Under the pieces are notes generated by a model that was not told where the DNA came from, did no database searches, and was given only the letters and a program-made list of their open reading frames with translations. 64,000 bases of DNA from contig OZ005706.1 of assembly GCA_963930775.1 (NCBI GenBank), forward strand, positions 1,116,001-1,180,000, written 5' to 3'. Numbering within the stretch: position 1 is the stretch's first letter; every line of letters starts with the position of its first letter. The stretch comes from Cliona cf. orientalis. Lineage: Eukaryota; Porifera; Demospongiae; Clionaida; Clionaidae. Position numbers and translations under genes: made by a program. Below, piece by piece: positions 1 through 64,000 of the stretch.

Positions 1-174
1 GTGGAGTTGCCAGTAGCCGATATCAAAGTTCGTCTCAAGAATAGCTTCATGTACGGAAACTCCGTGCCTTGTGGGATTAGGAGTCTGCCTAGTGACACCA
101 AGGTCAAGCTTGTCCCTCTGTGCACCCAACTAAGGAGTCTCTTTGATATTGAAGTGGAGAACATGGATATCTAG
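1..174 (+). CDS. 3'-terminal exon of an unidentified gene (partial)
   Basis: Frame 1 is open from the window edge for 57 codons and ends with TAG at 172-174, followed by a CT-rich tract and AT-rich sequence typical of a 3' UTR. The peptide ends in ...EVENMDI. I do not recognise the family, and the upstream exons lie outside the window. It is convergent with the Tudor-Schlafen gene, whose stop lies at 625, leaving about 450 bp between the two stop codons. The open frame could be chance, but its balanced composition and the position of the stop favour a real last exon. Confidence 0.5.
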   Translation: MELPVADIKVRLKNSFMYGNSVPCGIRSLPSDTKVKLVPLCTQLRSLFDIEVENMDI

Positions 175-624
175 TCTACAGCCTCTCTCTCTCTCTCTAC
201 TCTGTAATTTATTTTTTAGAAATCAATCTCTATAATATAATAATATACCACGCATCTCTAAACACCACTCTTGAATTTCTGTCTTACACTACAGCAATGC
301 CTTGCATCAGTCCAAAATGCCATCATCATGCTTCTCTGTGTCTTTTGAATTCTCAATAATGATTATTGTGGCACTACTTTTTGTTATGCTGTATGTCTCT
401 TGTGTAAATAATAGTAATAACAATGATGGTTATTGTTAAAACAAACTTACACAAGGAGCTCAATAATCTAGGTTCCTAATAATTATTATTAACTTGCCAC
501 TGCAATCTATACTGCACTGCCATAATGTTGTGATGATGTAATACACAAAGGACCTGATCTAATTAAGTGAATCATGATGCATCAGTAATAATGATGATTG
601 TGACACTTTCACCTTGATACTAGC
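175..624. other. Convergent 3'-UTR/intergenic spacer
   Basis: AT-rich, with short CT and AAT microsatellite tracts and no convincing ORF. It presumably holds the 3' UTRs and polyadenylation regions of the two convergent genes. Confidence 0.5.
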
Positions 625-2633
625 CTAATTGACTGCACTGGAGTGATGTCTCATTTTCAGGTCGCTAAGTCTTGCCTCCAAACTTCTAACCTCCGACGAG
701 TAGCTGTTGGCAACCTCCCACGCCACGATGTCACGCAGCTCTTGATGGGACAGCTGGACATTGCATGAGCTCATGCGGTAGTAACACCTAGTCACAAAAA
801 AACACAATAGTGACTATAACTGATTTTTTTTTAATCATTTACCGGTCATACAGCTCGCCGTTAGAATCTTTCTCAGAAATGGTATAAATCTGTCGGCATG
901 GCGACTCCAGTAATGTCAACTCAACCACAAAGTAGCCCTCAGCTATAGCCAGTCTACAAACCATTGAAACAACTCATTATTAACGTAATAACTTGACACA
1001 CACTTCGTCTTATATGTACAATATAATATTATGTTACCATTTCCCACCTTTTGCTGCAATTCAACTGCACAGCCACAGGTACAAAGTGAATCGAGTACAG
1101 GTTGGCAGTTATGATAGGTTCAAAGTCCGTCATCAGGCTGTCGATACCAATACATAGTTTATCCCTCTGGAAAGATAATCAATGGCAACTGCTCATCAAA
1201 TCCACACTCAACTAATGTTACGTGGTACAGTAGAAATTCTCTATTAATTTTGAGATTACCTGCTCTTTGTTCAGCTTGACTCCCTTTACGATCCCATCCC
1301 TCCGCACCCCCATAAAGATGGTCGCTGTCTTTCCGAGGTTCATCATGGAGCAGACACACCTCCTCAGTTCTCTCCTTGATACCCGAGTGACATCTTCAAC
1401 GGGCACAAATGAACGGGTGTCACGCTCAGGACCCCCGGGGAGGGCGCAGTTGACGAGGTAGCATCTGCTCCTCACCACACCACCACTGGCTTCACTTTCA
1501 GCTTCTTTGTTGCCGTCTAGAGTGATGGATAATATGTACGTGGGAATTCAGTTTGGCAGTTGGGCCAAAAACTTCATGAATCGGTACGGGGTTGCCATAC
1601 ATATATATAATATGTGAATATTGGCAGATTTCAATTTGGTAGTTGCAAAGGTCAGCCAAACTTATGTACCTTCTATCAGGAGTTCATCATCATCAGTTTC
1701 TGAGCTGTTTTCAGACATTGTCTCGTCTGTTGTATCTCCCAGGCATCGATAGACAGGATTAGGTAGCACTCTCTCTCCATTTGCCCTCCTCCTGGCTTCA
1801 TATAGCTGCCTATAATAATATACAGTCATTGAGGTCTTGAGGATGTCAGAGCAGACTAGATGTATAAACATAAAGTTACTACACATCACCTTTTCTCCTT
1901 TTGTGGGGAAGGCTTGCTGGGTGATCGCTTTCTGGGTTCAGAAATCTGAGATGTTGCACTAGTTTGGAAATGCCCAGGCTGATGTGCACTATCAAAATTA
2001 ATGTGGTAGGAGGTATTGGACACCAAATTAGGCAGCATTCTACCTAAGCCAAAATAAAGGAATTCCTTATCCTTACACTTTAGGTTTAGGCTCAGCTCTG
2101 AGATGTTCATAGGGCACACTCTTGTCCATAAGTAGTCCACTATTGCTATTGAGAAACATCAATAGTTTATACGCTCATCAATCTTCACTTTCAATGGAAT
2201 CCCTCTATATATTCTGGACACCCTAGGGACACCTTAAAGTTTTCAGACTACACGTAAAGGTGTCCTTCTTTCAGGGGTATAATATAAGTTTTGCATGGTT
2301 TTCTGTGTAGCTGGGACCATGTATTTAAAGGAGGTGTCCTCATTTCAGAGGTGTCATTAAAATTTAATATAGAGGGGCTCCACTGTACAAAATTATGATA
2401 ATATACTTGGTGGATGGCTGGCATGGTCCCTGTAGATGTCTACGTAGCGAACCAATGCACTTAGTAATGCTGGTATTATGTTGGTAGCGAGCCTCTACAG
2501 TTCTGAGGATCTTATAACCATCAGCTTCCGAAAAACGTACAGTATTTTCACTACACTGTATCAGCAGGTTGAGCAAACAGTGCAGCGACTGATCAAGAAG
2601 ATTCTCCGAGATTGTTGACTGCTGGCATACTCC

Positions 2634-2669
<36 letters not shown>

Positions 2670-5268
2670 TTAAGTGAAAATTACGCTTTCACTATGCAAG
2701 CTCACTTAGAAGCACAGTAACAGCCCCTCTTCGTCCTAGCTGTGCTCTCATCTTCTTGCTGACAGAGAGGTTAAGAAGGGCACCAATGCTCTGCTGGACA
2801 ACGCCTTCGTTGGGACACTGATAAAGCTAAAGTGACAACAAAAATCTAATACTGACTTTACCATAACATAATATAATAAATCGACGTTGATCGTACCTCT
2901 AGCAATGCCTCGATTCCCCTCTGTGCAGCAATCTCAGCCCGACAAGCATCGTTTTCAAAAGATAAATTCCGTAGAATACCTGTAGCAGAAATGTCACTCG
3001 TGAACAAATAGATTACTATGAATCAATGAGCACATAACCTGCAACGGCCTCAAGAATGCTTGCTCTTGGCGGCAAGGGTGCCACACCCATCAGCTTGCAT
3101 GGAACTGCCTGCAAATCATACACGTACAGTGTTCAATTTTTGTGTCTAAAACTATAGTTGCATTGTTGGTTGAATTTTTGGTAGGTCAGGCGAAATAACT
3201 ATTGTGAATCCAATAATTTGGAAACGAACGATCCCATAATATTACACTATAGGTCCACATGCATGTAATTAGTCAAATCTAAATAATCACAAATATAGAA
3301 GAACTCAATATAAACCATCCTATGGTACACTCATTCTGTGATAATTATTTTTTTCTTTATAGTGATATACATGTATATACCTGTGGTGGAATTCCCCTGC
3401 ACTCGGGGGGAAGTGAAGCCAGCTGGGACTCCGGGAGGGTCATCATGAACCCATAGTCCACCGCCAATACAATTACCAGCCTGCTACCATCAGTGGCAAG
3501 GTCCGGCAAAATCCTGAGCAGTCTGGCCCTACACCACTGGGCAGAGGAGAGAAAACATGGCGACGACAGAGAGAGCTGAACAGGGTCGTAGTAGGCAGCG
3601 TAGACATCACTTGGAGCGAGAGATAGGTCAGAGTCATCAAAAGAATTAGACAGCGGTGGTGGCTGTAAGGGTAGAAACATAATAATTATTACACAAGCAT
3701 AACAATTCGTAGTCTTTAGGGAGCCTGGGGATGAGTTGGTTGCCCCACAGTTCCCCATTGTCCTATATTGCATCATACTATGGTTGTATGCATAATCATG
3801 ACTCAATTATCAAACAAGCTACACATCGAGTGATACAAATTACCGGTACTACCGTATTGCCTCTAATTTAACGGACATCTCTAATTATCCGGACACCATT
3901 TCGAATTATTTTTTTACCTCTAATTACATCGGACAGTCAATGAAGTTTGAGTTTTTATTGTTTTAATTATCCGGACATTGTTGGACAGCTCGCGCTAGCA
4001 TGGTACTGATCGAGCAAAAATTTGCAATGGACAGCTGCTTCTTTGGTGGTACTGAAGGAGGCGAGTTGTTCTCTTTCCCACCATGAACAGGGAGCTCCAG
4101 GTACCGTCTCATTCTCTCAACCTCTGCAACTGCTCGATCGCACGTCCATTTGACCGAATGCGCATGCGTGAAAGTGTGTTCTAATTCATCGGACACTTCG
4201 AACGCCAACTATTTTCGTGTGCTCTAATTATAGCGGACATTGGCCAAAATAATTATTTTTCTGGTGTCCGATAAATTAGAGGTAATACGGTATAATAATA
4301 TGACATTGTCTTGTAAGCCCATGTATAGCAGATCCACTGACCATATTATCCAGGCTCTCATTCATCTGCTTCATCCTGGGGTCTGCTTTCTCCCTATAAA
4401 ACCGACACCAAACATTGCTCCCATTCTCCACGCTTGTCACAGTCACCCACGTCCACTTTGAACCTTCGGCTGGAAAGGGGGTGTGGTCAGGCCAGACCAC
4501 GCCCTCTTCTATCATGGCTGAACCGATCCACTTCTTATCTTCTGTTGCTAGACTCACGTAAAAGGCAGGATACTGGGCAGTGACAGCGGCATAGTCTCCG
4601 GAAAGAGCGTCAAAGGAGCTCAAAACTGCACCGGAACAGCTCTCTGGTACAAACGTCGCCTTACAGGCCAGCTTCTTACCTAGAGTGAGGCGTTCGAGGC
4701 ACTGTTTTGATTCGAGGCTGAAATGTCCCGAGTTTCGCAAAAACACGCTGGACGTGGCCAAGTTGATGATTTGTTTCACGCCGCCACATTGAGCTAGTCG
4801 GACTTGATTGTCACCATTGAGGTAAGTCAGCTTCTGAAGAACACTCAACACCTGCTCATATACTCCAGTTCGACTCAGATCCCACGATACACGAGGCACA
4901 GCTTCTAGGCCCACTCTCTCCAAAACACTGGGCGATAGGTGTTTCATGAGGAGCTGAAAGAAGCTGTTGACACTTCCGAGTCTTTCTCGACCCTCTTGGT
5001 TACCGTGTACGAGCAGGGCGAGGCAACCAACTACTTTCCCGATTAGAGAATTGTTAGAAGAACATCTTAAGATGCCCAGTAAGGCCTTGACTATTCCCAG
5101 GTCAAAGGCCAAGTTGCGTTCACTCGCTTGACTCTGCGCGCAGTGGTACAGTATGCCACCCAAACGAGATACGATTGGTTCTATGTCTTGTTCGGAGCGC
5201 GATAGATCCGTGAGCATCCCTTGGATTTCCTCAAGATTCTCTTGAACTGAAGAAGATTCCATGATCAT
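625..5268 (-). CDS. ARM-Tudor-ARM-Schlafen-like fusion protein (886 aa, 13 exons)
   Basis: Exons read on the minus strand: 5268-4342, 3662-3381, 3108-3039, 2979-2897, 2826-2706, 2632-2407, 2139-2077, 1988-1890, 1809-1670, 1516-1260, 1166-1048, 953-843, 787-625. All junctions are GT-AG with matching phase, and the lengths sum to 2661 nt. Residues about 10-205 are armadillo-like helices. Residues about 260-410 form an extended Tudor domain, with WCRF, WCRARLLRIL, AVDYGF and ASLPPECRGIPPQ. Residues about 415-560 are ARM repeats (ILRNLSFENDACRAEIA, GALLNLSVSKKMRAQLG). A Lys/acidic linker follows (SENSSETDDDELLIEG). Residues about 690-865 are an AlbA_2/Schlafen-like domain: CVCSMMNLGKTATIFMGVRR, RRDGIVKGV, SIHFVPVAV, CYYRMSSCNVQLSHQELRD. 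The C-terminal domain most resembles SLFNL1-type Schlafen proteins. I cannot place the usual acidic ExxxxEFK nuclease motif, so catalytic activity is uncertain. Tudor domains commonly bind dimethyl-arginine in germline and piRNA proteins, so an RNA-silencing role is inference. The start codon could be 5268 or, two codons later, 5262; the frame is also open upstream. Confidence 0.85.
2191..2387. repeat. Short TIR element (MITE) in intron 6 of the Tudor-Schlafen gene
   Basis: The ends are diverged inverted repeats (left TGGAATCCCTCTATA, right TATAGAGGGGCTCCACTGTA). The interior contains the GGACACC and GTGTCC words and the phrase GTAGCTGGGACCATGT, which recur in the element at 24257-24423. They are therefore one family. 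Confidence 0.6.
3850..4292. repeat. TIR element with TA ends in intron 1 of the Tudor-Schlafen gene
   Basis: The left end TACCGTATTGCCTCTAATTT and right end AATTAGAGGTAATACGGTA are inverted repeats bounded by TA. This fits a Tc1/mariner/pogo-type non-autonomous element, with further GGACA/TGTCC words inside. It contains an 81-codon minus-strand ORF (3963-4208) of unclear origin and no recognisable transposase. Confidence 0.7.
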
Positions 5269-5319
5269 CCTGGGTATGCCACGTGGCTGGGGGAAGTACC
5301 TGTAATCAAATCCTTTGCA

Positions 5320-5331
5320 TGCGCATGCGCA
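5320..5331. promoter_or_regulatory. NRF1-type palindrome TGCGCATGCGCA upstream of the Tudor-Schlafen gene
   Basis: A perfect 12-bp palindrome 52 bp upstream of the ATG at 5268. It matches the animal NRF1 (alpha-Pal) consensus YGCGCAYGCGCR. Similar sites lie near other starts in this window. Confidence 0.5.
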
Positions 5332-7022
5332 TAAACTCCTATGTATCTTTATGGTATATAGCAGGCAGCCAATCAAAGACAATCATTGTTTGCCCATGCC
5401 AAGGGCTATGAAAATGCTTCCAGCTAGTAATGAGAGCTACAACAGTGGCACTGTTGTCATCCATTAGGTGAAATGTCCACGCCTAAATTGTGTGTAATGC
5501 ACCCTAAGTGGTATCGATGTACGCACCATGTCACTTCCAATTCACCTTTGACTACAGTGCTACACAGCAAAAGAGTAGATTTTTTTCTAACTTTGCATGC
5601 ACACTTATTTTTACCTATAATGAATAGAAATACCACTTTTAGCAGTAGTATTAGCGTGCAAAGCGTCAAACAAAGACCGCTCCGTAACAGAAGCTATGAC
5701 GAACTATGACGTTGGTCTGGTATCACGTGCACAATACATAGCAATACAAACGATCAAAAATTACAAGATCGAAGGCTATAGACAAGATGAGGTAAGTTTC
5801 TGAAGGTAGAGAATCGCTCTAGTATGTCTACTTCTACACAGTATTACCGTACGTAGCTAAAACAAGCGACTATCGGACCGCCTAGTGAGGCGGTGACTGT
5901 CAACCCCACAAAAACACTTCGGAGCATTAAAAAGGATTTTGGGCTGCCTATCGTTACTATCTTACCTCGCTTGGACGCCTCAGAAGCGAAGCGCTCCACG
6001 CGTTCAACGCTAACAACTCTGTCCTCGCTGCCTTCTCTTTCCTAGATCGCCAGTGGGCGTGGTCAATGACAACGTCACTATTGTACACGTGCGTTGGGTA
6101 CTACGTCATCAAGCCGAACTTCAACCCGTCTGGATCTGGAGCAGTCGGCGGAAATGTTTGCTTCCGGATTGGGCGTTTCCTGTAAAATATTCGCAGTTCC
6201 ATACATACACTAGGATTATTAATGCATAAGGATGCATAGAGTACAATATTGACTCTTAACTAATACTTTCATGCAAGTTTCTGTGCCTAACGTAAATAGA
6301 CCATATTTTAGGCTATTTCAGTCGATAGCTCCGTGACCCTTTGTAGTTAAGACTTCTTATTTGGCACAAAGATGTATCTAGTTGGTGTCTATCTTCATCT
6401 CAAATCTGGATTCTTAACTATAATCCAATCCCTTGAAATTGTGCCTAACATAAGAATCGGGAATTTTTGGCCATTTTCGCATGCTGAAGCCATATAGAAG
6501 GTGGCATCAACTTTCCACTGCAGATGTAGATAGTCCATCCATTGACCTAACTGGATATCAAATCAAATGTAGAGACATGCAAGTTTAACCACAAAACACT
6601 GCAAAAACCATACAGTGGTAAAAATCTACTCTCTTGCTGTGGAGCACTGTATGTGGGCTGTTCCGGGTGTTCCAATAACAGAACCCATGCATACACATTC
6701 ATCACATGCATGTGCATTGCCTTGTTTAGCCCTGATAACAACACATCAGCGGGATGGCTGAGTTGCTCGATGCGGCATTGCACGTACCGTTGCAGCTTGC
6801 ATTCCATTGAGCAGCTCAGTGATCCAATCACACGAAAACAACAAGGAACTGAATTGCTGTAAACTATTTGGCAAGCGCTGCTCAGTGTTTACAGTGGCAC
6901 ATCTTGTTACATTCCTGTAGATTATGTGTAGTAGTGTGTAGCTACTAGCTGAGCACCCACTCCTGATTTATAGCCAATTGTAAGCATAGAGTCTCTCAGT
7001 TCTTAGATTGAGTTTGTTGAAT
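5332..7022. other. Divergent intergenic region between the Tudor-Schlafen and PH-domain genes
   Basis: No long ORF and no recognisable repeat. A + strand GATGAG|GTAAGT donor near 5791 could be the end of a non-coding 5' exon of the PH gene, but I could not fix a matching acceptor. A short stretch around 5870-6180 is richer in CpG than its surroundings. Confidence 0.35.
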
Positions 7023-8801
7023 ATGTCAGTAAAGAAAGTGGTGCCCCCAGTAGTGATTGCAGACAAAGCTACCAAGCCCATTATGGGCCCATTGGTGGTA
7101 ATGTCTGGTTTTCTCACAAAGAGAAACCGCAAGCTGAATCGATGGAGACAACGTTGGTGGCAGCTGCTTGATAGCGGGATTCTCCTCTACTATAATAGCG
7201 ATGATCGAGCTAAACAGCTTGGTCAGATTGACATCGCACACAGTTGCTATGATGTTAAGCTAGGGAGGGAAAATTGCCCTGGCGTGTCTTTTCCACGAGT
7301 TGCTCCCTCATGTTGCTGTTTATCCTTTACTGTCCTCAAAAGGAGCTACTACCTTTATGCACCGACAGCTGCTGAAGCTACAAAGTGGGCTGAAACGATC
7401 AAGAAAGCATCTAGGGTGCTCAATAGGAGAATAGTTGCAGGAGTTGAGAGAAGGAAAGCTCCCGATCCACCAGGACCACCAAGGCCACCAAGTTGCCCTC
7501 CAAACATGAGAATCAACCGGAATTTTATTCACAGTCGTGCTGAAACATTTTCTGTTTCAAATGCACTTGAAGATAGCTTGGATTTGTCTTTGCAATTTTC
7601 TGGAGGAAGGTCAACTTTTGCAGCTTCGGGGATGAAAATGGCTAGCTCGATGCCCGACCTTTTGGATCGTGCGGGATACTCTCCATCTCCTCCACCAGCT
7701 TCTTCCCAACCTGGCACAAAGAGAAATCCAAACGACCGCCTTTGGCTCGATGGAAGTCCTTACCCAGTCACCACCAGCACATTTGGGCAGACATTTCCTT
7801 CACCACCCATAAGCAGCTGTGCTGAAAGTATTGAAGCTTCTGTAGAATTGCAAGAGCTATCGATTTCACCTATACCATCAGATTCTCATTCTCCAGTAGC
7901 TGCATCAGCAACTTTGCCTACAAAGACTGTTAAATTCCGCAACCAAGAAGCAACGGTGCTCAATGATTTACAACAACAACAATGGGGCTCTGAATCTAAT
8001 ACGAATGGAAAAAGAGTAGTGGTTTCACCAAGGTACAAGCTTCAAAATCGATGCTCCCTGCCTATAATTCGTGAGTCTAGTGCAGAAAGAGTGCAGCTGG
8101 GTGTGATCGCAAAAACCAGTCTACATCACAGACCGGCATCATGTATCCCCAATCCTCTCTCTGCTAAGTTCAGCAGTGCCACAATTCCAAGAGCTAAACC
8201 CATGGCCAGAGTAACAATGGTGCCCGTTTTCCCTGGAGCTGTGTTAGGAAATAACACGAAAAAGAGAGGAATGAATCGCAATTTGGCACGAGGCAAACCA
8301 ATTCAGCCTCCTCAAATATTGCCTAGGCATCGCAAGAGAGCCCAGTCAACAAGCAATCACCTTGAAAACAACAAAGGTGCTGCTTACAGGCCGGTGCCAA
8401 AACCCAGAAAGTCAAAGGGTACGCTAATGGATCCTAATCAGGCTCCACTCAAGAGAGCAATGTCGTGTGACTTCATCAATGAATGCGATAGTAATCATGT
8501 GAACAAGCCAACAAGATTGGAGGATGCTGTCACTCCGCGTATCTTACCCGCTACTTCACCAACAGAGTCGGAAAGAAGTGTCTCACTGACAACATCTGAT
8601 GTGGTCACTGCCACTTTGAATTCACCCCGGGCCTCAGTCCTTCCCAGACGCAAAGCACCAATGCCCCCGACGATGACTGGAGAATCTGCTGTTCCCCCCA
8701 GACCAAAGAGAGACAGTGGCCCGCCAAATTTTGTACCCCCGCCCCCTCCAATTGAAGAATTGGATGGTAGTGTAGGGACTCCTTCAATAAGCTCCTCATA
8801 A
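7023..8801 (+). CDS. PH-domain, proline-rich adaptor-like protein (592 aa, single coding exon)
   Basis: ATG at 7023, stop TAA at 8799-8801, no intron needed. Residues about 27-135 form a pleckstrin-homology domain: it opens SGFLTKRNRKLNRWRQRWW with a typical first strand pair, and its C-terminal helix ATKWAETIKKA carries the near-invariant Trp. PH domains bind phosphoinositides or proteins at membranes. The rest is low-complexity and Ser/Pro-rich, with SH3-ligand-like stretches (RKAPDPPGPPRPP, VLPRRKAPMPP, VPPRPKRDSGPP, FVPPPPPIEEL) and basic patches. That architecture suggests a membrane-recruited adaptor, but I cannot name the family. A few upstream codons are open but lack an in-frame ATG. 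It is divergent from the Tudor gene and in tandem with EMSY. Confidence 0.8.
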   Translation: MSVKKVVPPVVIADKATKPIMGPLVVMSGFLTKRNRKLNRWRQRWWQLLDSGILLYYNSDDRAKQLGQIDIAHSCYDVKLGRENCPGVSFPRVAPSCCCLSFTVLKRSYYLYAPTAAEATKWAETIKKASRVLNRRIVAGVERRKAPDPPGPPRPPSCPPNMRINRNFIHSRAETFSVSNALEDSLDLSLQFSGGRSTFAASGMKMASSMPDLLDRAGYSPSPPPASSQPGTKRNPNDRLWLDGSPYPVTTSTFGQTFPSPPISSCAESIEASVELQELSISPIPSDSHSPVAASATLPTKTVKFRNQEATVLNDLQQQQWGSESNTNGKRVVVSPRYKLQNRCSLPIIRESSAERVQLGVIAKTSLHHRPASCIPNPLSAKFSSATIPRAKPMARVTMVPVFPGAVLGNNTKKRGMNRNLARGKPIQPPQILPRHRKRAQSTSNHLENNKGAAYRPVPKPRKSKGTLMDPNQAPLKRAMSCDFINECDSNHVNKPTRLEDAVTPRILPATSPTESERSVSLTTSDVVTATLNSPRASVLPRRKAPMPPTMTGESAVPPRPKRDSGPPNFVPPPPPIEELDGSVGTPSISSS

Positions 8802-8875
8802 ATTGTGTTATAAAATTACTAGTATGCATTGCTATAGGATGTACTTTCATGTGCTTCTATGATCTTTACGCATAT

Positions 8876-8887
8876 CGCGCATGCGCA
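8876..8887. promoter_or_regulatory. NRF1-like site CGCGCATGCGCA in the EMSY promoter
   Basis: A near-perfect GCGCATGCGC palindrome in a CpG-rich patch 82 bp upstream of the EMSY ATG, with a second GCGC-rich half-site just downstream. Confidence 0.45.
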
Positions 8888-8968
8888 ATGCGCGGAAAAC
8901 CAACGAAGCGGCGCTGCGCAAATTCTCATTTCAAATAATGCGCACTCGATACTGATGAAGACATCAAG

Positions 8969-11900
8969 ATGGGTGTAGAGCCTGTTTTAACGGATTCCGG
9001 GGCAAGGAGGACGCTTCGAAAGCTTGGTAAGTGAACATTCTGTATTATGATACTCTATCTTAGTCGCGAGTGATATGGCTCACCATTTTATCTTCTGTTT
9101 TCCAGAGCTAGAGGCATATGCTGCCGTTGTGTCCGCCTTCAGAGCTCAAGGACCCCTCACTAGGTGAGTTCTCTGCCGCTTTTAGCACATAATATAAAGA
9201 AGTTTGTGAATACAATTTTTATTAAAGTGTTGTTTATTTGTGCACAGAGACAAGAAATCCTCCCTAGACTTCCTCAGCAAACTACTCGGGTAAGCAACTG
9301 ATATTATTGATCAGTTCGATCTCTGTTTGTACAACATCCTCTTCAGAGTCTGTACATTCTTACTGTATCTATACCCTGCATTTCATTATATTATTTATAG
9401 GATATCGACTGAGAGGCATCGGGCTGAGATCAGGAGGGCAGTGAATGATGAACTTCTTGGTTCTGTTGCAGGATGGTAAGTCTAAGTCTGTTGACCCAGA
9501 TATCAGTCATGCTTCAGCTTTGATTTGCCATTTTTTTGTCTCTTTTTGTATAGCCTCACAGGTTATGACACGGAGAAAGCATGGCGTAAAGAAGGCCAGA
9601 AATTGGCTACAACTAATCCTCGATTTGTTTCTCGTCCGGCCTCCCACATACCTCAAGTGCTGACAGCTGCAACTCTTTCCGCTGGAGGGGGAGGGGCAGG
9701 AGGAGGAGGAATAAAACCAGGAGCCGCCGCCACCGCTACTAAGACCACACCCACTCCCGGCCAATCCACCGAGTTGGATTTGAAGAAGGCCATTTCCATC
9801 CAGCTCCAGAATGCGCTAAAACTCGTCATGTCACAAAACTCCACCTCCACTTCAGTAACAACAACTAGATCAACACTGACAACCACCCTACGACCGCAGA
9901 GTGCTCCAGTCACACCAGTGAAAGCGTCAGTTTCTTCAACTATCACTTCTTCTCCGTCAAAGATACCAGTTTCCTCTTCAACTGTATCACCTCTGAAGAC
10001 GGGAACTGTTACATGTAAGTCGATAACTGCTAAGGTGGTCGCTTCCTCGAGTCCCAGAAAGAATGTCACTAATCCTCCGACTTCAGTAGTAGCCGTGACT
10101 CTCCAGGCTGCCAAACCAAAGAGTGGCTCTCCCGGGCCAGGTCTTGACGGTACGTCCGTGAAAAAGAGCAAGCTGTCGGCAATTGAAAGCTTGCTCTGTG
10201 AGGAGACTATCAGTCCAAAGAGTTCACCCGGGCCCGCTCCTAGCCCTGGCATGATGAAGGATGAGCTACCAGCAACACCACCTGACGGCACACCAATGAA
10301 GAAGAAAGCAGACGTCTTGAAGACAGAGGTGGAAAAAAGGCAGCCCATGGAGGAAGCCGCTGTTTCTTCTCAGAAAGTAGAGCCATCGGCAGCCGATTCT
10401 CAAAAAGCCAATCAGCTCAATACAGCGAGTGAGAGCAAAACTGAGCCCAAGCCTACGGAGAGTGTTGAAACAAAATCTGTGCAAAATATTGAAACTAGGT
10501 CTACCGACAATGTTGAAACAGAGCCTAATGCAGACAAGCTATCTGGTCGGGACTTAATCGTCCAAAAGGAAAAGAGCACTGAAGCCTCCGAAAATGAAAA
10601 TAAGCCACTTCCTCCTAGCGACGGTGATAAGACCGCCAAGCCACAAGCACCTGGGGGCCCTGATGCTGCTATGGAGGAGAAGCCTGGTACCCTGGAGGAC
10701 ACCATTTCGAAGCAAAATATTGCTCCAGTGACCAAGAATGAGGAGACGGTCAAAACTGAAAGCAGAACTGTTTTATCTGCCAATGTTGAGGTATCTAGAC
10801 CTGCTAACATTGAGTTTTCAAAACCACTACCACCGCCATCATTAGCCATTCCTGCTGCTCCAGCAGCTCCTGAGAAAGAGGAGGCTATCGTTAAGAAAGG
10901 AACCAGGAAGCGCTCTCCCTCTCCATTGCTGAATGAACTGCCTCCGGCTAAGAAGCCAGCCATTGCACCACAGCAAGATGTGGTAGTAGCTTCCCCATCT
11001 CCTATTATTGCCACGTCAGCAGGTAAACCACCTTTAGCGAAGGGGCAAGAAGCTATCGAGCTACCGAGCAGCAAGATAGTACCACCTCCATCTTCCAGTA
11101 GTACGTCAGGTCAGCGGGCTATACCAACACACACAGATGTGACAGCCCCTCCCACTGATACTCTGCCGCCTCCAGCAAAGAAACCAACTATTGAGCCACA
11201 AAAGGATGTGACAGCATCAATGCCTTCCATATTCACTAGTGTGCCTACTGCTCTCTTTTCGGCCTCCACTGCAAGCACCACTGCACAAGCTTCTATCCCA
11301 GTGACCGGCGCTTCTACCGTGACTGTCACAGTATTGGGATCGTCTATGGACATGGGCAACAATACACGTGATGGAGCTACTGCTGGAAGCTTTGATATCA
11401 CACCACCTTCTTCTTCACAGCTGCCAAGCGAGGTGAACACAGACTCACTCATTCAGAGTCTCTGTTCCGATTCGACGAGCTTTGAAGATCCACCGGATGT
11501 CTCGGTACTAGCTTCTCAGCTTGGTATTGATTCGGTTGACTCCCCTGTTTTCAATCTCTCTGGCTTCCTCAGCATGCTACAGCCTGACCTGAGCGTCTTA
11601 ACACCTGAAGAACAGTCAACAGCTGTGAGTGGCAAAATACTAGGTGGCAATAATATTTCAAGTGGTGAGAAACAGTCTTCAGGTATCATCACTGAAGGAG
11701 TTACTTCTGGTGGTGAAAAACAGTCATCATCTATCAGTGATCAACAGTTAGGTGATGTTTCCAGTAGTGCCAAGAACCAAAAACCTCCCGTAGAGACACT
11801 GGGAGAGAACACAGCCGAGACGAAAACTAGCTTTCTAGCTGCCCAGACTTTGCCCGTGGCCGTTTCCACATCACTCCAGCCACCTGTGGCTGCCCCAGTA

Positions 11901-12344
11901 CCCACAGTACCTAGTGCTCTTGAACTACCAGTAGTCCCTTCCCCTCCGACCTCCTCCAGTACTAGCGCACCCCCAGCTTCCCTCCTCCCAGCTCCAGTAG
12001 CAGAACCCATTACAGCTACTTCTATGACCATACTATCACCCGCAATGTTTCCCGAAGAGCCCATTCCCCCCAGACCCCTTGTGCTGCCGATTCCTACAGA
12101 TCCCCCCAGCCTTGAGCTCGGCCAAACTGCTCCCCCTCCTCCTTTGCTCGGTACTCCCATTTCGCCTACCCCCCTCACGCCTACTCCACTAACCCCCCTC
12201 GGAGAGGGACTGCTGGATCTATCCGATATCAGCTCACTGATGGATGAATCAGAGGTCATGGAGGGCATTTCACAAGATGTGTTCGAGTCAATTGAGAAAT
12301 TGGTAAATTTAGATGAACAGAGCACCAAAGCAACGTGGAAATAA
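8969..12344 (+). CDS. EMSY: EMSY orthologue, ENT-domain chromatin regulator (1007 aa, 5 exons)
   Basis: Exons 8969-9026, 9106-9163, 9248-9289, 9401-9475 and 9554-12344; all GT-AG, phases agree, total 3024 nt. Residues about 12-100 are an ENT (EMSY N-terminal) domain: RRTLRKLELEAYAAVVSAFR, GPLTRDKKSSLDFLSKLLG, then ISTERHRAEIRRAVNDELL, which is close to the vertebrate EMSY sequence. Vertebrate EMSY is a nuclear protein that binds the BRCA2 N-terminal region and chromatin regulators; transferring that role is inference. The remaining roughly 900 residues, in one 2.8-kb exon, are low-complexity Ser/Thr/Pro/Lys sequence with basic clusters (KKGTRKRSPSP) and an acidic C-terminal tail (LLDLSDISSLMDESEVMEG). 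The vertebrate protein is likewise long and disordered after the ENT domain. Long antisense ORFs across exon 5 are shadows of this composition. Confidence 0.93.
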
Positions 12345-12345
12345 A
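12340..12345 (+). promoter_or_regulatory. AATAAA polyadenylation hexamer overlapping the EMSY stop codon
   Basis: The hexamer AATAAA contains the TAA stop (12342-12344) of the EMSY reading frame. Only about 97 bp separate the EMSY stop from the stop of the convergent CFAP97-domain gene (12442), so the 3' UTRs must be short or overlapping. Confidence 0.5.
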
Positions 12346-12441
12346 GGACATATTATATTATGTATGTATGTGTAAGAAATCATGATGTATTATTTTTGTT
12401 GCCACAAATCAAATCACTGTTATTTCATTTCTAAAAAAAGG

Positions 12442-13954
12442 TTATTCTTCTGTTTTATGTTCCTCTGAATCTTTCGTTGATTGTTCAGTTGCTGTTTCGT
12501 TTTGTGAGTTTTCATCGTCAACTTGTACTCCACCAGCTGTTTTCTCAGCCTCTGTTGGTGCTTTCTTTTTATCGCTAGCCTCTGGATTTGTAGTTGATGA
12601 ACTTTTCTTTGGTTTGGAAGATGACTGCTGATTGAGAACATGTGAAAATCAAATTAACCCCCTCAATAACATGAAACAACTATTGCTCAGATAGCTACAC
12701 CTCCATGTAGGCCTATAACACTGAAAGCTGGGAATGAGACTGCATATTAAATGTGATCTAGTCTACTTTGAGGATGACAGTTCTTTACATACATACATAC
12801 ATACAATGACTGTAAGCTCACAATTGCCTGAAAGTCATCAGGGTATGCCGTAATCATTCCAGTAATATCTTCCTTTCTTCTCCAGTCCTCGATCCAGTCG
12901 GACACTTTGTACATTGGCTCCACCTTCTCGAGCCGTTTGAGCATCTCTCTGTTCTCTTTGGCCACCCTCTCCATCTCTCTCTGGCGCTGTGACTGGTTCA
13001 GGCTGCAATTAAAAAAAGACATTGTACATATACCATCTTAGTATCGGAAATATTTGATGTGATGGCAGTAGAACTAATCAACCAATTGATGCCACCCAGG
13101 CTAGTTAACAACTTTACGAAAATGAGTGTTAATGTAATTAAGACACGTGTGAAGCATTGCTATGATTATTATTATGTAGCTATTGGCGATAGCGCACCTG
13201 TGATGTCTGTATGTGTTTTTGTGATCTACACCAGCTCCTTCTGTCTTCATGATCTGTTGCATCTTCTTGAGCAGGGTTAGGTTGTCTCGGTCAATCTCTT
13301 CAGCTCTTTCTTTCGCCAGCTAGAAGGGTAAGGTAATTCAGTCACACCTCCATAGAGAGAACATTCTATAATGCAACATATTAAAGCATACTGCCGAATT
13401 TAATGGAAGTGTGCTCAGTTTTGGCACATTTCAGTGTTTATCCCACTACATTTTAAACGCATAAATTTAAGGTGCTTTCAATTCCCTTTGATCTTGGAAT
13501 AGGTGGTGCTTAAATGCATTGATGTGGTTATTAACTCCGGATCCTCCCACCTCACCTGCTGTTTCTTCCACTTGGACGTGACGTGTGGTCTGACTTGCGG
13601 TGCTTTTGTGTCCACCATAGGCTTTGCTGTTTTCACCTGTAAACATCCAAGTTTAGCCTCATGCCCCATCATGATCAATGTGTACACACTTACCAGTCTT
13701 CTATGTTCATCATAGTAGGTTTTATCCCACTTTTTCTGTAAGAGCTTATTCCCACAGGGCAGTACAGACTGAAACGATCTATGGCTGCTCACAGATCCAC
13801 TTGAAGTTCCTGAGCACAAGCATATCAGATGGACCACCCGATACTACTCATGCTACTGTAGCGTAGAATCGGACAAGCCAAGAAGCTTACCTTTCCTCGT
13901 GGCCGTGGGCCTAGAGGCGGTGCTACCAGTGCTCGCCTTGGTGGCCGTAGCCAT
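12442..13954 (-). CDS. CFAP97-domain (Hemingway-like) ciliary protein, paralogue 1 (248 aa, 6 exons)
   Basis: Exons on the minus strand: 13954-13891, 13809-13694, 13636-13556, 13319-13198, 13002-12822, 12624-12442; phases agree, 747 nt in total. Residues about 45-185 carry the CFAP97/KIAA1430 pattern: LLQKKWDKTYYDEHRRL, AKPMVDTKAPQVRPHV, EIDRDNLTLLKKMQQIM, GAGVDHKNTYRHHRSLNQSQ, RVAKENREMLKRLEKVEPMY. The C-terminal 60 residues are a charged Ser/Thr/Lys/Glu tail. CFAP97 proteins are linked to axonemes and sperm flagella in animals. It lies head-to-head, 204 bp apart, with a second gene of the same family and conserves intron positions with it, so the pair arose by duplication. Confidence 0.88.
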
Positions 13955-14158
13955 AGAGACGCCTTATTTCTTTGCTATAGGCCAAACGGGTCGTCTTTTG
14001 TTTTCTGCCTTTCGCCTGCGGGTGCAAAAGGTCTCGTTGCCAAGACGACAAGGTACTAATCAACAGCCCGTGATCGCAGGGTTTCACTCAAAATTTAATT
14101 TTTGCATTTGCAATCTTTGCAGCTGATCTGAGTGACGAGGGAGAGTGAGCAGTCCAAG
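13955..14158. promoter_or_regulatory. Bidirectional promoter of the CFAP97 pair with an X-box-like site
   Basis: The 204 bp between the two ATGs must drive both genes. GTTGCCAAGACGAC at 14036-14049 resembles an imperfect RFX X-box (GTNRCC, spacer, RGYAAC), the usual element of ciliary gene promoters in animals. Binding is inferred. Confidence 0.5.
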
Positions 14159-15736
14159 ATGAATAAGGCGAGAGGGTATCAGTCCCTCACTCCAGCCAAC
14201 AATATGATCCTCAAAAGAAAATGGGACCAGAGCAGATTTGATATGCACAGAATGAAGGTACGGGTGTTCCTATGCTGATTTAGTGAAGATATGATTTTCA
14301 TTATGAATATATATCTACTACCGTTACTACTGTGTTTAAAAATGGTATGAATTTGGACTCAATAATATTATTTTCCATGACATCTGATCAGGTCCGGAAT
14401 GCCAAGCCAATGATTGACAACAAACCACCTGAGACCTACATGCACTTGCATCTCAAGCTGAAGAAGATGCAAATGGAGGAGGAGAGGAGAGCAACTGTCC
14501 AGAGAGACAACAGGATCCTACTGGAGAAGATGGCACACATCATGACCACCAAGGGAAGGATGGACAACACAAATGACTACAAACACAGAAGGTACGTAGT
14601 ATTCTATAGCCCCATTCAGTGGCGGATCCAGGGGGGGGTCATGGGGGGCAGATGACCCCCCCTTCCAGGCCTGAATATCTTGTACCAGCTTGCTGTGCTT
14701 GGCTCAACATCCAACTTTGCCACCCTCCCTTCAACCAATGAACCTTGATCTGACACAAAATATAGCTAAAAACCTGTTTGTACGATGAAAAAGTCGGGTT
14801 CCATTGACATCTCGGGCTGTTTGTCTCGTTCGCGGCAACAATGTGGGCGTGGTCTTCACAAAAGTGGGCGTGGCCAAAAATTTCGCGCGCGATCATTTGC
14901 TTTATGACCCCCCTACTTGATGTCCTGGATCCGCCCCTGCCATTCCCAACCTCAGCTTTCACATACAATTTCACCTAGAATTTTCTGCATGCAATATTTA
15001 AAAATCTGGTGGAGATGATGGTATTGAAGCCACCGTGACTGCATGCATGTGATTGCATGGGGATTGATTTAGAATTGCTTCAGAAACCTATATAAAAGCA
15101 ACCTCAGTTATTTAAATTGCATACCAACAATAGGGAAATGTTTCTCATGTATATATATGCGTGATTTTTATACAGCCTGAACACCACCAGGAGGCAACGT
15201 GATATGCTGCGAGTGACTCATGAGAACCAAGCCATCCTAAAGAGAATACAGTCCAAAGAACCACACTACAACCACATGCAATGGGTAGAAAAAGAAAATT
15301 AACAATCAGCTTCTAATGCATGACTATGGTTACAAATTAAATTGAATTCATGCATGCATTAAAATTTTTAGCTAGACCAATGGCAGGTCAACAAAGGCTA
15401 CATGGCAAATATTTCGAAGTACCATCACACTTGGATGCACAATGAGAAGATAGTGAGAATTCCTTTTTAATTCTTTCAGCTGAATGTATGCATTCACTTA
15501 ATAACAGAAAAGAGGCCATCTTACATCAAAGAGTCGTCACTTTAGTGTTCATCAGTCCAAAGCACCTTCAAGCGCCCCTGCCTCTCATCAGCAAGAAGTA
15601 ACCAAACCAATTGACGTATGTTGATCACAAGCTAGAAAATTCATTCAAGAAAGTCGAATTAATATTTCTCACATTTCAGATGAGCAAAGCGGACTTTGTC
15701 TCCTTAGCCTCCAAGAGTGCAGTGTCGGCAAGTTAG
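14159..15736 (+). CDS. CFAP97D1: CFAP97-domain ciliary protein, paralogue 2 (217 aa, 6 exons)
   Basis: Exons 14159-14257, 14392-14591, 15176-15284, 15372-15452, 15508-15615 and 15680-15736; phases agree, 654 nt. The core is a clear CFAP97 domain: NAKPMIDNKPPETYMHLHLK, KMQMEEERRATVQRDNRILL, EKMAHIMTTKGRMDNTNDY, RQRDMLRVTHENQAILKRI. A conserved tail follows (HYNHMQWVEDWQ-type: YNHMQW|LDQWQVNKGYM). It is closer to the CFAP97D1 pattern (sperm axoneme maintenance) than its head-to-head neighbour. Symbol assigned by family resemblance only. Intron 2 contains a TIR element at 14617-14939. The 3' end is convergent with the selenoprotein gene. Confidence 0.88.
14617..14939. repeat. hAT-like MITE in intron 2 of the + strand CFAP97 gene
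   Basis: The ends CAGTGGCGGATCCAGG and CCTGGATCCGCCCCTG form a TIR starting CAG, flanked by the short direct repeat CCATT. The same terminal motif (GATCCAG / CTGGATC...CCCCTG) bounds the element at 19418-19581. Confidence 0.7.
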
Positions 15737-15866
15737 ATAGGTCTAGACTGAGTACTATGTTGAAGCAGTATTGTATGCTATTAGCTCAAAATCATCTGAC
15801 AGATCAAACAATATGGTTGATCATAATAATTAAATTTCATTATTGTTGTTTTGATGATAGTAATAA

Positions 15867-15949
15867 CAGTGCACAATCTTTTTTCTCAGCCTCTCATCCT
15901 TCTGATTAGGTAGCAGATTGAGGTTAAGGGCATCATGAGCTGTGCACTG
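15867..15949 (-). promoter_or_regulatory. SECIS element candidate in the selenoprotein 3' UTR
   Basis: Read on the minus strand, starting 40 nt after the stop. A perfect 9-bp helix I (CAGTGCACA / TGTGCACTG) encloses an internal loop. Then come the quartet ATGA (15936-15933) and the matching TGAG (15888-15885), an imperfect helix II ending CCT/AGG, unpaired AA, and a mini-stem TCTG/CAGA. This is the order of a form-II eukaryotic SECIS, with AA about 13 nt after ATGA. Helix II is weak by eye, so folding should be checked. Confidence 0.6.
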
Positions 15950-15988
15950 TCATCACAGCATCACACAGACACACACACACACATTACA

Positions 15989-16981
15989 CTACTTCAGAGA
16001 CTTAAGTTCCTTCAACACCATGTCAATAGTCGGCCTGTCACTCGAAGTCTTGCTGGGGTAAGCGTAGACCAGCTTTCCCTCTCTATCAATGATAAAATCT
16101 CCACCTAGTACATGTAGGTCATCACCTGCCAGTGCTGGCGTCGGTGGAATCTCAGCTACTTTCTCTTCGGCATAATACTTGAGTGTGGGCACACTCCATA
16201 CAGCTTTTATCGATCGCTTTAGTCCTAGCCACCTGTATAACTCCCTCGAGCCATCGAGAAGAAGTGGGTATGTTAAGTTAGAAGATTTTATAAATTCCAG
16301 TCCACTATCCCTATTCCCATTACTGGCCACCACGATAATCTGGCACCCCAGACGGTCTAGCTCCTCTTGCTGAGCTGCTGCGGCCCTGATGTGCCTGTTT
16401 CATGGGGATCATCCATAGTGACGCATGAGAATGAACAGCGTGAATGCGGATTTCTTGCAGTAGCTTGTGAGTGGTTTTGAGTCACCCGATTGTGCTTCCA
16501 GAAGTGTAAGATCTCTCGGAATGGTTTGTCCGACAGCAAGTACTTCCGTCTCGGTGAATGAATTCTCCTTTTCGGCAACAGCCAGCTCTTTTTCTCGTTT
16601 CTCGACAAAATGCTCGTAGCTGTCTTCAGCCGAAAGTAGCTCCTCTATCAACTCCTGCACTCCATCATCCTTGTAGTATTTTTTGACGATTTGCTCAAAA
16701 TCCTTCCACGTCTTGACGCCGTGCTCGAGCATGCACTGGGCATAGACTGGCATTGGCTTGAACATGAGCTTTATGCCCCTGGGGTTCTCCAGCTTCATGT
16801 AGTCATTGATATTGCCCGCTTCTTTGCAGTATTTCTCTCCCTCTTGAACGACGGACTCCACGGACTCGACTAGTTTCGAGATGGAGGTCACCAGATTCTC
16901 CTTTTCTCTGCTGTCGGGCTGTCTATTGCTGATTTCCAGCCTGGATCGCTTCGCTGAAGGCTCTTCCTCAACATCGGCCAT
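15989..16981 (-). CDS. SELENOL: Selenoprotein L-like peroxiredoxin-fold protein with UxxU motif (330 aa, two Sec)
   Basis: One uninterrupted frame from ATG (16981) to TAG (15989-15991) except two in-frame TGA codons at 16411-16409 and 16402-16400. They sit exactly where the AhpC/TSA-like (PRXL2) fold has its CxxC: FILMRHYG-U-S-P-U-NRHIRAAAAQQEELDR. Homology continues on both sides: LGCQIIVVASNG, YPLLLDGSRELYRWLGLKR, then GGDFIIDREGKLVYAYPSK near the end. Nothing else is broken. The N-terminal 130 residues are a charged helical extension (EENLV...VVQEGEKYCKEAG region). SelL proteins of aquatic animals and marine bacteria carry a UxxU diselenide and use one SECIS for both Sec residues. A SECIS candidate lies 40 nt past the stop. 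An intronless sequenced gene with decoded UGAs explains the data better than a pseudogene. Confidence 0.88.
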
Positions 16982-17072
16982 TTTAATTTGTTACCTCAAG
17001 CTCAGCATCAATACGTCACCTACCAGCCCCGCCCCTCCCGGATCCCTAGCATGCAGCAGCAGCCTGTTACAT

Positions 17073-17084
17073 TGCGCATGCGCA
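17073..17084. promoter_or_regulatory. NRF1-type palindrome TGCGCATGCGCA upstream of the selenoprotein gene
   Basis: A perfect 12-bp palindrome 92 bp upstream of the ATG at 16981. It also lies 205 bp beyond the stop of SEFIR receptor A, so the selenoprotein promoter is its likely role. Confidence 0.45.
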
Positions 17085-17288
17085 GTATGTGAACGCAAAC
17101 CGCGCGATATCTTTTATGGCTGCACATGCAGACCACAACTTCCCATAGCAGCCAACAACATGCACATGCACAAACAACAGAAACATGTGTACTCACATTG
17201 AATAAGCGAGCTTCAGAGACACTTGAGAATGACATTAAACAGACAAACAAACAAACACAGGTGGTGGGTGTAGTGACATCTACAAATG

Positions 17289-20200
17289 CTATACTATAAC
17301 TTTTACGTCTTCCGACGAGTCTTGCGAACAAAAATTGAACAACGGTGTGTCCGAGATAAAACGTAACAATTCATTGTGTTTGTCTGAGTCCTCCTCACAG
17401 AGCACGTACTGCTTGAAGCCATGCAGTACTCCGCTCGGAACAAGTTCCTTGTGCTTCTCTTTGAGAAAAACGAGTGCAGTTTTGCTGCAGATTTTGTCCA
17501 TTGTCCCACTGTTTATGTGCCCAGTTATGATAGCCTTTAACGCATTGACAATTGCTCCCTCCGTGTGAGTGGAGCCAGGTGATTTCCACTCTCTGCTGAA
17601 CTCTTCATTGCACACAATAAGCACTTTGTCACTGCTGCTGACGTGCTTTTCGACCCACTGCGGTATGTCCCCTCTCACTTCAGACTTTGCACTGTACACT
17701 AGCTCTGTATCGTAGACTAGCAGGCTCATCATGGACTGCATGATGCACTGTTGGCTGTGCTCCGAAGTCCCCCACGAGTACAGAAGTAAGAGCCTCTGGG
17801 GGCTCTGTACTTTCGGACTGACCTGTGCCAGTTTGTTTGGAGAATATGACGGCCTCTCAGGTGACTGCAAATGGCGGAGAGCCACTACTGTCATCAATAC
17901 TATGATGAGCAAAACCACAACCACTCCCACTGAGATAACTGCTGCTATTACTACATTTTGCCTCGATATTTGGTCTAGATCTAAAATGTCACTACTTTGT
18001 GTTGTACTCTTGTTCCCCATCATTTGTGTTGTGCCCGCTGAAGAAGGGACTGGCGTTGAGGTAACTGGTGAAAGTGTTGTGGCAGCAACCGTGGAAAAAG
18101 TTCTTCGACTCGGTGAGGAGGATGATATCGTTGATACTATTGATGTGGATGATGTTGTTGATCTTTTTAGACTCGGTGAGGAGAATGATATCGTTGGTAT
18201 TATTGATGAGGATGATGTTGTTGATCTATTACCATCATCACAAGCTGAAACTGAGCTACCTGTTTATAATTCAAAATTATATAATGACTGCTGGTTACAT
18301 ACCCATAATTATTATAGTCTATACTTACTTATTACGAATTTGAAGCTTTTAAAATCTGCACAAACACATTCATATTGCCGAATCTGCGAAAATTTGAGAG
18401 TAATATATGTAATTACTGCATCTGGTACTTGTGAAACATTCCAAACTTTTTAAAATCCTGCTTACCCGGATAAAGTAAGGTGTATCTTGTTCAAGAGTTA
18501 AATTGTGAAGTGTCACCGGCTGTAAATTAATCACAAAAATACCTTATACATCAAGTTACGTTCTACAAATTTTATGGACTTACCCTATGTTGAGTTCTGA
18601 TGTGGTTTGAAACTATTCCGTCAAATTCACCATTGGTTGTGAGATAAAAGTAAAATATTGCCATTGGATTCGGCCTCTCGTATCCTATAATCCCACTCTC
18701 CCACCAAAATGTAGCCAAGTAGGTCGAGTTATCATGGTTACGGCAGACGGAATAATCGAAATTTATTGGTACTGGAACTATAGATTAAAAAAAATGTAAA
18801 TTATTTCCGGGATTCTCAATTGACTTAACGGGAGTGTAAGTAGATATCTGCTCATAATATTTAAGGCGCATTTCCCAAAATAAACATGGCCAGACACTAG
18901 TCAAGATATAACATTATTATGCTGCATACAGTAAATATACTAAGTTTTAGCTTCTTCCCATTGCCATTAGGAACATGACCATGATCTACATTAAGATTGT
19001 ACTTACTGATGTCTACGTCTGGGTTGCCACAACGTTGACAGTTCCCTGGACAGGCATGGTGGCACGATCTCGGTGGGGTAACTGTCACACTCGGCCCATC
19101 GCACCGATTGCTTGGAATCAGCTGCAGTTAGTACCATTAGTATCATGTTTCATCGCGGCAAAGTGACATGCACGGCAACAAATACGGCACACAGCTATGC
19201 AAACATGGACATGTATAGTTACGCCATCTAACTGAGGTAGCATTGTAGGCATTTCTTGAAGACCCACTGTTACACTTGAGCTACCTAACTTGCCCTTGAA
19301 GTAAAAGAAAAGTTTACAGCGAGTACATGTCATAGTGATTATTGAAAGGATACTTTCACTATTGTCATGCAACATGCAGTGAAGGCAAACTTCCAGTAGC
19401 CACACACACACACTCTCCAGGCGCTGATCCAGAAAATTTTCATGGAAGGTGGCTGATGGGGTGGCTACCCATAGTAAACTATACTGGTGGAAGGGGGGTG
19501 GCTGGTTAATAATGGTGGACATCTCCTATACTACAAAGGGGGGTGGCTAGCCACCCTATCCACCCCCTGGATCAGCCCCTGCTCTCATGCTCGAGCATAT
19601 ACCTTGATATGTATGACTGCATTATTTCCTCCAGTATACAGCAGAGTGGCGAACTCGTGTCTATAATGGAAGGTGGTCTGTGCACACAATAATAATATTA
19701 TTAAATATTTTAAGAGTGGTTATCCAGTCGGATTAAACACTTAGCCTAATAATTATCATAATATTATACTATACTTACATTGTCCAACTCTACAACACAG
19801 TGCAGGCACTGTCCACTGCTGTAGTTGCCACATCTGTCCCAGTCAGCCACAGAGCTGCCACCAGACATGATCACCAGCACGTACCCAGGTACGGCAACCC
19901 CTATATAAGCCAGCACGTGCATGGATGCTTAAATTACGGAGACTACTCAATTATCATATGCAACTATGAACACTAGAATAATATTATGATAGATCTAACT
20001 ATTTTGGTAGTCACTACTGATCCGTTAATATACTAATAACCCTCTATCACCTCTAACTATCCCACAATTTGGGGTTGAAGATTATGTTGTTATGGTAACT
20101 GCTACCAAATTATCATATCCCCACTACAAAATTATCACGACTATTGATTTTGTTGATTACTCAGGTGACTCCCTATCACCACATTCTTAGAGCAGCGTGG

Positions 20201-20898
20201 AGGAAGTGTGGAAGCTAAGTACGTGATCAAGAATGAATTGAATTCATATACACCGGGGATTGTTGTATAATCAAATTATCGGCTTTACTCTAGGCATAAT
20301 TCTCAGCTATGCAGTCAATGTTAGCCAAGGTATGACGCAAGAAATAGTACGTACGGCTCTAGTTCTTTGAGTGGCTGTCACTAAATTCAGTGCAATAAGG
20401 TGCACAATGAGAATAGCTTTAAATACTAGCAATAAATCATTATGTTATAATAATGAATGAAGGAGACACGGTCCCTGAATTAATTTCGTTATCTTAAAAA
20501 AAATCTTCCAAAGGGGTTTACGTACCTGTTGGAGGAGTCCAGCTGATGTCAACCAAATAGTGAGTCCTATTAATACCTTTGGTGGTATAGCTAAGTTCAG
20601 GCAGCTGCTCTGAGGAGGATGAGCTGTCACCATGGCAGTCTGCCCCACACCGGCCCACTCCTGATCTAAGATCTAGACAATTTTCACCTGCACAATAGAA
20701 TATATTGTGGTACTATAGCCATTGAGAAATCTGCAGTGTATGACAATAGTGTGGCTGTGGCAATCTAAATATTCTCATCCTCCACCACCCTCACAGTGAA
20801 TACAGGTGTGTGCATACAGATCAGATTGTGGCTGCCACTGACATGTGACTGGATAGTGTCAGCCTATGATTCGATTATGGCCTGTCCCCCGCCTCCAA

Positions 20899-20994
<96 letters not shown>

Positions 20995-21950
20995 TGTGTT
21001 GAAAAAGATCGGTGAGTCTGGGGATCGGACAAGGCTAGTGTTAGCCTCCATGGGCCAAAGCAGCTACTAGCACTGCAGCCCAAGATTCAATGTCCATAGC
21101 ACATGTAATTGCCCATCAGTAATAATAATAATGATAATAATAACATTTATGAGCTCGATGGTATGTAAGTGAGAGAAATGCGATACCACTGAAAAGCCTC
21201 TTTTAAGCAAGATAATAGCAAAATGGTCATGCAAGAGTAGCTCCGTCTCTGTGTAGGCGTGTATCATGCATGCCTTACTAGGAGCTGTAGCTACTCAACT
21301 AGATAAATCTTAATTGATTTCGCAAGGAAAAGGAAAGTATGTGCACTAGTAATTAATTTTATCAGGTGATACACTCACCAGTGAAGAGATCGACACAGTT
21401 TGTCACAATTCCATCCTCAGACCCAGCAGCTGTAGGCTGAATAAAATTATACAGATACGTGTACTTGAGAAGAGCTCTTTGTTCCCCCCCCCCCCCCCCC
21501 CCCCCCGGCTTGTTTAATACAGAAATCTAGTTAGACCTCATCTTTGGCTTTGTTACCATAATTATCACTTAGAGCCTCAATATGGGAAAGCCTATTCCAT
21601 GCAAATATTCAGTGGAATAAAGATTACGATCATTAATCATCCACGTGAATTTTACCACAATCAGTCGTGCAAACCTCAAATTTAACTATCATCTATTGTT
21701 GCGAATACAATGTTTTGCATACCTCGTCACAAGTAGAGGTCGAGCCGTCTTCCCTGGAGAAATGTCTTGAGCGACAGTCCTCCCCTTCCCCGAGCTCTGT
21801 GCACGGGTTCTCGTCCCTCTCACCTTCACCTCGTCCACAGAGACCCGTTTGAAAACCAGCTGCCTCGGATCCGCTGATCTCGACCGTAGATATAAACGCC
21901 GCTGCCAGCAGTATTGTCAACATCAACAGTTTATTGAGAGGCAGCTGCAT
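17289..21950 (-). CDS. SEFIR-domain transmembrane receptor A (IL-17-receptor-like, 677 aa, 10 exons)
   Basis: Exons on the minus strand: 21950-21723, 21436-21379, 20687-20526, 19900-19779, 19677-19603, 19121-19007, 18777-18584, 18519-18466, 18383-18329, 18259-17289; phases agree, 2034 nt. Signal peptide: MQLPLNKLLMLTILLAAAF. The ectodomain is Cys-containing (CGADCHGDSSS; ADWDRCGNYSSGQCLHCVV; CHHACPGNCQRCGNPD) with FN3-like stretches. A Ser/Thr stalk includes a 63-bp direct duplication. The membrane helix at about 457-482 is VVIAAVISVGVVVVLLIIVL. The SEFIR domain (about 510-650) shows RLLLLYSWGTSEHSQQ, IPQWVEKHVSSSDKVLIVCN and EEFSREW. SEFIR tails recruit Act1/CIKS-type adaptors in vertebrate IL-17 signalling; the ligand and adaptor here are unknown. 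Last gene of the same-strand cluster. Confidence 0.85.
18108..18229. repeat. Two-copy 63-bp direct repeat in the receptor A stalk
   Basis: The unit starting ACTCGGTGAGGA occurs at 18108 and again at 18171, in frame, giving two 21-residue Ser/Thr/Ile-rich repeats (ISSSSPSRR / ISFSSPSLK type) just outside the membrane. Confidence 0.75.
19418..19581. repeat. hAT-like MITE in receptor A intron 5
   Basis: Bounded by CAGGCGCTGATCCAG and CTGGATCAGCCCCTG. The interior has repeated GGTGGCT words. Same terminal family as 14617-14939. Confidence 0.6.
20901..20991. repeat. (CT)n microsatellite
   Basis: An uninterrupted CT dinucleotide run of about 91 bp in receptor A intron 2; the long Leu/Ser and Arg/Glu ORFs across it are artefacts. 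Confidence 0.95.
21484..21506. repeat. Poly(C) tract
   Basis: A run of about 23 C in receptor A intron 1. Comparable C or G runs occur near 23017, 29963, 47466, 61148 and 62230. Confidence 0.9.
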
Positions 21951-22403
21951 CGTCCTAACTGTTTCAAGAAAAACACGTATGTACAGTGCGGGCTGCGGTG
22001 GAACCTGTACTGTACCCTAGGACAGGACGGAAAAGCGACTCGAAGTGTTGTACCTGGCACTGGCTTCCTCGGCATGTCCGAAGACATACAAGTACAGTCC
22101 ATGTGGAGTTTATACAACTGCAAGGTATGGACATACTTCAGTGGCACTGGAGCGGATCCCATGCTTGCATTAATTACATGCTTGATTGGCTATATATAGG
22201 AGTTACTTCCAATCACTCATGATCAAATTTCACTGCATATTTAGCATTCATAAGTGTCACGATCCACATGCGCAAGCACACTCTTGAACATGAGTCCCGT
22301 GCATGCATGGATGATCAGGCCAATTACTTGCGGTGATTCGTATAAAATATTATTAGTCACCACCATGAGAGGTAGCAGCCATAACTAACTTACACATACA
22401 ATA

Positions 22404-22796
22404 CAGGCCCGTAGGAAGCAAGTTTGTACTTGAATGGTTAAGTCAGTGCGCATGCGCAAAAACTAGACCACGCTCATCATTAATTGACTACTACGCGCAA
22501 TGCCAATATGCATGTGTGCAAAGCGCCGAAGCTCTAAACCTCGAACACTTCAGAGGACTATAAAGAGAGCGATAGGCGACCGTCGTCTTTCCAAAAGGCC
22601 TTTTAGACAATGCCAGTAGTCGGTGAGGGATTCGTAGGTAGGTTTACGGTGGAGTTGCAGCCATGAGCTGGTTCACTGATCCTTCTACGCACGCAACCAT
22701 GAGCACTCTCGTCCACGCCCACCTACGTTTGTATGTCAGGCCAAAAAAACTTGAACGGCCATGGCCGTTGCGGCCGTTGTGGCTCCTACGGCCCTG
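22404..22796. repeat. TIR element upstream of receptor A
   Basis: The ends CAGGCCCGTAGGA and TCCTACGGCCCTG are inverted repeats, flanked by CAATA on both sides. The element carries an internal TGCGCATGCGCA palindrome (22447-22458) and the GC palindrome GGCCATGGCC. Short ORFs inside are not genes. Confidence 0.6.
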
Positions 22797-23353
22797 CAAT
22801 ATCATAAATGGTACCACTGATTTCGTGCACAACAATAATATCGTCCATGTTTAATAGTTATCATGCTAAAACATCCTCCTGCACACAGATACTACATGTA
22901 TTAATTTTTAATCACAAAAATATTATTGCATACATACATCATGGCCATGGTATGTAAAGTAACTACCCTACATGTATAGGGATTTTACCCAAAAGACCAG
23001 TTGCACTTCCTGCACCCCCCCCCCCCCCCCCCCCAGTAGTTCTCACTAAACCAATTAAGTCTATGATATTAATTATGTGGCCAATTTGGAATGCTCTCTG
23101 ACATCATGACCTATTAAAGGTACATTCACAGGAAGTGCACTAACATGCACCAAGAGCATGCACCTTCCACCCACCTCCTTGCTTGTTTTGTACCTCACCA
23201 ATTTCTATGTATGTATAAAAATGCACACTTGGCTATTATAAAACACAGTACACACACGTGCAACACACATGACGAACAATAAAAAAAAAAATCCAAGGAG
23301 AAACTCACTGATTCACGCTCATACATTGCTATAATTTTTATCATGCCAAAAGT
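22797..23353. other. Intergenic spacer between receptors A and B
   Basis: AT-rich with a poly(C) run near 23017 and no supported gene. It presumably includes the 3' UTR of receptor B. Confidence 0.5.
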
Positions 23354-26300
23354 TTAAAATCTGCTGCTGATGTGATCAATTCTCTGCGTAAATATAACCA
23401 TAGGACGTCCTAGCAGTAAGCTAGCTAATCTCTCTACGTTGGCTTCACAATTGAGCACAAACGCGTTGCAGTTTTTCAAGCCACCAGGGATGTACCGCGA
23501 GTCCTTTTCGCTGCGAACTACAACGACAAACTTGCTCTCGACTGCACTGCTCAGTCCATGATTCATCTGCCCAGAAACGTGCTGACTCACACTCCGCACT
23601 AGGGACACTTCGTGACACATCTCCTGTCCATCATAGCACCAATCGTCCCTGAACTCCTCATTGCAGATGCACACTACAAACTTTGCCCGGTCCATTTCTC
23701 GTTGCACCCACGTGCTGGGTGTCATTGGTCTTCCGTGGGATTTCCACTGCTCAGGTGTATCCATATCTGATTCCACGCCGTACATGAGTATTTTGATTCC
23801 ATACTCCTTGAGTGGCACAGCTACAAGCTCCACCTGGTCCTCTATGGATGTCCTTTGGGAGCCAACAATTAGCACCTGGTCTGAATCCGTGTGCCATTCT
23901 GCTATAGATTGTGCACGCCCCTCCATAGAAATAATTTGGTGCATTGAAGACGTTGCAGGTACAAGATCTGATATTTTGACACTGTTGTCGGAACTGCTAT
24001 CCACAGGTGGAGTAGAGGCCAGATCGCTGCTGCAGCTGTTGGCAATCCTTGTATGAGAAGATTCTGCCGGAGAGCAAGCCAGCTGATTTTCTGCCGAGTA
24101 ACTGTACCTCTCCTTGATTCTGCACTGACAGTAGACTATTGTTGCCATGGTGATCATCAGAAATACAACCACAGCGCCTGAAGCAGAGCTGGCGATGACT
24201 ATAGTTGTAACTGTAACATGCCGTACAGGTGCAAATAATACTGTCATCATCCATACTACAGTGGAACCCCTCTATAAGGACACCCCTGAAATGAGGACAT
24301 CTCCCTTAGTCAGGACACCACACATGGTCCCAGCTACACGAAGTTGCATACAAAATGAGCCTTAAAACAAAGACACCTTCTTTAATCAGGACACTTGAAG
24401 CAGAACAGAGGGGTTCCACTGTATTTGATATTTGATTTTCTTACCATTGGTGCTGTAGCGGTCAGTGGCAGAGGTGGCTGCTGGGCTAGCATGGCTCGTG
24501 GACGGTGAGGCAGGTGTGGTCAGGTCTGGTATGAATTGTGATGCACTGGCTTGTGCTTCACAGCTGCTTGCCTCGCACCAGATCCGTGTCCTAACCTAGA
24601 ATATTTTAGCAGAAGCATAGGATAAGAATCATCAACTATAATATTATTGCAATATATTTTACACTGGGCTCTAGGAAGCATCTTGGATATGGAGAGGCTC
24701 ACGCAAATTATGGATCCAAAATTTTAAACCACACTAGCTCACACCCATTGGTTGTTAATGTGCATATTAGCTATATCCAATCTACAGCAGCCCACTACAG
24801 TTGTTGTTAGAGTAGTCCAAGCTGTGATAAAGTGAGGTCACAACTGGGCAGCTTGTTTTGAACAATGGGACAAATAGCTACATGCATGTACGTACAATCT
24901 TATCTATCACTTATCATGTCACATGCAAACTCGAAACTCACCGTCACAGTGTAGTTCAGCCCAGGTTCCACGGCGCATGTGACACTGGTCTGGAAGGTTA
25001 GTATAAACAGTACACAATGAATACAATAACTGTGGAGATGTGACAAGTGCTAATTAGCCTCGTGCATGCCTTTTATCTTAGCTCAGTGTAAACTTTCTGC
25101 CCCCTAGAGCAGATGGAAGCTTGAAGACGTTAATATCAATTTTATCACGTAAAGTCTACTAGAAAATCGCTTGTATGCCAGAAGAAACCAATCGACAATA
25201 CTGATCAGTAAATGTAGTAGCAAGCAGTGATATTATTGTTTTACTATAGTAAGCGTTATCTACAACACCCGATAAGATCTTTACCGAGTCAGAAACATTG
25301 AAGGTGTGTGTCCCTTGAGTGGAACTGAGTGTGAGGTGGTAGGTTTTGCCACGGAGAGTCTGGTACTTAAAAGCATCGGGCTTAGACCAAGACACTTGAA
25401 GTGTTGACAGAGCAGAAGTACTAGTTGGCTGTACGGTCAAATTTTTTACTCGTCCAATACTTCCACCTATAGAATGACATTGTGGTACTGCTTTGGTGAA
25501 GTGACACGAAGTAACTATAGTATAGCCTCGTCCCAGGCCCAGTCTCCCCAAACATTGAAAACATGGGAGTGGCCTGGGGACGAGGCTAAATATAGCACAC
25601 GCACACACAAGAAGTATAAACCACCACGAGCACCTACATACTCCATAGTTCACATACTATTGCATGCTAGCTACGTATATATACAATATTTCATGACTGA
25701 ATTATCCATGCACATGAATGTATTATAATATAATTTCTAACCAATAGGTTGATTGCAGAGATGAGAGGGGAAATCATGGTGATTGACAAACTCCAAGCAC
25801 TTAGATCCAATAAAGAAGTTGTGGACGTAGTGAAAGTTCGACCCACTAGAATTCCGTAGACAGAGCTATATAATAATAATTATGATGATGATTGGCCTAT
25901 AGCTAGTAGTGGCTACCACATTAAACAATCGAATTTTTTGGTCGCAGTCTCACGCTAGGAATATACAGGGTGCATGGTGAAAATTTTGTTGCTGTATGTG
26001 ACAATTGCATAGTGTAGCAAAGTGCACTTACATGAAGACTTCCTTGTTCAGCACTGCTGAAATAAGCTGTGCGATTGATAGATACCTATATGGAAAGATT
26101 AGTGCTATAATAATATTATTATTATTACAATGCATGGCTGCACACACCTCATGCCCATTCTGAGTGGAGCCACAGGTACATCTATTACCAATAATCATGG
26201 TCGCTCCATGATCAGTCATCATCATCACATAGTCTATAATATTACATAGACGGTAAAAAAAATAATATGGCATTTGAGGCTTGTCTTATCATATATACCT

Positions 26301-27800
26301 GTGAGGTTCCTCACTGATGCTGTGGCCGTGAATTGCATATGGTTCGGCACAGAGTACATGATACTAATGGGAAAATGACTTGTGTTGATGTTTCTAGCTT
26401 GCTCTCCATTACAGAAATTGGGCCCGGGGAGAAAGCAGTTACAGCCTCCTATATAATATAATGAAGCAAAGGAATTATAATATTATTATTACTATGCATG
26501 CTGTATTACGCATGCACCAGTATGGTTCACGGTTCCATGAGTACTTCGTGCAGAGTTTATACCTATGATCATTTTTCACCCAACTGCAAATGCCCGGGCT
26601 GTATAATTTATCATTATGCATTTCCTTAAAGGATAAAGTTCAGACGGGAGGTCTAGATGGCATTGTGTGCTTGCATGTCCAGTCAGCATAACCTTATAGA
26701 GAGAGATAACTGCACAGTATCCTTGAAGTGGAATAAAATATAGTACTACACAAGCCTTAAAAGGTAGGCGACTCTATAGCTGTGAAGTGGTGGTAAAATT
26801 ATAATTCATAATATCAAGCAGGATCTTGTATAGTACTCAAGAGATCATTGTCACCCTTGAGAGGTGATGATATCATAGTGGGTTTGTAGTGTGGAGTCTC
26901 CCTCCCAACATGCAGCATGCTCTGAGTGACTTACGATCATAATCTTGCAAATCAATGCTTTGTCGTGCACACTCCTTGGCACCCTGTACATGAAAAGTTA
27001 TAGCAAGAACATGCATATTATGGTGTATTTGCAACTGACTGTACTATAAATTAAACTATGGAGAATTAGTAATAATTATTATTATTAGCAAGAGTTGCAC
27101 ATGAGCCAGGATTGAAAAGTTTAATGACAATTTTTATGGACCCGGCTATTTCTGCTGAGTATAGCTACAACAACTCTTCTACTCTAGTTGTTTATCGGTC
27201 GGCACGTTAGCTTTAGCACATTAAGTTGTTAAACCACTGATTACCTAACACTACCATAACTGAGAGATCCATCCTGCTGTAGAGTTATTGCTGAAACTAA
27301 ATATGTGATCCGGAGCCTCCTTATCGGTAGGGCTCGTATAATTTATGCCTTTTTAATGTAATCGGAGGGAGAAGGAAAATATTCATACATGCTCCTGTAT
27401 GCTATAATTTGCACACTGTTTAATAGTCCATCTGGCAAAGGATTAACGAGTCAATGGCCAAGCATCACTTCAGTATAGGACAAGCCTAAAATAACTTATA
27501 ATTTACTGCAAGGGGGGCAAGCACTGATCTAGTTAAAATTGTTTAATTAATTTTCAAGACTGCATGGCAGGTTTTTACTTCAATAGTCTACTTTACCTCT
27601 GTCACTCGTGGGCATCCTTCACCGCCATGAATCCTATCATACCGACCCCCATCAGTCGTTGCAGTACAGTTGGGCACCTGCAGCGGGGCAGCGCCGGCCT
27701 CTGCATCCACCACCGACAGTAGCGGGCCACTTCTTTCAGAGAGCAGATCTAGAGCGGTGCTCCACAGCAACACTAAAGCAAGGAGGCTCGACGCAGACAT
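23354..27800 (-). CDS. SEFIR-domain transmembrane receptor B (649 aa, 10 exons)
   Basis: Exons on the minus strand: 27800-27597, 26983-26935, 26448-26299, 26233-26148, 26085-26032, 25865-25742, 25466-25285, 24989-24942, 24595-24445, 24255-23354; phases agree, 1950 nt. Signal peptide MSASSLLALVLLWSTALDLL. Ectodomain Cys exons (GCNCFLPGPNFCNGEQ; MIIGNRCTCGSTQNG) are followed by an FN3-like exon (LSTLQVSWSKPDAFKYQTL). A short Ser/Thr/Pro stalk and a membrane helix at about 362-390 (SGAVVVFLMITMATIVY) follow. The SEFIR region shows DQVLIVGSQRTSIEDQVELV, STWVQREMDRAKFVVCIC and NEEFRDDW. The acceptor of the last exon abuts a MITE. A further candidate exon near 26690 was omitted because it brings an in-frame stop. 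Confidence 0.83.
24257..24423. repeat. TA-flanked MITE abutting the last-exon acceptor of receptor B
   Basis: The ends TACAGTGGAACCCCTCTATA and AGAGGGGTTCCACTGTA are near-perfect inverted repeats bounded by TA, with internal GGACAC/GTGTCC words as in 2191-2387. On the minus strand the element ends ...CCACTGTA and the next base completes the AG of the splice acceptor. Confidence 0.8.
25523..25588. repeat. Short hairpin repeat in receptor B intron 6
   Basis: The arms TAGCCTCGTCCCAGGCC and GGCCTGGGGACGAGGCTA pair almost perfectly around a loop of about 30 nt. It is related to the hairpin at 63366-63447. Confidence 0.65.
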
Positions 27801-29409
27801 TGCCCTAGCTCTTTCGCTATGCTTTCACTACGTGTGCACTGCGACTACAATGTCACGAAGTGAAGGTGACCCTAGGCCCTCCGCCCCTCTACAAATGACA
27901 CGCAAATCTAATTATACCAGCTGGTGGGATGTCACGACTTCCTTTGTAGCGGTTCGTTGCATGCATCATTTCGCGCTCGCATTTTTTAATGCGTTTGCCA
28001 CCAATTTGCAGGTGAATTAATTTTTATATCCTCATCCCCAGGCCCTCTATCTCTTAGCTTTTGAACGTTGCATGCAAAAAGCGGGAGGGACGAGGCTATA
28101 CTATAGGTGAATTTTGTTCCAGCATTGAGTTACTGATGTTAATGATGACATGATTGAGATCCATGCAATAATTCTGATTAGGGAATGGCTACTCTGTGCA
28201 TCCATGCGTACCCACACATGTACATGAGGACTTATCTCACGAGCCAGCCCTGCGTAGGAAGGGCTGGCTCACAAGACTACACGAGGACAGTTAGCAGTAC
28301 CACAATGATTTGCATCATGTAGCAATAATCCTAACCATAGGCAACATTTTTTTATAATATTATTATTATGGAAAATTTACAGGTTTATATGAGCTTTTTA
28401 CAAGTTTATATGGGAAATAGATACCTGCTTCTGATCAATCAGATCACAGTATTTTGGATCTAAAGCAAATTTGCATAATGCACCATTTTTGTGAACCAGG
28501 AAATAGGACAATGAGCAGAACAGCTGCAGGCTACTCCTCATGAGATAATCACATATGGAGCTTTCCCTCCCCCTTTGAACAGTCTGAGTCCACACAAATT
28601 ATACTCCTATATAAGAAGTTTGTGGTTTAATCACATGCCCCCTCCTCATGCTCAAGTTCACACCAGGTAGGTCCTGTGATACTGAACCATCCCCAGCTCG
28701 GAATGCCTGGCATGACATCATTCATTCATTGATTGCACATCACATCATGATCATGGATCAATAAAAGTGCAGACACCAGGAAATGAAAAATACACTCCAT
28801 AATAGTAATTATTGTACAGAAGGGTGACTCTATAATATTATTATTATATATATAAGTAGGGATGGCATGGACACTCCATATAATATTATTACATAAACAC
28901 CCAAATATCTCAAAACAGGTAATCTAAGTGTCAAAATCAGAATCTCCAGCTCTAATTGTACAGAAGGGACAGGATAACAATCTTGTATATTATTGTTATA
29001 TCTCATTAGGAGATCTTGCGTTAATTTTAGACTTGAAACACTTCTGTACATGTCATGAAAGCTTGCAGAGATTATCTTTCCCTTTCATTACAATCATGTA
29101 CACCGGCACAACACAGGATGTGTAATGTTTATTAACTCTAGTTATAAATGACCTGATCATGTGATTTCTCGGAGGTAGTCAATGTCAATACAAGTCAGTA
29201 CAACAAATGCTGCACCCACATAAAAAATCTCCCCATTTGCCACAAACTCAATACAAAACATAACTATGCAATCACACACACACACACACACACACACGTT
29301 AACATAAAATTAAATTATAATACACACAATCGTAACTTTATGCACACCACACACACAAAATTGTTTGGTATCACGATAATAATGTTATAATGAATACGAG
29401 ATAAAATTC
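27801..29409. other. Intergenic region between receptors B and C
   Basis: No supported gene. It holds the receptor B promoter, a 30-nt hairpin (GAGCCAGCCCTG / AGGGCTGGCTC, 28239-28268), a (CA)n run near 29277 and the receptor C 3' UTR. Confidence 0.45.
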
Positions 29410-32400
29410 TCATTCTGATGAAGGTAATGACATGGAGTGTGAGGGAATTCCCCTCACGAATCTTACAATGTCCTCAACATTGCCCACCGAGAATTGCCGA
29501 GGATCAGCTTGAAGGTATTTCGTCGGAATATACGACTTGTCTGCCGGATCGATAAGTATGATAGCGTACTTGGACAAACACTCGTTCTGTTGGACGGCAG
29601 CGTGTACCAAATGTTTCAACGATGGCACCAGAGGCAACGAGTGTGTACCGCCTTCTCTGTTCTCCCAGTCGTTTTTGAACTCTTTATTGCAGATGCACAG
29701 CACGGCGGTTGCCATGGCGATCTCGTACTCCAGCCACTGCGAGGGACTCTCCTTGATGCACGCAAAGTCATGTGACTGAACCTTGAACCCATACGACTGC
29801 AGCTCGGGTATGAATTGGTGACGGATCAACTCTTGGTCTTTTTCGGGCGTAGAAGGAGAGTAGACAACTAACACATGTACAACTGGATCCTTTCGATGAG
29901 AATCTGAAAGAGGCATAACAATATCATAGAATTGTCAATGCCTTTGCCAAGTTCACACCATCCCCCCCCCCCCCCCCCCCCCCCCAAGCAGGGAATAGGT
30001 GCAAAATGTGCTTCAGAGCATTCAGAAAGATTAAAATTTCATAGATGAGACCGTGAGTTTTCATAATATTTCAGGTACGTATATATACTTGTGGTTCAAA
30101 GTTTGAGTACTATAATCATGTATTGGCACTAATCGATGCATATCGATGCAAACGCAGCTTTCCGTTTCACTGGGAGGTATATAGACATGGATATTATAAT
30201 TATGATGACTATACCTTGACTCGAACCAGAGTGATCCTTGAAAAGGGGCGTGGTAGATTCAACAGAGGTGGGCGTGGAAACGTGGCTTTCGTGACCAGAA
30301 CTCCCCAATAGCTTGCCAGATTCTTGCGACGAGCTACTGTGCACAATCACCTCCAGCGCAGGCGGATGGACAGAGCTATCCTTGAGGTGGTGGGAAATGG
30401 ACAACTGCTTACTCAATTTGGAAGTAGAGGCACAATTGAACAGCCCACACTTTGCTGCAAGAGCTATCAGCAGGAATAACAGTACCAGCACAAAGACGAT
30501 ACACAGTACGGATGCCACAATGATCAGAATCCATTCTACATATAAAATTTAATGGTAAGATAATTATACTCTCACTAATATTATTTATTATAATACTCTT
30601 GATTACAGGGAATGAGATCATTCAGTCTATCGTCTACATGTACAATATTATTATCATTATCGGAAACGTGGTGCCAGCCAGTACATGACCACCAGTTGCT
30701 ACAATCATACTTGTGGCCTACCCCCTCCCCTATTCACGTCACACACTCATTGGCCAGGCCAGGGCTGTGGGAGTGTGGTTTACGCACTAGCTGCCATGTG
30801 ATCAAATCATTACAATGACCAATAATTACCCTTAATAATTACAATAGTTATAATATGCTATACAGATTACAACTAACATCAGCTCGGCTGGACAAACAAC
30901 CATCTGCCTATATAATATTACTATAGCTGGCCGGTACGTGTATATATAACATCAATATCACATTGGCTCTGTTGGGAGGGAGTGATGATACTCTCATGTG
31001 ATTCAATTCCTGGTTTACTGATCGGAACAACCGAGTGATAACCTAATGTGTTTGTATAACACGAACGCCAACGCACGTCCTTTGCTCAAAGATAGCTGTT
31101 GGATTCCTATCACCAGTTTTGGGTCTCTACCTGACATGCTGAGAATCATCCCAATTGCTTTTGCAAACATATCTACTGAACTACATACAATGTGTACTTT
31201 CTTATGAAAAGCATATTATTATTTTATAGGGTCAGTGTAAAGGCTCATCGCCATGTACCACTAATAGTTACACAGAGGAGGTAGGACACGCTTGACCTTT
31301 GGCTAATAGTTCACTAATTAAATCGCTATTATAGGCTTTCGTGAAGATTTTAAGAGGATATCGTTGTGATTTTCGAACTCAGCACTATTGATTCAGTGGG
31401 GGAGCCCCTCTTTGTTAGCACTGTAGAGCAATTTTTAGATCCTTGGAATGTTAATCAAAGCTGCTAATTGATATTCCAAAGACCTAAAAATTGCTCTATA
31501 GTGCTAACTAAGAGGGGCTCCCCCACTAAATCTATAGCGCTGAGTTCGAAAATCACAACGATATTCTCTAAAAACCTTCACAAAAGCCTATACTAGCGAT
31601 TTAATTAGTGAACTATTAGCCAAAGGTCAAGCGTGTCCTACCTCCTCTGATAGTTACATATCCAACCTCTTCAGTTGTAAGCTGGATGCCACAATATTGT
31701 AGCAAAGGTAACCACCTTAAAGTACAAAAAAGTTGTCACTGCAATCCCTTTGGTTTGGCTATCACCTTTCAAGTGGCTTAGTTTCCATAGTGATAATCCA
31801 CAAAGCTTTTATAGCAGGCTGAGAGGAGCTAGTACAGACCTTGAAGCTATCAGACACCAAAGGAAGGGATATCTCAAAGCTGATCAAGCTGAGGTTTTAA
31901 AGATTGCACCACCCCCATGGTGATGCTGGCCTGTCAGATAAACTGTAAAACAGACCACATCAATAGTACCAGTGTGTACACTTGTTTTGTATTCTTTGAT
32001 TTTTGGCTTTGTTTTTTGCACCCCTGTTCCAAAGTGAGATGCAAACCACTGTCAACAAAAATTGCAGTGATGTGATACTATTATTATATTATTATTATGA
32101 GAAATCATACTGTACTGATTTCTTCAACAGGTGTGATAACTAGGATCAGCCCCACCCCTTTGTGGGCACCAAGGGAATTTTCCAATCAATACAGACATTG
32201 GGTGAAATACATGCCCTCTGTGGTCACATGATAGATTTCCCACTTAAGAATCAAACCCTTAGTTGCACTTCTTGAGAATCCGTGAACTATCACACTAAAC
32301 ACAACCCTAAGCAAACAAGCTTTCCCAGAGCTGTATAGGAAGCCATAAACTCGTGGTTGGAAATGTATACTCTGGAGGAGGTCCTTCAAGATGTCAGCTC

Positions 32401-34872
32401 AGCAGTAGACTTGCAGCAGTCCATAGCACTAGCCTGGCCAGCTATATAGACCAACCCAGCATAATGAATAGAAGAGGGGGAGTGGGTCTAGCTGGCCATA
32501 GCACATGCAAGCCATGACTGGGGTAAGGTTCCAAATTTAATGCCCTCTCTTTTATTACTGCTAGACAATCTGATTGCACTAAAGGAACACAATACACACC
32601 TTTGATCTGCATAACAGAGATGGGAGTTGCACTAGAGGTATTGGTGACATCGGAATGGGACCCACTAGAAGTGGAAACTGAATCTGGGTCATCACTTGAG
32701 CCGGGAACTTTCACACCCCCCAAGAAGCAGGGGGACGTCTGTGATGACATCGTCAAAATACCAGAACCGGATGCCGTTGCCATGGTAGCAGATTCGGGTG
32801 TGGGTACCGTGATACCACTCAAACAGCAGCTGATATCATCGCAGCCTTGAAACAGGTGGACAAGTTCCTCTCGAGCTTCAGCATTGGGGCAGTACCTGGT
32901 AGTTACACTGTATACTCGAACCTAGAAAATATCAAAAAAGTGCCATAATAACATTATGTCAAAATTTTTTTACGTAAGTTATAATATGGCTAATATAATA
33001 CTGGTGATGAAGATTTAGTGTGAAACTTACTGGAATATCGCTGTCTCTAGACCAATGAAACGGGCCAATAGATACACTTGACTGTTTGTAAAAGTAAAAA
33101 AAAATATTCTATCAATTGCTGACGGTGTTTTGAAATCTAAGTCTTACTGAATTTCGGACGAGAAAGCACGGTAGGCTTCTGTTCTTCATCGTGCAGCTGT
33201 CACTGCCAACGGCAACGATGAACTCGTCGCTCTCCAGCTGACTGCACCACGAGATGTTGACCTGGACCAACTCATCATCACTCTCCCAAGCAGCTGCCGC
33301 CAAGTACTCATCCACCGTCAGTGGGGTGTAGTGCTGCTCTGTGAGAATGAATAAGGAGAACTATCCACAATGGAACTGTTAAACACACCCCGAGGCACTG
33401 TGAGCTAACTATAATAATATTATTATTATTATAAGGACTCCAATACTTATTGTGAATCTGTTGTGATATTGAACAAAGAATTGCATGCAGATTACTATGG
33501 AGGCAATAAGGCTGCTGATAGGAGTAGGTGGTCTCTTCTGCAACATGATCATTATAATATTATTATTATACTAAACCCAGTAGTCTAGAGCATGCACTCC
33601 ATAAGGACACCTCAACTATCCATTTTAATCGGGATACTCCACATAGCCCCAACTAAGTGAATTATGTGATAGCACTATAATTATAATAATATTATAGCTA
33701 GCTATAGCCATGCATGAAATGAGGATACCTTGATCAAGGTACCTCAATTTGTCCCAAAGGCGTGCACAGTACACATTGACTGCAAGCAGAAAGTTTTTTC
33801 AAGTCTCTCTCATCATCACAGACTCACCACAACTTTTCCCATCGCTGTCATTGTACACAGCGTAGAGAGTGTGATCAGGAACTTGAGATAGACTGGTCTC
33901 TATCAGTACATCTGCTGTGTTCATATCTGCACTTAGATCTATGTGTTGAGTAACCACCTACCATAAAATGAGATATATGCATGTGGACTGGTCAAGCTAA
34001 AAAAAATTTCACAGTAACATACTTGAACTTGAGTCAGATACTGCCCAACACTGTGAACACCAAACGACGCAATCTGCGAAAAAATAATCATTTCAAAGGC
34101 CACTATTTGAAATGTCCAGCCAGCTTCTATAATTTATATCCATACTTACGTTGCGTGTACCATCATAAACGCAAGCAACAGTTGATTCCCAGTATCCTTC
34201 TTCTTTATCCTTCAATATCAGCTTATAGTCGGAGTCAGCTTTTAGTGTGAGTGCATGCATGTGTGTACATAATATAATAGACAAATCAGGACAATTCTAT
34301 AATACTACTAGAAAATTCAATCGTCATTACAATCCGTATGGGTTGCATTAACATTAACAGCACTTACAGTCATTTTTATTCCAGAGTGCATGTATGTCAA
34401 AGAAATTTACTCCACACCGCCGACTTGCCACCATCACCAAGCTGGAAACACGGTGGCTCTGTGGTCCAGTGACGCCATCCTCACACTTCTTTCTACTATC
34501 TGCAGGGGTACAAGTTTCTATAACACATCCTACCTATAGTTGCTATGAGGTTTAACTATTACATATTATTATTATAGTGCACATACATGTATGTATGCAT
34601 TTGGAGGTGAATAGCAATTAAAAGACGGATAATCTGTGATCTTCTGTTGACTAACAGCTGCAGGGATTCCATGCAGCGTTCTGGGAACTATTGGCAAAAG
34701 GCTATCAACATGCACAGAATGGCATCAATTGCTCAGTTTATGGTGAAAGTTGACCGATAAGGATACTCAGCTATCCGTCCTGCTTACCTATGACTGCTGC
34801 GTCATCTGCCATATTCAAGATCATCGTAGAAGTGAGAGAAAGATAAACAATCAAGGAAGAGAGGGAGAAGGA

Positions 34873-34958
<86 letters not shown>

Positions 34959-35756
34959 GAAAGCAATAATACACTTCCCATTTCAACAATTTCAAAAGAC
35001 AGTTGAAAATGCTACAGTTATGGCAAAGAGTCCCCCCCCTCAACCCCACACACAATCTCAGCTAAACTACAGCTGTATGCCAGAATACTGAATACACCAG
35101 TCCACTATGTGTTTACACCTTGCCAGCTTCATTTTCTGCTAATTCCTAACCACGCACAATTTCCCCACATACCATTAAATGCCACATGAAAGGTGCAAAC
35201 TTTGGGTTACTTTGCTAGCATTAAAATCCTTCAGTACAATTTCTTATAACAAGTTTATGCACAATCTACACAATAGCAGGCCTAGTTACCTTGGCTCCCG
35301 GTGCAAACGGCTGGATTCTGCAAAATGAGTGCAAAAAGGAGAGTAAAGGGACCATGAGTCCACCCTTGCTTACCAAATTACTACGAAATTTACCGCAATG
35401 GAGGCAGATATGCACACAATTGATAAGAATGCAGGTTTTAAACCCGTGATTTTGTGCCAGTATACTCAATTTAGCCTAGCTTCACTGTATCTTGGTGCTA
35501 TTTTATGGTGCTAATTCGTTAATACCTTATTCTACAAGTTTGGTTCATGCATCGGGTTGAATCGTATCATGCGGCCGAAACAAAACCGACTCACCTGCGA
35601 GCAAAGGGGATTCAGAGAGACGTCAAGACGAGCACAGGCCGCCGCTGCGTTCAGGTTATTATGCTGCAAACTGTAACACTCCGTCTGCGATAAACTTGCT
35701 GCCCTCGAAACTAGGACCTGCACGAAGACTAGCACTGTCACTATCTTCCACTCCAT
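29410..35756 (-). CDS. SEFIR-domain transmembrane receptor C (662 aa, 11 exons)
   Basis: Exons on the minus strand: 35756-35595, 35317-35290, 34517-34368, 34238-34150, 34073-34023, 33957-33828, 33338-33148, 33081-33031, 32921-32600, 30535-30215, 29903-29410; phases agree, 1989 nt. Signal peptide MEWKIVTVLVFVQVLVSRA. Ectodomain exons align one-to-one with receptor D (for example CPNAEAREELVHLFQGCDD versus a GYELAYLFKGCRD segment in D). A stalk with TPESATMATASGSG follows. The membrane helix at about 393-420 is ILIIVASVLCIVFVLVLLFL. SEFIR (about 503-640): VHVLVVYSPSTPEKDQELI, SPSQWLEYEIAMATAVLCIC, NKEFKNDW. The ligand is unknown. The 2-kb intron 9 holds a long palindromic element. Confidence 0.86.
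31272..31650. mobile_element. Palindromic foldback hAT-like MITE in receptor C intron 9
   Basis: Two arms of about 175 bp face each other around a short loop near 31460: the left starts CAGAGGAGGTAGGACACGCT and the right ends AGCGTGTCCTACCTCCTCTG. TAGTTACA is duplicated on both sides (31264-31271 and 31651-31658), an 8-bp target duplication as hAT elements make. No coding capacity. Confidence 0.85.
34877..34956. repeat. (GA)n microsatellite
   Basis: About 80 bp of GA dinucleotides in receptor C intron 2. The Arg/Glu and Leu/Ser ORFs here are artefacts. Confidence 0.95.
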
Positions 35757-35853
35757 GGCTTTCCAAATGCCCGTTTCGTGGAAGGATTTGTGGCAAGTTT
35801 TTGTACGTAAGCACGTGGTACTGGTTTTGCGTGCGGGGCATGTTCATGTCAAA

Positions 35854-35865
35854 TGCGCATGCGCA
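35854..35865. promoter_or_regulatory. NRF1-type palindrome TGCGCATGCGCA upstream of receptor C
   Basis: A perfect palindrome 98 bp upstream of the receptor C ATG (35756). Confidence 0.45.
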
Positions 35866-36739
35866 AAATGATTTCACCGGAGCGTAAGAGGTTGACGACC
35901 TTACGCATACCGGTATTGACAAATGCGTGCCATGGTACATGGTAATGGTCGTTTTATTGCCGAACACTTGTTGGTAATGGTCCCCATTATAGAAAATAGG
36001 ATTTGCACAATGTAATTTTTACTCCTAGTATCAGTGTACTATGCGTGCTTTCTTCATGATCAATGGGTACCCTGTAGAAATGTTTACCATAATTAATTTT
36101 GTGGGAAGACATGTCACCTGCTACGATTGTGCCTGATACTGCCATTTATTTTTGGACAGATAATTGTTTTTGTTGGCCATACCATAAATGCATGAGTAAA
36201 GTTCGTTGACAGCTGTATTAAAGTAAGCATTTTAATTTTTAACTCATTCTTAGTTGCACTCCCTCCATAGGTTACATGCTAGTTTTAGCTATATATCTCC
36301 AGCTAATCATGTTAACCACTGTTTTTTCTTTATGATAATAATTATTTATGCATAAGTATGCAAGGGACACATAAAATAGTGCAGAAAAAGCACTAGTGCA
36401 AAGTATGTATCCATGAGAGTGACATAAAGATTATAACCTGTTGTTATGACGTGAATGACATTAAATTTAATAATAGCTAAGATTTAATGAATGTGTGTTA
36501 ACTGCCTTTTGAAGGAGGGTAAGGATGTGGTGGTTGTTATTGATGAAGGAAGAGAGTTCTGTTCTGTTTTTTTGAGCAGAAATTATTATTATATATATAC
36601 AACGAAAAATATTTTTCAGACGATCAATTTGGAGTGGCTATTGATCCGGCAGTCGACGGCAAGCGAAGCCGGGTAGGACTAGGGTTTGGGGTAGGGTTAG
36701 GGGTTCATCTAGGGTAAAATTATGGGTTTAGGCTAACCG
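35866..36739. other. Intergenic, AT-rich
   Basis: No supported gene. A short TAGGGTT-rich stretch lies at 36680-36715 next to the LINE remnant. Confidence 0.4.
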
Positions 36740-37232
36740 TTGGGGTCTACAACTTGCCTCGCTGCTCACAAAACGAGATACAAGCGAATCGTGATTGCGC
36801 ATGTGTCGACGATCTCCATATTGTTGACAGCTGTATTCGCTAACGAACTCAAACAAAGACTTGAAGATCAGTACATCCAAGCATGGTCCAGTGAGCTTCA
36901 AGCTAACACAGGGAAGCTTAGAACATACAAGCTCATTAAACATGATTTCAAAATGGAAAAGTACCTCAATCTTCCTCCCCATTTACGAGTTCCAACTGCA
37001 AGACTAAGAACAAGCGCCCATTCCCTTAGAATCGAAACTGGAAGATACAACCTCCCGACCCCAATTCCAGCTGAAGAGCGCTTTTGCTGGTTCGATCTGT
37101 TTCAACCAACTAGTTGAAGATGAGCTACATTTCCTATTCGACTGCGACCTCTATAAATCGATGCCGGAGAAAGATAAACTTATAGAGCACTGTTCAAGTG
37201 TAAACCATTCCTTCGCCTTTCTATCCAATTAA
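36740..37232 (+). mobile_element. 3' remnant of a non-LTR retrotransposon (LINE) ORF2, frameshifted
   Basis: The frame from 36740 encodes ELKQRLEDQYIQAWSSELQ, then KLRTYKLIKHDFKMEKYL, RVPTARLRTSAHSLRIETGR and EERFCWF, the pattern found after the reverse transcriptase domain in many LINEs. The Cys/His motif continues only in another frame (QLVEDELHFLFDCDLYKSM, stop TAA at 37230-37232), so one indel separates them. The 5' part and the catalytic domain are absent. Confidence 0.7.
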
Positions 37233-37454
37233 AGTTCATCTCGTTTGCCGAGCAACCCAAAAACATATTTTTATTTTGCAAGTTTGTTGCCGCAGCCCTG
37301 GAAACACGAAAGTCTACTGTTCATATTATTGATTAGCTATTATCACCTATAAACAATATTATTATATCACTTTGATCAATTATTACTATTTGTGCACTCT
37401 AGTACAGCTATTTTTCAGACTTATGGGCCTCCTGGCCTCCATTGTCTATAATTA

Positions 37455-38438
37455 CATCCTAAGTTGGAAAAAAAATACAATTAATCTAAATAATGTAATG
37501 TAATGTAAATAATGTAATTGAACTCAGCCCCAGAACATGCTAGAAACATAATTCAAAGACCAGCAGATAGAGCATAAAAAAATTAAGATTTTCTCCGTTC
37601 AAATTTTTTATTTTCACTTTCATTATCGAGTTATAAGCGAAAATGTCCTTGTCAAAATAAAAAAAGCCACAACTATGCTACTGTCCAGATGGTCTATTGG
37701 TTAAGCTCAGTGTCTTCCAAGCTGTGGCAATTGCTCGCACCGGTTCGAATCTCGCTTGCTCAAACCAATTTTTTTTTTTTTTTCCTATGTAGCGGTAGGT
37801 AAAGATCGTCATTAACCTGCTGCTCAGATCGGAAGGTGGCTGACTTGGCATAATGAATCCAAGATAAGGTAGTCAAAAAAGAATACCAATGGAGAGGAGC
37901 AGTCCATTGGCACATGCTGTTATGGGTTAAGCCAGGAACTGCTCCCTCCTATGCTGTTATGGCTGAAATGCCCCGAGGCCATAACACTAATGATGTAGCT
38001 AAGGGCAGCCTATCTAAGAAAAATAGTTGAACACTGCAGCAGCACAAAACATGCTGAGCCTAGCCTCAGCATTCAGCTTCCAGAAAATGCTAGTGCACTA
38101 CAGCGCTACTTGTGCACATGTGTGATTGGTTCAGTAGAAGCTCTTGAGGTACTCATGGGCTTTCATCAATATCAAATGACTAGACAAGTGATTTTTTTGC
38201 AAACTGAGCTAGTACCAAGAATTGAAATAGAATCACTTCCAGAAGATGATGAGGACATTTACTATCTAAAAACAAAATTTGAAACATACTTGCAACGGCC
38301 TACACAGCTTGCCCCTCTATATATCCAGAGTTTTATAAATGGTGGCGTTCAGCAACTCCAGCTCAACAGAAAAAGCAGTTAGCATGTCCGCATGCTCGAT
38401 TCATAACATGGTAATGGTCGCCAACCCAACTTAGGATG
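37455..38438 (+). mobile_element. Helitron-helicase-like element, copy 1 (non-autonomous)
   Basis: Bounded by CATCCTAAGTTGG and CCAACTTAGGATG. Carries a remnant coding segment (VIGSVEALEVLMGFHQYQMT, TELVPRIEIESLPEDDEDIY, FETYLQRPTQL) of a Rep/helicase-like transposon protein; Helitron-type is my best reading of these motifs. Also carries a tRNA-like segment at about 37685-37770 with B box GGTTCGAATC. The next copy starts 20 bp downstream in the same orientation. Confidence 0.65.
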
Positions 38439-38458
38439 CGGTTACTTTCTTGAAATTA

Positions 38459-39450
38459 CATCCTAAGTTGGAAAAAAAAATACAATTAATCTAAATAATG
38501 TAATGTAATGTAAATAATGTAATTGAACTCAGCTCCAGAACATGCTAGAAACATAATTCAAAGACCAGCAGATAGAGCATAAAAAAACTAAGATTTTCTC
38601 CGTTCAAATTTTTTATTTTCACTTTCATTATCGAGTTATAAGCGAAAATGTCCTTGTCAAAATAAAAAAAGCCACAACTATGCTACTGTCCAGATGGTCT
38701 ATTGGTTAAGCTCAGTGTCTTCCAAGCTGTGGCAATTGCTCGCACCGGTTCGAATCTCGCTTGCTCAAACCAATTTTTTTTTTTTTTTCCTATGTAGCGG
38801 TAGGTAAAGATCGTCATTAACCTGCTGCTCAGATGAAGGTGGCTCGCTTGGCGTAATCCAAGATAAGGTAGTCAAAAAAGAATACCAATGGAGAGGAGCA
38901 GTCCATTGGCACATGCTGTTATGGGTTAAGCCAGGAACTGCTCCCTCCTATGCTTTTATGGTTGAAATGCCCCGAGGCCATAACACTAATGATGTAAGGG
39001 CAGCCTATCTAAGAAAAATAGCTGAACAAATGCAGCAGCACAAAACATGCTGAGCCTAGCCTCAGCATTCAGCTTCCAGAAAATGCTAGTGCACTACAGC
39101 GCTACTTGTGCACATGTGTGATTGGTTCAGTAGTAGCTCTTGAGGTACTCATGGGCTTTCATCAATATCAAATGACTAGACAAATGATTTTTTTGCAAAC
39201 TGAGCTAGTACCTACTCAAAGAATGTTGAAGCCAAGAATTGAAATAGAATCACTTCCAGAAGATGATGAGGACATTTACTATCTAAAAACAAAATTTGAA
39301 ACATACTTGCAACGGCCTACACAGCTTTCCCCTCTATATATCCAGAGTTTTATAAATGGTGGCGTTCAGCAACTCCAGCTCAACAGAAGAAGCAGTTAGC
39401 ATCATGCTCGATTCATAACATGGTAATGGTCGCCAACCCAACTTAGGATG
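38459..39450 (+). mobile_element. Helitron-helicase-like element, copy 2 (tandem)
   Basis: Nearly identical to copy 1 over its whole length, with the same ends and tRNA-like segment (about 38694-38780). It differs by small indels, for example keeping TQRMLKP between TELVP and RIEIES. Confidence 0.65.
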
Positions 39451-39463
39451 CGGTTACTTTCTT

Positions 39464-39504
39464 GTAATAATAATAATAATAATAATAATTATTATTATTA
39501 TTAT
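39464..39504. repeat. (TAA)n/(TTA)n palindromic microsatellite
   Basis: A TAATAA run followed directly by its complement TTATTA, forming a perfect AT-rich palindrome just past the copy 2 end. Confidence 0.8.
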
Positions 39505-39614
39505 TACTGCTTTACAGCTACCATGTAGCTGAAGGTCTGTTACATGATTGCAACAGCCTGACAAGATAGCAAAGAGATAATATAATAAGTATAATGTAAA
39601 TCGTTCTAGGCTAG

Positions 39615-39995
39615 AAAAGTACAATTGATGCAGCTCTTGTGCCAGTTAGTTGAAGCAGGATTACGGACTGCCGGATCAATAGCCACGGCGTTTTCTTATA
39701 TAGTCCGTGTCCTAACCTGGAGGGCATAAAAGATGCGCTCTCCTACAAGTTTAGAAGACTCATGATTGGTTAGAATTGTTGTGCCGTGTGCACAAACGAG
39801 GTTGCCAGCCTAGGGGCCATAGAGATGCATTCTTGAGCTCGAGCGAGCGGCGCAAGCGCCGCGCGTTTCGACAGGCCTGCTCGGCAGGCCACCGAGCCTC
39901 GAGCGAAGCGAGAGGCGATGTCTGCTCTTTGTCATGGTCTGGTGGTAGATTCGACGTTCGAGCGGAGTGAGAACGTCGCCATTAGAAGAGCAGGT
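39615..39995. repeat. GC-rich hairpin-bearing repeat
   Basis: A sharp GC-rich island in AT-rich DNA with nested palindromes (GCGGCGCAAGCGCCGC; GCCTGCTCGGCAGGC; CTCGAGCGAAGCGAGAG; TTCGAGCGGAGTGAGAA). The 64-codon ORF inside is a by-product. Probably a transposon fragment; family not identified. Confidence 0.45.
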
Positions 39996-40279
39996 ACTCT
40001 TGGCCTGCAGTGAGGGGTGTGGTCTTCATCTGCGCATGCGCTATACTAAGCTTAACTGGCACTCGATTGTACAATAGCATGCTGTTAGTAGTGTTCAGTC
40101 ACATTATCCCATGATTGTGATATCAAACATACTTGTTAGCTTAATAATATGATCAATACTCGGATACCGGGATCATAGTTAGCTAACTATGATCCTTGTA
40201 TTCGAGTATTGGTCATAGTATGTAAGAATCAACTGCATGTAGCCCCCCAGCCCTCATTAGTTTAAGACTAAGTTCTTAC

Positions 40280-40367
40280 CTTGTGACATGATTCTGTTTT
40301 GGCTCACCACAAAATTTACAACTAGTACATGCACCAGAGAAAAGAAAATGAACCTGGCAGAAGCCAT
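40280..40367 (-). CDS. Isolated signal-peptide exon (start codon to splice donor)
   Basis: On the minus strand, ATG at 40367 begins MASARFIFFSLVHVLVVNFV, a textbook signal peptide, followed by VSQNRIMSQ and a strong donor CAAG|GTAAGAAC at 40280 (phase 1). It lies downstream of receptor D and upstream of receptor C on the same strand. No other exons of its own are visible in the transposon-filled DNA before receptor C. Its phase fits receptor C exon 3 (not exon 2), so it is either an alternative first exon of C or the remnant of a lost fifth receptor. Confidence 0.5.
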
Positions 40368-40597
40368 GCTGGATTTGCAGTCTGATACACTACATGTATA
40401 GTAAATGTACATAATATTATAGTGATTACCCTTGGGAAAGTCATACCAGTATCCAGTTTGTAATTACAATGACGGAGCAACACAGTCATAGTCTATCATA
40501 CAGTACGATTCATGATGCAACTTGCTTGTAAATAAATAAATAAATAATGCATGAGTGAGTACACAATATCACACTATCATAATTAGAGAAGAGGGAA

Positions 40598-43500
40598 TCA
40601 TGCAGATGAATCTGGAGTGTCGATTGTGTATTCATTTGATAGTTCATAATATGGCATCTTAAACACATAATGTACTATAGCCTCAATTTCTTCCACTGTA
40701 AATGATCGAGATTCACTTTGTAAGTACATTGTGGGGATATATTGCCTGTGAGATGGGTTCAAGAGTACAACTGCATATTTGGACAAACTTTCAGCCCTTT
40801 GAATTGTTGCCTGTATTAAGTGTTGTAATGATTTTACTAATGGCAAAGAAGGGCAAGACCGACCCTCCCACTCATCTTGAAACTCCTTGTTGCAGACACA
40901 CAGTACAGTGGTTGCCCTCTTGATCTCACTCTCCAACCATGCAGATGAAGAGCCTTGAATGCATGTGAAATCAGGTGACAATGGATCGATTTCATCATAC
41001 GAGTTTAATTCGGACATCATTATCATGATTGATTCTCGTTCCTTTTCTACAGTGTTGGAGGAATAGATGACTAGCACAGTAGCTTTGCTTTTCTTATCTT
41101 TTGCCGAGGTTTCAGCCTTTTCGTCAAGTATCTCTTGTCCATGTTCACAGTAGCTGCCATCTGTGTATATCATACATGTACAGGTATACAGGGAGAGAAG
41201 ATAACGTGCATTGATAAAATTAATTAGAGGAAAAACTTATTGAATCAGAGGGAAATTCTCCAAAAGAAGTTCTTAATAATATTAAGCAGCTACGAGAAAA
41301 CTGCTGTACTTGTGTATGTATGTATGTATGTATGTATGTATGTATGTATGTAGTGATACGTCGTCCACGTGCTCACTAGTTCATACGCATAATTATTGCG
41401 ACAAAGATCATCAATGTTGGCCATGTATTAACTCTAAATGTAGCTCACCAAAACATGTAGCTCGCATCCAGCTAGAGTAGACCGCTAGAAAACAAGAAAA
41501 GGTAAGGCATCAGAAAAGTTTCTATAGCAAACTTTTAGGCTAGGCCTATAGTCTGGGTGCAAGGACTACATTATGACCTAATTTCAGTAGCTAGCTAGCT
41601 GTACAATTCTGTATCTACATATGTGTAGCCTAGAAGTCATTGTTGCAAAGCTCCTGACGTACTGGTGATGAATCGTGCATGGTACGCAACTGTTATTATT
41701 TTGTACTCCTCATCCCTTGATCTTTATAGTGACAATAGGCTGAATCAGCTGAGCGACAGATAGCCGCGGCTGTTTGTACATCATTGTACTATGAATCAAG
41801 ATAGTAGAGGGGGCAATGCCGCATAGTCTATCAATACTGTGAGCGAAGGCTTGCCCCCTTGATGATTTATATCACTCTATATAGTAAACATAGTACAAGT
41901 ATAAAAAACAAAAAATACACAAACAAGATTTGTAGGGATAGCTAACGTATCACATCCACTATACATCCCTACGCTTGCTTTTTGAGTAGCTGTGCACACA
42001 CATATTTATATATTTATATATGGGGCACATGCATGCAGGAATGGAAAATTAATACTACGGTATATACCCATGGATCAATTAGCGACACTTTACATACTGA
42101 ATCAGAAGTGTATGATATAAATTATCAAGAAAAGCAAGCGTAGGGATGTATAGTGGATGTGATACGTTATCCCTACAAATCTTGTTTGTGTATTTTTTGG
42201 CACTGTCATCCCTACTTCGTCCTTCAATTTTATTCAATTGTTTTTTATACTTGTCACTGTTCTTTTTTTAGTGCCCTCAGGGCCTGGTAGTTCATGATTG
42301 TCACTAATTTTCATCAATGTCACCTAGCTGACTAATCTCGTGGGGACAGAGGCATGTACCATGGTGACCAGTTTGCCTATTCATTGTTTAATATTTAAAA
42401 TTTAATGCATGGAACTAGCTACAATTTCAAAATTTTTTTCTGGACCTAGCTACATCCAACCGTGCTCCAACAATAATACAATATTTATAGGGAAGCAAGT
42501 ACACTACTGATTCAGCATGTTTGTGTGATCTTAGCCTTTGCTATAATACACCCCAAACACACCGTGTGTTCAAACTTGAATTCTCCTGTAAGTGCAAATC
42601 CCAGGCAGTCTTTTGATAGCTAGCTAGGACGTCTTCTTTTGCACCATGCATCAGTGGGGTTCTCGAGACAGCTCAGGTAACCAGCGTCTAGATTGACCTG
42701 CGAATGAAGCCACGCCCCTCGTTATCTCGATCCTGAAGGTGGCTGACCGGCAAACTTGAAAGAAGGCTGTTTAGAACCAAGTAGCGACGAAAGCCTTCTA
42801 TTTCGGGAGCATATTTTACAGGCCAGTAAGCTTACTGTTGGTAAGTAGCCACCATAATCGACACTTCACTGAGCGGATCAGCAGAAAATGGCTAATCAGA
42901 CACACCCACTCGTAAAACGCGTTGTACACACCCACAATTAAGGTAGCATTAAAGTGCGTGGGCGTGAGCGTCAGGATTGGCTAATTCAATTAGCGAATCG
43001 TGAAGGGGCGTGGCCGAAGAGGCCATACGAGTGCTTTTGGTCGAAGGTGGGCGTGTCTAGAATCGGCCAGGGATGATTATGCGCGTGTAATTAGCGACCG
43101 GAAGTGGCCCCTGAAGAAAACACCGGTAATTGCCCACTTCAAAGCAAGATCAAAGCATTCTTTCTTAACTATTAACCGCAACGACTTAAAAAAAAAAAAA
43201 AAAAGCCTTATTAGGCCTAATTAAGCATGTGGGCGTGTTCCTGGCACTGTGTGGAGTGTGTGCGTGTGCGTTTTATTGCTTCCGATTGGGCGTGGCTTCA
43301 CGGGCCAGTGCTTGGATATCGGCGCCTGGGACTTGGCCTCGGCGATGGGTGGGCGTGTCCCGGAAGCGTTGGTGACCTTTGAACCCCGCGAGGAGGCTTT
43401 GGGGGCGTGGCAGGAGGTCAAAGGTGAGGCCGTGTCTGTTAATGAGGCACTGTACGCCGGTGCGATGGAGGGGACCGTACGGCTGGACGGAAGCTGACGA

Positions 43501-44097
43501 TGGTTTGAAGCGGATGTGGTTGCGATGACGTGTTGTTACTCCGCCCACACAGGAAATGAGGTGAGCTCTTGCGTGGGCGGTGTGGCAGAACGGCCTCCAA
43601 GTGTTTGTGTGTGTTTTGGCCTTGAGGAAGCTGTGTGTTTTAATTGGGATTGATTGTGGGCTTCCGGTGGACATCCGGTGGTTAGTAGGCACTTGATTGA
43701 GAATGGTGGTCCTTGGGGAACAGGGTGGGGCTGTTTTGGGCGTGGCCTGGCCCCTCCCTTCCGGCTCGGCTTCCGGTCCATGGAGGATATTAAATGAACA
43801 CTTCCGGCTCTAGCAGCCACACCCCTGAGACCTGTGCAATTAAAAGGGCGTGGTTACACAACATGCACCTCACTAATGACTTTGATGTGGTTTAGGTGTC
43901 ATATCCCCCACCTCACGCCCACGCAATTTAATGCTACCTTAAGCTTTCTACTATGCCATATACTGTGTACAGTAGATAAGTTTTAAATCGCTATCCTGAT
44001 AACACAAAACGAGCGTGCGCGCTCCAAAATGGAGTGGATTTATACTCTAGTAACTAAGGTGAGCGGTCATAGTAGTCTCGAGTTAGCCCAGGAAAAC

Positions 44098-44128
<31 letters not shown>

Positions 44129-47100
44129 AACATTGACAAATGGCTATTTTTTGAATATCTGGTTCTGGCATATACAATTAGTTGATGGATGATCTTGGTC
44201 TTATTAGATAGATAATTTGCTGTAGATTCTGATTTTGACACTTAGAAAGCTCACAAAATTACCAGTTGTGAGATATTTGGATATTTATAATGTATTACAT
44301 ATATGGAGTATCCGTGCCATCCCTACTTATAGAGTCTACCGACTCTATGATTTACTATAATAAATGGTGATGCAGTTGGGACTAAGGGGTGGCTCTTACA
44401 GAGACGGTGGCCATTAACTTTCCTGGAAAAAGCTCCCCAGTTACGCCTATTCCCAGAAGACTCAGACTAGCCAAACCACAAAACATATGATACTATAATA
44501 GTATGTGGCTCAACCCCACCCCCCACATTTCATGGACCATGTTCTCTCTCTCTCCTTTACCATTGTTCAGGATGGATCCTTCCTCCTGCTTATGCTGAGC
44601 ATACTCTGCCTCCTCAATTGTTGAAGAATTTTTGATGTGGGTGTGCGTGGGATAAGGAGTGGTTGATGAAATGCTGCCTTCAATTGTATCGTGATCAGAC
44701 ATTGTTGGAATGATTCCAATGGAGAGCTCAGCTTCGTGTTCTTCAAGCTCTGACTCTTCATGGAGACCAGTCTCACAGCTACTGTGACGCCTATGGAGGG
44801 GGGGAGAGGAGGGAGGGGTGGGAAAGTTTGTTCTCAGATATATGTTATTCGATTGCTTCTCACACAAAACTTGTTCAGACTTAAGCTTATGAATGATGAA
44901 GCACACTAGAATACAGATGACAGGAATTATTATTATTATTATTATTATTAATACTACTAATGCTATTAACTGTGCTATTGTGATAATGCTGCCTTCGTGG
45001 TCAGATATTGTTGGAGTAGCAATAGTGGTTCCATTTGAGGGCTCAATTGTAGCTATAGCTGTAGGTAGGTTTGCTCCTAGTGTTATGGAGTTTGTTGCCA
45101 TCATTGAATTTTTGATCTGGGTGTGCGTGCGATATGGAGTGGTTGATGAAATACTGCCTTCAGTTGTATTGCAGTCAGACATTGGAGTAGCAATAGTGGT
45201 TCCATTTGAGGGCTCTGTCGTAGCTTTCATGATTAATGTTGGATCATGATAGTATTGGCTGTCATCACAACATTCGTCTCTACAACCTTTAAAGAGGTAT
45301 GCTAGTTCATACCCAATTTCAGTTTTTGTACAGTTTGTGGTGATGATGTTGTATATTCTGATCTATTAAAGCATGAAAATTATGTTCATGCAGACATCAT
45401 AAGTGTATGGCAGCTACATCAGCTCACCTTCTTGGCTAATAAATTATCGGTAAAAATTTTGATCTTAATTTTTATCTGTAGATATAATAATAATATTATA
45501 TGTACAATTTCAGTGAATAATTTAAATGCGTGCACACATGCACACACACTCAGCATGAGATCTAGAACACAAACTTAATACATCCATTCCACACTTCACA
45601 AACATACTGTATTTTTAACGATTGAACATGGCCTCTGAGCTGTGCAACTGTCCCCCACAACAACAATGTAACCATCGCTGTGATTCTGCCCTGTCCACTC
45701 AACAGTCAACCAAGTTCCATCTATACATTGACTGATTTCACTCTCTATGTATTCGGCTGGTATTGGTACATATTTTTGAGCTGTGTGAGATTCCAAGTAA
45801 GGCTTTATAAGCACTATTATATTAAAACAAGATGGCAGATCTAGTAATTTTAGTAGAATACTTACTGCAGTAGTCGGTTCCATTTGTCGTGTTATAGACG
45901 GTACAGATGACACCATCATTGTATCCCTCAGGCTCAACTCTTACCAAGACATCAGCATTTGAGTCACTTATGCCTTGTTTAGTCATTAAATTTTTAGAGG
46001 TAACCTGCAATAATTACATGTACGATACTTAGATATAGCCATAATAATAATACGGTATATACGTCATGATAAAGGAATCTGGAACCCCACTATATGCATT
46101 CTATATATTATAGCTAATGATAATGATCCAGAGAGGAGGCATGAAAACTGAGATTTCTTCAGTGCATGGGGGTTCTGCCTTCTGGCAGATGTAGCTTCAA
46201 CACTAGTGCACACTATAATTAAATTTTTTGGGTATACATTCATCTCAACTCAGCCCGCCACTGCATGCATGGAAACCTTATTCAGACAGCGATATTAAAA
46301 CTTTTGAAAGTAGCTATAAACCTAGGCACACTCCTTTCAAGCTGGGAGTTGGCCTGGACAGGAGGTCAACAAACTTGAATGATTTACCAGAGTTGTAAAA
46401 GATGATCCAGATCCTTCGGGATAATCTCTGGTCAACCCCTCCCTGTCTCGTATGGTCTATAATTATGATATTATTATACGATCTACTAGCTCACTGCAAA
46501 TCTGTAATTATAGCGAATACTTACTGATTTGCTTGTGCAGTGCTTTCGTCGCATTAGATAGTATTTTTCTAAGTGAGGATTTCCAGCAGCTATGTCTAGT
46601 CTGTAAATGGCTTTATGGAAAAAAGATATAGAGTACTGGGGTATACATAATACTATATATATAGCACCACAGGAAAAATTCACAAAACACAACCATTGCA
46701 TTACCAAAAAGATCTGCAAGAGTTATGTTGTGGAAATGTTTTATTGTGATATGTATAGTATAGCTATATATAATATTATATCAAACTCACAGTTATTTCT
46801 GTGATCCCTGAGTGTTTCAATGTAATACTTGCGGTAATAACTATCACGACACCTTGGACTAGCCATCATCACCAGTTCAGTCATTGGAGATTTGCTATTG
46901 AAAGCACCATTACTAGGGCAGTTTCGTGGAGCATCAACTGAATAAAGAAAGAATGGGACCAATTGCAACTTAAGTTATTAGCTACATGTGTGACTCATGA
47001 TCAAAGTCACAATAGCTATTAATGAGCATAAGCAATGCATACACAGCAGGAATAGATTAGATCTAATCTACTTCTGATACACAGTTAGCTACATGTACTC

Positions 47101-50100
47101 TATTACTGTCATAATATTATAATGATTTTATAGACTACGTAAACCAATACAGTATCTATGATACTGTTAATTAATACGGTAACTTATAGCTATAATTTAA
47201 AAGTATAGACTACCCATAATACTGACAGTGTGTGTTAAAGAATAATATCTGATAATAATCAGCACTATCTTGTGAGCTCGAGCCCTTCCCATTTCATGTA
47301 ATATTATTACGCATTGTGTATAATTTATCAGTGTACATACGGCTATTGAGACTCCATTCTTCCAGTGCTCGTGGATTCTAAAAAAAGAAACAAAAACAAA
47401 AACAACACAGATTCTGCTTTGATTCATGGATCAGCAAAGAATAATAATATTATTATATCAATGCTGGGGGGGGGGGGGGGGCTACTTATTCATCACTATA
47501 GAGATTTAATTTAACCAATGCTAGGGCTATTTGCGTCCAGTTACTCTCACGCAGTCTTGATTACACACAGAACGTCAGCTACAGCAATCATGATAAATGT
47601 GGGGAAAAGATTGATAAACTTATAATGTTACACTGTCAGAGTATATATACTCCGTATGACATCCTGTTGGACAATACTGCTGAAAATGAGAACGAAGAAG
47701 AAACCTCAAGTTGAGATGAAATTGGGCAAAGTGCGTCGTTGGTGCACTAGCTGGCATGTAAACCAGCCAGCCCCTTATCATTTTTTGTATTTTAGTCTAC
47801 CAGAAAATGTAGAATTTTAGCTTCATAATAATAATATTGATATGCTATGTTTATGTATAGTTGCTATATTATGTAAACTATCGTTATGTGTGCAAACAAT
47901 TGCTCGGACACATACAACTTAATACAAAATTTAATTAAATAATTATAATTATGCATTTTCCGAAAAAATGAGTATTATATCTACCTACGTGTATAAAAAT
48001 GGTCATAACTCCACTTGTGATCAATATTTTTTCATGAAACTTACACCACTGGATTCAGCACACATAGCTAAAGCTATCAATCCATGCTAAAAACTCAATT
48101 TTTATGAAATATTTCGAGTGGTCCTTTTTCTCAGAGCATGCAGGTCACTATTGTATCCTTGTGCGCATGCACGGGAGTAATTTGCAGAATTGTACCAGTG
48201 TTTCTGATCATATCAGTATGGCATTCCAACACTGACAAAATTGGCATGCAAGCTCAAATATAATATGGTCAAACTTGAATCAGATATGGTCAAACTCAAA
48301 CATGTGGTCAAAATTGTTGCAGATATATGCTCAAAGTCAAATAGCTATATGGTCAAATTTTATAATAATATGATTAAACTCAAATACATGGTCAAACGTA
48401 AATAAGTTAGCTATGGGCAAATATATAAATTTTGCGCTTCACCATGTATTTGAGCTACTGAATGCCCATATTATATTATGGTCAAATATGTAGCAAATAA
48501 TTATATGGTCAAAATTCAAGACCTTACATAATAGTCACGGATATGATGTAATCTATTAGTTAATTGGACCGACGTGACGTCACAGAATCGTAGCCAGAAT
48601 CTATAATATCGCAGCTCATTTCTCAAAGGTCGATTCTGATTGGTCAAACTGGCTAAAATTGGTCACATGAAGGGGCGGGGTTTGGGTTTGGTATAGGGTT
48701 TTGTATGGAATAGTCTCGTTCCCAGACCCCATCACGCACGCGAGGAAAGGGTCTGGGGATATTGGAGGCTTTTTCTTTGGTCTTGCGCACCATCACGTGA
48801 TTGCACGTGCTCCAATACATACCTAGCTATATGCAAATGATCACATGATTGCTGAGCTTGCAGAACCAAGAATCAGCACCAATGTCCCTAGACCCTTTCC
48901 TCCTTTTGGGGGTGGGGTCTGGGGATGAGACTATGTATGGATATGGAAGGATTTGAAAACAGCTGCAGGATAGTTCGCCAGAATCCGCGTTCGCGAATAA
49001 AATTCGCGATCGCGCGCACAAACGTGCACCCACGATCCTTACCTTATTTAGTCTCGTTCACGGACCCGCCCCCTTTAGGGTACCAAAGCCTCCAATGGCT
49101 ACGATGTGGGCACGAGTGGTGGTAGGCCTAGTGGTACCAAAGCCTCCGATGGCTACGATGTGGGCACGAGTGGTGGTAGGCCTAGCGGTACCAAAGCCTC
49201 CAATGGGCACAAGTGGTGGTAGGTCGCCACAAATTTACGCATCCTCAATTCAAACAATATGGTAATGATAGCCAACTCAACTTAGGATGCGGTTACTTTC
49301 TTGTAATTACATCCTAAGTTGGAAAAAAATTACAATTAATCTAAATAATGTAATGTAATGTAATGTAATTGAACTCAGCCCCAGAACATGCTAGGAACAT
49401 AATTCAAAGACCAGCAGATAGAGCATAAAAAAACTAAGAATTTCTCTGTTCAAAATTTTTATTTTCACTTTCATTATCGAGTTATAAGCGAAAATGTCCT
49501 TGTCAAAATATAAAAGCCACAACTATGCTACTGTCCAGATGCTCAGTGTCTTCCAAGCTGTGGCAATTGCTCGCGCCGGTTCAATGCTCTATATTAAATA
49601 CTATTCACCATATGGAATTTATCTGTTTTACCTCAAAAGAGGTACAAGACTTGGCCAAAAAGATGGAGAACTGCCAGCCAGTGGGATATCATCCTGAAGT
49701 GTCAGTACTGGCTGCCGAAAAGAGATACAAATGGTTTATGAATATTTTATGCTCAGATGAAGGTGGCTTACTTGGCATAATCCAAGAACACGGAGAGGAG
49801 CAGTCCATTGGCACATGCTGTTATGGGTTAAACCAGGAACTGCTCCCTCCTATGCTGTTATGGCTGAAATGCCCCGAGGCCATAACACTAATGGTAGCTA
49901 CCTCTATCTCAGAAGGCACAAGGAGGATGCGCTGGTGGTTCCATTCAATCTAGAGATAGCACTATTGTGGGGTGCAGCCCATAATATCCAAAAAGTATCA
50001 AGGCATGGCTTTGAAATGTATTTGGCTAAGTATATCTCAAAACCAGAGCCTAGCCTCAGCATTCAGCTTCCAGAAAATGCTAGTGTGATTGGTTCAGTAG

Positions 50101-53100
50101 AAGCTCTTGAGGTACTCATGGGCTTTCATCAATATCAAATGACTAGACAAGTGATTTTTTTTGCAAACTGAGCTAGTACCTACTCAAAGAATGTTGAAGC
50201 CAAGAGTTGGCTTGAATAGAATCACTTCCAGAAGATGATGAGGACATTTATCTAAAAACAAAATTTGAAACATACTTGCAACGGCCTACACAGCTTGCCC
50301 CTCTAACGTATCCAGAGTTTTATAGATGGTGGCGCTCAGCAACTCCAGCTCAACAGAAAAAAGCAGTTAGCATGTCCGTATGCTCAATTCATAACATGGT
50401 AATGGTCGCCAACCCAACTTAGGATGCGGTTACTTTCTTGTGATAATAATTACGTCCAGAGTCCCAATTCGCAAAAAAGAATTCGGCCTCGCGATGAGGT
50501 AAAATTACGATGAAATGATGATGAAACCTATGATGAAACCTATGATGTAATTGCTGTGAAACTGTTTCAAAATGTTTAGCGCGCATGAAAGGTTGTTGGG
50601 ACCCAGAATTCGAACCTAGCGTAGAAGAGATCGTGGACTATCCGATGATATCCTTATGGCGTTTCTCTCAGTTCGCTTTCTCTAGCGAGCTCGCTTTCAG
50701 GGCAGGGGGATTTCCCTATTCAGTCGAGCACATGGCAGGTGAAGGTCAACCGGCTCAAGCCGCGCGCCCCAATATTGTACGCGTATACGGAGCATGCGCA
50801 GTTTGTCGATGTGTCCTAGTTCGAATTTATGGCGGCGTATTCGTGAGGGACTCTGGACGTAGTCTCTAGGTTGTTCATTACATCCCGAGTCCCAATCCGC
50901 AAAAAACAATTCGGCCGCGCGATGAGTAATTGATGAGTAATTGATGATGAAATGATGATGAAAACCGATGAGGTAATTTATGATGAAATTCATGATGTAA
51001 TTGCTGTGAAACTGTTTCAAAATGTTTAGCGCGCATGAAAGGTTGTTGGGACCCAGAATTCGAACCTAGCGTAGAAGACGTCGTGGACTATCGATGAGAT
51101 ATGGCGATTTTCTCAGTTCGCTTTCTTTGGCGAGCTCGCACTCGGGGGGATTTCCCTGTTCAGTCTAGCACATGGCAGGTGGAGGTCACGTTCGGGTCAG
51201 CCGGCTCAAGCCGCGCGCCCCAATATACGCGTGTACGGAGCATGCGCAGTTCGTCGACGTGTCCTAGTTCGAATTTATGGCGCCTACTTTTCGTGAGGGA
51301 CTCGGGATGTACCGTAAATGTTCTAATATAGGCGCCACCCTAATTTAGGCGCCCTTTGGGACCTGCGCAATTTTTTCGGTTCTAATTTAAGGCGCCTTTC
51401 CGGACATCAATTATTTTTAGGCGGCGCCTATTTAATTGGAACGTATTGCCACGCGCCGCGAATATGCCATGGCAATACCTCGGTACCGTACCGTACCGTC
51501 GATTGATCTATCGAGCTAGCAGTTTAGATGTCAAACTAAGCTGTCTCCTACATTTATATAGGCACTTACCGACTACTTTGATGTCTTTCTGGAGTTAGAG
51601 ACAATCGTTCTGATGGCTACGGTACCGACAACTCGAGAATGATTCAGCGATCAGAGTGAAATTTCCAAAAAGAACTGAAACTAGAACCATATTTTTGTTG
51701 TTCTCACCACTATGATATTCACTGCCACTAAATAGGACCGATTAGTGATAGCGCTTGTGCTCTGGCAAAACTTCCAGAACCGTTCTAATTGCAGCTCTTA
51801 GGCGCCTCCCTAATTTAGGCGCCCTTTGACCTGCTCTTGAATTTTTCGGTTCTAATTGGAGGCGCCTGCACGATCTGTAATTATTTTTTGGGGGCGCCTA
51901 TATTAGAAAGTATACGGTAGTCTCTAAGTTGTTTATTACATCCCGAGTCCCAATCCGCAAAAAAGAATTCGGCCGCGCGATGAGTAATTATGACGAAACC
52001 TATGATGAAATTATTGAAACCTATGATGAAATTATGATGAAATTATGATGAAATTGGGGTGAAGACTGCTTCAAAATGTTTAGCGCGCATGACAGGGTGT
52101 TGGGACCCAGAATTCGAACCTAGCGTACAAGAGATCGTGGACTATCGATGACATATGGCGATTCTCTCAGTTCGCTTTCTTTGGCGAGCGAGCTCTCTGG
52201 GGGGATTTCCCTATACAGTCTAGCACATGGCAGTGGAGGTCACGTTCGGGTCAACCGGCTCAACCCGCGCGCCCATATACTGCCTGTACGGAGCATGCGC
52301 AGTTTGTCGATGTGTCCAAGTTCTAATTATGGCGGCGTACAGTAAGCGCGGTGCAATACTTATGAGGGACTCGGGATGTAGTCTCTAAGTTGTTCATTAC
52401 ATCCCGAGTCCCAATTCGCAAAAAAGAATTCGGCCGCGCGATGAGTAATTATGACGAAACCTATGATGAAACCTATGATGAAATTATTGAAACCTATGAT
52501 GAAATTATGATGAAATTGGGGCGAAGACTGCTTCAAAATGTTTAGCGCGCATGACAGGGTGTTGGGACCCAGAATTCGAACCTAGCGTACAAGAGATCGT
52601 GGACTATCGATGACATATGGCGATTCTCTCAGTTCGCTTTCTTTGGCGAGCGAGCTCTCTGGGGGGATTTCCCTATATAGTCTAGCACATGGCAGTGGAG
52701 GTCACGTTCGGGTCAACCGGCTCAACCCGCGCGCCCCGATATACTGCCTGTACGGAGCATGCGCAGTTTGTCGATGTGTCCAAGTTCGAATTATGGCGGC
52801 GTACAGTAAGCGCGGTGCAATACTTATGAGGGACTCGGGATGTAGTCTCTAAGTTGTTCATTACGTCCAGAGTCCCAATTACTATTCGGCCGACCGATGA
52901 GGTAATTGTGATGTAAAATATGACGAAAATGCGGTTAAGACTGTTTCAAAATGTTTAGCACGCATGGAAGCTTGTTGGGGCCCAGAATTCGAGCCTAGCG
53001 TAGAAGAGATCGTGGACTATCCGATGATATCCTTATGGCGTTTCTCTCAGTTAGCTTTCTCTAGCGAGCTCGCTTTCAGGGCAGGGGGATTTCCCTATTC

Positions 53101-56100
53101 AGTTGAGCACGTGGCAGGTGAAGGTCAACCGGCTCAAGCCGCGCGCCCCAATATTGTATGCGTATACGGAGCATGGAGTTTGTCGATGTGTCCTAGTTCG
53201 AATTTATGGTGGCGTCTTCGTGAGGGACTCTGGACGTATTCTCTAAGTTTTTCATTACGTCCAGAGTCCCAATTAGAAACAAAGAATTCGGCTCTCGCTA
53301 TGATGAAATGATGATGAAACCTATGATGAAACTTATGATGTAATTGCTGTGAAACTGTTTCAAAATGTTTAGCGCGCATGAAAGGTTGTTGGGACCCAGA
53401 ATTCGAACCTAGCGTAGAAGAGATCGTGGACTATCCGATGATATCCTTATGGCGTTTCTCTCAGTTCGCTTTCTCTAGCGAGCTCGTTTTCAGGGCAGGG
53501 GGATTTCCCTATTCAGTCGCGCACATGGCAGGTGAAGGTCAACCGGCTCAAGCCGCGCGCCCCAATATTGTATACGGAGCATGCGCAGTTTGTCAATGTG
53601 TCCTAGTTCGAATTTATGGCGGCGTATTCGTGAGGGACTCTGGACGTAGTCTCTAAGTTGTTCATTACATCCCGAGTCCCAATCCGCAAAAAAGAATTCG
53701 GCCGCGCGATGAGTAATTATGACGAAACCTATGATGAAACCTATGATGAAATTATTGAAACCTATGATGAAATTATGATGAAATTGTGGTGAAAACTGTT
53801 TCAAAATGTTTAGTGCGCATGAAAGGTTGTTGGGACCCAGAATTCGAACCTAGCGTAGAAGACGTCGTGGACTATCGATGAGATATGGCGATATTCTCAG
53901 TTCGCTTTCTTTGGCGAGCTCGCACTCGGGGGGATTTCCCTGTTCAGTCTAGCACATGGCAGGTGGAGGTCACGTTCGGGTCAGCCGGCTCAAGCCGCGC
54001 GCCCCAATGTACGCGTGTACGGAGCATGCGCAGTTCGTCGACGTGTCCTAGTTCGAATTTATGGCGCCTACTTTTCGTGATGTAGTCTCTAAGTTGTTCA
54101 TTACATCCCGAGTCCCAATCCGCAAAAAAGAATTTGGCCGCGCGATGAGTAATTATGACGAAACCTATGATGAAATTATTGAAACCTATGAGATGAAATT
54201 ATGATGAAATTGGGGTGAAGACTATGGGGTGCCGTTTGTCTCAAAACTACCTAGACGTCGATGTTTAGCAAAGGGATCGATGTTTAGCAAAGGAGTCGAT
54301 GTTTAGGGTCCCTGTCGATATTCTATAGGAGGATACAGCATTCGGAATCGATGTTTAGACGACAAATAAGATCGCTCGAGATCGATGTTTAGCGAAGGGA
54401 TCGATGTTTAGTAAAGCGATCGATGTTTAGCGGTGTTGAGGGCCACACCCACAAAGCTACGTAGAAGCGTGACCAAGTGACCTTTGACCTAGCTCTCCAA
54501 GGAGCGCAAAATGTTGATCCTGGATAATATCTGACTCTATTTGATGGGCGCATTTCAGTGATTTTACCTACCGGGGTACATGCAAGTTGCTTCATGATTA
54601 CTATGGTAGTCTCTAGTCTCGCGCGCCAGCCCCTCCGCGTGAGACTAGGTAGTCTCGTTAAAAGGCTGGGCACGAGCCTGACTAGAACTATGGTCCCCAC
54701 GTTATTTACAGTAGCACCACTTGACTATTAGAGTTACTCCAGTGAAGGAGCTGGCACCCTGCTAGCTTCGTCCGCCCAACGCAGCTACCAGATGACTGGA
54801 AACTGCCTCCCACACCGTGACCTTTTTAGAGCCTGGTTAGTTCTGAGGCGTACACCTCAAATTAGATTTGATCAGCACAAAAATGTGCCCATGAAATAGA
54901 TACCTGTTAGAGTCAGAAATTATCTATGAAATACCCACTGTTTCTAGGACCCATTGATGAGCGCTGAATCGGAGTTGCGAACAAACAGGTCAAAGGTCAA
55001 GCTGGCTTTGGTCACGCATCTACGTACTTAATGGGTGTGGCTGTCGACCCCGCTAAACATCGATCGCTTGACTAAACATCGATCCCTTCGCTAAACATCG
55101 ATCGCTTGACTAAACATCGATCCCTTCGCTAAACATCGATCGCTTGCTAAATATCGATCTCAAGCTATCTTATTTGTCGTCTAAACATCGATTCCGAATG
55201 CTGTATCCTCCTATAGAATGTCGACAGGGACCCTAAACATCGATTCCTTTGATAAACATCGATCCCTGTGCTAAACATCGATATCTAAATAGTTTTGAGA
55301 CAAACGGCACCCCATAGAAGACTGCTTCAAAATGTTTAGCGCGCATGACAGGGTGTTGGGACCCAGAATTCGAACCTAGCGTACAAGAGATCGTGGACTA
55401 TCGATGACATATGGCGATTCTCTCAGTTTGCTTTCTTTGGCGAGCGAGCTCTCTGGGGGATTTCCCTATACAGCCTAGCACATGGCAGTGGAGGTCACGT
55501 TCGGGTCAACCGGCTCAACCCGCGCGCCCCGATATACTGCCTGTACGGAGCATGCGCAGTTTGTCGATGTGTCCAAGTTCGAATTATGGCGGCGTACAGT
55601 AAGCGCGGTGCAATACTTATGAGGGACTCGGGATGTAGTCTCTAAGTTGTTCATAATAATTAGGCCACTCCAATATGATTAGTTGTTTCCCATTTCCCGC
55701 CCGCATCCTTTTCATATTTTCCAGATTTTGTTCATTATAGTGTATTAGTATACCCGCTCTTATCTCGTTGTCTAACTGTAGCTTTGGCAGAGGTCGTCAA
55801 TGTTGCTGGCGCTCTAATACGTATAGTGATAATGAATAATGAATAATGAACCGCCCGCCCGCATGCCCCAGGCTTTCTGATGAAAGGGGAAACAGTGAAT
55901 CATATTGGAGTGGCCTTACGTCCAGAGTCCCAATCCGCAAAAAAGAATTCGGCCTCGCGATGAGGTAATTCATGACGAAGTGATGATGAAATGATGATGA
56001 AAGTTATGATGAAATTATGATGTAATTGCTGTGAAACTGTTTCAAAATGTTTAGCGCGCATGAAAGGTTGTTGGGACCCAGAATTCGAACCTGGCGTAGA

Positions 56101-59100
56101 AGAGATCGTGGACTATCCGATGATATCCTTATGGCGTTTCTCTCAGTTCGCTTTCTCTAGCGAGCGCGCTTTCAGGGCAGGGGGATTTCCCTATTCAGTC
56201 TGAGCACATGGCAGGTGAAGGTCAACCGGCTCAAGCCGCGCGCCCCAATATTGTACGCGTATACGGAGCATGCGCAGTTTGTCGATGTGTCCTGGTTCGA
56301 ATTTATGGCGGCGTATTCATGAGGGACTCTGGACGTAGTCTCTAAGTTGTTCATTACGTCCAGAGTCCCAATTCGCGATCGCAAAAAAGAATTCGGCCTC
56401 GCGATGAGGTAATTATGACGAAACCTATGATGAAACCTATGATGAAATTATGATGAAATTAGGGTGAAAACTGCTTCAAAATGTTTAGCTCGCATGACAG
56501 GGTGTTGAGACCCAGAATTCGAACCTAGCGTAGAAGAGATCGTGGACTATCGATGAGATATGGCGATTTTCTCAGTTCGCTCTCTTTGGCGAGCTCGCAC
56601 TCTGGGGGATTTCCCTGTTCAGTCTTAGCACATGGCAGTGGAGGTCACGTCCGGGTCAACCGGCTCAAGCCGCGCGCCCCAATATACGCGTGTACGGAGC
56701 ATGCGCAGTTTGTCGATGTGTCCTAGTTCGAATTTATGGCGGCGTATTCGTGAGGGACTCTGGACGTAGTCTCTAAGTTGTTCATTACGTCCAGAGTCCC
56801 AATTAGAAACAAAGAATTCGGCTCTCGCTATGATGAAACTATAATGAAATGATGATGAAACCTATGATGAAACCTATGATGAAATTATGATGTAATTCCT
56901 GTGAAACTGTTTCAAAATGTTTAGCGCGCATGAAAGGTTGTTGGGACCCAGAATTCGAACCTAGCGTAGAAGACATCGTGGACTATCGATGAGATATGGC
57001 GATTTTCTCGGTTCGCTTTCTTTGGCGAGCTCGCACTCGGGGGGATTTCCCTATTCAGTCGAGCACATGGCGGGTGAAGGTCAACCGGCTCAAGCCGCGC
57101 GCCCCAATATTGTGCACGTATACGGAGCATGCGCAGTTTGTCGATGTGTCCCAGTTCGAATTTATGGCGGCGTGTTCGTGAGGGACTCTGGACGTAGTCT
57201 CAAAGTTTTTCATTATCTCCCCAGTAGCAATTTACTTTTCTGTGGTTATGAGGTAATTATAGTGTAATTATGATGAAACCTATGGTGTAATCTATGAGGT
57301 AATTATGAGAAAATTCAGGGCCTCGCTGGAGCCTTTCTGAGACTTGAAAATCAGTAAATATGTAGAGTATCTTACGCGTGTATCCAGCGAATAGATTACA
57401 ACCTGAGCGCTACTTTCTCTGAGAAGTACTGTTGGTTGAACTTCACGTGTTTTCTTGGCTTACGCAATGCCATGGATAAATAAAGCTAGCCTAGCACGCA
57501 TCACTGCCACAAGGGGCTGGCCCGCGCGCGAATGCAGCAGCGTGACCAACCTGAAGTTCGGAAGGAATACTGTGTTGTCGCGTTCGTCTCTGTAGTTGAA
57601 GCATCGAAACTTGTCGCTATCAAGGTTGAGAGTCGATCTTAGACGCCATCTCCACGATTTCTGGGGCCAGCATCGATCGACATTCTATTGACGACCTTTT
57701 ACCACATGCACCATTACACTGTGCAGCTACTGGGGAGATGGTCAAGGGTTCATTACATCCTAAGTGGGAAGAAAAGTAATGTAATGTAATGTAATATAAT
57801 GTAAGTAAACTCAGCCCCAGAACATGCTATGAAGATAATTCAAAGACCAGCAGATAGAACATAAAAAAATTTCCAGAATTTTCAATTTCACTTTCATTGT
57901 CGAGTTATAAGCGAAAATGTCCTTGTCAAAACACAAAACCCATAACTATACTACTGTCCAGATGGTCTAATGATTAAACTCCGAGTCTGCCAGGCAGTGT
58001 GAAATGCGCTCCCTGATTCGAATCCCACCAGGGCCGATTTTTTTCCAACTCTTTTTAACAGCCAATGATGCCGGGAAAGGTTGTCTTACATGTATATTGG
58101 ATAACAAAGGATTAAATACTAGCATCAATACACAGTTTAGGCCAATGACAATATTTACCATAGCTACAGCACTGGCGTAGGAAGCACGGGTGCACCGGGT
58201 GCTGGTGCACCCGTGAAATTTCTGAGTGGAACACAATGTCATACTTCACTCTGAAGTGTTTAATTTTATAATATTGATTAGTGTAAACATAGGCACCAGA
58301 GCACCCGTTTACCAAATCGTCTTCCTACGCCTCTGTACAGTGCAACCATGCAAGAGAGCAAAACTTTTTAAAACCATCTTTTTGGGCTAAAAACTATACA
58401 GACAGACCTACTTGATTTCAAAATGGCCACATCAATCATTTTTATTGTGTTTTACAAAATAGCAAATTTCCCATGCATATATTATAGCTAATACAGAAGC
58501 CACACACGTGCGGGCCAGTTTTCATAGATTTTTCACTGATTTGGGATAAAAGTGGCTATATCTCGGAAGTGGTAAGGAGTCAAGACTTCACATTTGGGAT
58601 TTAGTAACTTTATTACAAGTGCTATCAGCCCACCAAGTGGAATTTCTTAACTAGAACTAAATAGGAAAAAATGTGCCTAACATATTATTTGGCCCTCCGA
58701 AAGGGATTTATGGATAATATCTGGTTAGCAATGCACTGCATAGCCCCGCACACTCTTAACCGAAAATAATACTCATTTAATGTGCCTAACATATTTTGGA
58801 GAGCCATGTTATCTTATGAAGCCATAAAAATGGAAGTAATCAAGGTTACATCCTTTAAATTCTATGTAGAGTTTATGTTGCAGAAGATTGGTACCAAATT
58901 TCAAACTCTTATCTATAATAGATTTTGTTTTATGAGCCAAAATAGGCTCAAATTCTGAAATAAAAAAGTTTTGCTCTCTTGCTTGGTTGCACTGTAAATA
59001 CTAGAGTGAAGCAAAGTTAGGTAAAGATCGTCATTGGCTGCTTCATGCTCTAGATAACATCTAAACTTGTTAAATTCAGTTTGTTCCTCCTAATGCAGAT

Positions 59101-59697
59101 GTTTTTCTTGCTAAATGCGGTCAGTCTTCTTATAATAATAATAATAATAACTAGAGCTCTGTAGAGCACATACCCCGCGCGCTGCAACTGCATGCATCCT
59201 GCAGTGCATTCATATCTGCACACTAATCTATGATGCTGAATCCGCGGCTGCTTTGTTGACGACCTTTACCTACATGATATTATGCGCATGAGTAGAAAGC
59301 GCATGGGGGTGCAGTTATTAAATAGGCGTGGCCAACAAAAACGCACGTTTGCAACGCTCTTGGGCCTAGACCGATTGCTTTATCCCTTGCTGCGCATGCG
59401 CGCGCGGGGTAACAACAGCCGCGGCTAGCTACTAGTAAACATTTTTCAACCACTGCTTAGTCTAAATCTTTCATCTAGCTCGTACGTTGCACCCGCATGC
59501 TCAGAGAAAACACATCATATTATACCATATTTAGTCAGACTCACCTCACCATAAAGATGATATTTCGAAATATCAATTGAAGAACATTCACCCACAGTAG
59601 GACAATAGAATTTGTACGGCAGATTCTCATTGCTTGTTGCTACAGCCAGCGTACAAAGCAAGAACGATAGAATAAATTGTTGCGGATTCGCAACCAT
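40598..59697 (-). CDS. SEFIR-domain transmembrane receptor D with POLA1-derived juxtamembrane segment (710 aa, 9 exons)
   Basis: Exons on the minus strand: 59697-59545, 47377-47341, 46937-46791, 46595-46525, 46004-45866, 45780-45608, 45475-45428, 45362-44561, 41160-40598; phases agree, 2133 nt. Exon 1 encodes a signal peptide (PQQFILSFLLCTLAVATS) and aligns with receptor C exon 1 (CSSIDISKYHLYGE versus CARLDVSLNPLCSQ), which supports joining it across a 12-kb intron. Ectodomain exons match receptor C but lack its exon 5 equivalent. The stalk is Thr-rich. The membrane helix at about 381-413 contains IIIIIIIIPVICILVCFII. Residues about 436-548 derive from POLA1 exons (SCETGLHEESELEEHEA, IEEAEYAQHKQEEGSI, DGSYCEHGQEILDEKAE) split by a copy of the receptor's own stalk. 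SEFIR: ATVLVIYSSNTVEKERESI, SSAWLESEIKRATTVLCVC, NKEFQDEW. Confidence 0.82.
41314..41353. repeat. (TATG)n microsatellite
   Basis: About ten TATG/GTAT units in the intron before the receptor D SEFIR exon or its flank. Confidence 0.9.
41894..42256. repeat. Long-TIR MITE in receptor D intron 8
   Basis: Arms of about 70 bp are inverted copies: the left includes CAAGATTTGTAGGGATA and CACTATACATCCCTACGC, the right includes GCGTAGGGATGTATAGTG and TATCCCTACAAATCTTG. Outer words (ACAAGTATAAAAAAC / GTTTTTTATACTTGT) extend the symmetry. Confidence 0.75.
42938..43942. mobile_element. 1-kb TIR element with TTAA target duplication in receptor D intron 8
   Basis: TTAA flanks both ends. The TIRs are AGGTAGCATTAAAGTGCGTG (left) and GCAATTTAATGCTACCT (right), followed by GGGCGTGAG/CTCACGCCC. 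TTAA target sites are typical of piggyBac and Kolobok transposons. The GC-rich interior has short ORFs but no recognisable transposase. Confidence 0.75.
44100..44129. repeat. (GAAA)n microsatellite
   Basis: About seven GAAA units in receptor D intron 8. Confidence 0.85.
48222..49100 (+). repeat. Segment duplicated at 62683-63085, with ATATGGTCAAA minisatellite
   Basis: Starts GGCATTCCAACACTGACAAA in both places. It then has irregular repeats of AAATATATGGTCAAAC-like units, and later the shared stretch CGCGAATAAAATTCGCGATC and TAGTCTCGTTCACGGACC. This copy also contains a MITE (48712-48935) absent from the other. Confidence 0.7.
48712..48935. repeat. TIR MITE
   Basis: The ends TAGTCTCGTTCCCAGACCCC and GGGGTCTGGGGATGAGACTA are inverted repeats. 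It is present in this copy of the 48/62-kb duplication and missing from the other, so it postdates or was lost from one. Confidence 0.7.
49310..50426 (+). mobile_element. Helitron-helicase-like element, copy 3 (longest coding remnant)
   Basis: Same CATCCTAAGTTGG / CCAACTTAGGATG ends as copies 1 and 2, with more coding sequence in two broken frames: VPFNLEIALLWGAAHNIQK, GFEMYLAKYISKPEPSLSI, QLPENASVIGSVEALEVLM, then PEFYRWWRSATPAQQKKAV. It shows that copies 1 and 2 are internally deleted. A fragment of another copy's right end precedes it at 49255-49295. Confidence 0.65.
51308..51920. mobile_element. TIR element inside the tandem array
   Basis: The left end ACCGTAAATGTTCTAATATA and right end TATATTAGAAAGTATACGGT are diverged inverted repeats, each followed or preceded by GGCGCC words. 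GGCGCC-type repeats recur subterminally (51340-51440, 51790-51900). No transposase. Confidence 0.7.
54224..55315. mobile_element. 1.1-kb TIR element with arrays of ATCGATGTTTAGC subterminal repeats
   Basis: The ends TGGGGTGCCGTTTGTCTCAA and TTGAGACAAACGGCACCCCA are inverted. Flanks TGAAGACT and AGAAGACT look like an 8-bp target duplication with one mismatch. The left side has six or more ATCGATGTTTAGC-type repeats (54250-54435); the right side has at least eight in the opposite orientation (55055-55285). No transposase was recognised, so it is non-autonomous. Confidence 0.8.
55657..55917. repeat. MITE inside the tandem array
   Basis: The ends GGCCACTCCAATATGATT and AATCATATTGGAGTGGCC are perfect 18-bp inverted repeats. 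Confidence 0.8.
57214..57740. mobile_element. TIR element, copy 1 (second copy at 63713)
   Basis: The ends ATCTCCCCAGTAGC and GCTACTGGGGAGAT are inverted. The sequence is repeated almost identically from 63713 to the window edge. Confidence 0.75.
57756..58165 (+). mobile_element. Helitron-helicase-like element, truncated copy 4
   Basis: Starts CATCCTAAGTGGG and keeps the leading part, including a tRNA-like segment (57955-58035). It is interrupted by two TIR elements; a fragment (GGTAAAGATCGTCATT) resumes near 59022. Confidence 0.55.
58172..58335. repeat. MITE
   Basis: The ends TGGCGTAGGAAG and CTTCCTACGCC are inverted, with GTGCACC/GGTGCAC words inside. Confidence 0.6.
58336..58997. mobile_element. 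0.66-kb TIR element with ~35-bp termini
   Basis: The left TACAGTGCAACCATGCAAGA and right TCTTGCTTGGTTGCACTGTA ends continue inward as GAGCAAAACTTTTT / AAAAAGTTTTGCTC. TA at both ends suggests a Tc1/mariner-type target. No ORF. Confidence 0.8.
59150..59412. repeat. TIR-type repeat, related in inverted orientation to 61581-61981
   Basis: ACTAGAGCTCTGTAGAGCAC followed by ATACCCCGCGCGCTGC at one end and GCGCATGCGCGCGCGGGGTA at the other. The first end reappears reverse-complemented at about 61943-61981. Confidence 0.6.
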
Positions 59698-60521
59698 ATT
59701 ACGCGTCGTCTGATTCAATACGATTGAGTGGCCTCGGACTAACAGATACGCGAGCACTAGCAGCAGGCAATAAACATCTCCCGGCTACGCAATTCCTCCG
59801 TTTGTTGTTGTTGCGTATCTGCATTGTGTACTCACAGTGCTACAATGTTATGATGTTCATAGTAATGTATAATACACATGATTCATGTATCAATGATTCA
59901 TCCTGTCCTGTAGCTAATAGTTTATTGACCTATGATGATTACGGCAGCTGCACTCAACCACTGTCAGCCTCGACTAGTTGCTGAAAATGGTAGTACTAGC
60001 TACCACTAGAGTCCCAAATGCATATATGGTGGGCCCCGCTGGATTTACTTACTGCTGGTCACAACAGATCTAGGTTTATGATCAGGCACACGATTTCAGG
60101 GCAGATGTTATAATTGTTTTAGTAGGGTATATACACAGTATGATCAAGTTTGATGCAGATATATAGGGTCAAGAGGTCGGAGGAGCGGCAGAAATGTGTT
60201 TCAGTGGCTGCTGTATATGAGATCCAAAAGTTTTCGGGGATGGGTGAATTGTAGTGAAAAAAAATTCCTGTGGTGAATTGTAGAGCAGTACGCATCTAAG
60301 CTTACGTGGTCATGTACATGACGTAGGACGACCCGTACCCTGCACCATATCAAATACAATGAGTGCACATTTTGTTTTGGTGCACGGGAAAAGAATTACA
60401 CTGGCCAGGGGCAAGTCACGAAATTATATAAACTCAATCTCCAGGTATGCAGTGTGCAATTCATTGAGGTACCTTTAGATCTCTCTCTCTCTCATACCCA
60501 TACAAACAGAAGTCCCCTCAG

Positions 60522-62664
60522 ATGGGGTAGACTCAATAGCTGTTCGTCGTAAAAGGAGGGAAAAGAAGAAAGGTGGCACCAGTTCAGCTCTAGAAAAGAT
60601 CAAGTAGGTGTATACCTTATTGAAACCACGCCCCTGGCCCCTCCTCTTATTATAGTCAAGTCCCTCCTTCCCCTCTTCTCCATAGACATAGTCACACTCT
60701 CTTTTCTTATATACTGACCCCTCGCTCCTCTCCCCCCTCCATAGGCGTAGCCATGAGACTGGTCTTCATGAAGAGTCAGAGCTTGAAGAACACGAAGCTC
60801 TCTGACTATGTTGAGGAGGCGGAGTATGCTCGCATCGTTCAGCAGAGGCAGGAGGAAGGATTCATCCTGGACCTCCGTGCTATATAACAGTGCCTCCAAG
60901 CTGTTCTCCTGTCTTTCAGTATAAAAATATTCCCATTTTTCAGTATTTTGCATGCATTTTCAGTATTTTACAAAGAGTTCCATATATGATGTATGTACTG
61001 AATTCCCCCCAATTTTCAGTATTTTTGAAATCTTATCAGTATTTATGGTCAGAATTCAGTAAACATACTGACAAATCCGTATACTTGGAGGCACTGATTT
61101 AATCCATGGTAAAGGAGAGAGAGAGAGCATGGTCCATGAAGTATATACAATATGGGGGGTGGGGGGGGGGGGTTTACTTTTGGTCCACTGTAGTATGTGG
61201 CCTACTGGGGAGCTTTTTCCAGGGAAGTGTTAATTGCCACCCTCTCTGTGTAGCCTTATATAGCATGGCCAATGTTAACAATCTTTACCACAATAATTAT
61301 GCTATGACCTAGTGAGCTAGTGAGCACCTGGACTGGGGCTGCTCAGGCTCCCCCCAATTATAGAGAAAAGCTCTGAGATAAGGCCACTCCTAGCACCCCC
61401 CAGGGGATCCACTGTAATTGTAGAGTAATTACTAGTTGTTTCCTTTCCACCTGGTTCATGCAGGTGTGCTGTATTGTTTTGTCAAAGGCTGTGGGAAATA
61501 GTAAATATTATCAGGTCCTTTTTTCCTGGAAAGCAGTTAACTTTCAGTGGTTGTGTAATTTCTCAGCAGCTGCTTAATTACCCCGCGCGCATGCGCAAGG
61601 GGTAAAGTAATCGGTTTTGTCTGTCGTCTGTCTGTCGTCTGTCGTTAGCATAAAAATCGCCAGATCTGGAGATCTAGGCGTCTGAGCGACTCGTAAGTAC
61701 AGCATATTCGTCGATATCATCGAAAAACTAGCTTCATTATGCTTCGAATCGTTTGACAAGGTCCATGAACGTCGCAAATACTGGATTTCGTTGGCCACGC
61801 CTATCAACACCACCCACCATGTGCTTTGTGCTCATGCGCACAACCGGTAACCTTGCACAATTTGTAGGTAAAAGGTCGTCAACAGCCTGCATGTGGCATA
61901 TATACACGGAGTTCAAGCTGTCTAGTCTCACATGCACATCGACGCTGCAGCGCGCGGGGTATGTGCTCTATAGAGCTCTAGTATTGTTAAGAACTCCCTT
62001 TGGAGAATTTCCCTCTGGTTCAATAAGTTTTTTTCCTGAAATTTGTTTATCAATGCACATGTTATCTTCTCTCCTTGTATACCTGTACACATATGATGTA
62101 CACAGATGGCAGCTACTGTGAGCATGGACGAGAGATATTTGATGAAGAGGCTGAAGCCTCAGCAAAAGACAAAGCTAAGAAGCCAGTGAGCTCATGATTA
62201 TTTAGTCAGAAAGGGCCTCTCCATCTTGGTGGTGGGGGGGGGGGGGGGGGGAGCTCATCTTTCTTCTCATAGACTACCCTCTTGAGTTGAACCCTCCTTC
62301 TCCCCATCCCACCCCCCCCCACACACATATTATAGTATTGTACACAACAAGTTTGATATTACTTTATTATTGCCCATATAAAAGAATCATTTTTAGTCCC
62401 AATTCTAATTATCCAGGGTATGCCAAAGCGTGTGGCGAAACCTACCTCCAACATCAAACATATGTTGCTAAACGCCAGTAGCAGCAGCAAGAAAAAGAAA
62501 CAGGTATGTATGAGGAGGGTAAGAAGAAGGAGGGGTGTGGATGGTCACATGGTTGTGTTTGATTTGAAGCATCATAATAATGTTATTGTATGTATCACAG
62601 GAGAAAGTATCACTGGAAGGAGACGAGCTCTTGAATGATCTTCTAAGTCATCCGCTAAAGAAAG
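60522..62664 (+). CDS. POLA1: DNA polymerase alpha catalytic subunit, N-terminal exons (partial, one apparent frameshift)
   Basis: Exons 60522-60603 (AVRRKRREKKKGG, SSALEKIK), 60745-about 60876 (DYVEEAEYARIVQQRQEEGF), 62106-62185 (DGSYCEHGREIFDEEAEA), 62417-62503 (KRVAKPTSNIKHMLL) and 62601-62664 (LEGDELLNDLLSHPLKK). Order and content follow the POLA1 N-terminus: a basic REKK segment, an EEVDEEQY..ARQ segment, a GREIFDDD segment, then KPNNIK. POLA1 is the catalytic subunit of the primase-polymerase complex that starts DNA synthesis. Exons 3-5 agree in phase. Exon 2 does not: EEHEAL runs into TGA while the conserved SDYVEE is in another frame, as if CT were lost from GCTCTCTCT. Its donor (CTCC|GTGCTA) is weak and a MITE starts 12 bp later. 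The start exon was not found; the rest would lie beyond the window. It may be a pseudogene or a sequence error in a real gene. Confidence 0.6.
60888..61096. repeat. MITE next to the POLA1 exon 2 donor
   Basis: The ends CAGTGCCTCCAAG and CTTGGAGGCACTG are perfect 13-bp inverted repeats. The interior has repeated TTTTCAGTATTTT words. Confidence 0.85.
61581..61981. repeat. TIR-type repeat, inverted relative of 59150-59412
   Basis: Begins CCCCGCGCGCATGCGCA and ends GCGCGGGGTATGTGCTCTA then TAGAGCTCTAG. Includes tandem GTCTGTC words at 61618-61645. Lies in POLA1 intron 2. Confidence 0.55.
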
Positions 62665-62682
62665 GTACTGGGGGTGTGATAT

Positions 62683-63085
62683 ATGGCATTCCAACACTGA
62701 CAAAATTGGCAAGCTCAAATATATGGTCAAACTTGAGTCAGATATATGGTCAAACTCAAATATGTGGTCAAAATTGTTGCCTATATATGGTCAAAGCCAA
62801 ATATATGATCAAATTTTATATGATCAAACTCAAATACATGGTCAAACGAAAGTTATGGTCATTTTTCCCATATATGGTCAAACATGCAGCAAATATATGG
62901 TCAAAATTCAAGAAAATCCCCTTACATAATAGTCACGGATATGACGTATCTATTAGTTAATTGTACCGACGTGACGTCAACAGAATCCGCGTTTGCGAAT
63001 AAAATTCGCGATCGCGCGCACAAACGTACACTCACGATCCTTACCTTATGTAGTCTCGTTCACGGACCGGCCCCCTTTAGGGCGG
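62683..63085 (+). repeat. Duplicate of the 48.2-49.1-kb segment with ATATGGTCAAA minisatellite
   Basis: Starts GGCATTCCAACACTGACAAA immediately after POLA1 exon 5 and runs to TCGTTCACGGACC. It contains about ten irregular AAATATATGGTCAAA units at 62715-62905. Confidence 0.7.
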
Positions 63086-63264
63086 AGTCTGGGGACTTGA
63101 TCATTTCGCTCCGCTCCTACGTGGGAGGCCTCGAGGGCTGGTGCGCGAGACTAGGTACAATCGGACATTGTATTGTATGGCAAAGCAGTATGGTAAGCAT
63201 GAATGAAACTACTAGCTATTCATGTACTATAATATATCCTTCTGCACCTGGTGTGTCTTACCTT

Positions 63265-63353
63265 AGTCTCGAAACCAGACCGCTCCCACTGCAGCGTTCA
63301 GTTCATCCTGAAAGAACTGAACGCTGCGGTGGGAGCGGTCTGGTTTCGAGACT
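63265..63353. repeat. Near-perfect 40-bp hairpin
   Basis: The arms AGTCTCGAAACCAGACCGCT... (63265-63304) and ...AGCGGTCTGGTTTCGAGACT (63314-63353) pair with one mismatch around a 9-nt loop. Confidence 0.85.
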
Positions 63354-63365
63354 AGTCTTACCTGG

Positions 63366-63447
63366 GCTAGCCTTATCCCCAGGCCCTCTCTCGATCTCCC
63401 AGTATTTATTATGAAAGATAGAGAGAGGGCCTGGGGACACGGCTAGC
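63366..63447. repeat. Second hairpin
   Basis: The arms GCTAGCCTTATCCCCAGGCC and GGCCTGGGGACACGGCTAGC, extended by CTCTCTC/GAGAGAG, form a stem of about 28 bp; related to 25523-25588. Confidence 0.75.
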
Positions 63448-63479
63448 TCAGCTAATTTCATTCATACTGTACCTTACAA

Positions 63480-63711
63480 TGTCCGATTGAGATGAATGTA
63501 TTGTAGCCAAAAACACTAGTGTTGAAGCTACATCTGCCAGAAGGCAGAACCCCCACTGAAGAAATGTCAGTTTTCATGCTTCCTTTCTGGATCATTATCA
63601 TTGGCTAGCATGCATATTATGGGATTCCAGATTCCTTTATAACATACCGTGTTATTATTACGGCTATATCTAAGTATCATAATTATAATTATTGCAGGTT
63701 ATGTCTAAAAA
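63480..63711 (+). pseudogene. Inverted duplicate of receptor D intron 4/exon 5 boundary
   Basis: Matches, on the opposite strand, receptor D intron 4 and the start of its exon 5 (46260 down to about 45990): AGTGTTGAAGCTACATCTGCCAG is the kind of word shared by both, as are ATCATTATCATTGGCTA and GGCTATATCTAAGTATC. It ends at TTGCAG|GTTATGTCTAAAAAT, the splice acceptor and first codons of exon 5, then breaks into the transposon at 63713. Confidence 0.7.
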
Positions 63712-63712
63712 T

Positions 63713-64000
63713 TATCTCCCCAGTAGCAATTTACTTTTCTGTGGTTATAAGGTAATTATGGTGTAATTATGATGAAACCTATGGTGTAATCTCTTAGGTA
63801 ATCTATGAGGTAATTATGAGAAAATTCAGGGCCTCGCTGGAGCCTTTCTGGGACTTGAAAATCAGTAAATATGTAGAGTATCTTACGCGTGTATCCAGCG
63901 AATACATTACAAGCTGAGCGCTACTTTCTCTGAGAAGTACTGTTGGTTGAACTTCACGTGTTTTCTTGGCTTACGCAATGCCTTGGATAAATAAAGCTAG
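63713..64000 (+). mobile_element. TIR element, copy 2 (truncated by the window edge)
   Basis: Begins TTATCTCCCCAGTAGCAATT and follows the 57214-57740 element closely to the last base. Confidence 0.75.

Follow-up and report, generated by a model that had tools for sequence, protein, structure and literature searches.

A sponge gene model joining ARM repeats, a Tudor domain and a Schlafen-fold domain, and its possible role as a nuclease adaptor

In a window of 64,000 nucleotides from the sponge Cliona cf. orientalis (contig OZ005706.1), we found a gene model whose reading frame runs through ARM and Tudor domains into a C-terminal Schlafen-fold domain, and profile searches support this domain as real and in frame with the others. 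Our preferred reading, tentative at a probability of about 0.42, is that the protein is an adaptor with a non-catalytic Schlafen half, which would pair with a catalytic single-Schlafen protein and be targeted through its Tudor and ARM parts. In line with the original prediction, no protein with such a domain order was among the open-access titles listed, and we read the architecture as new and its component domains as known.

Gene model

The gene was rebuilt from the raw sequence as 13 exons on the minus strand, running from 5268 to 625 in one reading frame. Splice sites were picked by eye with the frame kept in mind, and on this basis phase was consistent in all 13 exons and all 12 introns were GT-AG. 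The originally predicted start, stop and exon 9/10 junction (1670 to 1516) were recovered, as were the 13 in-frame exons, with a coding sequence of 2718 nt (905 aa) in place of 2661 nt (886 aa). The least certain section of the model comprises exon 7 (69 nt) and intron 7 (37 nt). The features are as follows.

4342..5268, minus strand: exon 1, with the start codon, an N-terminal helical/ARM-like block (aa ~5-150) and the Tudor N-terminal flank (aa ~266-309), from a TDRD1 alignment, a weak ARM match and low-confidence helices
3381..3662, minus strand: exon 2, Tudor core (WCRARLL, VLAVDYGF, LPPECRGIPPQ), from Pfam TUDOR and TDRD1 and Tudor-SN alignments
3039..3108, minus strand: exon 3, end of the Tudor region (VPCKLMGVAP) and beginning of the second ARM block, from the gene model and Tudor alignments
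2897..2979, minus strand: exon 4, second ARM block (Pfam Arm)
2706..2826, minus strand: exon 5, second ARM block (Pfam ARM_ARMC5)
2407..2632, minus strand: exon 6, end of the second ARM block, from the gene model and Pfam
2077..2145, minus strand: exon 7, linker; a 69-nt cassette that could be skipped in frame, open in the needed frame and one other
1890..2039, minus strand: exon 8, Ser/Lys/Pro-rich linker, open in the needed frame and one other
1670..1809, minus strand: exon 9, acidic linker (SENSSETDDDELLIE) with one in-frame ATG, from the gene model
1260..1516, minus strand: exon 10, first half of the Schlafen/AlbA_2 domain (FMGVRRDGIVKGV), from the gene model and profile matches
1048..1166, minus strand: exon 11, FVPVAV strand of the Schlafen domain, from the gene model and the three-gene profile described below
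843..953, minus strand: exon 12, FVVELTL strand of the Schlafen domain, from the same two sources
625..787, minus strand: exon 13, end of the Schlafen domain (CYYRMSS), C-terminus and stop, from the same two sources
208..213, minus strand: AATAAA, the sole A[AT]TAAA hexamer downstream of the stop codon within the window, by hexamer scan
3850..4292, minus strand: MITE-like element in intron 1, outside the protein, with 28-nt inverted ends and other copies 94-96% identical
2192..2385, minus strand: older MITE-like element in intron 6, outside the protein, containing an ATTAAA at 2368, with other copies 67-73% identical

Codon scores favoured the coding frame in 8 of 13 exons, with a tie in exon 2 and another frame ahead in exons 5, 6, 10 and 13, in a test with weak frame separation for which 4 of the 10 training frames overlap a long opposite-strand frame and may be non-coding.

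The Schlafen domain and its relatives in the genome

With the whole model as query, Pfam SLFN_AlbA_2 matched residues 739-862 at 21.2 bits (E 4e-4), under its cut-off of 25.3, and the domain alone gave a marginal match at 25.4 bits (E 2e-5). A second profile, built solely from three other Schlafen genes of the same genome, scored 59 bits over residues 734-874. Among 777 ORFs of the window, this profile placed two exons of the fusion gene at 24.5 and 19.7 and the next ORF at 6.9, and its top score on 2000 shuffles was 6.3. The C-terminal AlbA_2/Schlafen domain of the original prediction, for which a Pfam profile check had been proposed, is thus borne out by the isolated domain and by the three-gene profile, and falls below the cut-off in the whole-model search. 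A genome-wide SLFN_AlbA_2 search returned 3 matches, from which the fusion gene was absent because its exons singly score too low. NCBIfam gave no match for the two Schlafen domains queried. When compared with solved structures, the domain of another Schlafen gene of this genome (on contig C8) matched Schlafens in 7 of 7 cases, and a four-row profile that includes the window domain itself likewise reached Schlafen structures. Two tissue-factor matches, obtained by phmmer for the Schlafen region alone against solved structures (E 0.92 and 1.1), were taken as chance. One Schlafen-matching stretch was found in the 905 residues, not the two lobes of mammalian Schlafen nucleases, and the idea of a second lobe in the linker was dropped for that reason.

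The catalytic triad of rSLFN13 is given as E205/E210/D248 in the available text of PMC5862951. When these residues were mapped via chain 5yd0 with an inferred numbering offset of 13, R stood in place of D248 in the window domain and no acid in place of E210, and the assignment of E205 was ambiguous by one residue. By sequence, at least two of the three catalytic acids of the E-E-D triad are thus lost, and because of this loss nuclease activity of the window protein's own is unsupported. All three acids are kept in C8 (ESRVVE, GVND), and the gene on contig C3 has the same triad pattern (EDSRHE, GVLD), both gene models being partial; judged from these motifs, the C3 and C8 proteins could be candidate partners. 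Compared with the other domains, the window Schlafen domain scored 53.9 bits with C3, 48.1 with C8 and 44.7 with C12, and one of its introns coincides with an intron of C3 in aligned position and in phase. When the genome was searched with the window domain, C12 matched (E 0.0015) and neither C3 nor C8 did. Wnt matches on three contigs mark the genome as an animal's. Neither a second ARM-Tudor gene nor a second copy of the fusion gene was found in the genome, and the 52 genomic Tudor matches included the fusion gene once and none adjoining the C3, C8 or C12 Schlafen genes.

Tudor and ARM domains

The predicted Tudor domain was confirmed by Pfam TUDOR at residues 350-410 (34.6 bits, cut-off 23; whole model). 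Its strongest matches were Tudor-SN, TDRD1 and Spindle-E. That the domain is extended, as had been proposed, is supported on the N-terminal side, where residues 266-418 matched TDRD1 over flank and Tudor (E 0.003); for the C-terminal staphylococcal-nuclease half no match was found. When the SND1 cage residues F740/Y746/Y763/Y766/N768 were followed via an alignment to Drosophila Tudor-SN, F/C/A/Y/F stood in their places, so that by this alignment two of the four aromatics and the asparagine of the dimethyl-arginine cage are lost. Neither this loss nor that of the catalytic acids was part of the original prediction.

Two ARM blocks had been predicted, of which the second was recovered by Pfam Arm at residues 436-475 (26.0 bits, cut-off 20.6; whole model). 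ARM_ARMC5 also matched at 421-540 (E 3e-11), at 43.6 bits under a cut-off of 79.9, and the block matched designed armadillo, catenin, plakophilin and APC structures. The first block has a sub-threshold Pfam match at 42-148 (E 0.006) and a low-confidence helical model: AlphaFold, run on exon 1 alone, gave a mean pLDDT of 44.9, with low-confidence helices at 6-150 and low-confidence strands at 194-260.

Proposed function, alternatives and comparison with known systems

The proposed adaptor of ~905 residues would consist of a helical/ARM block, a Tudor domain, a second ARM block, a charged low-complexity linker and one Schlafen-fold domain, an order that can be read from the predicted protein itself. 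Most likely, two chains would build one composite Schlafen nuclease: the domain here would contribute its non-catalytic half, and the other half would be a single-Schlafen protein of its own gene, on contig C3 or C8, in which the catalytic acids are kept. The Tudor and ARM surfaces would recruit this enzyme to its target, whether protein or ribonucleoprotein, through contacts that need no dimethyl-arginine. We infer the pairing of the Schlafen domains and the cleavage of RNA, and any germline role would be a further step of the same kind. We counted against this half-site model that the genome search with the window domain missed C3 and C8, that its own Pfam Schlafen match is marginal, that the C3 and C8 models are partial, that codon scores are weak, and that mammalian Schlafens, in the available text of PMC10567574, hold both folds within one protein.

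A single transcript probably joins the ARM-Tudor and Schlafen exons. It is unlikely that they belong to two adjoining genes or to alternative transcripts, with an ARM-Tudor protein that stops after exon 6 and an SLFNL1-like single-Schlafen protein of its own that starts at MSENSSE in exon 9. Such a division would use the in-frame ATG within exon 9, and it would cut through a low-complexity linker, exons 7-9, where the coding signal is weak and a further frame is also free of stops in exons 7 and 8. Against it, frame and phase are kept across these three exons, and the needed frame scores top there, by a small margin. Read-through beyond exon 6 reaches a stop overlapping the ATTAAA at 2368, but between exons 6 and 10 (890 bases) no other A[AT]TAAA occurs, which is about the window's chance rate of 1 per kb, and the hexamer sits within the MITE-like insert. 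In addition, the canonical AATAAA lies downstream of the Schlafen stop, and no ATG stands upstream of the Schlafen domain in the exon 10 open frame. We also regard as doubtful that the protein is a scaffold whose Schlafen domain only binds protein or RNA, without a nuclease partner or small-RNA link (for example in translation control or ARM-based signalling). The lost acids would fit such a role, as would the resemblance of the ARM block to ARMC5-type repeats and to the armadillo-type structures listed above; however, the genome also has single-Schlafen genes with intact acids, and the top Tudor matches include TDRD1 and Spindle-E, which are piRNA-pathway proteins.

Rather improbable, in our estimate, is a PUCH-like protein that processes piRNA precursors, with Tudor-Schlafen coupling dating from early animals. 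The available text of PMC10567574 describes C. elegans TOFU-1 as a Schlafen-fold protein for which no catalytic residues could be identified and which contacts the eTudor of TOFU-6 at a site away from the degenerate cage, a pair paralleled by the acid-less Schlafen and degenerate-cage Tudor domains here, and Piwi matches lie on three contigs of the sponge genome. By the same text, however, C. elegans is without Zucchini, whereas a Zucchini/PLD6-like gene is present here, and TOFU-6 carries an RRM and belongs to PETISCO, in place of which the window protein has ARM blocks. PUCH is a trimer in which one catalytic Schlafen chain serves to cleave capped piRNA precursors, and candidates for such a chain here would be the C3 and C8 proteins. 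The original statement that PUCH docks on TOFU-6 holds in this source via the TOFU-1 peptide and not otherwise, and the worm parallel is nearer than had been stated, because non-catalytic TOFU-1 itself binds degenerate-cage TOFU-6.

Most speculative, and improbable, is a Rosetta-stone relic, in which a Tudor domain without a cage and a Schlafen lobe without catalysis formed one polypeptide or complex early in animals. The nematode TOFU-1/TOFU-6 contact would then be what is left, after a split, of an ancient composite Schlafen nuclease that docks on Tudor and works beside Zucchini. A lineage-specific fusion is equally possible as an ancient one, because the comparison is confined to one animal genome. 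Relatives outside animals were sought with a single one of the 13 exons, exon 1, in IMG/VR (7 pattern matches, 0 confirmed) and in GTDB contigs (49 pattern matches, 0 confirmed), collections of viruses and prokaryotes whose null results say nothing of animals. To our knowledge, C. elegans PUCH is the one Schlafen nuclease known to assemble from separate chains. If our half-site reading is true, one animal would have single-lobe Schlafens of both kinds, catalytic and non-catalytic, with one of the non-catalytic kind attached to a Tudor/ARM scaffold. This would speak against split assembly being a nematode oddity, and the reading names C3 and C8 as specific candidate partners. Even if the small-RNA link fails, the protein would represent a new Tudor architecture, apparently without a usable methyl-arginine cage.

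Like PUCH and PETISCO (TOFU-1/TOFU-2/SLFL-3, TOFU-6), as far as described in the available text of PMC10567574, the sponge genome has one Schlafen fold per chain, in catalytic and non-catalytic versions, and TOFU-1/TOFU-6 and the window protein alike link a Schlafen domain without catalytic residues to a degenerate-cage Tudor domain. In contrast to the separate worm proteins, these parts share one frame here; ARM blocks are present, with none noted there for the worm proteins and an RRM in TOFU-6; and, unlike C. elegans, the sponge has a Zucchini-like gene. Vertebrate SLFNL1 also has a single C-terminal Schlafen domain, but the available text of PMC9256597 calls its N-terminal domain unknown and makes no mention of Tudor.

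Vertebrate Schlafens (SLFN5, 11, 12, 13, 14) share the AlbA_2/Schlafen family by profile, and differ in having two lobes per chain and, in SLFN13, an intact triad, as opposed to one lobe and a broken triad here. With TDRD1, Tudor-SN (SND1) and Spindle-E the Tudor core aligns, and with TDRD1 the N-terminal flank too, whereas here the cage appears mostly lost, the C-terminal SN half is undetected and ARM repeats follow directly.

Exon model and continuity of the transcript

The gene was rebuilt from the raw minus strand, with splice sites picked by eye and the reading frame kept in mind, and this gave the following arrangement:

5268 to 625, minus strand: 13-exon gene model encoding a putative ARM block, a Tudor domain, a second ARM block, a linker and a Schlafen domain
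3850-4292: MITE-like repeat in intron 1
2192..2385: MITE-like element in intron 6
2145..1670, minus strand: exons 7-9, the linker

Phases are consistent, 12 of 12 introns have GT-AG borders, and the coding sequence runs to 2718 nt (905 residues). The start, the stop and the exon 9/10 junction are identical to those of the original prediction; the length differs (2661 nt, 886 aa there). Its least certain stretch is exon 7 (69 nt) together with the 37-nt intron 3' of it; the frame is preserved if exon 7 is left out.

Several features bear on whether the ARM-Tudor and Schlafen exons form one gene or two. The linker exons 7-9 are each open in the needed frame and score highest there by a small margin in codon scores, and exons 7 and 8 lack stops in one other frame too. 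The coding frame wins in eight of the 13 exons, ties in one and loses in four, so that codon scores discriminate little here. Exon 10, in its open frame, contains no ATG 5' of the Schlafen domain and therefore needs an upstream exon; an in-frame ATG is present in exon 9. The 890 bases that separate exon 6 from exon 10 contain a single hexamer resembling a poly(A) signal (ATTAAA, at 2368), which falls within the intron 6 element. Such hexamers occur at one per kb in the window, counting both strands, with others in introns 1 and 12, and an AATAAA lies at 213, downstream of the Schlafen stop. Judged from these sequence features, we estimate a probability of roughly 0.8 that the ARM-Tudor and Schlafen exons are joined in one transcript.

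Both MITE-like elements lie in large introns and have inverted ends. For the intron 1 repeat, which has 28-nt inverted ends, a first look gave 300 candidates; of the 40 that were scored, 39 are other copies with 94-96% identity, and the repeat is apparently young, the product of a recent burst. The intron 6 element has 39 other matches at 67-73% identity (40 scored of 105) and is older. Neighbouring genes in the window are:

6990-8798, plus strand: PH-domain gene, divergent to the ARM-Tudor-Schlafen gene (42.1 bits, cut-off 25.1)
17292-18263, minus strand: SEFIR-domain open frame (25.3 bits, cut-off 23)
23357-24271, minus strand: SEFIR-domain open frame (20.9 bits, under the cut-off of 23)
40601-41236, minus strand: SEFIR-domain open frame (31.4 bits, cut-off 23)

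Two of the three SEFIR frames have a hydrophobic stretch upstream, and the three are putative IL-17-receptor-like genes spread across ~24 kb.

Domain assignments

Searches with Pfam profiles bore out the predicted Tudor domain and the second ARM block: on the 905-aa model TUDOR scored 34.6 bits (cut-off 23) and Arm 26.0 bits (cut-off 20.6), both above threshold; ARM_ARMC5 reached E 3e-11, yet stayed under its own cut-off. The SLFN_AlbA_2 match was marginal, at 21.2 bits for the whole protein (cut-off 25.3) and 25.4 bits for the Schlafen region cut out as a domain. Searching the genome (217 Mb, 149 contigs) with the SLFN profile returned three places, the window gene not among them because exons were scored singly. 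As a stronger test, we built a profile from the Schlafen domains of these three genes, on contigs C12, C8 and C3, as modelled here, leaving the window domain out. It matched the 905-aa model with 59 bits over 734-874. When the 777 window open frames of 40 aa or more were scored, two exons of the gene itself gave 24.5 and 19.7 bits and the best other frame 6.9, and 2000 shuffles of the region reached 6.3 at best. A profile of all four domains, the window domain included, gave 23 matches among solved structures at E up to 1, comprising 14 Schlafens (the top ten and four lower), seven SAMD9 chains and two others.

Among the matches listed from the open-access literature on Schlafen, SLFNL1, Tudor, armadillo, piRNA and sponges, no title named an ARM-Tudor-Schlafen architecture, and the word Schlafen was absent from the sponge, Porifera or Amphimedon papers listed. 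The architecture may be present, unremarked, in protein databases.

Active-site and cage residues

Excerpts of PMC5862951 describe E205, E210 and D248 as required in SLFN13. Aligned with chain 5yd0 (residue numbers via an inferred constant offset of 13), the C8 domain keeps E, E and D, and the C3 domain shares this pattern (EDSRHE ... GVLD). In the window domain the corresponding reading is GVRRDG, placing R at the D248 position, and PERDTRSF stands where the E-x4-E stretch is expected; the alignments made put no acid at E210, and the E205 position is ambiguous by one residue. The C12 domain lacks the D and, when aligned by hand, also one E of the pair. Thus, of the four single-Schlafen genes found, C3 and C8 look catalytic and the window gene and C12 look degenerate. 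The C8 and C3 models, both incomplete, score 65.8 and 33.6 bits with SLFN_AlbA_2, and C12 scores 50.5. The C12 gene (C12:1743524-1743925, minus strand) has GVRKTG in place of GVxD and continues into a long low-complexity tail, Tyr/His/Pro-rich at its end; in C3 the domain is interrupted by an insert of ~40 residues that includes HCWCD.

A genome search with the window domain matched C12, not C3 or C8, and one with the C8 domain matched C12 alone; since such single-domain searches missed known genes, further ones may exist. The window domain scored best with C3 (53.9 bits; C8 48.1, C12 44.7), with which it shares one intron of equal phase at the same position of the alignment (phase 0, after ...VKGxxxxxxQ); one such coincidence has a chance of ~3%, as roughly estimated from the numbers of introns and positions.

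Among solved structures the window Tudor comes closest to Tudor-SN, TDRD1 and Spindle-E (E 0.0004 to 0.02). In SND1 the ligand is surrounded by F740, Y746, Y763, Y766 and N768, according to excerpts of PMC12370926. Where Drosophila Tudor-SN has FTLDNQWYRA and VLYIDYGN, the window Tudor aligns with FLSSAQWCRA and VLAVDYGF. Because, by this alignment, two of four cage aromatics and the asparagine are replaced, it is unlikely to read dimethyl-arginine. The genome has 52 Tudor matches, and two giant multi-Tudor genes on contig C12 (644473-655767, 4076 codons; 7345417-7355382, 4173 codons) are stop-free frames with many such matches in each.

Comparison with PUCH and the piRNA machinery

PUCH generates the 5' ends of piRNAs in an animal that lacks Zucchini, as stated in excerpts of PMC10567574. 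The genome, probably a sponge's, has 10 Wnt matches on three contigs, which identify it as that of an animal, and 13 Piwi matches, likewise on three contigs, 11 of them over cut-off. It also contains an open frame of 215 aa that starts with a hydrophobic N-terminal stretch and has one HKD-type motif. Its best matches among solved structures are to mitochondrial cardiolipin hydrolases (9lkx, E 7e-35; 4ggj, E 1e-34), as Zucchini/PLD6 is named in depositions. With such a gene present, a Schlafen complex is not needed for nematode-type 5' processing; both could act. In C. elegans, according to excerpts of PMC10567574, TOFU-1, a Schlafen-fold protein in which catalytic residues were not found, contacts the eTudor of TOFU-6 at a site other than its degenerate cage. 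Like TOFU-1, the window Schlafen domain lacks catalytic acids (at least two of the three), and like TOFU-6, the window Tudor lacks a proper cage; unlike in the worm, both are combined in a single predicted protein. This likeness consists of residue losses, which converge easily, and the apparent double degeneracy shared with TOFU-1 and TOFU-6 is the most striking result here.
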